This document shows, piece after piece, positions 1-44,553 of a stretch of DNA of 44,553 bases. Each line of letters begins with the position of its first letter. Position 1 is the first letter of the stretch. The stretch spans positions 1 to 44,553 of the forward strand of contig JAPPNO010000095.1 of the NCBI GenBank assembly GCA_028873845.1, written 5' to 3'. This DNA comes from Gemmatimonadota bacterium. GTDB taxonomy: Bacteria > Gemmatimonadota > Gemmatimonadetes > Longimicrobiales > Gaopeijiaceae. The position numbers and the translations under genes were made by a program. A model generated the notes under the pieces. That model did not search any database, was not told where the DNA came from, and worked only from the letters and a program-made list of their open reading frames with translations.

Positions 1-389
1 AAATCGGGCTGTCGAACATGCAACCACAATCACCGCAACAAGATGCGAAACTACCACCACATGCCAGCCCGGCGCCTCACCGCTCTCGGTGCTCGGGCGG
101 CTTTGTCCACGGACTGCTGGATGTGGGGGATTCAGTCCCAATTCAATATGTATGCGCCCCAAAAGGAGACTTACGATGATGTCGCTTGACCGAAGCGACC
201 ACCCATAACGGATTCTTCCGGGTCATGTGCCCGTTGCAGCCCGCGAGGCCACGAGGAATGCCGCCCCTCGGGATCGGCCAGGGCACCGGGAAATGTCCGG
301 ACAATCGGGCGCATGGCGGAGTGGTGGACTCGGTCAACGGAATACGCGCCCGCGAGGCGCGGACCGGTGGAACAGTCCGCCGGGATTAT

Positions 390-411
390 CCTCCACCCCC
401 TTTTTGGGAGG
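390..411 (+). promoter_or_regulatory. Leader hairpin overlapping the ribosome binding site (copy 1)
   Basis: CCTCC at 390-394 and CCCCC at 396-400 can each pair with the Shine-Dalgarno sequence GGGAGG at 406-411, with TTTTT between as the loop. The ATG is at 419, seven bases downstream. Pairing would hide the ribosome binding site. The same 22 bases occur in front of the second cassette gene, which argues the structure matters. A translational switch is an inference. Confidence 0.55.
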
Positions 412-418
412 TTTGATC

Positions 419-799
419 ATGATGGGCGATAGGAGAAGGAAAATGAGCAGGTTCGGAATTGGTCGGTTCGTAGCCTCAGTTGCCGTCTTCGCAGTCCTGG
501 CGGTGTCGCCGGCGATCGTGTCGCTGGCCGACTCCCACCTGGAGGGCGTCGGGCCTGCCATCGCGGCTGCGGTTTTCGGCGAGCCCGTGAGCGCGCAGGA
601 GTGTACGGACATCAATGGCAATCCGCGGGTGTGCACGGCCACGGAGAAATTCGGGCACTGCATGAATGCCGCCGACGACAACTATGCTCAGTGCCTCGAT
701 TTTCACCCGTGGTGGCGAGAGTGGATGTGTTGGGCGGCCGCCGTGGTGGACACAACGGCTTGCGGTACGGGATTGGTGCGTAACGTCGCGACTGGATGA
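419..799 (+). CDS. Small secreted protein with twin C-x10-C motif, cassette copy 1
   Basis: A 126-residue protein of no family I recognise. The ATG at 419 is chosen because GGGAGG lies seven bases upstream and the paralogue has the identical start context. Residues about 8-30 form a basic then hydrophobic signal-like segment, followed by a second hydrophobic stretch (GVGPAIAAAVFGEP) ending in VSA-QE, a plausible signal-peptidase site. The mature part has six cysteines. The last four are spaced C-x10-C-x11-C-x10-C with a P-W-W between the pairs and C-W-A-A at the start of the second pair. The spacing suggests a disulfide-stapled helical hairpin outside the cytoplasm. The paralogue at 1362 keeps the pattern. 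Function is unknown; a surface or toxin-like peptide and a structural microprotein are both possible. Confidence 0.75.
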   Translation: MMGDRRRKMSRFGIGRFVASVAVFAVLAVSPAIVSLADSHLEGVGPAIAAAVFGEPVSAQECTDINGNPRVCTATEKFGHCMNAADDNYAQCLDFHPWWREWMCWAAAVVDTTACGTGLVRNVATG

Positions 800-988
800 C
801 CGGGATCCGGAGTGGAGAATGCCAGGGCGTTCCGAAAGGATCGGATCACACTGGCCGCAACCATGAAGACGACGAACCTGCGGGTTGGCGGCAGGGGTCG
901 GGATGCCGTCCCGGCACCAATTGAGGGCACACTCCGATGGTGAGCCCGGCCCGAGCCCGGGGCCCTCTGGGTCCGCAGGGAAGCAAAT

Positions 989-1021
989 GCGGAGGTTCTC
1001 CGGGAGTTGGAGGACCTCCGC
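989..1021 (+). terminator. 13-bp stem-loop downstream of cassette gene 1
   Basis: gcggaggttctcc (989-1001) pairs with ggaggacctccgc (1009-1021) around the 7-base loop gggagtt, with a single G-T pair in the stem. No T-run follows, so a classic Rho-independent terminator is not supported. A 3'-end stabiliser or processing signal is equally likely. The stem, but not the loop, is conserved at 1905-1937. The rest of 800-1361 shows no gene I can support. Confidence 0.55.
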
Positions 1022-1332
1022 CGCTGACGTGCCATCCCCCGAATGACGGGTGCGCGAGAACCGGTCCCAAACCGATATGTATGCGCCCGCAAGGGCAGGT
1101 TACGATGGAGTCGTCCGATCAAGGCAGCCGTCCTCGCCCCGGGATTGTCCGGATATGGGAGCCGCCGCTACAGCCCTCGAGGCTACGAGGAACGCCACAC
1201 CTCGATACCGGCGGTGGGCCCGCCAGGGCGTCGGCATTGCTCGACAGGCCGGGATGTGACGGATCGCAAGCCTCGGTCGGCGAAGACGCGTCCGTGAGAC
1301 GCGGACCGGCGGCGAATATCCGCCGGAATCAA

Positions 1333-1354
1333 CCTCCACCCCCTTTTTGGGAGG
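1333..1354 (+). promoter_or_regulatory. Leader hairpin overlapping the ribosome binding site (copy 2)
   Basis: This is identical in sequence to the copy-1 leader: CCTCC (1333-1337) and CCCCC (1339-1343), then TTTTT, then the Shine-Dalgarno GGGAGG (1349-1354), with the ATG at 1362. The bases right after GGGAGG differ between copies (tttgatcatg versus taagatcatg), so conservation is concentrated on the self-complementary part and the start codon. Confidence 0.55.
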
Positions 1355-1361
1355 TAAGATC

Positions 1362-1703
1362 ATGATGGACAATTGGAGAAAGAGAATTGGCAGGTTCGGA
1401 TCCGTCCGGCGCTTGGCGTCGACCGCAGCGATCGCAATCCTGGCGGTGTCTCCGGCAATCGTGCCGATGACCGGCTTCGACCTTGATGGCGTCGGACTGG
1501 CCATCGCGGAGACGGTGTTCGGTGAGGCTTTGTACGCTCAGGAGCCCCCTGGCGAGCCCTCCCCCGCGGCGGAGTGCCTTACGGATGCCCACGCGGAGTT
1601 CCGGGCATGCCTCAAGCGGAACCCGTGGTATAAGGATGCCCTGTGCTGGGCAGCGCGAGCCGTGGACTACATGTCATGTGCTCTCGAGGTCGTCGCCACG
1701 TAG
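1362..1703 (+). CDS. Small secreted protein with twin C-x10-C motif, cassette copy 2
   Basis: A 113-residue paralogue of the protein at 419-799. The start at 1362 is supported by GGGAGG seven bases upstream and by the matching MM start of copy 1. Shared features are the R-I/F-G-R-F basic start, the LAVSPAIV hydrophobic core, the L-x-G-V-G-x-A-I-A / V-F-G-E segment and an A-Q-E junction. The mature part keeps exactly four cysteines in C-x10-C-x11-C-x10-C, with N-P-W-Y between pairs, C-W-A-A and V-D near the end. Copy 1's two extra N-terminal cysteines are absent, so the four-cysteine core is probably the functional fold. Function is unknown. Confidence 0.75.
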   Translation: MMDNWRKRIGRFGSVRRLASTAAIAILAVSPAIVPMTGFDLDGVGLAIAETVFGEALYAQEPPGEPSPAAECLTDAHAEFRACLKRNPWYKDALCWAARAVDYMSCALEVVAT

Positions 1704-1904
1704 CCTTCACGCGGGGTCACAAGACCTGGAAGCGCGAAACCACCGATTCGTCCGAACAGGGACGGATCACATACGCGACAACCGAGAGAAAGACCCCTGT
1801 GGGGTGGCGGCAGAGGAAGGGATTCGATTCCAACGCCACTGAGCGGCATTCGTCGATGGCGGGCCGGACGTGAGCAGGAACACTCTGTCCACAGGGAAGC
1901 AACC

Positions 1905-1937
1905 GCGGAGGTTCTCCCGAAGCTGGAGGACCTCCGC
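1905..1937 (+). terminator. 13-bp stem-loop downstream of cassette gene 2
   Basis: The arms gcggaggttctcc (1905-1917) and ggaggacctccgc (1925-1937) are the same as at 989-1021, but the loop is cgaagct instead of gggagtt. Identical arms with a changed loop suggest selection for the stem. No T-run follows. The remainder of 1704-2109 holds no gene I can support; an AT-rich patch at 2065-2080 (attatagtatta) could contain a -10 element for the next gene, but no -35 is clear. Confidence 0.5.
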
Positions 1938-2109
1938 CCTCGAAAGACGATGCGGGGCCCGGTTGAGGGGCGTCATTTGCGGTTTCCCTTCGTCGACCGA
2001 AGAGCCCTTCCTCCCTTTGCCGGACTCCAGTCCTCACGGCTAGAGAGGGCCTATTGCGCGCCCCATTATAGTATTAGGGAAAACCTGGCCCTCACTCCCC
2101 ACAGCCGTC

Positions 2110-3882
2110 ATGTCAGAAACCCCTTCGAGTCTGTCCGAAGCCCTGCTGGCCGATGTCTCCTTCGACCTGGGCTGGAGTCTGCTCGAACGGTTCGCGGTCC
2201 TCGTCAGGGAGTCCGGGTCGGCGGATGAACGGGCCGCCGCTCACTTCATCGTGTCGCGTCTCGAGGCCCTGGACATCCCTCATCAGGTCTACGAGCCCGA
2301 GCTGTATCTCTCCATTCCCCGCGGCGCCTCCGTCGACATTGCCGGCGGCAGCTTCTCCGCCAAGCCGCCTTCCTTCGCCGCCTCGACCGCCCGCAGGGGC
2401 CTGTCTGCGCCGCCGATTCACGTTCCCGCCTCGCAGGCTGCGGATACGTCCACTCTCTTCGACTCCACCCTCGGCACACTGCCGGAAGAAGTGGCCGGGA
2501 AGATCGTGGTGACCGAGGGCTACGCGATGCCCGTCGCGGTGGCGCAACTCGAGGCCGCAGGGGCCGTCGGCCAGGTCTACATCAACCCGGGCAGCCGCGT
2601 CCACTGGGGGATCTGCACCACCATCTGGGGTACTCCGGGTGATTCCCAGCGCCACCTGAAGCCCACGACGCCGGTCGCAGCCATCAACCGTCCGGACGGC
2701 GACGAGTTAATCCGGGCCATCGAGGACGGGCTGGACCGGATCACGCTCCACACGGACCTGCAGGAGGGCTGGTTCGACTGCCCCCTGCCCGTCGCCCGAA
2801 TTGACGGCCGCGAGAAGGACTTTCTGCTCGCGCACGGACACTACGACTCGTGGGACATCGGGATCGGCGACAACGCGGTCGGTGACGCGACTCTCCTGGA
2901 ACTCGCCCGGATCTTCCACGAGCACAGCGACGAACTGCGCCGCTCACTGCGCGTCGCCTGGTGGCCCGCGCACTCCACGGGCAGATACGGCGGGTCCGCC
3001 TGGTACGCCGACAACTTCGGGCTCGAGCTGTCCCGGCACTGCGTTGCGACCGTCAACATCGACTCGCCGGGCTGCCGGGGCGCCACGAACTACGACGAGG
3101 TGGCATGGATGGCCGAGGCCGGAGAGGTTTGCCGCACCTCCATTCATTCGGTCGCGGGCGTCGAGCCCGGACGCGAGCTGCCTCCCAGGGCGGGGGACTA
3201 CTCGTTCAACGAACTGGGGATCTCGTCCTTCTTCATGCTCCTGTCGAACATTCCGCAGGAAGAGCGGGAACGTCTCGGGTTCTATCCGGTCGGAGGGTGC
3301 GGCGGCAACATCGCCTGGCATACCGAAGCGGACCGGCTCGAGGTCGCCGACCGGGACAATCTCGAGCGCGACCTGCGCGTGTACATCACGGCGATCACAC
3401 GATTCCTGGACGACGAGATCATCCCGCTGGACTTCCGCGAAACGATGGCCGAGTTGAACGAGGCACTCGAGGGCTACGAGGCCACCGTCACCAAGGAGCT
3501 CGGAAAGAGGAAGTTCAATCTGAGTCCCGTGCGCACCGCGTTCGACGCCCTCGCGCAACGGGTGAGTGCATTCTACGAAGCCCTGGAGGAGGGACATCCG
3601 GACCCGGCCACCGCCAATGAAGTGCTTCTGAGACTCGGCCGGATTCTCGTCCACCTCGGATACGCGGAAGGGCCCCGCTTCGAGCATGATCCGGCGACGC
3701 CGCGCGCCCCTCTGCCAAAACTGGCCCGTGTGCCCGAGCTCGAGCCCCTGCGGGAGTCGGAGTCGGACAGGTTCCTCTTCGTGATGACCGAGGCGAGGCG
3801 CCAGATGAACAAGGTGGTCGAGGGCCTGTCGGAGGCCAGCCGGCTTCTGGACGAAGTCGCGAGGGAGACCGCTGCCGGTTAG
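2110..3882 (+). CDS. M28-family peptidase homologue (PA insert) with altered catalytic motif
   Basis: A 590-residue protein without signal peptide. The order is an N-terminal M28-like start, a PA-like insert (about 60-200), the metallopeptidase core (about 230-425) and a C-terminal helical region (about 430-590), as in the transferrin-receptor/glutamate-carboxypeptidase group. Ligand equivalents are visible: H244 in GHYDSWD, D254 in GIGDNAVGDA, D318 in NIDSPG and H404 in AWHTEADRL. The usual Glu-Glu pair (general base and metal ligand) is replaced by H288-S289 in WWPAHSTGRYGGSAWY. I have a memory of M28 homologues with H-S-x-G-R-Y here, so this may be a defined subgroup, but I cannot check. 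It could be a peptidase with changed chemistry or a non-peptidase zinc protein. No clear Shine-Dalgarno precedes the ATG. Confidence 0.8.
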   Translation: MSETPSSLSEALLADVSFDLGWSLLERFAVLVRESGSADERAAAHFIVSRLEALDIPHQVYEPELYLSIPRGASVDIAGGSFSAKPPSFAASTARRGLSAPPIHVPASQAADTSTLFDSTLGTLPEEVAGKIVVTEGYAMPVAVAQLEAAGAVGQVYINPGSRVHWGICTTIWGTPGDSQRHLKPTTPVAAINRPDGDELIRAIEDGLDRITLHTDLQEGWFDCPLPVARIDGREKDFLLAHGHYDSWDIGIGDNAVGDATLLELARIFHEHSDELRRSLRVAWWPAHSTGRYGGSAWYADNFGLELSRHCVATVNIDSPGCRGATNYDEVAWMAEAGEVCRTSIHSVAGVEPGRELPPRAGDYSFNELGISSFFMLLSNIPQEERERLGFYPVGGCGGNIAWHTEADRLEVADRDNLERDLRVYITAITRFLDDEIIPLDFRETMAELNEALEGYEATVTKELGKRKFNLSPVRTAFDALAQRVSAFYEALEEGHPDPATANEVLLRLGRILVHLGYAEGPRFEHDPATPRAPLPKLARVPELEPLRESESDRFLFVMTEARRQMNKVVEGLSEASRLLDEVARETAAG

Positions 3883-4033
3883 GGGCCGGTCAGTAAGCGC
3901 CCCCGCCAACACAGCCAACCTTGTCCGGCGGCTGGAAACGTGCCAGCCTTACTGGCGGTTCTGGCTTCCCGGGGCATCGGTTTGCCATGGACCGCAACGC
4001 TTTGACAGGTCTTCAACGCAAGAGGAAGCAAGC

Positions 4034-6385
4034 ATGAACAGATTGTTCCGAACCGTCTTCGTGACCCTGGCCGGCATCGGCCTTCTGTCCGGGTCGCTGA
4101 GCGCCCAGGGCTTCGGCGAGGGTGTGGTCGTGAACGGAGACGAGATCCTCGTGGCCGCGACCCGCGGTCCGGACGGGGGTGTCCTGTACGTCTATACCCG
4201 TAGCGGCGACGGCTGGGCGGAGACGGGCAGGCTCAGGGGTCCGGAGCCCGCCGAGGGGGACGGTTTCGGAACCTCCATGGCCGTCTCGGGCGACCGCCTG
4301 CTCGTTACGTCCTTCAGCCCGTTCCCGCCGGCGAGTGGGGCCGTCCATTCCTATGTGAGAGCGGGTTCGGAGTGGCGGCGCGAGGGCATGATCGTGGCCG
4401 ACGGTCTGCCCGACGGAATGATCGTGGGGAATTCGGTCGTGCTCAGCGGCGACCGGGCCGCCCTGAACGCGGCCCCACCCCGCGGGGTAAGCGGCCTCGT
4501 GTTCGTTTTCCGGAACGAGAACGGCGCATGGGTTCAGGAGGCCGTGCTGGAGTCTCCCGCGGGAGACGAAGCCACGGGCTTCGGCGGTACTCTGGCCCTG
4601 TCGGGAGACATCCTGGTGGTTGGCGCGACCCAGTTCGATTCGGCGGCGGGCGCGGCGTACATCTACGAGCACGGAGCGGACGGCTGGACGATGACCGGCG
4701 AATTGACTTCCGACGGCGGACCGGGAGCCTGGTTCGGCGCTGGAGCCCTGGTCGTGGGAGACCGCGTTCTGGTGGCGGCGGGCAGCCCCTTCGGCCAGAC
4801 CGCCGGAACCGTCACTGCCTTCGCCCGCCAGGAAGGCGAATGGACCGCCACCGGGTCGTACGTGGCCTTCGACGGCGGCATCGGAGACATGTTCGGCTCG
4901 TCTTTGGCGAGCGACGGCCACACACTCTGGATAGGGGCGGGGGGCTTGAACCAGCGCCGGGGAGCCATCTACGAATTCACGCCGGACGCCGACGGCGACT
5001 GGACCTCGGTCAGCAGGATCACCCTTCCCGACCCACAGCCCGGCAACGGACTGGGCCGGGTCGTGGCCCACGGCGGCGGCATTCTCGTGTCCGGTATGCC
5101 CGGCAACGACTACGGCGCCGGCACCACCCACATCTTCGAGCGCAGCGGTGAGGGCTGGAGCAGCAGCGCGTCGATCTTCGCGGAAATCGACGAGTTCGAC
5201 CCGGTCGTCGGAGGACAGCTCGACTGCTCGGACGGCGAGGCTTCCGTTTTCGGCTGCAACGACGTGGATCTGGTCGCATACCTTCCGGTCAGCGCCCTGG
5301 GCGGCGAGCGCGGCACCCGCCTCAACGACATCTGGGGGTGGACCGATCCCGAGACCCGGCGCGACTACGCCCTCGTGGGGCGGATGGACGGCACCTCGTT
5401 CGTCGACGTGACCGATCCTGCCAACCCCGTCGTGGTGGGCAACCTGCCCAGGACCGAGGGGATCCGGGGAACCTCCTGGCGCGACATGAAGGTGTACAGC
5501 GACCACGTCTTCGTGGTGTCGGACATCGCCGGCGCACACGGGATGCAGGTCTTCGACCTCACGCGCCTGCGCGAGTTCTCGGGAACCATGCTCACCTTCG
5601 ACGAGGACGCCCACTACGACCGCATCAACAGCGTCCACAACATCGTGATCAACGAGGAGACCGGCTTCGCCTACGCCGTGGGCAGCAGCGCCGGGGGCGA
5701 CACCTGCGGCGGCGGGCTCCACATGATCGACATCCGGGATCCGAAGAACCCCACCTTCGCGGGCTGCTTCGCCGATCCGAGCACCGGACGTTCGGGAACG
5801 GGGTACACCCATGACGCGCAGTGCGTCATCTACCGCGGGCCTGACGAGGAGCACCACGGCAAGGAGATCTGCTTCGGTGCGAACGAGAACGCCCTGTCCA
5901 TCGCCGACGTGTCCGACAAGGAAAACCCGGTGGCGATGTCGGTGGCGACCTATCCCAACATCGGCTACGCACACCAGGGGTGGCTGACCGAAGACCAGGC
6001 CTACTTCTTCATGGGCGACGAAACGGACGAGTTCCAACTGGTACCGAACACGCGGACCCTGATCTGGGATGTCAAGGACCTCGACGAACCCATGCTGGTG
6101 AAGGAATTCTTCTCGGAGAACACGTCGAGCGACCACAACCTCTATGTCGTCGGCGACCTGATGTTCCAGTCCAACTACAACAGCGGGCTGCGCATCTTCG
6201 ATGTCTCGGACGCGGAAAACCCCCGCCTGGTCGGGTTCTTCGACACGCTGCCGGGCGCGGACTCGCCGGCGATGCGGGGTTCCTGGAGCAACTACCCGTT
6301 CTTCGAGTCCGGCATCGTGGTCGTCACGTCCATGGAGGAAGGGCTCTTCATCGTGAAGAAGAGAGGGCGGACCCCCATTTCATGA
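4034..6385 (+). CDS. Choice-of-anchor-B / LVIVD-repeat secreted protein (paralogue 1)
   Basis: A 783-residue exported protein with a signal peptide (residues 1-24, ending SLSAQ). GAGGAAG upstream supports the ATG at 4034. The N-terminal half (about 28-390) is a series of FG-GAP/integrin-like blades with phrases such as GFGGTLALSGD and FGAGALVVGD. The C-terminal half (about 390-783) is the LVIVD/choice-of-anchor-B type: GTSFVDVTDPANPVVVGNLP, GMQVFDLTRLREF, DCGGG-like and HMIDIRDPKNPTFAGCF blocks, and TSSDHNLYVVGDLMFQSNYN. Such proteins are extracellular propellers anchored by varying C-termini; no anchor is visible here. The stop overlaps an ATG of the next frame by 4 bp, making it the head of a run to about 10.4 kb. 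A close paralogue lies at 13576. Confidence 0.88.
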   Translation: MNRLFRTVFVTLAGIGLLSGSLSAQGFGEGVVVNGDEILVAATRGPDGGVLYVYTRSGDGWAETGRLRGPEPAEGDGFGTSMAVSGDRLLVTSFSPFPPASGAVHSYVRAGSEWRREGMIVADGLPDGMIVGNSVVLSGDRAALNAAPPRGVSGLVFVFRNENGAWVQEAVLESPAGDEATGFGGTLALSGDILVVGATQFDSAAGAAYIYEHGADGWTMTGELTSDGGPGAWFGAGALVVGDRVLVAAGSPFGQTAGTVTAFARQEGEWTATGSYVAFDGGIGDMFGSSLASDGHTLWIGAGGLNQRRGAIYEFTPDADGDWTSVSRITLPDPQPGNGLGRVVAHGGGILVSGMPGNDYGAGTTHIFERSGEGWSSSASIFAEIDEFDPVVGGQLDCSDGEASVFGCNDVDLVAYLPVSALGGERGTRLNDIWGWTDPETRRDYALVGRMDGTSFVDVTDPANPVVVGNLPRTEGIRGTSWRDMKVYSDHVFVVSDIAGAHGMQVFDLTRLREFSGTMLTFDEDAHYDRINSVHNIVINEETGFAYAVGSSAGGDTCGGGLHMIDIRDPKNPTFAGCFADPSTGRSGTGYTHDAQCVIYRGPDEEHHGKEICFGANENALSIADVSDKENPVAMSVATYPNIGYAHQGWLTEDQAYFFMGDETDEFQLVPNTRTLIWDVKDLDEPMLVKEFFSENTSSDHNLYVVGDLMFQSNYNSGLRIFDVSDAENPRLVGFFDTLPGADSPAMRGSWSNYPFFESGIVVVTSMEEGLFIVKKRGRTPIS

Positions 6386-6417
6386 GGACGAAACACGTCT
6401 TGCAACAAGGGATGCCG

Positions 6418-7506
6418 ATGCGAAACAAATGGATGGCGGGAGGACTCCTCGTGGTGGCCGGGATCGGGCTGTCGGCCTGCGCGGCCGATGAGGAGGCTCC
6501 CTCCGGCGAGCCGCCCCCGGCGGCCGAGCGGGTCTACGTGGCGAACCAGTCCTCGGCGAGCGTTTCGGTGATCGACGCCGGGTCCGGCGAGGTGGTGGCG
6601 ACAATCGATGTCATGCAGTACGGGTTCGATGCCAACTCGCGTCCCCACCACACCGCGGTGGATCCCGACGGCGGCCACTGGTACGTGTCGCTCATCGGCG
6701 GGGGGCACGTCCTGCGCTTCAACGCCGAGAACGAACTGGTCGGCCGCGCGCCCTTCGAGACGCCGGGGCTGCTGGCCATGGACCCGTCGTCCGGGATGCT
6801 CTACGTGGGCCGCTCGATGATGGCCCCCACCCCGCCGCAACGGATCGGCGTGATCGACCCGGCCGACATGGACATCGAGGAGTTGGACGTCTTCTTCGCC
6901 CGCCCCCACGCGCTGATCGTCGATTCCGAGGCCCGGCGCATCTTCGCGGCCTCGCTGGCCGAGAACCGATTTGCGGTCCTCAACGAGGAATCCGGGGCCA
7001 TCGACCTCGTCAACGTCGACGGTCCTCCCCACACCCTGGTGCAGTTCGCGCTGTCCCCCGACCGCCGCCACCTCGTCGCGACCGCGCAGCTGACCGGGAA
7101 ACTCCTGGTCTTCGACGCGGCCGACCCCGCGGCCGGGCTCGTGGCAGAGGTGGACGTGGGCACGCAGCCGTGGCATCCCGTGTTCTCGCCGGATGGCGGC
7201 CACGTGTACTTCGGCGCCAAGGACGACGACGCGGTGATCGTGGTCGAGACCGGCGGGTGGACCGTGGTACAGCGAATCACCGCACCCGGCATCGTGGAGC
7301 CGCACGGCAGCGCGGTCACCGCCGACGGGCGCTACCTGTTCGTGTCGAACCGCAACCTGAAGGGCACCTACACGCCCAGCCGCGAGGTCGAGAACAACGC
7401 CGACGTGGGCACCGTGGTGAAGATCGACACGCAGACCTGGGAGGTCGTGCAGACGATCGAAGTGGGCGCCTATCCGGCCGGCATCTCGATCGGGCCGGCA
7501 GGGTAG
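6418..7506 (+). CDS. YncE/YVTN-type beta-propeller lipoprotein
   Basis: A 362-residue lipoprotein: MRNKWM, a hydrophobic stretch, and the lipobox L-S-A-C with the lipidated Cys21. The remainder is seven-bladed YVTN/YncE-like, with repeats such as VYVANQSSASVSVIDAGSGE, HHTAVDPDGGHWYVSL, HPVFSPDGGHVYFGAKDDD and PHGSAVTADGRYLFVSN. I chose the ATG at 6418 because it gives a normal lipoprotein signal and has AAGGG seven bases upstream. An in-frame ATG at 6382 overlaps the previous stop (ATGA) and would add 12 residues, so translational coupling with that start is an alternative. It probably sits on a membrane facing the periplasm or surface and works with its exported propeller neighbours. The ligand is unknown. 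Confidence 0.85.
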   Translation: MRNKWMAGGLLVVAGIGLSACAADEEAPSGEPPPAAERVYVANQSSASVSVIDAGSGEVVATIDVMQYGFDANSRPHHTAVDPDGGHWYVSLIGGGHVLRFNAENELVGRAPFETPGLLAMDPSSGMLYVGRSMMAPTPPQRIGVIDPADMDIEELDVFFARPHALIVDSEARRIFAASLAENRFAVLNEESGAIDLVNVDGPPHTLVQFALSPDRRHLVATAQLTGKLLVFDAADPAAGLVAEVDVGTQPWHPVFSPDGGHVYFGAKDDDAVIVVETGGWTVVQRITAPGIVEPHGSAVTADGRYLFVSNRNLKGTYTPSREVENNADVGTVVKIDTQTWEVVQTIEVGAYPAGISIGPAG

Positions 7507-7510
7507 GTCC

Positions 7511-9499
7511 GTGCTGCCGGAGAACTCCCCGACGCGCAACAGCGTGCCCGGCGGCCGGTCCGTCGCCGCGGCCAACCCCGCGCTTGCAGCAGTGGCTGTT
7601 GCGCCTGGCGGCATCCGGCGCTCGCGCAGCCAGGTCCGCCGGTTGTTCGTCGTGTCGGTTCTCCCTGGACTCCTCGCATTCGCCGCGCTCGGAGCGGCCG
7701 CCCAGACATCTCCCGGAGACTCCCGGTGGGAACGGATCATCTACGGCATCGAGGTCCGGGACGAAGCGGGCGACCTCATCGACCACCCCTTCCTGGGCGG
7801 CTTCAACCTGCCGCGCCCCCAACTGGCCGACTCCGACGGCGACGGCGACCTCGACCTCTTCCTGCAGGAGCACTCCGACCGCGTCATGTTCTTCCGCAAC
7901 GACGGCTCCGGCGCCAGCGAGTACCGCTGGGTCACCGACACCTTCGAAGGTCTCTCGGTGGGCGAGTGGTACCGGTTCACCGACGTGGACCTGGACGGCG
8001 ATCTCGACTTGCTCGCCGAGGAGCCCTACAGCTACATCCGCTACTACCGCAACGACGGCGGCTCGGGGCCCGCCAGGTACGTACTCGCGGCCGACACCCT
8101 CAAGGACGTGGCGGGCGAACCCATCTTCTCGGACCGCCAGAACATCCCCAACGCGGCCGACATCGACTGCGACGGGCAGCTGGACCTCCTGATCGGCCGC
8201 CTCACCGGAACGATCACCCGGTACGAAGCCGAGGACATCGACGAGAACGGCGTCCCGCGCTTCCGCCACATCACCGACTCCTTCGAGGACATCGAGATCG
8301 TCGCGGCCTTCCAGGGGCTGCGCCACGGGGCGAACACCATGGCGCTGGGAGACGTCGACCAGGACGGCGACCACGACCTCTTCTGGGGCGATTTCTTCGA
8401 AGCCGGCCTGCTCTTCATCGAGAACACAGGGACCTGCGGGCGTCCGGTGCTGCGCGGCACGCCGCGCCCCTTCCCCCCCGGCGACCCGGTCGCCACCTCG
8501 GGGTACAACGCCCCCGCCCTGGGAGACATCGACCTGGACGGCGACCTTGACCTCACCATGGGCGTTCTGGGCGGCGCGTTCGGCCCGGCGCGCACCGCGG
8601 TCGAAAACCTCCACCAGTTCATCCAGAACGACGACGGCGAGTTCACGCCCGTGACCTCCCGCCTGATCCGCACCGTGGACGTGGGCAGCGAGTCCATTCC
8701 CGCCCTGACCGACCTCGACGGCGACGGCGACCTCGACCTGCTCATCTCCAACAAGATCGAACCGGACGACTCCGAGACGGGGGCGCTCTACCTCTTCGAG
8801 AACACCGGGTCCGTGTCCGCTCCCGCGTTCCAGGCGCGCGGCAAGGTCCCGGGGCTCCCCACGGCCTACCACTTCGCGCCCGCATTCGGCGATCTGGACG
8901 GCGACGGCGACGACGACATGCTGCTGGGCGAGTGGCGCGACCGGATGGCCTACTACCGCAACGATGGGCGCGGCCTGTTTTCGCGCAACGATCTTCTGCC
9001 GCGCTGGACGCTGGTCGACACCGCCGCCGCCACCCTGACCAGGGGCCGCAACACGACGCCCACGCTGGGCGACCTGGACGGCGACGGCGACCTCGACCTG
9101 ATCGTCGGCGAGTCGTCGGGGGCGCTCAACTACTACCGCAACGACGGTGGCCCCGGCGGCCCGGACTTCCAGCTCGTCTCGGACGAGTTTCAGGACATCG
9201 ACGTCGGCCGCCGCAGCGTCCCCACCCTGGTCGATCTGGACGGCGACGGCGACCTCGACCTGGCGGTGGGATCGGAGATCTCGGGACTGCGGCTGTTCTT
9301 CAACGAGGGGACGCCGCGGGATCCGGTGTTCGTCGAAGCCGAACCTTTCGGCCCCGAAGTCCCGGCATTCACCGCGCCCGTATTTGCGGACATCGACGAT
9401 GACGGCGACCTTGATCTGATTGTGGGAGGAAACGGCGGTGGGCTCGTGGTTTACCTGGCCGCCCGCGGACATCCGGGAACAGAGGGGGGTGCGCGGTGA
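7511..9499 (+). CDS. VCBS/FG-GAP repeat exported protein with calcium loops
   Basis: A 662-residue protein that starts with GTG only four bases after the previous stop. The N-terminus is long: the hydrophobic signal-like segment (RRLFVVSVLPGLLAFAALG) begins near residue 43 and ends in AAAQT near 65. The true start may therefore be a later codon such as GTG 7592, but no site has a strong Shine-Dalgarno. The mature part has about ten D-x-D-G-D-x-D loops (for example SDGDGDLDLF, DLDGDGDLDLI, DIDDDGDLDLI), typical of integrin-alpha-like FG-GAP blades that bind calcium. It is expected to fold as one or two extracellular propellers. Its stop overlaps the GTG of the next gene. Confidence 0.87.
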   Translation: MLPENSPTRNSVPGGRSVAAANPALAAVAVAPGGIRRSRSQVRRLFVVSVLPGLLAFAALGAAAQTSPGDSRWERIIYGIEVRDEAGDLIDHPFLGGFNLPRPQLADSDGDGDLDLFLQEHSDRVMFFRNDGSGASEYRWVTDTFEGLSVGEWYRFTDVDLDGDLDLLAEEPYSYIRYYRNDGGSGPARYVLAADTLKDVAGEPIFSDRQNIPNAADIDCDGQLDLLIGRLTGTITRYEAEDIDENGVPRFRHITDSFEDIEIVAAFQGLRHGANTMALGDVDQDGDHDLFWGDFFEAGLLFIENTGTCGRPVLRGTPRPFPPGDPVATSGYNAPALGDIDLDGDLDLTMGVLGGAFGPARTAVENLHQFIQNDDGEFTPVTSRLIRTVDVGSESIPALTDLDGDGDLDLLISNKIEPDDSETGALYLFENTGSVSAPAFQARGKVPGLPTAYHFAPAFGDLDGDGDDDMLLGEWRDRMAYYRNDGRGLFSRNDLLPRWTLVDTAAATLTRGRNTTPTLGDLDGDGDLDLIVGESSGALNYYRNDGGPGGPDFQLVSDEFQDIDVGRRSVPTLVDLDGDGDLDLAVGSEISGLRLFFNEGTPRDPVFVEAEPFGPEVPAFTAPVFADIDDDGDLDLIVGGNGGGLVVYLAARGHPGTEGGAR

Positions 9500-10008
9500 A
9501 TCTGGACGACATTCAGGCCGTCATCGAGAGCGCCAAGGTGCGCGACGACGGGAAGCTGGAAGAGTTCATCCGGCGCATGTCGCCGGGGTCGACCGGCGAG
9601 GAGGTCGAGGACGCGGCCAAGGTCGCCGTGGAGGTGGTCGAGATGGTGCCGATCGTGCTGGCTTGCGCGGCACAGGCCGCCGAGCAGCGACGGCTGACGA
9701 TGGTTGTCATGCCCATCCTGGACCATGCCGCGCGCTACATCGTAAACCCGGTGGACCTGATTCCGGAAATGACGCAGGGGATGGCCGGGCTTCTGGACGA
9801 TACCTACCTGGTCTTTCGGATCCTCGAGAACCTCAACCGGGGCTCCCCGCCGCTCATGGACACCGACTTCGGCGTGCCGCTGCGCTTCCTGCGGAGGCTG
9901 CTGGGGGAGGAGATCAGCGCCAAGCTGGACGCCGCGTCGCTCTTCGCGCTCCAGGATGTGTCCCAGCAGATGTCCCGCGCGTGGGACGAGGCGGGGCACC
10001 AGCCGTGA
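9496..10008 (+). CDS. YkvA-type DUF1232 protein
   Basis: A 170-residue protein starting with GTG, which overlaps the previous stop (GTGA) and is preceded by a G-rich Shine-Dalgarno (GAGGGGGG). The central part contains the DUF1232/YkvA signature: YIVNPVDLIPEMTQGMAG followed by LLDDTYLVF, which corresponds to the usual N-P-x-D-L-I-P-D and G-x-x-D-D segments. DUF1232 proteins are small membrane-associated proteins without a settled function. Here it lacks a strong transmembrane helix apart from the moderately hydrophobic segment around residues 50-62. Overlap with the VCBS gene suggests co-translation. Confidence 0.8.
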   Translation: MNLDDIQAVIESAKVRDDGKLEEFIRRMSPGSTGEEVEDAAKVAVEVVEMVPIVLACAAQAAEQRRLTMVVMPILDHAARYIVNPVDLIPEMTQGMAGLLDDTYLVFRILENLNRGSPPLMDTDFGVPLRFLRRLLGEEISAKLDAASLFALQDVSQQMSRAWDEAGHQP

Positions 10009-10137
10009 GGGTGGGGCGCGGGGTCGAGCGCATGGTGCCGCGACGGCGCCCAACCGGGCCCGCGATGGGAAACGACTCGCCGCCGGTGGCCGTAGGCAAG
10101 GAGTAAAACGGGGTCAGCCCCGGGAAAGGAACGACAA

Positions 10138-10389
10138 ATGATAGCTGAGACGATTGGGCTGGCAGCGGGTGTGTTCGGACACGTGAAGACCAAGGATTTC
10201 GTGCGCCGGAAGCTGCGGTACACGAAGGTCGCGGAAAAGTCGGCGAGCGGGATGGGGCTTGCCACGGGCGCGGTCGCGACGGTCGGACTGGCTGCCTTGC
10301 CGGTGATTACGCTGTTGCCGGCGGTGCTGGTGGGCGCCGGCATCGGCACGGGGGTTGCGTTCGGGATCAAGCAGGCGCGGGGGAGATAG
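10138..10389 (+). CDS. Small hydrophobic membrane protein, unknown
   Basis: An 83-residue protein preceded by GGGAAAGGAACGACAAATG, with a good ribosome binding site. The N-terminal 35 residues are basic (VKTKDFVRRKLRYTKVAEK). The remainder (about 38-75) is one long or two short glycine/alanine-rich membrane segments, ending in the basic KQARGR. No family is recognised. It is 129 bp downstream of the DUF1232 gene and may be the last gene of that run. Confidence 0.65.
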   Translation: MIAETIGLAAGVFGHVKTKDFVRRKLRYTKVAEKSASGMGLATGAVATVGLAALPVITLLPAVLVGAGIGTGVAFGIKQARGR

Positions 10390-10449
10390 CAGGCGCCGAC
10401 CCCGCGCGGACTTCCACCAGCCTTCGGGCAACATTCAGAAAGCAGCCCC

Positions 10450-11691
10450 TTGAGCCAAGGCAAGCGAACCGTCCGGGCGTGGATTCTCTACGACTTCGCC
10501 AATTCCATCTACCCGGCGGTCGTGACGACGGCCGTCTTTCCGATCTTCTACCGCGGCACGGTCGTCGGCAGCGAAGGTGGCGTGGCCGAACTGTGGTGGG
10601 GGTGGGCGGTGGCCGTCTCGGCGATCATCGTCGCCCTGACCTCGCCGCTGCTGGGCGCGATCGCCGACCGCAGCGGTTCCCGCAAGCGTTTCCTGGGCTT
10701 CTATGTGGTCACCTGCCTGATCGGCGTGGCGCTCATGATGACGCTCGAGCCCGGGATGGTCGTCGCGGGCTTCCTCATCTTCGTCCTGAGCAACGTGGGG
10801 TTCGAGAGCGCGAACGTCTTCTACAACGCGTACCTCCCTGACATCGTCCCGCCCGAACGGCTTGGCCGCACCTCGGGATACGGCTACGGTCTGGGATACC
10901 TGGGGTCGGCGCTCGGCCTGCTGCTCGTCCTCCCGTTCGCGCGCGAGGGGCGCATGGAGGTCGTCTGGACCATCGTCATCGCCTACTTCGCGATCTTCTC
11001 GATCCCGGCGTTCCTCTTCCTGCCGAAGGACTCGCGGGGCGAAATGGGCATCGGGCAGGCCGCCAGGAAGGGGCTGGCGGACTTCAAGCGCATCGCCGCC
11101 GAGGTCTGGGGGCACTCGAACCTGCGGCGCTTCCTCGTCGCCTTCTTCTTCTACATCGACGGGGTCCTGACCATCATCGTGATGGCCGCCGTCATCGCGC
11201 AGGGGACCTTCGGCTTCGACCAGCAGCAGGTAATCATCCTCTTCCTGATCGTGCAGTTTTCGGCGCTCATCGGGGCGTATTCGCTGGCGAAACCCGCGGA
11301 CACGCTCGGGCCGAAGAAGGTGCTGTCGGGGGTGCTCTGCCTGTGGGTGGTGGCGGGGATCTCCGCGTACTTCGTCGAGAGTCCCGATGTCTTCTACGGT
11401 CTCGCGGTTGCAGCCGGGTTCGGCCTCGGGTCGGTGCAGTCCGCCAGCCGGGCGCTGATGGCGTCGCTGATCCCGGACGGCCGGGAGGCCGAGCTGTTCG
11501 GGTTCTACGCGCTGTGCGGAAGGTCCTCCTCGGTGTTGGGCCCGGTGCTCTTCGGTGGGGTCACCTACCTCGCCGGTGGCAACCAGCGCCCCGGCTTCCT
11601 GGTGCTCACGGCGCTCTTCCTGATCGGCCTCATCCTGCTGCAGCGGGTGCGTGACCCGAAGGCGCCGGCCCCGGCAGGAGACCCGGCATGA
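10450..11691 (+). CDS. MFS transporter, UMF1/Atg22-like
   Basis: A 413-residue polytopic membrane protein with about 12 hydrophobic segments. The N-terminal signature RAWILYDFANSIYPAVVTTA matches the UMF1 (Atg22-like) branch of the major facilitator superfamily. The inter-helix loop ADRSGSRKRFLG is the MFS motif A equivalent. The start is TTG at 10450, with a poor ribosome binding site. The stop overlaps the ATG of the arsenite methyltransferase gene (ATGA), so the pair is likely translated together. A role in exporting an arsenic compound or a metabolite is an inference from that coupling; UMF1 substrates are poorly known and amino-acid export is an alternative. Confidence 0.85.
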   Translation: MSQGKRTVRAWILYDFANSIYPAVVTTAVFPIFYRGTVVGSEGGVAELWWGWAVAVSAIIVALTSPLLGAIADRSGSRKRFLGFYVVTCLIGVALMMTLEPGMVVAGFLIFVLSNVGFESANVFYNAYLPDIVPPERLGRTSGYGYGLGYLGSALGLLLVLPFAREGRMEVVWTIVIAYFAIFSIPAFLFLPKDSRGEMGIGQAARKGLADFKRIAAEVWGHSNLRRFLVAFFFYIDGVLTIIVMAAVIAQGTFGFDQQQVIILFLIVQFSALIGAYSLAKPADTLGPKKVLSGVLCLWVVAGISAYFVESPDVFYGLAVAAGFGLGSVQSASRALMASLIPDGREAELFGFYALCGRSSSVLGPVLFGGVTYLAGGNQRPGFLVLTALFLIGLILLQRVRDPKAPAPAGDPA

Positions 11692-12629
11692 CCATCGACG
11701 CCGCCGAACGCCGCGCCGCCGTCCGCGAACGCTACGCGAGAGTCGCGACCACCGGCGGAAGCTGCTGCGGGCCCGCGAATGGCGATGCTGCCGCGGACCA
11801 TGCCATCCGGACCGTGGGTGACGGCTGCTGCTCCCCTGAAACCGCAACCCCGGAAGCCGGCCCCGCCACCGCCGACGCAATCAGCTGCGCCGTCGGCTAC
11901 GACGAGAGCGAAATCAGCCGGGTGCCCGAGGGTGCCAACCTGGGACTGGGCTGCGGCAATCCCGTCGCGCTGGCGTCGCTGACCCCGGGCGAGACGGTGG
12001 TGGACCTGGGCGCGGGCGCGGGTTTCGACTGCTTCCTGGCCGCGGAGCGGGTCGGGCCGACGGGCCGCGTCATCGGGGTGGACATGACACCGGAGATGGT
12101 GGAGCGGGCCCGCGCCAACGCGGTGAAGGGCGGTTTCACCAACGTCGAGTTCCGCCTCGGCGAGATCGAGGCGCTGCCGGTGCGCGACGGGAGCGTGGAC
12201 GTGGTCATCTCCAACTGCGTGCTCAACCTCTCGGCCGACCGCCCGCGCGTCCTCGCCGAGGTCATGCGGGTGCTCCGCCCCGGTGGCCGGTTCATGATCT
12301 CGGACCTGGTCTCGGTGCAGGCGGTGCCGGACTTCATCGCGGCCTCGAAGGAGTCGCTGGTGGGGTGTCTTCCGGTGCAGGTGGCCGAATACGAGGCGGA
12401 TCTGGCCGCGGCGGGGTTCGCGGAGGTGACCGTGGAACCCAGGCAGCGCTATCCGTCGGAGCACATTCCGGGCGACCCGCGGGTGCGGCAGGTCATCGAG
12501 CGCGAACCGTGGCGGGAGGGGGAGGTGCGGGACTTCGTGGAATCGATCCATGGGGGGGCCATCGCGGCCGTGAAGCGGGCCGTCGCCACCACACACACAA
12601 CCATCGATACCGAAAGGAATCATCCGTGA
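11688..12629 (+). CDS. arsM: Arsenite S-adenosylmethionine methyltransferase
   Basis: A 313-residue class I methyltransferase that converts As(III) to methylarsenicals using SAM. The SAM loop VVDLGAGAGFDCFLA (104-118) and the acidic VDMTPEM are present. The arsenic-binding cysteines expected of ArsM are visible: C89 in GLGCGNP, C177 in ISNCVLNL and C227 in LVGCLPV. Extra N-terminal pairs C26-C27, C47-C48 and C67 resemble thiol-rich heads of other bacterial ArsM proteins. The product is probably trivalent methylarsenical, for detoxification or antibiotic-like use. The gene overlaps the MFS gene upstream and the lipoprotein gene downstream by 4 bp each. No ArsR-type regulator is seen nearby. 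Confidence 0.92.
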   Translation: MTIDAAERRAAVRERYARVATTGGSCCGPANGDAAADHAIRTVGDGCCSPETATPEAGPATADAISCAVGYDESEISRVPEGANLGLGCGNPVALASLTPGETVVDLGAGAGFDCFLAAERVGPTGRVIGVDMTPEMVERARANAVKGGFTNVEFRLGEIEALPVRDGSVDVVISNCVLNLSADRPRVLAEVMRVLRPGGRFMISDLVSVQAVPDFIAASKESLVGCLPVQVAEYEADLAAAGFAEVTVEPRQRYPSEHIPGDPRVRQVIEREPWREGEVRDFVESIHGGAIAAVKRAVATTHTTIDTERNHP

Positions 12630-13504
12630 CAAACCGAACATTCCTCGCGGCCGCCGCCGCGACACTTCTCGCCGCCTGCTCCTCCGGCGGGGCCGGCGAG
12701 CGCTCCGCGGCACCGGCACCGGCCGACAACCCGTTCAGGTACGATGTCCCGTCGCCGGCGACGCTCACGTACCAGATCGCCGACACCAACACCATGATCG
12801 TGACCATTCCGGGCCAGGGGGAGATGGACATGGCCCAGACGTCGTCCGCCACGCTGGCGCTGGCTTTTGTGGCCGATTCGGGCGGGGTACGCGTTTCGGG
12901 CACGGTGTCGGACTATTCGGCGGGCATGTCCAGCTCCATGATGGGCGACATGGGTGGAGGGGGGAACGAAGTGTCGGGCGATCTGGAGTTCGTGATCGGG
13001 ACGTGGGGTGATGTCGAGATGATATCGACACCCGAGGTGACCGGTGGTCCGCTCCCGGTGGCGACACCGTTCTCCTTCAGCGCACCCGACCTGTTCCCGC
13101 GCTTTCCCGGCCGACCGCTGGAACCCGGCGACACGTGGGCCGACACGATGACCTCATCCGCAGACCTGGAAGAGGTGCCGGAGCTGTCCGGAGCAGGCGA
13201 AAACACCACCATCTACACCTACACGCTGGTCGGGGACACCGTGGTCGCGGGCCTGACGCTGCACAAGATCACCATCAGCGGCGTCGGGACCATGCAGGTT
13301 TCCGGCACCGAACCGGAGGCCGGCGAAGATGTTTCGCAGGACATGACCAGCACCGTGGAGGGTTTCTACCTCTGGGACGCCGACCGCAGGCTCGTGGTCC
13401 TGGCGGATCTGGTGCGCACCATGGACGGAACGATGTCGATGGGCGGGATGGGAGCGATGGCGATGACCGGGGCCGGACCGTCGAGGATGCGGCTGGTGAA
13501 CTGA
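12626..13504 (+). CDS. Methionine-rich lipoprotein of unknown function
   Basis: A 292-residue lipoprotein starting with GTG at 12626, which overlaps the arsM stop (GTGA); AAAGGAA lies upstream. The lipobox is L-A-A-C with Cys18. The mature part is Thr/Ser-rich and beta-rich, with two methionine clusters (near GMSSSMMGDMGG and MSMGGMGAMAMTG at the C-terminus). I recognise no named family, although the overall look resembles DUF-type lipoproteins that follow propeller genes in this phylum. Methionine clusters can bind soft metals, so a link with ArsM or metals is possible but unproven. Confidence 0.75.
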   Translation: MTNRTFLAAAAATLLAACSSGGAGERSAAPAPADNPFRYDVPSPATLTYQIADTNTMIVTIPGQGEMDMAQTSSATLALAFVADSGGVRVSGTVSDYSAGMSSSMMGDMGGGGNEVSGDLEFVIGTWGDVEMISTPEVTGGPLPVATPFSFSAPDLFPRFPGRPLEPGDTWADTMTSSADLEEVPELSGAGENTTIYTYTLVGDTVVAGLTLHKITISGVGTMQVSGTEPEAGEDVSQDMTSTVEGFYLWDADRRLVVLADLVRTMDGTMSMGGMGAMAMTGAGPSRMRLVN

Positions 13505-13575
13505 ACCCGGGCCGCCCCCGCGGGCTTTCGAAGAACTACCGTGTGGAACACCGAAGTCGAATGGAGATCAAACTG

Positions 13576-15945
13576 ATGGATCAACTGAAAAGAGTGTCTC
13601 TCGTTGTGTTTCTGGGGGTTGCCATCGCCGCGGGCCGTCCGCCGGACGCGCTCGCGCAGGGTTACGGAGGTGCCGTTGCGGTAGCGGGCGGGGAGGTGGC
13701 GGTCGGACACCCGGGCTGCAGCGGAGTGGCCGGAGGCTGCGTGTACGTCTACTCGCTGGAGGGCGGGGAGTGGATCGAGGCGGCTACGGTCATGAGCCCG
13801 GACGCGGAGGTCGGTGACGGTTTCGGCTCTCGCCTGTCCGCCTCGGAGGGACGGCTCCTGGTTGCCGCGCCGAGTGCTGGCGTCGGGGGAGCGGGAGCGC
13901 TCTACGTCTTCTCCCGGACCGCCGACGGGTGGACCCCGGACGGCACGATTGTTCCGGAGGGTCTCCCCGAGGGCGCGCAGGTGGGCAACGTGGCCCTACA
14001 CGGGGACCTGGCCGCGGTGGCCGTATCGATCAGTCCGCAGCCGCCCGCGCGGCCGAGAGACGGCGTGATTCTCGTCTATCGCGATACGGGTGACGGGTGG
14101 GTGCGGGAAGCCATGCTTGAATCCCCCTTCAACCGGTTGACGCGCTTCGGCGGGGCAATGGCCCTGGGCGACGGGGTGCTGGTGACCGGCGCGTCGCGGG
14201 CGGGCCCGCTCGCCGGCAGCGCCCTGGTCTATGAACGCGGTCCGGACGGGTGGAGCCGGACCGCCGAGCTCCCGAGCCCGGACGGGCCGGCATCGTTCTT
14301 CGGGACCGCCGTACTCGTCGCGGGTGACCGCGTCCTCGTCGCGGCCGGGAATCCCGCGACTCAGCCGGGCCGCGTCATCGCTTTCGAGCGCGGGGGCGAC
14401 GGGTGGACGGAGAGTGGCAGGGTGCAGGCGCCCGATGGTGGTCCAAGGGACCGGTTCGGTGCCACGCTGGGCACCGACGGCACCACCGTCTGGGCGGGCG
14501 CTCCGGCCATCGACGGCCAACGCGGCGCAATCTACGAGTTCTCGCTGGACGATTCCGGCTTCGGCCCGATTCAGCGGCTGACCGGCGGCAGCGACAGCGG
14601 TGCCCAGATCGGTGGCCGGCTCGCGTACGACGACGGCCTGCTCGTCTCCGGCAACCCGGGTGCCGACAACGGCCTGGGAACGGCGCTGATCCTGGCGGGC
14701 GGCGCGGGCAACTGGTCGGAAGGCGCGACCGTCTTCACGGACGCGGACGAGATCGAGGCGGTGCTGGGCGGCCAGATCGACTGCGCCGGGGGCGAAGCCA
14801 CCGTCTTCGGGTGCAACGAGGTGGACCTGGTGGCGTACATGCCGGTTTCACAGCTGGGCGGCCAGCGAGGCGTGCGCGTCAACGACATCTGGGGCTGGAC
14901 CGACCCGGAGACCGACCGCGACTACGCGATCGTGGGGCGCAGCGACGGCACGTCGTTCGTGGACGTGACCGACCCGCCCAACCCTGTCCTCGTCGGCAAC
15001 CTCCCCAAGACCGAAGCGGCGCCGAGTTCGAGCTGGCGCGACATGAAGGTCTACAGCGACCACGTCTTCGTGGTCTCCGACAACGCCCCCGAGCACGGCA
15101 TGCAGGTGTTCGACCTGACGAGACTGCGCGAGTACGACGGGGAACCGCTCGCGCTTACCGAGGACGCGCGCTACGACCAGGTCAGCAGCGTGCACAACAT
15201 CGTGATCAACGAGGAGACCGGCTTCGCGTACGCGGTGGGTGCCGGGGGCGGCGGGGAGACCTGCGGCGGCGGCCTCCACATGATCGACATCCGCGACCCG
15301 AAGAACCCGACCTTCGCGGGCTGCTTCGCCGACGAGCGGACCGGCAGGTCCGGCACCGGGTACTCCCACGACGCGCAGTGCGTGGTCTACAGCGGCCCCG
15401 ACGAGGAGCACCGCGGCAAGGAGATCTGTTTCGGGTCCAACGAGACCGCGCTGAGCATCGCGGACGTGACCGACAAGGAGGCCCCCGTCGCGCTCTCGAT
15501 GGCCGAGTATCCCAACGCCAGCTACACGCACCAGGGATGGCTGACCGAGGACCAGGCATGGTTCTACATGAACGACGAGACGGACGAGACCGGCGGCCAG
15601 GTGTCGAACACGCGCACCCTGATCTTCGATGTCTCCGACCTCGACGACCCGCTGCTCGTCAAGGAGCACTTCTCCGAGAACACCTCCAGCGATCACAACC
15701 TCTACATCGTGGGCGACCTGATGTACCAGTCGAACTACAACAGCGGCCTGCGCGTCTTCGACATCGGCGACCGGGAGAACCCGCGGCCGGTGGGTTTCTT
15801 CGACACCGTGCCGGGGGAGGACTTCCCGTCGATGAACGGGTCGTGGAGCAACTACCCGTTCTTCAAGTCGGGGATCGTGGTGGTGACGTCGGGGGGTGAG
15901 GGGCTGTTCGTGGTGAGGTACCGGGGGAGGAGGCCGGTTTCGTAG
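13576..15945 (+). CDS. Choice-of-anchor-B / LVIVD-repeat secreted protein (paralogue 2)
   Basis: A 789-residue paralogue of the protein at 4034, with an N-terminal signal peptide (ending DALAQG). I chose ATG 13576, which has GGAG nine bases upstream; ATG 13561 (MEIKL) is an in-frame alternative adding five residues. The N-terminal FG-GAP-like half has diverged, whereas the C-terminal LVIVD half is very close to paralogue 1 (for example GGQIDC, VFGCNEVDLVAYMPVS, HMIDIRDPKNPTFAGCF, TSSDHNLYIVGDLMYQSNYN). It lies 71 bp after the lipoprotein gene. Constant C-terminal half with a variable N-terminal half suggests a common anchoring or assembly part and a changing recognition part. Confidence 0.87.
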   Translation: MDQLKRVSLVVFLGVAIAAGRPPDALAQGYGGAVAVAGGEVAVGHPGCSGVAGGCVYVYSLEGGEWIEAATVMSPDAEVGDGFGSRLSASEGRLLVAAPSAGVGGAGALYVFSRTADGWTPDGTIVPEGLPEGAQVGNVALHGDLAAVAVSISPQPPARPRDGVILVYRDTGDGWVREAMLESPFNRLTRFGGAMALGDGVLVTGASRAGPLAGSALVYERGPDGWSRTAELPSPDGPASFFGTAVLVAGDRVLVAAGNPATQPGRVIAFERGGDGWTESGRVQAPDGGPRDRFGATLGTDGTTVWAGAPAIDGQRGAIYEFSLDDSGFGPIQRLTGGSDSGAQIGGRLAYDDGLLVSGNPGADNGLGTALILAGGAGNWSEGATVFTDADEIEAVLGGQIDCAGGEATVFGCNEVDLVAYMPVSQLGGQRGVRVNDIWGWTDPETDRDYAIVGRSDGTSFVDVTDPPNPVLVGNLPKTEAAPSSSWRDMKVYSDHVFVVSDNAPEHGMQVFDLTRLREYDGEPLALTEDARYDQVSSVHNIVINEETGFAYAVGAGGGGETCGGGLHMIDIRDPKNPTFAGCFADERTGRSGTGYSHDAQCVVYSGPDEEHRGKEICFGSNETALSIADVTDKEAPVALSMAEYPNASYTHQGWLTEDQAWFYMNDETDETGGQVSNTRTLIFDVSDLDDPLLVKEHFSENTSSDHNLYIVGDLMYQSNYNSGLRVFDIGDRENPRPVGFFDTVPGEDFPSMNGSWSNYPFFKSGIVVVTSGGEGLFVVRYRGRRPVS

Positions 15946-15958
15946 GGGAGTGTCGGCG

Positions 15959-15976
15959 CGCACCGTTTTTGGTGCG
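15959..15976. terminator. Hairpin between convergent genes
   Basis: CGCACC (15959-15964) and GGTGCG (15971-15976) flank a GTTTTT loop. It sits in the 84-bp gap between two converging genes, so a bidirectional transcription end is plausible. The stem is only 6 bp and no strong T-run follows on either strand. Confidence 0.4.
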
Positions 15977-16029
15977 TAGCGGAGTTGTAGCGAGCGCCCC
16001 CTCGTTATTCGGGTGACTCATCGAACCCC

Positions 16030-19000
16030 CTACCACCACCAGAGCCCCGGCGCGTCCCTCTCCCTCGGCCAGATCTCCCTCAGCGTGTCGCCCTCGTACA
16101 GCCGGCCGTTCTTCATCACGTAGCGGATTGTGAGCGTGTTCACGATGTCGTCGAGCGGGTTCCGGTCGAGCACCTGAAGGTCCGCCAGCTTTCCCACCTC
16201 GATCGAGCCGATGTCGCGGGCGAACCCGATCGCCTCGGCACCGTTGATCGTCGCGGCCCTGAGGATCTCCCATTCGGGCACGCCCCCCATCGCATGCATC
16301 TCCAGCTCCCAGTGGAATCCGGGCCCGTCGAAGTCCCCGTGGCCGCCCATCGCGACCTTCACCCCTGCCTCGATCATGTCGCGGATCCCCTCCGCGTGCT
16401 GGACGAAGATGTACTGGCCGTCGGCGTACCAGTTCGATTGGCGGAGCGCCGCCCGGTCCACGTCGGCGTGCGGCATGAAACGGCGGAGCTTGGGGTCGTC
16501 GTGGAAGTCCCTGCGGGTGAAGAACCAGGTGCGTCCCTTGGGTCCGCCGAAGGTGGTCGTGAGGGTGGCGGTGTGCACCTGGCCGGTCTGCACCAGGAGC
16601 TGGGTCAGGTCCCGGTAGACGGGGTAGATGGGCCAGCCGTGCCCCATCTCGGGGTATCCGTCGAGCGCATCGTTCACGTCCTTCTTGACGTCGTAGTAGG
16701 GCTCGGTGACGGCGGTCACCTCCTTCTCCGCCGCCGCCTGCAGGAGCCACTGGAGCACGCGCCGTTCACCGGCCCCGTACTGCTTGATGTAGCGGGTGTT
16801 GTAGAAGTCGGCGTAGCGGGCGACCACGTCTCTCGCGGCGTCGAGGCTGGTGATGTTGTTGCCGCCGCTCAGCACGGGGCCGGTGGCGTACAGCCGCGAA
16901 CCGATCATCTCTCCGGCCCTCAGGAGGTCGGAGTAGCCGAAGACGTCCGTGCCCGTCGAAGGATCCCGGATCGTCGTGACCCCGTATGCGAGATTGATCA
17001 TGAAGCTCCAGTCCCGGTCGCGCATGACCTCGCCTCGTCCGAAGCCGCCGACGTGTCCGTGGCTGTCGACGTACCCCGGAAGAATCGTCTTCCCGGAGAG
17101 GTCGATGGTGCGGGCTCCCGTGGGGATGTCCACGCTGCCGCTCGTCCCCACGGCGACGATCCGGTTGTCGGTCACCACGATGTCGCCGCGCTCGATGACC
17201 TCGCGGCCGTTCATGGTGAGGATGCGGGCGCCGCGCAGGGCGACGGTTCCGCCGGGCTTGTCGGCCGGGACGCGCAGCACGACGTCGGTTCGCGTGGTCG
17301 CGGCCGAATCCGGCGCGGTGACGTCGTGGGTGAAGAAGGACCGGCCCAGCGAGTAGTGGAGGCTCCCGGAGTCGTGCGACCAGCCGGGGAACATCGCCCC
17401 AATCGTCGTGAGCTTCCTGACCAGGATGGCCGCTCCGGCGGGACTGGCCACCGATACGGTGATCCCGCTGACCCCGGGAAGGGTGACGAGATAGGCCTGC
17501 GGCCCTCCGCCGCCCAGCGCGTAGGCGTACTTCCGATCGGGCGAGATGAGGAGTTGCTGCACTCCGGAGACGGTCAGTTCGGTGCGCCGGTCATACCCCT
17601 CCCAACTCATCGACTCGAGTGCGTCGCCGACGTTGACCCAGACCCTCGACGTGTCGTCGGTGAACTGCGGGGTGCCATAACCCTTGGTGATCACCGTCGC
17701 GGAACCGCCTGCGGCGGGAATCCACACGAGTTCCGCCCCTCCGCCGAAGGTCCCTTCCGCCCGGTCGTAGAGCGAGCGCCGCTGGGCCACGATGCGGCTG
17801 CCATCCGCGGAATAGACCGCCTTCTCGTAGAAGCCGGCCTCCGAGGTGAGCTGGTGGGGCGAGGCCGGCCCCGTCCCCGATGGTACGGTGACACTCTGGA
17901 TCGTCCCCTCCGGGTTCGTCCCGCCCCTCCAGGTCACGTAAGCGACGTGACGGCCGTCGGGTGACCACACCGGGTCGTGCTCGACCACTCCGGTGGCGTC
18001 GGTGAGGCGGCGGGGGACGCCCGCCGGCAGATCCATCAGCCAGAGCTTGTTGAGGGCGGTGAAAACGAGCCGGCTGCCGTCGGGAGAGGGGCGGGCGCCG
18101 CGGATCTGCTGGATCTCGACGGTGTCGTCCTCGATCCGGTAGTCGAAGCGGACCAGGGGGCCGGCGGGCAGCTCGACGTCGGCGGTGAAGGGGATTTCGG
18201 TCATCTCGCCCGAGGGCACCGCCAGCCGCCGGATCTTCCCCGTGGCGTAGAGGATCAGCGCGTCGCCGTCCGGAGTGAAGGCCGAGGCGGGCATGAGGTC
18301 GCGGGAGAAGATCCCCTCCTGCTCGTCGCGCTGCACGTCGGTGTGCAGCCAGCGCTCCTCCCCGGTCTCCAGGTCGCGGAGGCGCAGTCCCTGTCCATGA
18401 TCGTAGCGCGCGCCGTACACGAGCCAGCGGCCGTCCGGACTGACCACGGGGCGTAGCGCGCCGCCCGCATTGCCCGCGACGGACGTGGTCTCCCCGGTCT
18501 CCCGGTCGAGGACCAGGATTCGCCATCCGCCGGGCCGGGGCTGTCCGGAGGAGCTCACGTAGAGATGGCGCGGGTCGGAGCCGAAGGCCGCTCCCAGGAG
18601 ACTCGTCGTTTCCCCGAGGTCGAGCTTGAACCCCGTTCCGCCTCGCAGATCGTAGAGCATGATGTCGTAGGCGCGCTGGTCGTACTGCCGCGAAGGAAAG
18701 CCGCCGCCTCTTGAAGCGCCCGTCCCCTTCGACACGACGATGTGTCCGTCGGGCGTCCACTCCGGCGACTGGAAGCGGTTGCTCATCCCGCTGGTGAGCA
18801 TCTCGGGTTCGCTGCCGTCGGCGTTGGCGAGCCAGACGTTCTCGCCGCCGCTGCGGTCGCTGACGAAGACGATCCGGTCGCCATCGGGGGAAAAGCGCGG
18901 CTGCGCGTCGTAGGCGAGTCCGCTGGTGATGCGCGTGGCAGGGTCCCCGGAGATCGGGATCGTGTAGAGATCGCCCAGCAGCTCGAAGACGATCGTGCGT

Positions 19001-19359
19001 CCGTCGGGGCTGAGGTCCAGGTCGATCCAGGTGCCCTCGTCGGTCGTGAAGGCGATGGTCCGGGTGGTCTGGAGGGGGAGGGCGTCGACCGTGTCGGCGG
19101 GTGTGGCCGTGGTGTCCGGGTCGGTTTCCTGGGCCGAGGCCGGGGGGCCGATGATGAGGCTGCAGGCGAGGAGGCCGGGGATGAGGGGGTGCGAGAGGCG
19201 GAATGTATACTGTGGTTGACAGAATGTAATGTTGTCTTTACATGGGGAGAGGGTGAAGGGGGGTGGTGGGCGCGAATGCGATGCCGCTCGAATGCGTGCG
19301 GGATCCTGCCCACGGGCTGCTGGACCCGCCATGAGTCGCTGGTAGTGGCGCCGCTGCAT
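16030..19359 (-). CDS. TolB-like propeller / amidohydrolase fusion, exported
   Basis: A 1109-residue protein. The N-terminal part (about 95-690) has repeated PD40/WD40-like strands of TolB type (LDLSPDGRTIVFE, PRFSPDGDRIVFVSD, PVWSPDGRHVAYVTW). The C-terminal part (about 700-1100) is an amidohydrolase: H767-x-H769 in DSHGHVGG after KTILPGYV, then MGGHGDFDGPG with the likely catalytic Asp and a typical IEVGKLADLQVLD end. It probably hydrolyses C-N bonds of peptides or cyclic amides outside the cytoplasm. I chose ATG 19359 because AGAGGAG lies six bases upstream. This gives an unusual 55-residue head before the hydrophobic signal segment (LIPGLLACSLIIG...ASAQ). No in-frame ATG, GTG or TTG exists nearer the signal. 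Confidence 0.85.
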   Translation of the reverse strand: MQRRHYQRLMAGPAARGQDPARIRAASHSRPPPPFTLSPCKDNITFCQPQYTFRLSHPLIPGLLACSLIIGPPASAQETDPDTTATPADTVDALPLQTTRTIAFTTDEGTWIDLDLSPDGRTIVFELLGDLYTIPISGDPATRITSGLAYDAQPRFSPDGDRIVFVSDRSGGENVWLANADGSEPEMLTSGMSNRFQSPEWTPDGHIVVSKGTGASRGGGFPSRQYDQRAYDIMLYDLRGGTGFKLDLGETTSLLGAAFGSDPRHLYVSSSGQPRPGGWRILVLDRETGETTSVAGNAGGALRPVVSPDGRWLVYGARYDHGQGLRLRDLETGEERWLHTDVQRDEQEGIFSRDLMPASAFTPDGDALILYATGKIRRLAVPSGEMTEIPFTADVELPAGPLVRFDYRIEDDTVEIQQIRGARPSPDGSRLVFTALNKLWLMDLPAGVPRRLTDATGVVEHDPVWSPDGRHVAYVTWRGGTNPEGTIQSVTVPSGTGPASPHQLTSEAGFYEKAVYSADGSRIVAQRRSLYDRAEGTFGGGAELVWIPAAGGSATVITKGYGTPQFTDDTSRVWVNVGDALESMSWEGYDRRTELTVSGVQQLLISPDRKYAYALGGGGPQAYLVTLPGVSGITVSVASPAGAAILVRKLTTIGAMFPGWSHDSGSLHYSLGRSFFTHDVTAPDSAATTRTDVVLRVPADKPGGTVALRGARILTMNGREVIERGDIVVTDNRIVAVGTSGSVDIPTGARTIDLSGKTILPGYVDSHGHVGGFGRGEVMRDRDWSFMINLAYGVTTIRDPSTGTDVFGYSDLLRAGEMIGSRLYATGPVLSGGNNITSLDAARDVVARYADFYNTRYIKQYGAGERRVLQWLLQAAAEKEVTAVTEPYYDVKKDVNDALDGYPEMGHGWPIYPVYRDLTQLLVQTGQVHTATLTTTFGGPKGRTWFFTRRDFHDDPKLRRFMPHADVDRAALRQSNWYADGQYIFVQHAEGIRDMIEAGVKVAMGGHGDFDGPGFHWELEMHAMGGVPEWEILRAATINGAEAIGFARDIGSIEVGKLADLQVLDRNPLDDIVNTLTIRYVMKNGRLYEGDTLREIWPRERDAPGLWWW

Positions 19360-19598
19360 GTCTTGCTCCTCTTCGCTCGAGTGACCGGTGACGACCGTGA
19401 GGCAAGGGGGGAGCATAGGGATGGGGGGTGGCGGGGAGCAATGTCGGCGGGGGGCCTGTTCCCAGGAGCCCGAGGGCGAATCACCCCAGGAGTTGGCTTG
19501 CCGGAGATGCCCCAGTCCCGTTGTTTCCAAGGGTTCTCGAACCCGGATTCGACCCACTCCGGGAAGATCAAGACCCTTCACACTGACAAGGATAACCG

Positions 19599-20867
19599 AT
19601 GAGCGGACGAACAGCCCTGCGGACCCTCGCGCTGGCCATCGTGGCGGGTGCCTGCTCCGACGTGCCGGACGACGCCCTGGACATCGATCGTCCCCTGACC
19701 GCGGAGTTCGTCGAGGTGTTCAGGGTGGGTGACATGGACCCGCCCGATTGGGCCCAGTTCGGGACGCCGCCGAGTGTGGGATTCGACGGCGGCGGCAACC
19801 TGTTCGTGCTGAACCCCGATGTCCCGATCGTCGCCGTTCTGGACCGCGATGGCGGACTCGTCCGGACCCTGGGACGGAGAGGCGAGGGCCCCGGGGAGTT
19901 CAGCGGTCCCGACGACCTATACGTCTGGAGAGACGGTACGGTGGCCGTGGCGGACGTCGGAAGCGGCACCTATGTCGTGTTCGCTCCCGATGGCTCCTTC
20001 GACCGTCAGGTGAACATGGCGGCGGGCCGGGTCGCGCGTCATGGAATGATGGCGTTCCGGCACGGTGCCAGGCCGCATACCGATGCCGTCGCGCTGGTGG
20101 CGCGCGGCATGAGCCACGTCGTTCAAGACCAGTTTCGACGGATCGAATCGCCCAACCCGACCATCGGTCCGCGGGGCCTGGAGCGGCTGACCCTGGGATC
20201 GACGGGCACCACCGCCGAGCCCATCGTCAAGGCGGGCGAGGTACGGGCACCTTTACCTGGTGAGGAACCGTCCGATGCCACGGACGAGCCGAGAAGGTTC
20301 GACCCGGGCCTGCTCTTCGACGTCCTGCCCGACGGGTCGGTGGCCTATTCCGATTCCGCCGGCTATTCGATCAAGCTCGTTGCGGGCGACGGTGCACCGA
20401 TCGGCACCATCGCAAGACCCATCAGTCCCGAGCCGGTGACCACCGAGCTCGAGACGACCGTTCGGGATTCGGCCATGGCGGACTTCGAGCGTCTCTACGG
20501 CGACCCCGCCAACCCGCAGGGGCCGGACCGCGCGCCGCCGGAGTTCATGGCGGCGATGGTCGCGGAGATGCGCGCCGACATCGAGGGCATGCGGTTCAAC
20601 CACGAGATACCCGTAGTCGTCTCACTCAGAGCCACGTGGGAGGGCGGGCTCTGGGTGCGGCGCCGGCGCGAAGGCGACCCCTGGGAAGGAGCGGTGGGCG
20701 TGATCGACGTCTGGAATCCCGACGGAGGCTACGTCGGCACCCTTCCGCCGGACGATCCGCCCATGCCGGACGCCTTCGGCCCCGATGGGCTGGCAGCCTG
20801 GGTCGAGCTGGACGAGCTGGACGTGCCGACGATCATCGTGGGGAGGCTGCCGCCCGGGGTGAGGTGA
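19599..20867 (+). CDS. 6-bladed beta-propeller lipoprotein
   Basis: A 422-residue protein with a short signal ending at Cys19 (IVAGAC; the lipobox is imperfect). The NHL/6-bladed propeller type is seen in LGRRGEGPGEFSGPDDLYV, GGNLFVLNPD and TVAVADVGSGTYVVFAPDG. A central charged helical segment (about 295-330) precedes the last blades, including GGLWVRR and GGYVGTLPPDD. The ATG has AAGGAT eight bases upstream. Many such lipoproteins occur in this phylum next to exoenzymes; no ligand can be given. It runs divergent to the TolB-amidohydrolase gene, and the 239-bp gap between them (19360-19598) holds no further gene. Confidence 0.82.
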   Translation: MSGRTALRTLALAIVAGACSDVPDDALDIDRPLTAEFVEVFRVGDMDPPDWAQFGTPPSVGFDGGGNLFVLNPDVPIVAVLDRDGGLVRTLGRRGEGPGEFSGPDDLYVWRDGTVAVADVGSGTYVVFAPDGSFDRQVNMAAGRVARHGMMAFRHGARPHTDAVALVARGMSHVVQDQFRRIESPNPTIGPRGLERLTLGSTGTTAEPIVKAGEVRAPLPGEEPSDATDEPRRFDPGLLFDVLPDGSVAYSDSAGYSIKLVAGDGAPIGTIARPISPEPVTTELETTVRDSAMADFERLYGDPANPQGPDRAPPEFMAAMVAEMRADIEGMRFNHEIPVVVSLRATWEGGLWVRRRREGDPWEGAVGVIDVWNPDGGYVGTLPPDDPPMPDAFGPDGLAAWVELDELDVPTIIVGRLPPGVR

Positions 20868-20877
20868 CACTCACGTG

Positions 20878-21003
20878 GCTGATCGCCGAAATCGGGTCCG
20901 GAGCGTCCATCGCCCAGTGCTCCGACTCGTACCTCTCGACCAGGGTCACCAACACCTCCAACCTGTCGGACTCCGGCGTTCCCGGATCGACGCCCATCAG
21001 GCG
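20878..21003 (-). pseudogene. Remnant of a HigA-type antitoxin N-terminal region
   Basis: The minus strand encodes a 42-residue segment with RLMGVDPGTPESDRLEVL, then VTLVERYESEHWAMDAP and DPISAI. This matches the helical N-terminal part of HigA/COG5499 antitoxins, which typically reads R-L-M-x-x-x-P-G-T-P-E-x-D-x-L ... Y-E-x-x-H-x-x-x-x-P-D-P-I-x-A-I. The following helix-turn-helix domain is absent, and after AIS the frame reads into unrelated residues next to the propeller gene's stop. The upstream start is also unclear, and no HigB-like toxin is adjacent. I call it a decayed fragment. The rest of the 20868-21131 gap has no other gene. Confidence 0.6.
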
Positions 21004-21131
21004 GTCAACTGTCCACACCCACTCCCGCGCCGTAGGTTGAACGCTCCCGGCCAAGGTCCGCCGGGCACCGACAATCCGAACGCATACTTCGATTCCGCTC
21101 CCCCCTTGCCATATCCCGGAGCCACCACCCC

Positions 21132-24100
21132 ATGAGAAGACCCCTCACCACGATCACCCTCGCCGCCGCGGCCCTTCTGGGTGCGCTCGCTCCCCCCACC
21201 CCCGCCCTCGCGCAGACCGCCCCCCCGCGCTTCTCCCCCGACCTGTTCGGCAGCCTGAGCTACCGCTACGTCGGCCCCTCGCGCGGCGGCCGCGTCACCG
21301 CCGTGGCGGGCCACCGCGCCCACCCATCCACCTTCTACATGGGCGCCACCGGCGGCGGCGTCTGGAAGACCACCGACCGGGGCCACAACTGGCGCAACAT
21401 CTCGGACGGCTACTTCGGGACGGGGTCGATCGGCGCGATCCGGGTGGCGGATTCGGACCCGAACATCGTCTACATCTCCACCGGCTCCGACGGCCTGCGC
21501 AGCAACGTCATCATCGGCGACGGAGTCTACAAGTCCACCGACGCGGGCGAGACCTGGCAGCACATCGGCCTCGAACGCACCGGCAACAGCGGCGCGGTCC
21601 TCATCCACCCCGACAATCCCGACCTCGTCTACGTCGCCGCCATCGGGAACCCCTTCGCCCCGAACCCCGAGCGGGGCGTATACCGCAGCCGCGACGGCGG
21701 CGCGAACTGGGAGAAGGTCCTCTTCGTCTCGGACAGCACCGGCGCGACCGACCTCGAGTTCGCCCCCGACGACCCGAACACCATCTACGCCAGCATGTGG
21801 CGCGCCGAGCGCAAGCCCTGGACGATCATTTCCGGCAGCTTCGAGGACGGCGTCTACATCTCCCGCGACGGCGGCGACACCTGGAACCAGGCCACCGACG
21901 GGCTGCCCACCGGCCTGCGCGGCAAGTCCGACCTGGCCGTCAGCCCCGCCGACCCCGACCGCGTCTACGTCCTCATCGAGGCCCCCGCCGACACCGGCGG
22001 CGTCTACCGCTCCGACGACCGGGGCGACACCTGGCGCCAGGTCACCGACTTCCAGCCGATCCGCAACCGGCCCTTCTACTACACCAACCTGGAGGCCCAT
22101 CCCACCGATCCCGACATCCTCTGGGGGATGGCCGAGGGCCACTGGATGAGCACGGACGGCGGCTGCAGCTGGCGGCCCCGCTCCACCCCGCACGGCGACA
22201 ACCACGACCTGTGGATCAACCCCGACAACCCGCTCGTCATGATCCAGTCGAACGACGGCGGCGCCAACGTCTCGATCGACGGCGGCCAGACCTGGTCCAC
22301 CCAGCTCAACCAGCCCACCGCCGAACTCTACCAGGTGGACGTCTCGGACGACTTCCCCTACCGCCTCTACGCCGGCCAGCAGGACAATTCGACCATTTCC
22401 GTGCCCAGCCTGCCGGAACGCTCGGAGCCCGGCGGCCCCCAGTCCGCGTGGGAGTCGCACGGCGGCTGCGAGACCGGACCGGTGGTCCCCAAACCCGGCG
22501 ACCCGGACATCGTCTACGCCAACTGCAAAGGCCGCTTCGGGCTGTACAATCGCAGAACCGGCCAGGAGCAGCAGTACTACGTCGGCATGGCCAACCTCTA
22601 CGGGCACAACCCGAGGGACCTGGAGTACCGCTTCCAGCGCGTCGTTCCGGTCCACGTCTCGCCCCACGATCCGGAGAAGGTCTACCACGGTTCGCAGTTC
22701 GTGCACGTCAGCACCAACGGCGGCCAGCGCTGGGAGACCATCTCGCCCGACCTGACCGCCTTCACCCCCGAGACCCAGGTCGTTTCGGGCCACCCCATCA
22801 CCCTCGACGTGACCGGCGAGGAGCACTTCGCGGTCCTCTACGACATCCAGGAGTCGGTGCTGGAGCCCGGTGTGATCTGGGCGGGCGCCAACGACGGCCC
22901 CGTGCACGTCACCCGCGACGGCGGCGCGAGCTGGACCGACGTGACGCCCCCCGGAATCGGTCCCCACGGGCGCGTGCAGACGATCGAAGTGTCCCATCAC
23001 GACCCCGCGAAGGCCTATGTGGCCATTCTCCGGTACCAGGTGGGCGATTTCGCTCCGTACACCTACCGCACCGAGGACTACGGCGCCACCTGGACGCGCA
23101 TCACGACCGGCGAGAACGGCGTCCCGGGCAACCATCCCGTGCGCGTCGTGCGCGAGGACCCCGACCGCGAGGGCCTGCTCTACCTGGGCACCGAGTTCGG
23201 GATGTTCATCTCATTCGACGACGGCGGCGCGTGGCAGTCCTTCCAGCTCGATCTTCCGGTGACGCCCGTCACGGACATCAAGGTTGTGCACGGGGACCTG
23301 GTTTTGTCGACGATGGGCCGGGGTTTCTGGATCATGGACAACCTCACGCCGCTGCACGAACTCAGCGACCGTGTAGCCGGCGCTAGCGCACACCTTTACG
23401 AGGTGCGCGACGTGTACAGGTTGCGTTACGGCGGCGGTTTCGGGGGGCGCGGCGGGGCCCGGCCGAGCTATCCGCAGGCGGGGGCGCAGATTGACTATAC
23501 GTTGTCCGGCGGCGTGACCGGTCCGCTCACCCTGGAGATCGCGGACGCGGAGGGCGTCCTGGTCCGCTCCTTCTCGAGCGAGGGCCCCGGCGAGTACACC
23601 GTCCCCGCCGAGCCGGGCATGCGCGAGTGGCGGCTGGAGCGCTTCGGCACGCCGCGGCTGCCCTCGGGCGCGGGGACCCACCGCTTCACCTGGGACCTCT
23701 CCCACCCGGGTCCGTGGGCACCTCAACCGGGACGATCGGGGCGCGGTGGCCCCATGGTGCCGCCCGGCACATACACGGCGCGTCTGTCGGCCGGGGACTG
23801 GAGCGAGAGCCGCACCTTCGAAGTCATGCTCGACCCGCGCGTCGCGGCGGAAGGGATCGACGGGGGGCTGGTGCGGCGGCAGGTCGATTTCGCGCTCGAG
23901 GTACGTGACGCATTGAGCGAGGCGCGGCTGGCGGTGCACCGGATCGACCAGGCGCGGGAGCGCGGCGGGGGCGAGCTGGCCGATGCCGTCGAGGCGGTTG
24001 AGCGCGAGCTGGTCACCGAGCCGCGCCGCTACTCCCGCCCCATGCTGGTCGACCAGCTCCAGTACCTGTACGGCAACCTCACCCGCGCCGACCAGGAAAC

Positions 24101-24275
24101 AGGGGAGGATGCGGTGAGGCGGTATGACCAGCTGAACACGGCGCTGCAGGGGCATATTCGGACGCTGGAGAGGCTGCTGCGGGCGAACATTTCGGACGGC
24201 GGCGGGCCGGCGGCGGCGCGCGGGGCAGGCGACGGACGGTCCGATCGACCCGACGATCCCGGTGCAGGTCGCTAA
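21132..24275 (+). CDS. Exported VPS10/sortilin-type BNR-repeat protein
   Basis: A 1047-residue secreted protein with a signal peptide (residues 1-28, ending ALAQ). At least ten Asp-box/BNR motifs of S/T-x-D-x-G-x-x-W type are visible: KTTDRGHNW, KSTDAGETW, RSRDGGANW, ISRDGGDTW, RSDDRGDTW, SIDGGQTW, STNGGQRW, TRDGGASW and RTEDYGATW among them. They form a ten-bladed-type propeller (about 35-750), followed by a beta-sandwich-like C-terminal part (about 780-900) and a helical tail rich in charged residues. Related proteins are often labelled glycosyl hydrolases, but the sialidase catalytic set is not evident, so binding is more likely. No clear Shine-Dalgarno precedes the ATG. The SDR gene follows after 3 bp. 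Confidence 0.88.
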   Translation: MRRPLTTITLAAAALLGALAPPTPALAQTAPPRFSPDLFGSLSYRYVGPSRGGRVTAVAGHRAHPSTFYMGATGGGVWKTTDRGHNWRNISDGYFGTGSIGAIRVADSDPNIVYISTGSDGLRSNVIIGDGVYKSTDAGETWQHIGLERTGNSGAVLIHPDNPDLVYVAAIGNPFAPNPERGVYRSRDGGANWEKVLFVSDSTGATDLEFAPDDPNTIYASMWRAERKPWTIISGSFEDGVYISRDGGDTWNQATDGLPTGLRGKSDLAVSPADPDRVYVLIEAPADTGGVYRSDDRGDTWRQVTDFQPIRNRPFYYTNLEAHPTDPDILWGMAEGHWMSTDGGCSWRPRSTPHGDNHDLWINPDNPLVMIQSNDGGANVSIDGGQTWSTQLNQPTAELYQVDVSDDFPYRLYAGQQDNSTISVPSLPERSEPGGPQSAWESHGGCETGPVVPKPGDPDIVYANCKGRFGLYNRRTGQEQQYYVGMANLYGHNPRDLEYRFQRVVPVHVSPHDPEKVYHGSQFVHVSTNGGQRWETISPDLTAFTPETQVVSGHPITLDVTGEEHFAVLYDIQESVLEPGVIWAGANDGPVHVTRDGGASWTDVTPPGIGPHGRVQTIEVSHHDPAKAYVAILRYQVGDFAPYTYRTEDYGATWTRITTGENGVPGNHPVRVVREDPDREGLLYLGTEFGMFISFDDGGAWQSFQLDLPVTPVTDIKVVHGDLVLSTMGRGFWIMDNLTPLHELSDRVAGASAHLYEVRDVYRLRYGGGFGGRGGARPSYPQAGAQIDYTLSGGVTGPLTLEIADAEGVLVRSFSSEGPGEYTVPAEPGMREWRLERFGTPRLPSGAGTHRFTWDLSHPGPWAPQPGRSGRGGPMVPPGTYTARLSAGDWSESRTFEVMLDPRVAAEGIDGGLVRRQVDFALEVRDALSEARLAVHRIDQARERGGGELADAVEAVERELVTEPRRYSRPMLVDQLQYLYGNLTRADQETGEDAVRRYDQLNTALQGHIRTLERLLRANISDGGGPAAARGAGDGRSDRPDDPGAGR

Positions 24276-24278
24276 CCC

Positions 24279-25055
24279 ATGGATCTCGGACTGAAGAACA
24301 AGGTCGCCGTCGTTACCGGAGGCAGCCGCGGGCTGGGCTTCTACAGTGCTCGGGCGCTCGCGGGCGAAGGCGCGCGGCTCGCAATCTGCGCGCGGGGTGC
24401 CGAGGGGCTGGAGGCGGCCGCGGCCACGTTGCGTCAGGGTGGGACCGAGGTGCTGACCGTCACTTGCGACATCGCTTCGGCGGACGGCGCCGACACCCTG
24501 CTCGGTGCCGTCCGCGACCACTACGTCGGCATCGACGTCCTCGTCAACAACGTGGGCGGCAACCGCCGCGGCAGATTCGAGGAAACCACCGACCGGGACT
24601 GGCTCGACATCATCGAGCTGAACGTGCTGGCGGGGTTCCGGGCGAGCCGCGGCGCCATCCCGATGATGCGCGAGCGGGGCGGCGGCTCGATCGTGTTCGT
24701 TTCATCGGTCTTCGGGCGGGAGAAGGGCGGCCCGGGACTGTCGATCTACAACACGACCAAGTCGGCGCTCATCTCGGCGGCGGGGATCATGGCGCTGGAG
24801 CTGGCGAAGGACGGGATCCGCGTGAACTGCGTGGCGCCCGGATCGATTCGCTTCGAAGGGGGCAGCTGGGACAAGCGCGTGAAGTCCGACCCGGACGGGA
24901 TGCGGGCCTTTGTGCGGGCAAACCTGCCGCTCGGGCGGTTCGGACGGGGGGAGGAGGTGGGGGATGTGGTGGCGTTCCTGGCGTCGGCGCGGGCCAGTTT
25001 GATCACCGGGGCGTGTATCGCGGTGGACGGGGCGCAGGGGAGGTCGCTGGTGTAG
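24279..25055 (+). CDS. SDR-family oxidoreductase, FabG-like
   Basis: A 258-residue short-chain dehydrogenase/reductase. The cofactor motif is TGGSRGLG (13-20), NNVGG (90-94) stands in place of NNAG, and the catalytic set is S142/S143, Y157 and K161 in SIYNTTKSA. The end A-C-I-A-V-D-G-A is the usual SDR C-terminus. The substrate is not predictable. It lies three bases after the VPS10/BNR gene, so they are probably co-transcribed, although no functional link is apparent. An NAD(P)(H)-dependent keto or hydroxy conversion in the cytoplasm is expected. Confidence 0.9.
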   Translation: MDLGLKNKVAVVTGGSRGLGFYSARALAGEGARLAICARGAEGLEAAAATLRQGGTEVLTVTCDIASADGADTLLGAVRDHYVGIDVLVNNVGGNRRGRFEETTDRDWLDIIELNVLAGFRASRGAIPMMRERGGGSIVFVSSVFGREKGGPGLSIYNTTKSALISAAGIMALELAKDGIRVNCVAPGSIRFEGGSWDKRVKSDPDGMRAFVRANLPLGRFGRGEEVGDVVAFLASARASLITGACIAVDGAQGRSLV

Positions 25056-25137
25056 AGACAGGTGCCGGAATTGGCGAGGACGCCTCTGGCTCGGCAATGA
25101 CTCGCGCTCCATTCCGCGCCACATCGCACAGTACGCC

Positions 25138-25176
25138 TACCATATTGCGATAAGTAAGGCTATACTGTATGTGGTA
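25138..25176 (+). promoter_or_regulatory. Candidate promoter/operator of the toxin-antitoxin pair
   Basis: An AT-rich patch holds TATACT (25161-25166) as a possible -10, inside an imperfect palindrome TACCATAT (25138-25145) / ATGTGGTA (25169-25176), with 7 of 8 positions paired. AbrB-type antitoxins commonly repress their own operon by binding such repeats. The Shine-Dalgarno GGAGG is at 25185-25189, before the ATG at 25197. No convincing -35 is seen. Confidence 0.4.
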
Positions 25177-25196
25177 AGGCGAACGGAGGCACGGCC

Positions 25197-25430
25197 ATGC
25201 TAGAATCCGCAGTAACGAAAAAGGGACAGACCACACTCCCCAAGCCCGTCCGGGACACGCTGGGCGTGCAGGCGGGTGACCGCGTGCGCTACATCGTCCT
25301 TAACGGCGAGGTACGCATTCTTCCCGTGCGCCCCATCCGGCGGTTGTTCGGCGTACTGAAGCACGACGGGCCACCCGTCACCGTGGAGGAAATGAAGCGA
25401 GCCGTAGCCGACGCGGCGTCCGAGGAATGA
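25197..25430 (+). CDS. AbrB/MazE-type antitoxin (VapB-like)
   Basis: A 77-residue swapped-hairpin AbrB-family DNA-binding antitoxin. The N-terminal signature is TKKGQTTLPKPVRDTLGVQ followed by AGDRVRYIV, the typical SpoVT/AbrB fold; the C-terminal tail (about 45-77) would cover the toxin. GGAGG sits seven bases before the ATG. The stop overlaps the toxin start by 4 bp (ATGA), as in most VapBC pairs. It should neutralise the PIN toxin and repress the operon, with the palindrome at 25138-25176 as candidate operator. Confidence 0.9.
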   Translation: MLESAVTKKGQTTLPKPVRDTLGVQAGDRVRYIVLNGEVRILPVRPIRRLFGVLKHDGPPVTVEEMKRAVADAASEE

Positions 25431-25822
25431 TCGCCCTCGACACCAACGTCCTTGTTCGCTACCTGGTGCGCGACGACGAGCGGCAGGCGGAGTCCGCTCG
25501 CGCTTTGTTGGAATCGCTCACGACCGAACGTCCAGGCTATGCCTGCCGGGAGGTTGTCGTCGAGCTCGTCTGGGTCCTGGAACGGGCTTACGGGGTTTCG
25601 CGCGAGCGCATTGCGACGATCGTGCAGGAACTCGTGGCGACGCAGAGTTTGGTTGTCGAGGCCGGGGACGATGTGGCCCGAGCCGCACTTCGCTATCGGG
25701 CAGGCGGCCCGGGATTCTCGGATCTGATGGTTCTTGCCGCGGCGGAGCGGTCGGGAGCGCGGCCGCTCTATACCTTTGACCGGAAGGCGGCGCGACTGGA
25801 CGGTGTCGAATTGCTGCGATGA
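25427..25822 (+). CDS. PIN-domain toxin (VapC-like ribonuclease)
   Basis: A 131-residue PIN-domain protein. The four acidic residues expected for the Mg-dependent RNase site are visible: D5 in ALDTNVLVRYL, E46 in VVVELVWVLE, D99 in GFSDLMVLA and D118 in YTFDRKAARL. It should cleave RNA, often tRNA or rRNA, when released from the antitoxin. The ATG overlaps the antitoxin's stop. The intact acidic set suggests an active toxin. It is followed by a convergent gene six bases away. Confidence 0.9.
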   Translation: MIALDTNVLVRYLVRDDERQAESARALLESLTTERPGYACREVVVELVWVLERAYGVSRERIATIVQELVATQSLVVEAGDDVARAALRYRAGGPGFSDLMVLAAAERSGARPLYTFDRKAARLDGVELLR

Positions 25823-25828
25823 GTTGCC

Positions 25829-26935
25829 CTACACGAACCTCACCAGCGTCACATCCAGCGCCCGGGTTCGCCGCTCCGCCCCCTTCCACTGCACCAGAAT
25901 CGGGCTCTGGTACGTTCCCCAGCCGATTTCCCCGGCACCGTCGCCGCCCCGGTCCAGCACGGGGAGGCTGAAGGCGCGCTTCATGCGCAGGAAGTGCGAC
26001 ACCGGCAGCGCCACCGCGCGGTTCACCACCCGCTCGACCACCGAGTCGCGGAGCCGGATCCGGTCCAGCACCTGGTTGAGGACCTGGACCGCGTCGAACT
26101 GCGCGAAGTTGATGGCCTTGGTGGGGATCGACCTTGGGTCGCGCAGCGCGTGCCGCACTTCCTTCCCCGTCATGGCCATGAAGCGGAACGGGTTCCGGAG
26201 CGCGTTGCGCAGGTCGTAGTTCATCAGCAGCGGCTCGTATTCGTTGACCGTCAGGCCCGCGTCCTCTTCCTCGTCGGGAAGCGAGACGTCGAAGCGGCCG
26301 AACGAGACCTGGTGCTCCTCGGCCATCTGCTGCAGGACGCCGATGAACCCGAGGTCGGGGTCGCGGAGATTCTGGGCGTCGATCGGGTGGGGTGAGGACG
26401 GGACGGTGAGCCTCCGCCGCTCGACCTCCTCTTCGCCGTCGTAGGCGAGCACCGTCGTGCGCCGCTGCCGGGTTCCGCCCACGTGCACCCCGTCCAGCTC
26501 CACGAACCAGACCGGCTCGGCGCCGTCGAGCTCGTAGGAAGCCGAGTTGTGCAGGCCGGCGCCGATGAAGGTGAGGTGCGAGTCGGCGTTGAGCGGCTCG
26601 TTGGCGCGCTGCTCCTCGGAGAGCTCGGTCCGCAGCGGCATCGAGTCGTGCACGTAGTCCGCCCCGGGTGGGAAGAGTTCCTGGAAGAGCTGGAGATAGC
26701 CCTTGATGCCGCGGCCGTCGTGCTCCAGCAGTTCGGCCAGCCGCTGGTCCAGGAAGCCGGCGGTCGTGTGGTTGGAGATGTAGAACGACCGCGTGTAGCG
26801 GGTGAACTCGTCGCCGAATTCCTCGAGCAGCTTCCCGCGCACGTCGATCAGTTCGACGCGGGCGGCGGGCTTGATCCGGAGCGTCGCGTGGAACGGGCCC
26901 TTGGCGGCACGCGTGTGCCGGTCAATCAGAATCAA
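25829..26935 (-). CDS. YjbQ/UPF0047-like protein with long C-terminal extension
   Basis: A 368-residue protein with a TTG start and no clear ribosome binding site. The N-terminal 165 residues resemble YjbQ (UPF0047), a small enzyme linked to thiamine-phosphate synthase-like activity: FYISNHTTAGF (H56), ADYVHDSM (H96) and NADSHLTFIGAGL (H120) match its three conserved histidines, followed by VWFVELDG and RRTTVLAY. Normal YjbQ ends near 140 residues. Here about 200 further residues follow, finishing GWGTYQSPILVQWKG and RRTRALDVTL, which again resembles the YjbQ terminal strand. It may be a duplicated or elaborated YjbQ fold. The reaction is unknown. Confidence 0.7.
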   Translation of the reverse strand: MILIDRHTRAAKGPFHATLRIKPAARVELIDVRGKLLEEFGDEFTRYTRSFYISNHTTAGFLDQRLAELLEHDGRGIKGYLQLFQELFPPGADYVHDSMPLRTELSEEQRANEPLNADSHLTFIGAGLHNSASYELDGAEPVWFVELDGVHVGGTRQRRTTVLAYDGEEEVERRRLTVPSSPHPIDAQNLRDPDLGFIGVLQQMAEEHQVSFGRFDVSLPDEEEDAGLTVNEYEPLLMNYDLRNALRNPFRFMAMTGKEVRHALRDPRSIPTKAINFAQFDAVQVLNQVLDRIRLRDSVVERVVNRAVALPVSHFLRMKRAFSLPVLDRGGDGAGEIGWGTYQSPILVQWKGAERRTRALDVTLVRFV

Positions 26936-27070
26936 AGTGCCGCCTTTGTGGGGGTAGGGCCTTGCTGTCGCATTGGTGTATCAATGTGGGTGGTTGCGGC
27001 GGCGCCGCCAAGTAGGCTGCCCGAGTGTCGCCTGCCCGAGTGCCGGCGGACGATCACGGGGTCGCGGGGG

Positions 27071-28369
27071 TCAGTCCTCCAGGGCTCCGTACACCAGAGC
27101 CCGCAGCTTCGCGTGGTCGTCGACCGGCCGGAAGCTGCTCCGCTGGGTGAAGTAGACGACCACCAGGCGCTCGGCCGGATCGACCCAGAAGGTCGTGTGG
27201 TAGGCGCCGCCCCAGCCGTAGTCGCCGACGGAGCCCGGCTGGCCCGCCGCGCCCAGGTCCAGCCGGACCCGGAAGCCCAGGCCGAAACCGCTTGCGCCGC
27301 CCATGAGTTCGCCGACGTGGTTCGCGGTCATCAGCGCCACGCTCGCCGGCGACAGGATGCGCGCGCCGCCCAGCGCACCGCCGTTCAGCATCATCTGCAG
27401 GAAGCGGGCGTAGTCGCGGGCGGTGGAAAGCAGCCCGGCGCCGCCCGAGAAGCTCTGCCGGGGTCCGGTCACGTACTCGCCCTGCGTGTTCATCCCCGGT
27501 CCTTCCGGGGAGCGGACCAGCTCGCCCTCGGCGTTGTGGCCGTGGACGCTCGCCAGCCGGTCCTCCTTGCCGGGCGGCAGATAGAAGTGCGTGTCCCGCA
27601 TGTCCAGGGGTTCGAAGATCCGCGAGCGGAGGAAGTCGTCCAGCGTCCGGCCCGAGACCTCTTCGACCAGCGCGCCCAGGATGTCGGTGGCGTAGCCGTA
27701 GACGAAGCGTTCCCCGGGTTGCGCCTGGAACGGCAGCGCTCCCATGCGGTCCACGGTGGCGCGCACGGGCTCGTCTCGGTGGGCGAAGTACCACCCGGTG
27801 ATGCCGGCCTCCTCCCAGCGGTCGCCGCCGGGGCCCCACCCGTAGCCGATGCCGGCGGTATGGGTGAGAAGGTCGCGGATGGTGACGGGACGGTTGGCGG
27901 GGACCACATCGTAGCTGCCGTTCCCCTGCGGCACGGCCACCGTGGTGTTCGCGAAGGCGGGAAGGTACCGCGATACCGGGTCGCCGATCAGGAGCGCGCC
28001 CTCGTCCTGGAGCATCATCACGGCCACGCTCACGATCGCCTTGGTCTGGGACGCGATGCGGAAGATCGCGTCCACCGCGAGCGGCGTGCCCGCCTCGGCG
28101 TCGCTGTATCCGGCCGCGTGCTCGTAGGCGACCGCGCCGTCGCGCAGGACCATGACCACCGAGCCGGGGAGGCTGCCGTCGGCGACGTATTCTTCCATGG
28201 CCGCGCCCAGGCGCTCGAGACGCTCGGGGACGAAGCCGGCGTCGGCGGGGGGGACGCGGGGAAGTTCTCCGGCCGGGGGCGCGGCGCAGGCCAGGGCGGC
28301 GGTGAGGAGGAGGGCGGTCGCGATCGGTCCGGCGTGTGGGCGTGCCGAAGGTGTGACGATCCGTCTCAT
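27071..28369 (-). CDS. Serine hydrolase, class C beta-lactamase family, exported
   Basis: A 432-residue protein. ATG 28369 is chosen because it gives a signal-like N-terminus (ATALLLTAALACAAP), perhaps a lipoprotein although the lipobox A-L-A-C is atypical; no Shine-Dalgarno is seen. The nucleophile motif is S107-Q-T-K110 in RIASQTKAIV. A tyrosine region follows near FVYGYATDILG, where the usual Y-x-N is Y-G-Y, and the C-terminal GWGGAYHTTFWVDP corresponds to the family's G-W-G-G ... W-x-D-P. Proteins of this group include esterases, D-aminopeptidases and transesterases, and true beta-lactam hydrolysis is less likely. The gene is divergent from the DinB gene across 96 bp. Confidence 0.85.
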   Translation of the reverse strand: MRRIVTPSARPHAGPIATALLLTAALACAAPPAGELPRVPPADAGFVPERLERLGAAMEEYVADGSLPGSVVMVLRDGAVAYEHAAGYSDAEAGTPLAVDAIFRIASQTKAIVSVAVMMLQDEGALLIGDPVSRYLPAFANTTVAVPQGNGSYDVVPANRPVTIRDLLTHTAGIGYGWGPGGDRWEEAGITGWYFAHRDEPVRATVDRMGALPFQAQPGERFVYGYATDILGALVEEVSGRTLDDFLRSRIFEPLDMRDTHFYLPPGKEDRLASVHGHNAEGELVRSPEGPGMNTQGEYVTGPRQSFSGGAGLLSTARDYARFLQMMLNGGALGGARILSPASVALMTANHVGELMGGASGFGLGFRVRLDLGAAGQPGSVGDYGWGGAYHTTFWVDPAERLVVVYFTQRSSFRPVDDHAKLRALVYGALED

Positions 28370-28465
28370 GGGAGGGGTCCGGGGTTGGAGAAGTGTGCGG
28401 GGCCAAGCTAGACTTCGCCGCCCGGTATCACAACGAACCACCCCGCAACCGCCAGGGAAAACGCC

Positions 28466-28936
28466 ATGTCGCAGGCAGCCGCTCTCGTCACCCAGCTGGA
28501 AACGTCCCACAAGTACATCCGGAGCACGATCTCCATCTTCGAGGAAGAGGACGCGGGGTTCGCACCCCAGCCCGACCTCTACACCGTCGCCGGCCACATC
28601 GCCCACGCGGCGGACTCGGTGGAGTGGTTCGTGGAAGGTGCCTTCGGGAAGGGGTGGAACATGGACTTCGAGGGCCTGATCGCGGCGGCGCGCGCGGTTG
28701 AGACGCTTGAGGAGGCCGTCGCATGGCTCGACCGCGCATTCGAGACGGCCATCGCGGCCTTCAGGAAGGCCTCCGACGAGGATCTGGGCGCGAAGATCCC
28801 GGACGAGCGCATCATGGGGGGTGCGCCCCGTTCAGCCATTGTCGGGCCCATCGTGGACCACACGGCGCACCACCGGGGGGCGCTCACCGTATACGCGCGG
28901 CTGCTGGGGAAGGTGCCGAAGATGATCTATAGTTGA
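28466..28936 (+). CDS. DinB-family (four-helix bundle) protein
   Basis: A 156-residue protein with a DinB/YfiT-like four-helix fold. The metal-binding histidines are in the expected places: H44/H47 in GHIAHAADSVEW and H132/H135/H136 in DHTAHHRGALTVYARLLG. This superfamily includes bacillithiol/mycothiol-dependent transferases and many unassigned proteins. AGGGAA precedes the ATG. No thiol-synthesis gene is nearby, so a thiol transferase role is not shown. It converges on the YjiH gene with a strong inverted repeat between them. Confidence 0.85.
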   Translation: MSQAAALVTQLETSHKYIRSTISIFEEEDAGFAPQPDLYTVAGHIAHAADSVEWFVEGAFGKGWNMDFEGLIAAARAVETLEEAVAWLDRAFETAIAAFRKASDEDLGAKIPDERIMGGAPRSAIVGPIVDHTAHHRGALTVYARLLGKVPKMIYS

Positions 28937-28946
28937 ACTTCGAGGA

Positions 28947-28973
28947 AATCTGGCCAGATTTTCTGGCCAGATT
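28947..28973. terminator. Perfect 12-bp inverted repeat between convergent genes
   Basis: AATCTGGCCAGA (28947-28958) and TCTGGCCAGATT (28962-28973) are perfect complements separated by TTT. The last base lies in the stop codon of the YjiH gene, and the first arm begins ten bases after the DinB stop. Position and symmetry suggest a bidirectional terminator. The minus-strand side has TTTCC after the stem; the plus side has no T-run. Confidence 0.6.
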
Positions 28974-30373
28974 CAGATGAACAGGTGGGCGATCAGCGCG
29001 CAGACCGGGACCGTGATCACCGTCCGCAGCACGAAGACGACGAACAGGTCCAGGAGGCTGACCGGCAGCTTCGATTTGAGCAGGTAGGCCCCCACCTCCG
29101 ACATGTAGACCAGCTGGGTCACCGATGCGCAGGCGATCACGAAACGGGTGACCTCGCTCTCGATCGACTGTCCCAGAATGACCGGCAGGAACTGGTCCGC
29201 GAAGCCCACCAGGAGCGCGGGAGCGGCGGCGGCCGCATCGGGAAGTCGCAACAGTTCGGCGAAGGGCACCAGCGGGTAGGACAGCCAGGTGAAGACGGGG
29301 GTATGGTTGGCGACCGCCAGGGAGAAGGTCCCGATCACCATGACCAGCGGCAGCAGGCCGAACCAGATGTCGCAGGTGGTGCGGACGCCTTGGCGGGCTA
29401 GGGCGCGGAGTCCGGGCGCCTGCGCCGCCCGCTCCGTGGCCAGTGCCAGGCCCCGCGGGAGCAGGCCGGGTCTTGGCCGCGCAGGTCCCCCCGATGTGGA
29501 GGCCGCGGATTCGCCGGCCCGGTTCGGCCCGTGCGAGAGTGGGGTGCGGCCCGGAACGGGTGCCGGTTCCGTTGTGGAACCCGTGGACGCGAAACGGTCC
29601 CCCTTTCGCGACAGCGGCGGGATCCTCGGCATGATCACCGCCGCTGCCACGCCGCTCGCGATCACCGCTCCGTAGAGCGTGGGGAAGTGCTCGCCCACCC
29701 CGGCGAAATCGGCCACCACCTTGGCGAACGCGACCGACACGACCGAGAAGTTGAGGGCGATGACCAGCGCCTCCCGCTGGGTGTAGTGGCCACGCTCGTA
29801 CTGCTGCGTTGTGATCACCAGCCCCACGATCGACGAGCCGAACCAGGAGGCGGCGCCGTCCACCGCGGCCCGGCCCGGGAGCCGGAAGAGTGGCCGGAAG
29901 ACCCGCCGCGCGATCGTGCCGATGAACTCCATGAGCCCGAAATCGGTCAGGAGCGGCAGCAGGAAGGACGCGAAGACGAAGACGACCACGATGATGGTCA
30001 TGAGGTCGTTCAGGATGACCCCGCCGGTGTCCGCCGAAGTGATCCACGCCGGTCCGGCCCCGAAGAGGACCATGCTCGCGACGGCCGCGGCCACGAGCCG
30101 CACCGCGACCGTGGCCCACGATGCGGCGAAGACCGCGCCGACGCTGTCCGTCCTGCGCGACCATGAGGGCCGGGCCAGTACGGCGAAGGCCGACACCGCC
30201 GCCGAGATGCACACAAGCCGCACCACGTTGGTGGGCAGCGAGTCGCCCATCGCCGCCCGGGTCCAGTCGGTCAGGATCCCCAGGCCGATGTTGACGCCCC
30301 CGGCGGTGGGGTAGGGGACGAGGAACAGCCCGACGCCGAGCAGCGACGGGAGGATGAAACGGAGGCGGCGCAT
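28973..30373 (-). CDS. YjiH-type membrane protein (nucleoside-recognition Gate domain)
   Basis: A 466-residue polytopic membrane protein. ATG 30373 (MRRLRFILPS) is chosen since the first hydrophobic helix follows directly; an upstream ATG adds 67 non-membrane-like residues. Hydrophobic segments recur throughout, with Gate-domain-like stretches around 125-245 (NDLMTIIVVVFVFASFLLP, FGSSIVGLVITTQQYERGHY) and 330-466 (TRFVIACASVTQLVYMSE). Residues about 250-325 form a Pro/Ser/Gly/Arg-rich hydrophilic loop, probably an insertion. YjiH homologues are presumed transporters of unknown substrate. Confidence 0.75.
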   Translation of the reverse strand: MRRLRFILPSLLGVGLFLVPYPTAGGVNIGLGILTDWTRAAMGDSLPTNVVRLVCISAAVSAFAVLARPSWSRRTDSVGAVFAASWATVAVRLVAAAVASMVLFGAGPAWITSADTGGVILNDLMTIIVVVFVFASFLLPLLTDFGLMEFIGTIARRVFRPLFRLPGRAAVDGAASWFGSSIVGLVITTQQYERGHYTQREALVIALNFSVVSVAFAKVVADFAGVGEHFPTLYGAVIASGVAAAVIMPRIPPLSRKGDRFASTGSTTEPAPVPGRTPLSHGPNRAGESAASTSGGPARPRPGLLPRGLALATERAAQAPGLRALARQGVRTTCDIWFGLLPLVMVIGTFSLAVANHTPVFTWLSYPLVPFAELLRLPDAAAAAPALLVGFADQFLPVILGQSIESEVTRFVIACASVTQLVYMSEVGAYLLKSKLPVSLLDLFVVFVLRTVITVPVCALIAHLFI

Positions 30374-30510
30374 GGGATGGGAAGCTAGGATGGGCGGGTT
30401 GGGTTTGCACGAAGTCAGGTGCGGCCGTCCTGGTTTCGGTGACGTTTGCGCGGGGGCGTGCCCGAGGGTGGGCGCGCAGACCGAGCGGAAGCTCGTGGCA
30501 CCGGCAGGTG

Positions 30511-30538
30511 CAGTCCCATTCCGACATGCTCGCGTCCC
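30511..30538 (-). repeat. Inverted copy of the CATG-centred repeat
   Basis: On the minus strand this reads gggacgcgagcatgtcgg then aatgggactg. It matches the unit start found on the plus strand at 30797 (gggacgctcatgcccgga, then tgggactg). It therefore lies in opposite orientation, about 260 bp from the tandem array. Together the two could bound a small mobile or palindromic element, but no target duplication is visible. Confidence 0.5.
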
Positions 30539-30570
30539 GGGTTTTGCCGCGGCGGCGGGCGGGCGGGTGA

Positions 30571-30807
30571 TCACGCGGTCGCCTCCAGCGCCTCGAGCTC
30601 CAGCGGCAGCGGGACCGCGGAGTCAACGAAGCGTGGGGCGCCGTTGGAGAGGCGGTCGGGGGGTGGGGTCGGGGGCTCCGGCAGTTTCCGGATGACCTCC
30701 GGCAACGGGGACGACCCCCCGAGCACCTGACCCTCGCGCGCGAGTGCACGAATCCAAAACCGTACATAGTCAGATCGGCCTGTGATCGGACGATTTGGGA
30801 CGCTCAT
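30571..30807 (-). CDS. Possible small protein (78 residues), uncertain
   Basis: An open frame on the minus strand starts with ATG inside the first unit of the 40-bp repeat. It reads SDYVRFWIRALAREGQVLGG early and DSAVPLPLELEALEATA at the end, with a proline-rich middle. The amphipathic, acidic end looks protein-like and slightly like a small antitoxin tail, but no family is recognised. No ribosome binding site is apparent, so it may be a gene fragment or chance. Confidence 0.25.
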   Translation of the reverse strand: MSVPNRPITGRSDYVRFWIRALAREGQVLGGSSPLPEVIRKLPEPPTPPPDRLSNGAPRFVDSAVPLPLELEALEATA

Positions 30808-31010
30808 GCCCGGATGGGACTGCGAACCAGCGATTTGGGACACCCATGCTGGAATGGGCTCGGGGATCCGCCAATCGGGACACGCATACCCGCAAGGGCA
30901 CTGCCGCCAGCCGGCGATTGCGGAACCGCGATGCCGAAGGACCGGACCCGGACCGTCCGCCCCCCGCCGCGGCAAATCAAGGGACACCGGCATGTTCGAA
31001 TGGGACACAT
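30791..31010 (+). repeat. Degenerate 40-bp-period tandem repeat
   Basis: Units begin exactly 40 bp apart at 30791, 30831 and 30871 (cgatttgggacgctcatgcc, cgatttgggacacccatgct, ccaatcgggacacgcatacc), with a weaker fourth near 30911. A further copy is at about 30981 (gggacaccggcatgttcgaa, then tgggacac). The core is roughly GGGACaCnCATGCnnGnAtGGGAC. A 40-bp period is not a multiple of three, so it is not protein-coding. The whole 30374-31240 gap otherwise contains no supported gene. Confidence 0.65.
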
Positions 31011-31240
31011 GCTCGACTGGAACCCCGCGCCGGCGAACCTGCGCTTGACCCTGGCGGGCTTCGGGGTGCTTCGGTTGTCGACTTCCCGCTCTCCCGCCAG
31101 CCTCGCCAGCCATCGCCAATCGTGCGAGATTCCCCGCGGGCCCGGATGACCCTGTGGCAATGCGGCGGGGTCTTCCACGGGCCAGGTGGAGATGGGTGGG
31201 ATCGGGAAGCCTTTGACCGCAGCCACGGAGCCGGAACGGG

Positions 31241-32041
31241 TTGATCTCTCTCGCGGGAAGGACGGCCATCGTATCCGGCGCGGCGAGGGGGATCGGCGCC
31301 GCCTGCGCCCGCGCCTTCGCCGAGCACGGTGCGAACGTGGTACTGGGGGACGTACTCGAGGAGGCGTGCGCGGAGACCGCCGGAAGCATCGCGGCCGACA
31401 CCGGTGCGGCCACCGTGGCCGTGCGCGCCGACGTGAGCGACCCGGAGGACTGCGCATCCCTGCTCGCCGCCTGCACCGGCCGCTTCGGCGGCTGCGACAT
31501 CCTCCTCAACAACGCCGGGATCATCGTCTCGGGCTCGATCCTGGACGCTGCCGTCGAGGACTTCGACCGCGTGCTGGCGATCAACCTGCGCGGTTCGTTC
31601 CTGCTGGGCCGGCTCGTGGCGCGGCACATGGTCGAGCACGGGACGAAGGGGAGCATCATCAACATGTCGTCCACCAACGCCGTGGTGACGATCCCCGAAC
31701 AGCTCGCGTACGCGGCCTCGAAGGGCGGTGTCGCACAGATGACCAGGGCGATGGCGATGGCGCTCGCGCCGCACGACATCCGGGTCAACGCGATCGGCCC
31801 CGGGACGATCCTTACCGACATGCTCGAGGTGGTCATCGCCAACGAGGAGGCACGCCGCACGATCCTGTCGCGCACCCCGATGGGACGGATCGGCGACCCG
31901 TCCGAGGTGGCGAGCGTGGCCGTCTTCCTGGCCTCGGACTACGCGTCGTACATCACCGGCGACACGATCTATCCGGACGGAGGGCGGCTGTCGCTCAACT
32001 ATACCGTGCCGCTGCGCGAGGATGGCCCGGAGAGCCATTGA
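31241..32041 (+). CDS. SDR-family dehydrogenase
   Basis: A 266-residue short-chain dehydrogenase with a TTG start at 31241, preceded by a weak ribosome binding site. The cofactor motif is SGAARGIG (12-19) with an acidic GD at 36-37 that favours NAD(H). NNAG is at 90-93, and the catalytic set is S143/S144, Y157 and K161 in LAYAASKGG. The end GDTIYPDGGR is the standard SDR C-terminal segment. It overlaps the next gene by 20 bp, so it is translationally linked to the hydantoinase/oxoprolinase and may oxidise or reduce a product or substrate of the same ring-opening pathway. Confidence 0.9.
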   Translation: MISLAGRTAIVSGAARGIGAACARAFAEHGANVVLGDVLEEACAETAGSIAADTGAATVAVRADVSDPEDCASLLAACTGRFGGCDILLNNAGIIVSGSILDAAVEDFDRVLAINLRGSFLLGRLVARHMVEHGTKGSIINMSSTNAVVTIPEQLAYAASKGGVAQMTRAMAMALAPHDIRVNAIGPGTILTDMLEVVIANEEARRTILSRTPMGRIGDPSEVASVAVFLASDYASYITGDTIYPDGGRLSLNYTVPLREDGPESH

Positions 32042-35000
32042 CGTGCCCGCCCGCCTCGCCATCGACATCGGCGGCACGTTCACCGATGTGGCGCTCGAAG
32101 TGGGCGGCCGCCTCGTCACCACGAAGGTCCTCACCACCCACGCCGCGCCCGAACATGGCGTCCTGGATGGCGTCGCCAAGGTGCTCGGCATGGCGTCGGT
32201 CGCGCCCCCGGCGGTGCGCCTCGTCATCCACGGCACCACCCTCGCCACGAATGCGATCATCGAGCGCAAGGGTGCCCGCACCGCGCTGATCGTCACCGAG
32301 GGGCACCGCGACGCCCTCGAAATGGCCCATGAGAACCGGTTCGAGCAGTACGACATCAGCGTCGACCGCCCCCCGCCCCTCGTCCCCCGCCGCCTCCGCC
32401 TCCCCGTGCGGGAGCGCGTCGACCGCCGCGGCCGCGTCCTCATCCCCCTCGACGAGGACACCGTCCACGCGCTGCTCCCCGTCCTCGACGAACACGGCGT
32501 CGAATCCGTCGCGGTCGGGCTCATCCACGGCTACGCGAACCCATCCCACGAACGCCGCATCGGCGACATCCTGGCCACCGAGCGACCCGGCCTCGCCGTC
32601 ACCCTGGCCTCCGATGTCTGTCCCGAGGTGCGCGAGTACGAACGCCTCTCCACGGCCTGCGCCAACGCATACGTCCAGCCCCTCATGGCCCGCTACCTGA
32701 AGGGGCTTGCCACCTCGCTGCGGGACCGCGGCCTCGCATGCCCCTTCCTCCTCATGACGTCCGGCGGCGGCCTCACCACCCTCGACACCGCCGTCACCGC
32801 CCCGATCCGACTCGTGGAATCCGGTCCGGCCGGGGGTGCGATCCTCGCCAGCCACCTTGCCCGCAAACTCGACCTGGGCGACGTGCTCTCCTTCGACATG
32901 GGCGGCACCACCGCCAAGCTCTGCGTGATCGACGGCGGCGAGCCGCTCCACTCGCGCACCTTCGACGTGGCGCGCAGCTACCGCTTCAAGCAGGGCAGCG
33001 GCCTTCCCGTTCGGATCCCGGTCATCGAGATGGTCGAGATCGGGGCTGGGGGCGGTTCAATAGCGGGAGTGGACGACATGGACCGCATCCATGTGGGGCC
33101 CGAGAGCGCGGGGTCGGAGCCCGGTCCGGCGGCGTACGGCCAGGGCGGCGGGGAGCCCACCGTGACCGACGCGGACGTGGTGCTGGGCCGGATCGACCCG
33201 GAACTGTTCGCCGGAGGGGCGATCGGACTGGACCGGGGGCGGGCGGAGGCCGCGGTCGAGGGCCGGGTGGGGTCGAAGCTGGGTCTCGACGCGCGCGTGG
33301 CCGCGCTGGGGGTGAGCGAGATGGTGGACGAGAACATGTCCAACGCCGCGCGCACCCATGCCATCGAGTGGGGGAAGGGACTGGGGGGACGCACCGTGAT
33401 TGCCTTCGGCGGATCGGCGCCGATCCACGCGGCCCGGTTGGCGGACAAGCTGGAGCTGGACCGCTTCCTCGTGCCGGGCGATGCGGGGGTTGGGTCGGCG
33501 GTGGGGTTCCTGCTCGCGCCGATCTCGTACGAGGTCGTGCGGAGCCGCTACATGCGGTTGTCGCGCTTCGATCCGGGGCTGGTGCGTGAGGTGCTGGCCG
33601 GGATGCGGGCGGAGGCGGCGGCGGTGGTGGGGGAGGGTGCTCCGGGGGTGGAGACCACCGAGCGCACCCACGCCTTCATGCGCTACGTGGGACAGGGGCA
33701 CGAGATCGGGGTCGGGCTGCCGCGTGAGGTGGTGGGGGGTGGGGAGGGGCCGGAAGTGGTTGCCGCCCTCAAGGCGGCCTTCGATCGCGCCTATGAAACG
33801 GTGTACGGGCGCACAATCCCCGGTCTGGACGTGGAGGTGCTCAGCTGGACATTGGCGGTATCGGCCCCGGCGCGGGGCGCGCGCGGTGTGGCCGGGTCTG
33901 CGTCCGAGGTCGCAGCCGGCGCAGTCGTCGAGCCCTGGGAACACCGGGAATCCCCGGTTGGCGACCCAGCGGCGCCCCAGGCGCAGCGTCCCCCTTCAAA
34001 CGCCTGGACCGAGCTCTTCGAAGGGACCGACAAGGGACTCGTGCGCGCACCGATCCACCACCGGCGCGACCTCCTGGTCGGCGACCGGGTCACCGGCCCC
34101 GCCCTGATCGCCGAGGAACAGACCACCACCGTCCTCCCCGACGGCTGGCACGCCGGAGTCCTCCCGGGTGGCCATCTGCTCGCCGAACGCGACACCCGCC
34201 CATCGGCCCGCACAGCCGCCTCCGCGCTGCAGGACCAGATCATGTGGAGCCGGCTGCTCTCGGTCGTCGAGGAGCAGGCCCGCACCCTGGTGCGCACCGC
34301 CTTCTCCACCCCCGTGCGCGAGGCGGGCGACCTCTCCGCGGGCGTCTTCGACCTCTCCGGCCGCATGCTGGCGCAGGCCGTCACGGGAACACCCGGGCAC
34401 GTCAATGCCATGGCTGCATCGGTCGGCTTCTTCCTCCGCGACCACCCCATCGAGACCCTGGCCGAGGGCGACGTCCTCGTCACCAACGACCCCTGGGAGG
34501 GCACCGGCCACCTCAACGACTTCACCGTCGTCACCCCCACCTTCCTCGACGGCCGTCCCGTCGCGCTCTTCGCCGCCACCAGCCACATCGCGGACGTGGG
34601 CGGGCGCGGTTTCGGCGCCGACGCGAACCAGGTCTTCGAGGAGGGCATCCGCATCCCCATCGGCCACCTCATCCGCGCCGGCCGCGTGGACGAGACGCTC
34701 ATGCGCATGGTGCGCGCCAACGTGCGCGAGCCCGACGTGGCACAGGGCGACCTCTATTCGCTGGCGGCGTGCAACAGCGCCGGCGGCGAGCGCCTCGTCG
34801 CCATGATGAAGGAGTTCGGGCTGGAGTCACTCGACGGACTGGCCGAGATGATCCTCACGGCGTCGCGCCGGGCCATGCTCGACCGCATCCGTGCCCTCAA
34901 GCCCGGCACCTACCGCCACAGCATGACGATCGACGGCTACGACCAGGACCTGGAGCTGGTGTGCGTGCTCACCGTGTCGCGCGAGGGCATCCACATCGAC

Positions 35001-35906
35001 TTCACCGGCACCTCCCCCATGTCACCCTACGGGATCAACGTCCCCGAGACGTACACGCGGGCCTACGGGTCCTTCGGCGTGCGCTGCGTGGTGGGCTCGG
35101 AGGTCCCCAACAACGCAGGCTCGCTCGGCACGATCGAGGTCACTGCGCCCTCAGGCTGTCTCCTCAACGCGCCCCCGCCCGCCGCCGTCTCCGCGCGCCA
35201 CTCGATCGGGCAGATGCTCCCCGACGTGGTGCTCGGCTGCCTGGCCCAGGCGATGCCGCCGGGTTCGGTCCCGGCCGAGGGGGCGTCGTGTCTCTGGAAC
35301 CCGGTCTTCATGGGCGGGCCGGGGCTGACGGGGACGTATCCGTATGGGGACTCGGAGGCGTTTGTGGTCAACCCGTTCCACACCGGGGGCACGGGGGCGC
35401 GGCCGGGGAAGGACGGGCTCAGCGCGACCTCGTTCCCGTCGGGGGTGCGCAGCACGCCGATCGAGATCACCGAGACGGTGGCGCCGCTGATCTTCTGGCG
35501 GAAGGAGTACATTCCGGACTCGGGCGGGCCGGGCGAGTATCGCGGCGGTCTGGGGCAGGTGATGGAGGTTTCGCACGCGGACGGCGCCCCCTTCGCGGTG
35601 TCCAAGATGTTCGAGCGGGTGCGCAACGCCGCGCGGGGACGGGAGGGGGGCGGGGCGGGCGCTCCGGGAAGGGTCCATGTGCCGGGCGTCGGGGACCTGC
35701 GGGTGAAGGGAAGGGAGGTGGTGCCGCCGGGGCACCGGCTCGTTCTGGAGACGCCGGGGGGCGGGGGGCTGGGGGATCCGCGCGGGCGAAGCCGGGAGAA
35801 GGTGCGCGAAGACGTATTGGACCAGTATGTTACCGGTGAAGGTGCCGCTCATGATTGTGACAGCCCGGATATGCGGACCGGCAGCCGGGGAGCTGCCGCG
35901 GGCTGA
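32022..35906 (+). CDS. Fused hydantoinase A/B (5-oxoprolinase type)
   Basis: A 1294-residue protein. The HyuA half (about 1-690) shows an actin-like ATPase start AIDIGGTFTDVALE, then HGTTLATNAIIERKGA, a second phosphate loop FDMGGTTAKLCVI, GAGGGSIAGVD and FGGSAPIHAARLA. The HyuB half (about 715-1265) follows a linker and includes REAGDLSAGVFDLSGRML, NDPWEGTGHLNDFTVVTP, EGIRIPIGHLI and a glycine-rich LETPGGGGLGDP end. This order is that of ATP-dependent 5-oxoprolinases and hydantoinases. It should open a cyclic amide such as 5-oxoproline or a hydantoin. ATG 32022 overlaps the SDR gene; an in-frame GTG at 32043 is an alternative just after that gene's stop. Confidence 0.9.
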   Translation: MARRAIDVPARLAIDIGGTFTDVALEVGGRLVTTKVLTTHAAPEHGVLDGVAKVLGMASVAPPAVRLVIHGTTLATNAIIERKGARTALIVTEGHRDALEMAHENRFEQYDISVDRPPPLVPRRLRLPVRERVDRRGRVLIPLDEDTVHALLPVLDEHGVESVAVGLIHGYANPSHERRIGDILATERPGLAVTLASDVCPEVREYERLSTACANAYVQPLMARYLKGLATSLRDRGLACPFLLMTSGGGLTTLDTAVTAPIRLVESGPAGGAILASHLARKLDLGDVLSFDMGGTTAKLCVIDGGEPLHSRTFDVARSYRFKQGSGLPVRIPVIEMVEIGAGGGSIAGVDDMDRIHVGPESAGSEPGPAAYGQGGGEPTVTDADVVLGRIDPELFAGGAIGLDRGRAEAAVEGRVGSKLGLDARVAALGVSEMVDENMSNAARTHAIEWGKGLGGRTVIAFGGSAPIHAARLADKLELDRFLVPGDAGVGSAVGFLLAPISYEVVRSRYMRLSRFDPGLVREVLAGMRAEAAAVVGEGAPGVETTERTHAFMRYVGQGHEIGVGLPREVVGGGEGPEVVAALKAAFDRAYETVYGRTIPGLDVEVLSWTLAVSAPARGARGVAGSASEVAAGAVVEPWEHRESPVGDPAAPQAQRPPSNAWTELFEGTDKGLVRAPIHHRRDLLVGDRVTGPALIAEEQTTTVLPDGWHAGVLPGGHLLAERDTRPSARTAASALQDQIMWSRLLSVVEEQARTLVRTAFSTPVREAGDLSAGVFDLSGRMLAQAVTGTPGHVNAMAASVGFFLRDHPIETLAEGDVLVTNDPWEGTGHLNDFTVVTPTFLDGRPVALFAATSHIADVGGRGFGADANQVFEEGIRIPIGHLIRAGRVDETLMRMVRANVREPDVAQGDLYSLAACNSAGGERLVAMMKEFGLESLDGLAEMILTASRRAMLDRIRALKPGTYRHSMTIDGYDQDLELVCVLTVSREGIHIDFTGTSPMSPYGINVPETYTRAYGSFGVRCVVGSEVPNNAGSLGTIEVTAPSGCLLNAPPPAAVSARHSIGQMLPDVVLGCLAQAMPPGSVPAEGASCLWNPVFMGGPGLTGTYPYGDSEAFVVNPFHTGGTGARPGKDGLSATSFPSGVRSTPIEITETVAPLIFWRKEYIPDSGGPGEYRGGLGQVMEVSHADGAPFAVSKMFERVRNAARGREGGGAGAPGRVHVPGVGDLRVKGREVVPPGHRLVLETPGGGGLGDPRGRSREKVREDVLDQYVTGEGAAHDCDSPDMRTGSRGAAAG

Positions 35907-35925
35907 CAGCGAAAGGAGGAGATTC

Positions 35926-36819
35926 ATGAGATCCTTCAGGTTGCTTCTGATCCCTCTCGTGCTCGCCCCCCTGGCCTGTGAATCCGATCTTCCCCCGACC
36001 GAAGAGCCCGGGGAGTCCGTCTTCACGATCGGCGCCGTGCGGCCCGCGACCCTGATGCGCCCCGTGGACTACGTCCCCGGTACCCCGATCCCGGTGGTGA
36101 TCGTGTTGCACGGATACAACAGCCACTCGGGAGCCATCAATCGGTACCTGGGGATCGGCAGACGGATCAACGAAGAGCACTTCGCCGTGATCCTTCCGGA
36201 GGGCACGAAGAACCCGAACGGGCAGAGATTCTGGAATGCCACCGACTACTGCTGCGATTTCTGGAACACGGGGCCCGATGACGTGGGCTACCTGAACAGT
36301 TTGTATGAGGAAGCGGGCAACTACGTCACCACCAGTGGCGTGTACCTGATCGGCCATTCGAACGGTGGGTTCATGGCCTACCGGATGGCCTGCGAGTCGA
36401 TGCCGGAACTGAAGGGGATCGTGAGCCTGGCGGGAACGACGTACCATGACCCGGACCGCTGCGAGGGAGCCACGCCGGTTCCGGTGCTGCACCTGCATGG
36501 CACGAGCGACGGCACCATCCAGTATGGAGGCTGGTACCGAACGACCGGTGCCGGCAGGATCCACTATCCCGGGGCCGCGCAGACGGTGGAACGCTGGGCC
36601 GGGCGCGCGGGGTGCGACGTGGATGCCGCGGCGGAGCTCGAGTCGATCGAGCTGGTTCTCAACATTCCCGATGCGGAAACGCATCCCACTCGTTACGAGG
36701 CCGGTTGCGGAGGCGGGGTCGCGCTGGAGCTTTGGACGATCGAGGATGGGTCGCACGTTCCGGGTTTCAACGCGGTTGATATCGGCCGCCGCCTGATCCA
36801 CTGGCTGTTCTACAAGTAG
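35926..36819 (+). CDS. PHB-depolymerase/feruloyl-esterase-like alpha/beta-hydrolase lipoprotein
   Basis: A 297-residue lipoprotein with a near-perfect Shine-Dalgarno (AAAGGAGGA) five bases before ATG 35926. The lipobox is L-A-P-L-A-C with Cys18. The alpha/beta-hydrolase catalytic set is visible: nucleophile S145 in LIGHSNGGFMAYRMA, D195 in HLHGTSDGTI and H277 in EDGSHVPGF. FWNATDYCCDF near residue 103 is a hallmark of the LpqC/PHB-depolymerase group, and LHGYNSHSG provides the oxyanion strand. It should hydrolyse esters of polyhydroxyalkanoates or aromatic acids at the envelope. It follows the hydantoinase by 19 bp, with no evident pathway link. Confidence 0.88.
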   Translation: MRSFRLLLIPLVLAPLACESDLPPTEEPGESVFTIGAVRPATLMRPVDYVPGTPIPVVIVLHGYNSHSGAINRYLGIGRRINEEHFAVILPEGTKNPNGQRFWNATDYCCDFWNTGPDDVGYLNSLYEEAGNYVTTSGVYLIGHSNGGFMAYRMACESMPELKGIVSLAGTTYHDPDRCEGATPVPVLHLHGTSDGTIQYGGWYRTTGAGRIHYPGAAQTVERWAGRAGCDVDAAAELESIELVLNIPDAETHPTRYEAGCGGGVALELWTIEDGSHVPGFNAVDIGRRLIHWLFYK

Positions 36820-36868
36820 CGGGAGACTCCCCCCGGACTCGCGCGCACCGGCGTCGCGGTGGTTCGTC

Positions 36869-38278
36869 ATGGCCATAGACCTGGCGGACGATGCGATCCA
36901 CGCGCTGAACCGCGCCGCCGCCGCGGCCGCGCGCGAAGGAGGCGAGGCGATCGAGCCCCGGCACGTCCTCGCGGGGGTGATCTCGCAGGCGGACCCGAAA
37001 CTGCTCGAGATTCTGTCGCAACTCGACCTCGACCCCGCCACGCTTCCAGGCCCGCTTCGCGACGTCCCGGAGACGTACGAGGGCCACCTGCCCTTCACCC
37101 CCGCGGCTCACAAAGTGCTTGCGGCTGCCGTGGAGGCGACCTCCGCGGAGGAACCCGGCGCCACCGGAAGCGCCCATCTCCTGCTGGGCGTTGCCCGCGC
37201 CGGCGGCCCGGGGTCTTCGGCTGTGTTGGGTGAATGGGGACTGAGCCCCGGCGCGCTTGCAGCCGTCCTGGCTTCGCGGCCCGCATCGGCGGCGCCCGCG
37301 AAGGCGGACACGGTTCAGACTGCCAGTGCCGCGACCACCCTCCTCCTTGCAGCCATCCTGCCCTTCGCCTGCGCCCCCGCCGACCCCTTCGCGGCCACCC
37401 CCGCCGACGGCCCGGTCCCCGAGATCGGCCCGGCCCCCGCGGACTACCGCCCCACCGCCGCGGGCGCCCCCTCGACCGACATCTGGATCGGACGGATCGG
37501 GCGCGGCGCCGGGGGCGCCCTCCAGGTACGGGACCTGGTCAACGCGACCGACCGCGACGGCTACGACAACCAGCCCGCCTTCGACCCCTCCGGCACGGCC
37601 GTGTACTACACCTCGGCCGTCGACTCGACGCAGACCGAGACCTTCCGCCTCCTCCTCCAGCCGAACGCCGCGGAACAGGTCACCCACACGCCAGGCGCCA
37701 GCGAGTTCTCACCCACGCCCATCCCCGCCCAGGACGCCTTCTCCGCGATCCGCGAAGAGCGCGGGCGCCAGTTCCTCTGGCGCTACGGCGCGGACGGCTC
37801 CGGCATGGGCCCCATCTTCGCGACGGTCGAGCCGGTCGGCTATCACGCGTGGGCGAACGGTACCGTCGCGGCCATGTTCGTGCTCGGCGATCCCCCCACG
37901 CTCCGGGTCGGCGACGCGCTCTCCGGCGAGGTGCGCACGGTGGCCGAGAACCCCGGCCGCTCCATTCACCGCATCCCGGGTTCGGAGGACATCTCCTTCG
38001 TGCGGAAGGTCGCCGAGGAAGAGTGGTGGATCGAGCGGCTCGATCCCCTCACGGGGGAGGCGACCCGCCTGGCGAGGACGCCGACCGGCCGCGAGGACTA
38101 CGCGTGGACCCCGGAGGGCGAGATCCTGATCGGGGACGGCGCCAGGCTGCTGGCGTGGTCGGCGGAGGCGGGGTGGTGGGAGGTGGCGCACCTCGACGAG
38201 ACGGACGGGGGCGACATCTCCCGCATCGCGGTCAGCGGCGACGGGACGCGGATCGCCCTGGTGAGAAACCGGCCATGA
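36869..38278 (+). CDS. Clp N-terminal domain fused to hydrophobic segment and beta-propeller
   Basis: A 469-residue protein of unusual build. Residues 1-136 form a Clp N-domain with both repeats: AIEPRHVLAGVI in the first, LPFTPAAHKVLAAAVEA leading into GSAHLLLGVARAGG in the second. No AAA ATPase part follows. Instead residues about 154-167 (ATTLLLAAILPFA) are a hydrophobic segment ending at Cys168, then an A/P-rich linker, then a TolB/WD40-like propeller (about 195-469; YDNQPAFDPSGTAVYY, EDYAWTPEGEILIG, ISRIAVSGDGTRIALV). No in-frame start codon sits just before the hydrophobic part. Topology with a cytoplasmic Clp_N and a periplasmic propeller is an inference. The stop overlaps the next ATG. 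Confidence 0.75.
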   Translation: MAIDLADDAIHALNRAAAAAAREGGEAIEPRHVLAGVISQADPKLLEILSQLDLDPATLPGPLRDVPETYEGHLPFTPAAHKVLAAAVEATSAEEPGATGSAHLLLGVARAGGPGSSAVLGEWGLSPGALAAVLASRPASAAPAKADTVQTASAATTLLLAAILPFACAPADPFAATPADGPVPEIGPAPADYRPTAAGAPSTDIWIGRIGRGAGGALQVRDLVNATDRDGYDNQPAFDPSGTAVYYTSAVDSTQTETFRLLLQPNAAEQVTHTPGASEFSPTPIPAQDAFSAIREERGRQFLWRYGADGSGMGPIFATVEPVGYHAWANGTVAAMFVLGDPPTLRVGDALSGEVRTVAENPGRSIHRIPGSEDISFVRKVAEEEWWIERLDPLTGEATRLARTPTGREDYAWTPEGEILIGDGARLLAWSAEAGWWEVAHLDETDGGDISRIAVSGDGTRIALVRNRP

Positions 38279-38466
38279 CACCCGCCCGCCGCCGGGCCAT
38301 CGTGACGCTGCTGGTCTACTGTGGGGTGGGTGCGCTCGTGCTGGGAGTGCTCGCCGGATCGGGCATCTTCTTCCCGTCTACGATGTGGGCCACGATCGGG
38401 GGCGCGGTCCTCGGGGCCTGGACGGGCCTTGCCATCTACCGGCTTCGTGCCGATTCCTTGATGTAG
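38275..38466 (+). CDS. Small two-helix membrane protein
   Basis: A 63-residue protein whose ATG overlaps the stop of the Clp_N-propeller gene (ATGA). After MTPARRRA come two hydrophobic segments (IVTLLVYCGVGALVLGVLAG and WATIGGAVLGAWTGLAIY), separated by a short SGIFFPSTM turn, and the basic end RLRADSLM. It has no recognised family. Overlap implies co-translation with the fusion protein, possibly as a membrane partner. Confidence 0.65.
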   Translation: MTPARRRAIVTLLVYCGVGALVLGVLAGSGIFFPSTMWATIGGAVLGAWTGLAIYRLRADSLM

Positions 38467-38603
38467 CACGGCACCGAAACATGCCGGGGGTGCCATGCGT
38501 AACCTGTCGGCGAGGGCGAATGCCGTGGACCGCATCCGGGAGGCGGCAGGGAACTCCCTCGACGTGCACGTAGACAACGCTCAACTGACCGAGGACGGAA
38601 TCG

Positions 38604-38906
38604 ATGTTCGGAGACGCGCTCAGCTGGTACATGACCTCGATGGCGGAGTTCTGGGGCTCCGCTTTCCGGATCGGCCTCCCCCAGATCCTGATCATCATTT
38701 TCGTGATCTGCTGGCTGCGAAAGAAGGGTGGCAGCAAGTCGTGCGGGAAGGGATGCGGCTGGATGTGGTGCTGCAAGGGCGGTGGCGACGAGGAGGAAGG
38801 CGCCTGGTCCGACTGGGAGGGCGACTGCGGATGCTCCTGCGGGAGCTGCTGCTGCCGGCAGGGGGGCGAGACGGACGCGGACGACGAGGGCGACGGCGAC
38901 GAATAG
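38604..38906 (+). CDS. Cysteine-rich single-pass membrane microprotein
   Basis: A 100-residue protein with GAGGACGGA upstream and codon third positions strongly G/C, supporting it over an overlapping frame. One hydrophobic helix (about 24-38, LPQILIIIFVICWL) is followed by RKKGG, which places the C-terminus in the cytoplasm. The tail has ten cysteines in two clusters, SCGKGCGWMWCC and DCGCSCGSCCC, separated by an acidic Trp-containing linker (DEEEGAWSDWEG), and ends very acidic. Dense Cys/Gly clusters suggest metal or iron-sulfur binding, or thiol redox. No family is recognised. Between 38467 and 38603 I see only a weak 6-bp hairpin (38470-38494). Confidence 0.65.
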   Translation: MFGDALSWYMTSMAEFWGSAFRIGLPQILIIIFVICWLRKKGGSKSCGKGCGWMWCCKGGGDEEEGAWSDWEGDCGCSCGSCCCRQGGETDADDEGDGDE

Positions 38907-38949
38907 CAAGGCCGGGGACGCTCGGAGGCTTCCGGCACCCCGTGGGCGG

Positions 38950-41232
38950 ATGATGACCTCGCGCCGGATCGTCCGCGCGGCGCTCCTGGCGGCGCCGGCG
39001 GCAATTCTGTCACCCCTTGCCGCCTTCGCTGCATATCCCAATGAGCCCAGCGCGGCCTTCCCGCCCGGGCAGGCCCGCCAGGATTCGCTCGCTGCCGGCT
39101 CACGCGAACGGTCTCCGGCCGTTGCCACGATCCGGGCGGTCCGCGCTCCCCATCCCCCCACCATCGACGCGGTCCTCGACGAGCCCTTCTGGCACGATAT
39201 CGAACCCGTAACGGATTTCCGCCAGCGCGTTCCCGTGGACGGCGCGCCCTCGTCGGAACGCACCGAGCTGCGCGTCGCCTTCGACGACAACAACCTCTAC
39301 TTCGCCGTCGTCCTCCACGATTCCGATCCGGACGGCATCCGGCGCAGCATCCTGCACCGCGAGGGCCGCATCGACCAGGACGACAACATCCGCATCGGCC
39401 TCGACACGTACAACGACAAGCGCAACGCCTACATCTTCGAGATCAACCCATTCGGCACCCAGGGCGACGCGCTCATCACCGACGAGTCGATGACGCTGTC
39501 GGACTGGTGGTGGGAGGGCGTCTACGAGAGCGAGGGGCGCGTCACCGATGAAGGCTGGGTCGTGGAAGCGGCCGTCCCCTTCACGACGATCCGCTTCGCC
39601 GAAGCCGAGGCGCCCGAGATGGGGATCCTCGTGGAGCGCACCATCCGCCGCAAGAACGAGATGGTGTACTTCCCGCACATCGGGCAGGAGTTTCGGCAGG
39701 GCCTTACCCAGGTCTCCCAGTACGCCACGCTGACCGGCCTGGAGGGGTTGCGGCGCGGCCGGTACATGGAGATGAAGCCCTTCGCGATCGCGGGGCGCTC
39801 GGTGATCGGGGCCCGCGGCGCGGCCGGCCGCGAGACGGAGACGCTCAATGACCTCGGCCTCGACTTCAAGTACTCGATCACGTCAAACCTGACGCTGGAT
39901 GCGACCCTGAATCCCGACTTCGCCCAGGTGGAGTCGGACAACGTCCAGATCAACCTCACCCGGTTCAGCCTTTTCTTCCCCGAAAAACGCGAGTTTTTCC
40001 TGGAGCGGGCGGGTCTGTTCGACTTCGGGGACGCGGAGGAGACGCAGGTCTTCTTCAGCCGCCGGATCGGGATCACGAACGACATCGTAGGAGGCGGACG
40101 GCTCACGGGGCAGGCCGGGCCCGTCTCGGTGGGGGCGCTCAGCCTCTACACCGGCGACGCCACCAGTCCCTTCGGAGGCACCCGGCCGGGGGGACTCAAC
40201 TCGGTGCTGCGGTTGCGCGCCGATCCGTTTCCGCGGACGACCGTCGGGATGATCGTGACGTCGCTGGATAAGGATGCCCGGTCCAACCGAGTGGTAGGGG
40301 GCGATGCCCAGATCCGCTTCGGGGGCTCCAGTTTCGTGCGGGGCTGGGTGGCGCGGTCTTCGATCCAGGTCGATGGCTCCGCTCCGTCCCCCGCTGCAAG
40401 CGCCACGGCGGGTTCGGTCGAGGCGGATCTCCGCAGCAGTCTGGTGTCGGCCGGGGCGGGATACACGCGCATCCCCCGGGACTTCAACCCCGCCCTGGGC
40501 TTCGTCCGGCGTTCCGACATGAGCCGGGTCACGGGCGCGCTGGCCGTCTTCCCCCGCTTCGAGCGCAGCCGCTGGGCGCGCCAGCTCCTGGCCGTCGCCT
40601 ACGGTGAACGCATTGCGGGACTGGATGGGGTCGACCAGGGAACCGTGCTGCTTTCCCGCAACATGCTCACCTTCCAGACGGGCGACCGCGCGATGCTGAA
40701 CCTGCGCCGCCGGTCGGAGAATCTCCAGTGGGCGGCCGGGATCCAGGGACGGGAACTGCCCGCCGGCGAGTACGTATTCGACCGGGTGGAGTTGCGCTTC
40801 AACACCAACGACAGCCGCCGCTTTTCGGGACGCGGAGGACTGTCGGCGGGCGAGTTCTGGAACGGGACCCGCACCGAGCTTTCGAGCGGGCTCATGTGGA
40901 AGACCGGTCCCCACCTGACCCTCGGAGGCCACTACACCTTCAACGACATCAGCCTTCCCGTCGCCGACGGCGACTTCACCACTCGTCTCTTCGTCGTCAC
41001 CATTCTGGGCGCCGTCAGCCGCTCGCTCTTCGCCAACGCCCTCGTCCAGTACGACGATGTCTCCAACGTTGTGCAGGCCAACGTGCGCATCAACTGGATC
41101 CACACGCCCGGCAGCGACCTCTTCGTGGTCTTCGACACGGGGTACCTGACGGGAGGTCTGCCGGATCCGCGGACCGAGCGCTGGCAGCGCAGGACGGGGG
41201 TGGTCAAGCTGACCTACCTGAAGGCGTTCTGA
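38950..41232 (+). CDS. CBM9-DUF5916 outer-membrane protein
   Basis: A 760-residue exported protein (ATG 38950, or 38953) with a signal peptide ending AFA-AY near residue 28. Residues about 60-250 form a CBM9-like domain (PTIDAVLDEPFW, ELRVAFDDNNLYFAVVLHD, EINPFGTQGD). From about 265 on is the DUF5916 barrel, with the hallmark DFAQVESDNVQINLTRF leading into FPEKREFFLE and then ARGLF-like GLFDFG. Alternating beta-strands continue to an aromatic C-terminal residue (KLTYLKAF), as needed for BAM-mediated insertion. Function of the family is unknown. It lies 43 bp after the cysteine-rich gene. The 260-bp gap to 41492 holds no gene. Confidence 0.88.
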   Translation: MMTSRRIVRAALLAAPAAILSPLAAFAAYPNEPSAAFPPGQARQDSLAAGSRERSPAVATIRAVRAPHPPTIDAVLDEPFWHDIEPVTDFRQRVPVDGAPSSERTELRVAFDDNNLYFAVVLHDSDPDGIRRSILHREGRIDQDDNIRIGLDTYNDKRNAYIFEINPFGTQGDALITDESMTLSDWWWEGVYESEGRVTDEGWVVEAAVPFTTIRFAEAEAPEMGILVERTIRRKNEMVYFPHIGQEFRQGLTQVSQYATLTGLEGLRRGRYMEMKPFAIAGRSVIGARGAAGRETETLNDLGLDFKYSITSNLTLDATLNPDFAQVESDNVQINLTRFSLFFPEKREFFLERAGLFDFGDAEETQVFFSRRIGITNDIVGGGRLTGQAGPVSVGALSLYTGDATSPFGGTRPGGLNSVLRLRADPFPRTTVGMIVTSLDKDARSNRVVGGDAQIRFGGSSFVRGWVARSSIQVDGSAPSPAASATAGSVEADLRSSLVSAGAGYTRIPRDFNPALGFVRRSDMSRVTGALAVFPRFERSRWARQLLAVAYGERIAGLDGVDQGTVLLSRNMLTFQTGDRAMLNLRRRSENLQWAAGIQGRELPAGEYVFDRVELRFNTNDSRRFSGRGGLSAGEFWNGTRTELSSGLMWKTGPHLTLGGHYTFNDISLPVADGDFTTRLFVVTILGAVSRSLFANALVQYDDVSNVVQANVRINWIHTPGSDLFVVFDTGYLTGGLPDPRTERWQRRTGVVKLTYLKAF

Positions 41233-41492
41233 CTCTGACAGCTGGTGAAATCCGCCGGTTGCCCGGGGTCCGCGGAGGGGATCTTCCAGCGCGCCCGCAG
41301 CCGACAGGCCCCTGCCCGGCCGGGAGTCCGCCCGCACCGCTTCCGGCAGGAACCATCCGCTGACTTCGCTGTAGGAAGAGTGCAAAGGGTACCTTCAGAC
41401 TTCTCGTGGCCGCCCCGCCCGCGACCGGAGCCTCCCTTTCATCCCGAGCGACGAATTCTGCCAGAGGCGGCCGCGTGACAAGGAGCGCTCGA

Positions 41493-44400
41493 ATGTTGAA
41501 CCGAAGAGCTTTCGCCCGCGACAAGCGGATCCTCCTGCTCATCCTCGCGGCTGGCCCCGCCCTCTCGGCCGGGTGCGACATTTCGGTCGATCCGGAGCCT
41601 GAGCCTGAGCCGGACCACGCAAGGACCGCGCTGGTTGCCCTCTACGAAGAGACGTCCGGATACGCGTGGCGCCTTCGGGACAACTGGTTGACGGACGCGC
41701 CGCTCGGGCTCTGGTTCGGTGTCGAGGTCGATCAATCAGGCCAGGTAATCGGCCTGGACCTCGCGGGCAACGGCCTGAACGGTACGATCCCCGCCGAGCT
41801 CGCCGACCTCACCGAACTGGAGTACCTGTTACTCGCCCGCAACAGATTGTCGGGTGAGATTCCCCCCCAACTGGGCGCACTCGGTTCCCTTGTCACCCTG
41901 GACCTCGGTGACAACAGACTATCGGGCGCGATTCCGCCAGAATTCGGCGACTTCGCCAGCCTCGGCTACCTGGACCTGCGCCAGAACCGACTGACGGGCC
42001 CGATCCCGCAGTCCGTGGGGCGTCTGTCGGCCCTCGGCCACCTGAATCTCAACCGCAACAGGTTGACGGGCCCCATCCCGGCGGCACTCGCCAACCTCCG
42101 GGAGTTGAGGGTGTTGCACCTGATCGACAACGAACTGACGGGACCGCTCCCGCCGGGCCTGGGCGACCTGTCCAATCTCACCACGCTTTTCCTGAGCCAC
42201 AACGAACTGACCGGACCGATCCCGGCCGAGTTGGGCAACCTGACGAGTCTCGTCGAGTTGAATCTGGAGGGCAATCGGTTCACCGGCCCGATTCCGGCGG
42301 AACTCGGCAACCTGGCCGACCTCAGGGATCTGGGCCTGTGCTGCAACGAGTTGACCGGACCGATTCCAGCGGAAGTCGCCAACCTGGCCGATCTCACGAA
42401 TCTCGGTCTCTTCTACAACCGGTTGACCGGCCCGATCCCGGCGGCGCTGGGAAATCTGACCGGCCTGGAAGACCTTGGCCTGAGTGACAATCGCCTGACC
42501 GGCCCGATTCCGGCGGAACTCGGCAACCTGGCCAATCTCAGGAGCCTGGGCCTGAGTGACAATCGCCTGACCGGCCCGATCCCCGCGGCGCTGGGCCGCC
42601 TCGCCCGACTCGTCTGGCTGAATCTGGACGGGAACAATCTGATCGGCCCGATTCCGGGGGAGCTCGGCGGTCTCGGTTCTCTCATCGTCCTGGATCTCGC
42701 GGACAACAATCTGACGGGTCCAATCCCGGGATCGCTGGGCCGTCTCGGTTCTCTCCGGCACCTGGAAATGGGGAACAACGATCTGACCGGTGACATTTCC
42801 GCGATCGCCGGACTCCGCGGACTCACGTGGCTGAAGATCGAGAACAACAGGCTGACGGGATCCATTCCGGCCGGTTTCGGCGGTTTCCGGCGACTGGAAC
42901 ACATGCGGCTATCGGGGAACGACCTGACGGGTGCCATTCCGCCCGAGCTCGGCGGCCTGCCGGTCGTGGACTCGCTGAACCTCTCCGACAACGGCCTGAC
43001 AGGGCCCATACCGGCGAGCCTCGGGCAACTGGACTCGATCATCGCGCTCGACCTTGCGGGCAACGACCTGTCGGGGCCGCTTCCCGAGGAGATGGGCGAC
43101 ATCGCTACGCTCAGGCGGCTCGACCTTCGCCGCAACCCCGGGCTGTCGTCCGAGGTGCCGGAGGGATGGACGGATCTCCGGCTCAGGACTTTCCTGGCGC
43201 AGGAAACCGGCGTTTGTGTGCCCGACGAGCCCGAGCTGATGCTCTGGCTGGAGAGCATCCCGACACGACGAGTCCGTTCCTGCCGGAGACCGGCCGCCTA
43301 TCTGGTCCAGGTGGTCCAGTCGCGTCGCTTCCCGGTCCCGCTGGTTGCGGGCGAAGACGCCCTGCTGCGCGTGTTCCCGACGGCGGTGCGCGCAACCGAC
43401 GCCGGCCTGCCGGACGTTCGGGCCAGCTTCTACGTTGACGGGACCCTGACGCATGTGGCCGATATTCCCGGAACGTCGGCGCCCATCCCGACGGCCGTCG
43501 ACGAGGGCTCGCTTCTGAACTCGGCCAACGCCGAGATCCCGGGTGAGCTGGTGCGGCCGGGACTGGAAATGGTGATCGAGATCGACCCCGAAGGGACGCT
43601 GGACCCGGATCTGGGCGTTGCCAGGCGCATCCCGGAGAGCGGCCGCCTGTTGGTCCGGGCCGAGACCCTGCCCGCCCTGGACTTCCTGTTCCTTCCCTTT
43701 CTGTGGAGCGAGAATCCGGACTCGGCGATTCTGGGAATCGTCGCAGAGCTGGTGGACGGCCCCGCGAGCCATGAACTGCTGGCTCCCGCGCGGGCGCTTC
43801 TGCCGGTTGCCGACATTGTGGCGGAGGCCCATGAGCCCGTGTGGACCTCGACCAACGATGTCGGGGAGCTGTATCTCGAGACGGAGGCGATTCGAGTCAT
43901 GGAGCAGGGCAGTGCCCTCATCTGGAACGTCCGCTACATGGGGATGATGTCGGGATCCGTCAAGGGCGGAACCGGGCAGAGCCGCCTGGGTGGCCGCCAC
44001 GGTTTCGTTGTCCCCGAGGCAAGCGCCATGGTCCGGCAGGTCGGCCACCTCTTCAACCTCCGGTCCGCGCCCTGCAGCGAGGAGGACCCGGACCCCTACT
44101 ATCCCTACGACAACGGGTCGATCGGCGCGTGGGGCTACGACCGGGCCGCCGGTGAGCTGGTCTCCCCCGCAACCCCGGACCTGATGTCCAACTGCGGTAC
44201 GGTCCGGTGGATCAGCGACTACCACTTCACGAATGCGTACAGCTACCGTCTGGTCGACGAGAACGTGAGGCGTTCGCCCTCGGCCGCCCCGGCCCGCTCG
44301 CTGCTGCTGTGGGGTGGCGTGGACGCCGACCGGAAACCGTACCTGGAGCCGGCGCTGGTTGTCGACGCGTCGCCGGCTTTGCCGGCGGCGGGCGGTGACC

Positions 44401-44553
44401 ATGAAGTGACGGGGTGGACCGCCGCCGGTGAGGAGCTGTTCTCCTTGCGCTTCCAAATGCCGGAGGTGGGTGGGAGCGGCGGCGGGTCGAGTTTCGCCTT
44501 TGCCGTACCGGTGGAAGCGGGGTGGGGGGAGCGGCTCGCGAGGATCGGGCTGT
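41493..44553 (+). CDS. LRR lipoprotein with degenerate metallopeptidase-like domain (truncated by window)
   Basis: An open frame of 1020 codons with no stop before the window end. AAGGAG precedes ATG 41493. The signal ends L-S-A-G-C with Cys28, a lipoprotein. Residues about 85-565 hold about 20 plant-type leucine-rich repeats of 24 residues (N-x-L-T-G-P-I-P each). A C-terminal domain (about 590-1020) then resembles zinc-metallopeptidase lipoproteins: the region ASAMVRQVGHLFNLRSAPC stands where families like this carry H-E-x-x-H-x-x-x-x-x-H. Here H, E and the third His are R848, Q849 and S858, with only H852 kept, although flanking family landmarks (YPYDNGSIGAWGYD, PDLMSNCGTVRWISDYHFT) are intact. 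It is probably a non-catalytic binding protein at the cell surface. Confidence 0.82.
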   Translation, partial: MLNRRAFARDKRILLLILAAGPALSAGCDISVDPEPEPEPDHARTALVALYEETSGYAWRLRDNWLTDAPLGLWFGVEVDQSGQVIGLDLAGNGLNGTIPAELADLTELEYLLLARNRLSGEIPPQLGALGSLVTLDLGDNRLSGAIPPEFGDFASLGYLDLRQNRLTGPIPQSVGRLSALGHLNLNRNRLTGPIPAALANLRELRVLHLIDNELTGPLPPGLGDLSNLTTLFLSHNELTGPIPAELGNLTSLVELNLEGNRFTGPIPAELGNLADLRDLGLCCNELTGPIPAEVANLADLTNLGLFYNRLTGPIPAALGNLTGLEDLGLSDNRLTGPIPAELGNLANLRSLGLSDNRLTGPIPAALGRLARLVWLNLDGNNLIGPIPGELGGLGSLIVLDLADNNLTGPIPGSLGRLGSLRHLEMGNNDLTGDISAIAGLRGLTWLKIENNRLTGSIPAGFGGFRRLEHMRLSGNDLTGAIPPELGGLPVVDSLNLSDNGLTGPIPASLGQLDSIIALDLAGNDLSGPLPEEMGDIATLRRLDLRRNPGLSSEVPEGWTDLRLRTFLAQETGVCVPDEPELMLWLESIPTRRVRSCRRPAAYLVQVVQSRRFPVPLVAGEDALLRVFPTAVRATDAGLPDVRASFYVDGTLTHVADIPGTSAPIPTAVDEGSLLNSANAEIPGELVRPGLEMVIEIDPEGTLDPDLGVARRIPESGRLLVRAETLPALDFLFLPFLWSENPDSAILGIVAELVDGPASHELLAPARALLPVADIVAEAHEPVWTSTNDVGELYLETEAIRVMEQGSALIWNVRYMGMMSGSVKGGTGQSRLGGRHGFVVPEASAMVRQVGHLFNLRSAPCSEEDPDPYYPYDNGSIGAWGYDRAAGELVSPATPDLMSNCGTVRWISDYHFTNAYSYRLVDENVRRSPSAAPARSLLLWGGVDADRKPYLEPALVVDASPALPAAGGDHEVTGWTAAGEELFSLRFQMPEVGGSGGGSSFAFAVPVEAGWGERLARIGL

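Follow-up and report, generated by a model that had tools for sequence, protein, structure and literature searches.

A Clp N-domain joined in frame to a TolB-like propeller across a putative lipoprotein-type signal in a family of Gemmatimonadota

A Clp N-domain (Clp_N) and a TolB-like beta-propeller, separated by a linker and a putative lipoprotein-type signal, are encoded as one chain in the window, the stretch of 44,553 nucleotides of Gemmatimonadota DNA that we analyzed (Table 1). This is a real, new domain architecture with a narrow distribution. The sequence-only reading had proposed that a Clp N-domain, a hydrophobic segment, and a propeller share this single open reading frame (ORF), and ten species, the window included, bear it out with the same frame. 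Both Clp_N and the propeller family PD40 fall narrowly under their Pfam cut-offs in the fused protein, so routine annotation would leave both halves unnamed. In the literature searched we found no description of Clp_N and a propeller combined in a single chain with an export signal between them, in agreement with the earlier impression that the layout is unfamiliar among described systems; searching for Clp_N as a membrane protein, with a propeller, or with GntR gave a single, loosely related paper.

Table 1. Features of the Clp_N-propeller locus, with positions in the window
Feature	Position	Strand	Evidence or context
Alpha/beta hydrolase (depolymerase/esterase-like), probable lipoprotein	35929..36819	+	Upstream of Clp_N; joined to propeller in one congener
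Fused ORF, Clp_N - linker - lipoprotein-type signal (putative) - TolB-like propeller, 469 aa + stop	36869..38278	+	Single frame, also continuous in 9 other species
Clp_N domain, residues 1-135, two four-helix repeats, without AAA+	36869..37273	+	PDB sequence search, family profile, AlphaFold, dN/dS 0.17-0.43
Low-complexity linker, residues 139-151, without in-frame ATG/GTG/TTG	37283..37321	+	pLDDT ~30, start-codon scan, dN/dS near 1 (window clade)
Hydrophobic h-region ending in lipobox-like LPFAC	37322..37372	+	Counterpart of the signal that heads separate propeller genes
Six-bladed TolB-type beta-propeller, residues 201-469	37469..38275	+	Pfam PD40, AlphaFold model, structure comparison
tm63, 63-aa two-helix membrane protein	38275..38466	+	Start overlaps propeller stop (ATGA); conserved neighbor
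orf100, 100-aa protein, one hydrophobic segment + Cys-rich, acidic tail	38604..38906	+	Conserved neighbor, context only

No stop codon interrupts the fused frame in the window, and the nine other species in which it is continuous comprise seven congeners that align end to end and two genomes, G014 and G047 (another genus), found to be fused on inspection. Between the start of Clp_N and the core of the propeller lie 570 to 687 nt, a number divisible by three in each of the ten species. Three of the fused cases come from chromosome- or megabase-scale assemblies (OX638356, OX639991, and CATQHQ). That a sequencing or assembly error deleted a stop codon near 37260-37370 is an explanation to which the existence of relatives with split genes lends some color, but in-phase fusion in ten species, those three assemblies among them, rules it out as the cause and leaves it next to no probability. 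The junction is common to ten species, and homologues are not always two separate genes. Purifying selection acts on both halves (dN/dS 0.17 to 0.43 for Clp_N and 0.14 to 0.29 for the propeller). The suggestion that two genes became one by loss of a stop thus survives as essentially the origin of the gene and fails as an error, since the gene is fixed and under selection.

We surveyed 121 genomes of the family and found this Clp_N in 21: 10 fused, 2 probably fused (the Clp_N half reaches the contig end), 6 split, 1 rearranged, and 2 solo. Within this survey this Clp_N occurred in four genera only, all of the one family, and the fusion in two of the four. Assemblies of five congeners yielded no such Clp_N, in one case possibly owing to a contig end, so it seems to be dispensable. 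The named organisms are Gemmatimonadota metagenome-assembled genomes (MAGs), some labeled Longimicrobiales, and we read the isolate names as placing many of them in sponges. Four MAGs (G002, G013, G016, and G020; loci L035, L036, and L037, which are contig ends, and L046, L047, and L014) have a contig break right at, or close to, the junction of Clp_N and propeller, an indication that the linker varies between strains or contains repeats.

The Clp_N half has the two four-helix repeats of the ClpA/B/C N-domain fold. Its Pfam Clp_N score is 17.4 bits against a cut-off of 20.7 (E 0.005 for the domain alone), a phmmer search matches residues 1 to 135 to ClpC N-domains in the PDB at E 2.4e-6, and a profile of the Clp_N family raises the match to E 8e-13. 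The AlphaFold model comprises eight helices with a mean pLDDT of 90 and superposes on the ClpC1 N-domain with a Z score of 17.5. Neither Pfam, the sequence, nor the AlphaFold model revealed an AAA+ domain in the 469-residue protein, as had been claimed beforehand, and the AAA+ module that follows the N-domain in Hsp100/Clp unfoldases is thus absent.

The residues that define ligand binding in ClpC are mostly replaced. The phosphoarginine pockets of ClpC are defined by glutamates E32 and E106 (PMC12583610); the corresponding residues in the window Clp_N are R31 and A102, and no member of this Clp_N family has glutamate at both positions, whereas the ClpC encoded in the same genome retains the two glutamates. 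We therefore rejected Clp_N as a ClpC phosphoarginine receptor, for which both defining glutamates are missing. The cyclomarin contacts F2, F80, and E89 align to A2, F76, and A85, with the F80 position alone retained; F2, K85, and E89 of the cyclomarin site are all replaced. A cyclomarin-type decoy resembling ClpC2 was likewise rejected, its contact residues being mostly lost. The family has invariant residues of its own, including H11, N14, R15, R22, H73, H81, H103, and W123, which suggest a ligand different from that of the ClpC N-domain; we consider such a difference likely. The genome encodes ClpC, ClpB, and ClpP, and ClpS was not detected in it. The proposed control of ClpC/ClpP by Clp_N finds no support here; control of Clp by the fused protein is possible, a guess from the fold.

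The identification of the propeller as TolB type proved correct. PD40 scores 20.5 bits, slightly below the Pfam cut-off, and TolB is the best match of the modeled propeller among solved structures (Z 23.8 over 242 residues, rmsd 2.7). The six blades of TolB are present and its N-terminal alpha/beta domain is not; in that place sits a disordered linker, itself preceded by Clp_N. Relatives of this propeller are predicted to be exported.

Between the two folded domains, AlphaFold renders residues 139 to 200 as disordered (pLDDT about 30), and a hydrophobic segment occupies residues about 152 to 168. Shuffling the window linker gave equal hydrophobicity in 30 of 2,000 trials, and in nine relatives chance did so in 0 to 9 of 2,000. 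A cysteine closes the h-region in 10/10 fused proteins and is the sole cysteine of seven, including the window protein (Cys168). Eight of the ten match the PROSITE-type lipobox pattern; the window LPFAC, with Pro at -3, and one other do not, nor does the APLAC of the upstream hydrolase in the same genome. Most solo relatives of the propeller have an N-terminal lipoprotein signal, with the lipoboxes LTAC, LSAC, LIGC, and VAAC; two start instead with apparent ordinary Sec signals. The same signal lies some 150 residues into the fused forms and at the N terminus of split and solo relatives. The "membrane-like" segment of the sequence-only reading is thus indeed hydrophobic, but it is better described as a relocated lipoprotein signal with an invariant cysteine than as a generic membrane span; at ~16 residues the h-region is short for a stable anchor. 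We regard the stretch as best read as a retained, lipoprotein-type export signal (h-region plus Cys).

How efficiently such a signal would work behind a folded domain and a mostly acidic linker is uncertain. In six of the ten fused forms the linker before the h-region has no Lys or Arg and several Asp or Glu, which is unusual for a signal. One could accordingly suppose that the signal is dead behind the folded 135-residue domain and that the propeller serves in the cytoplasm as a substrate-binding platform beside Clp_N. The scarcity of basic residues and the loss of the N-terminal position speak for this cytoplasmic arrangement, but export signals head most of the separate relatives examined, and the cysteine and h-region remain conserved while the linker drifts. 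The dN/dS of the h-region is 0.15 to 0.24 in most pairs versus about 1 for the linker of the window clade, values computed on 11 to 30 codons, with window pairs giving 0.6 to 0.9 for the h-region. We judge the cytoplasmic arrangement unlikely. Internal re-initiation at ATG, GTG, or TTG was rejected, since the linker has none of these codons in the window gene or in four more of the fused genes; GTG and TTG do occur in the linkers of some others, and initiation at a rarer codon is conceivable.

In six congeners the two parts are separate but coupled genes. Stop and start overlap as ATGAATGA in five (G005, G008, G012, G022, and G020), and the genes lie 5 nt apart in the sixth (G018). The Clp_N ORF of the overlap species has ~137 codons and ends in gATGAaTGA, with c as the base before TGA in G022. 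In four of the five the propeller shares the contig; the ATG of the overlap begins the propeller ORF, which opens with a basic n-region followed by hydrophobic residues up to a Cys. The constant +1 offset between the frames of the split clade had raised the idea of programmed frameshifting, which we rejected because the propeller start overlaps the Clp_N stop. One further congener (G009, locus L068) is rearranged: the Clp_N stop TGA at 5027 overlaps the ATG at 5026 of a hydrolase-propeller lipoprotein whose N-terminal part bears the lipobox LAAC. Here an alpha/beta hydrolase lipoprotein and the propeller are fused in frame (L068 4945-6891), so that the same propeller has independently been attached anew. 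Clp_N stands alone in L076 and L039, and the genes around these two copies offered no functional hint.

Fused and split forms interleave on trees of either domain, with deep nodes weakly supported, which points to several fusions or fissions. What is conserved, judging from gene order and predicted signals, is that Clp_N is translated immediately upstream of, or as part of, a putatively exported propeller. A near-neutral alternative holds that Clp_N and the propeller are coupled but functionally unrelated neighbors with overlapping frames, Clp_N being mainly a translational lead-in. The interleaved trees, the ease with which one small indel in the overlap ATGAATGA can switch the state, and the two solo copies of Clp_N are in its favor. 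Purifying selection on both domains, however, and an upstream, coupled Clp_N in three arrangements, the hydrolase-propeller fusion included, count against it, and we hold it to be unlikely, if slightly less so than the cytoplasmic arrangement.

Our preferred reading, held with a little more than even confidence, is a fixed fusion of two translationally coupled genes that would yield an N-in/C-out chain with its propeller exported and possibly cut at the cysteine. The ancestors would have been two neighboring coupled genes, one for a TolB-type propeller lipoprotein and one for a small Clp_N protein of the cytoplasm that had no ATPase; small indels in the overlap would join or separate the frames with neither part lost. 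Clp_N, first in the chain, would fold in the cytoplasm, and the former signal peptide, now internal, would take the propeller across the inner membrane. Were the cysteine recognized, lipidation and cleavage by signal peptidase II would set the propeller free as a lipidated product, and Clp_N would stay behind with a short tail in the membrane; were it not, the two would remain one chain. Export and cleavage of the fused chain are steps that we infer, as would be any binding between Clp_N and ClpC or one of its clients.

Possible cleavage at the cysteine would mean that the "sensor" is no longer linked to Clp_N, and this bears on a single-chain coupler, the idea behind the sequence-only reading, in which an uncleaved, periplasm-sensing propeller positions or gates Clp_N and ClpC(P) is thereby recruited to the membrane or inhibited there. 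The predicted N-in/C-out layout, the ClpC and ClpP of the genome, the likeness of the Clp_N fold to that of the ClpC N-domain, and the window LPFAC, a poor cleavage site, are compatible with such a coupler. Against it stand the invariant lipobox cysteine of all fused forms, which suggests cleavage, the replaced phosphoarginine and cyclomarin-site residues, and the lack of any covalent link between the parts in split and rearranged congeners. A need for one chain in order to function finds no support, six congeners having two coupled genes and one having its propeller on a hydrolase. We consider the coupler quite unlikely, and a shade more improbable still that an uncleaved membrane protein uses a diverged ClpC-like N-domain to report a propeller-bound periplasmic ligand to the Clp system in the cytoplasm.

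The gene order hydantoinase, hydrolase, Clp_N, propeller, tm63, orf100, and DUF5916 is largely conserved among relatives. A 1,294-residue ORF at 32022-35906 of the window looks like a single-chain union of the A and B parts of a hydantoinase/oxoprolinase and precedes the hydrolase gene in most relatives. No Pfam family matched orf100 above its cut-off; its N-terminal part is kept in most relatives that have the propeller block.

Several known systems resemble parts of the fused protein. ClpC N-domains (Mycobacterium tuberculosis ClpC1, 6PBS; Corynebacterium glutamicum, 3FH2) share the whole-domain fold (Z 17.2 to 17.5, about 23% identity), but the window Clp_N lacks AAA+ modules and equivalents of E32 and E106 and is followed by the signal and propeller. 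Mycobacterial ClpC2 (8AD9; Z 15.8) is also an ATPase-less homologue of the ClpC N-domain; it binds DNA and cyclomarin, and F2, F80, and E89 are common to ClpC2 and ClpC1 (PMC10030653). The window Clp_N differs in keeping only the F80 position and in having nothing ahead of it: it opens the protein at residue 1, and the fused chain showed no DNA-binding domain. In other genomes, most of the same order, a two-repeat Clp_N is fused to a GntR-type winged helix (L040 1015-1944, L041 2021-2887, L042, L044 1728-2594, and L092 1501-2328), similar in logic to ClpC2 in pairing a ligand domain like the ClpC N-domain with a DNA-binding part; the literature searched held no description of Clp_N together with GntR. 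Plant and algal ClpT1/ClpT2 (4Y0B and 4Y0C; Z 14.3 to 15.8) are ATPase-less double Clp-N proteins, reported to occur in algae and plants alone and to associate with the ClpP ring (PMC7966870), and their likeness to the window Clp_N is one of fold only. FtsH ternary conflict systems fuse vWA to a beta-propeller or to ClpN repeats in different variants (PMC7159879), so both domain types occur in one system as alternatives, but Clp_N and a propeller are not described there as a single chain across a membrane signal. TolB shares the six-bladed propeller and export, the latter predicted here, and differs in its N-terminal alpha/beta domain, in place of which the fused protein has a lipoprotein-type signal and Clp_N in front. 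TolB-type propeller lipoproteins are common.

With the fixed fusion that we prefer, the small set of ATPase-less Clp_N proteins, such as ClpC2 and ClpT, would gain a layout linked to the membrane or envelope. Close relatives provide a natural series in which the same two parts occur as one chain, as overlapping genes, or with the propeller re-attached to a hydrolase. Such a series is well suited to asking whether Clp_N and an exported lipoprotein cooperate, and what a signal peptide does once a folded domain has come to lie in front of it.
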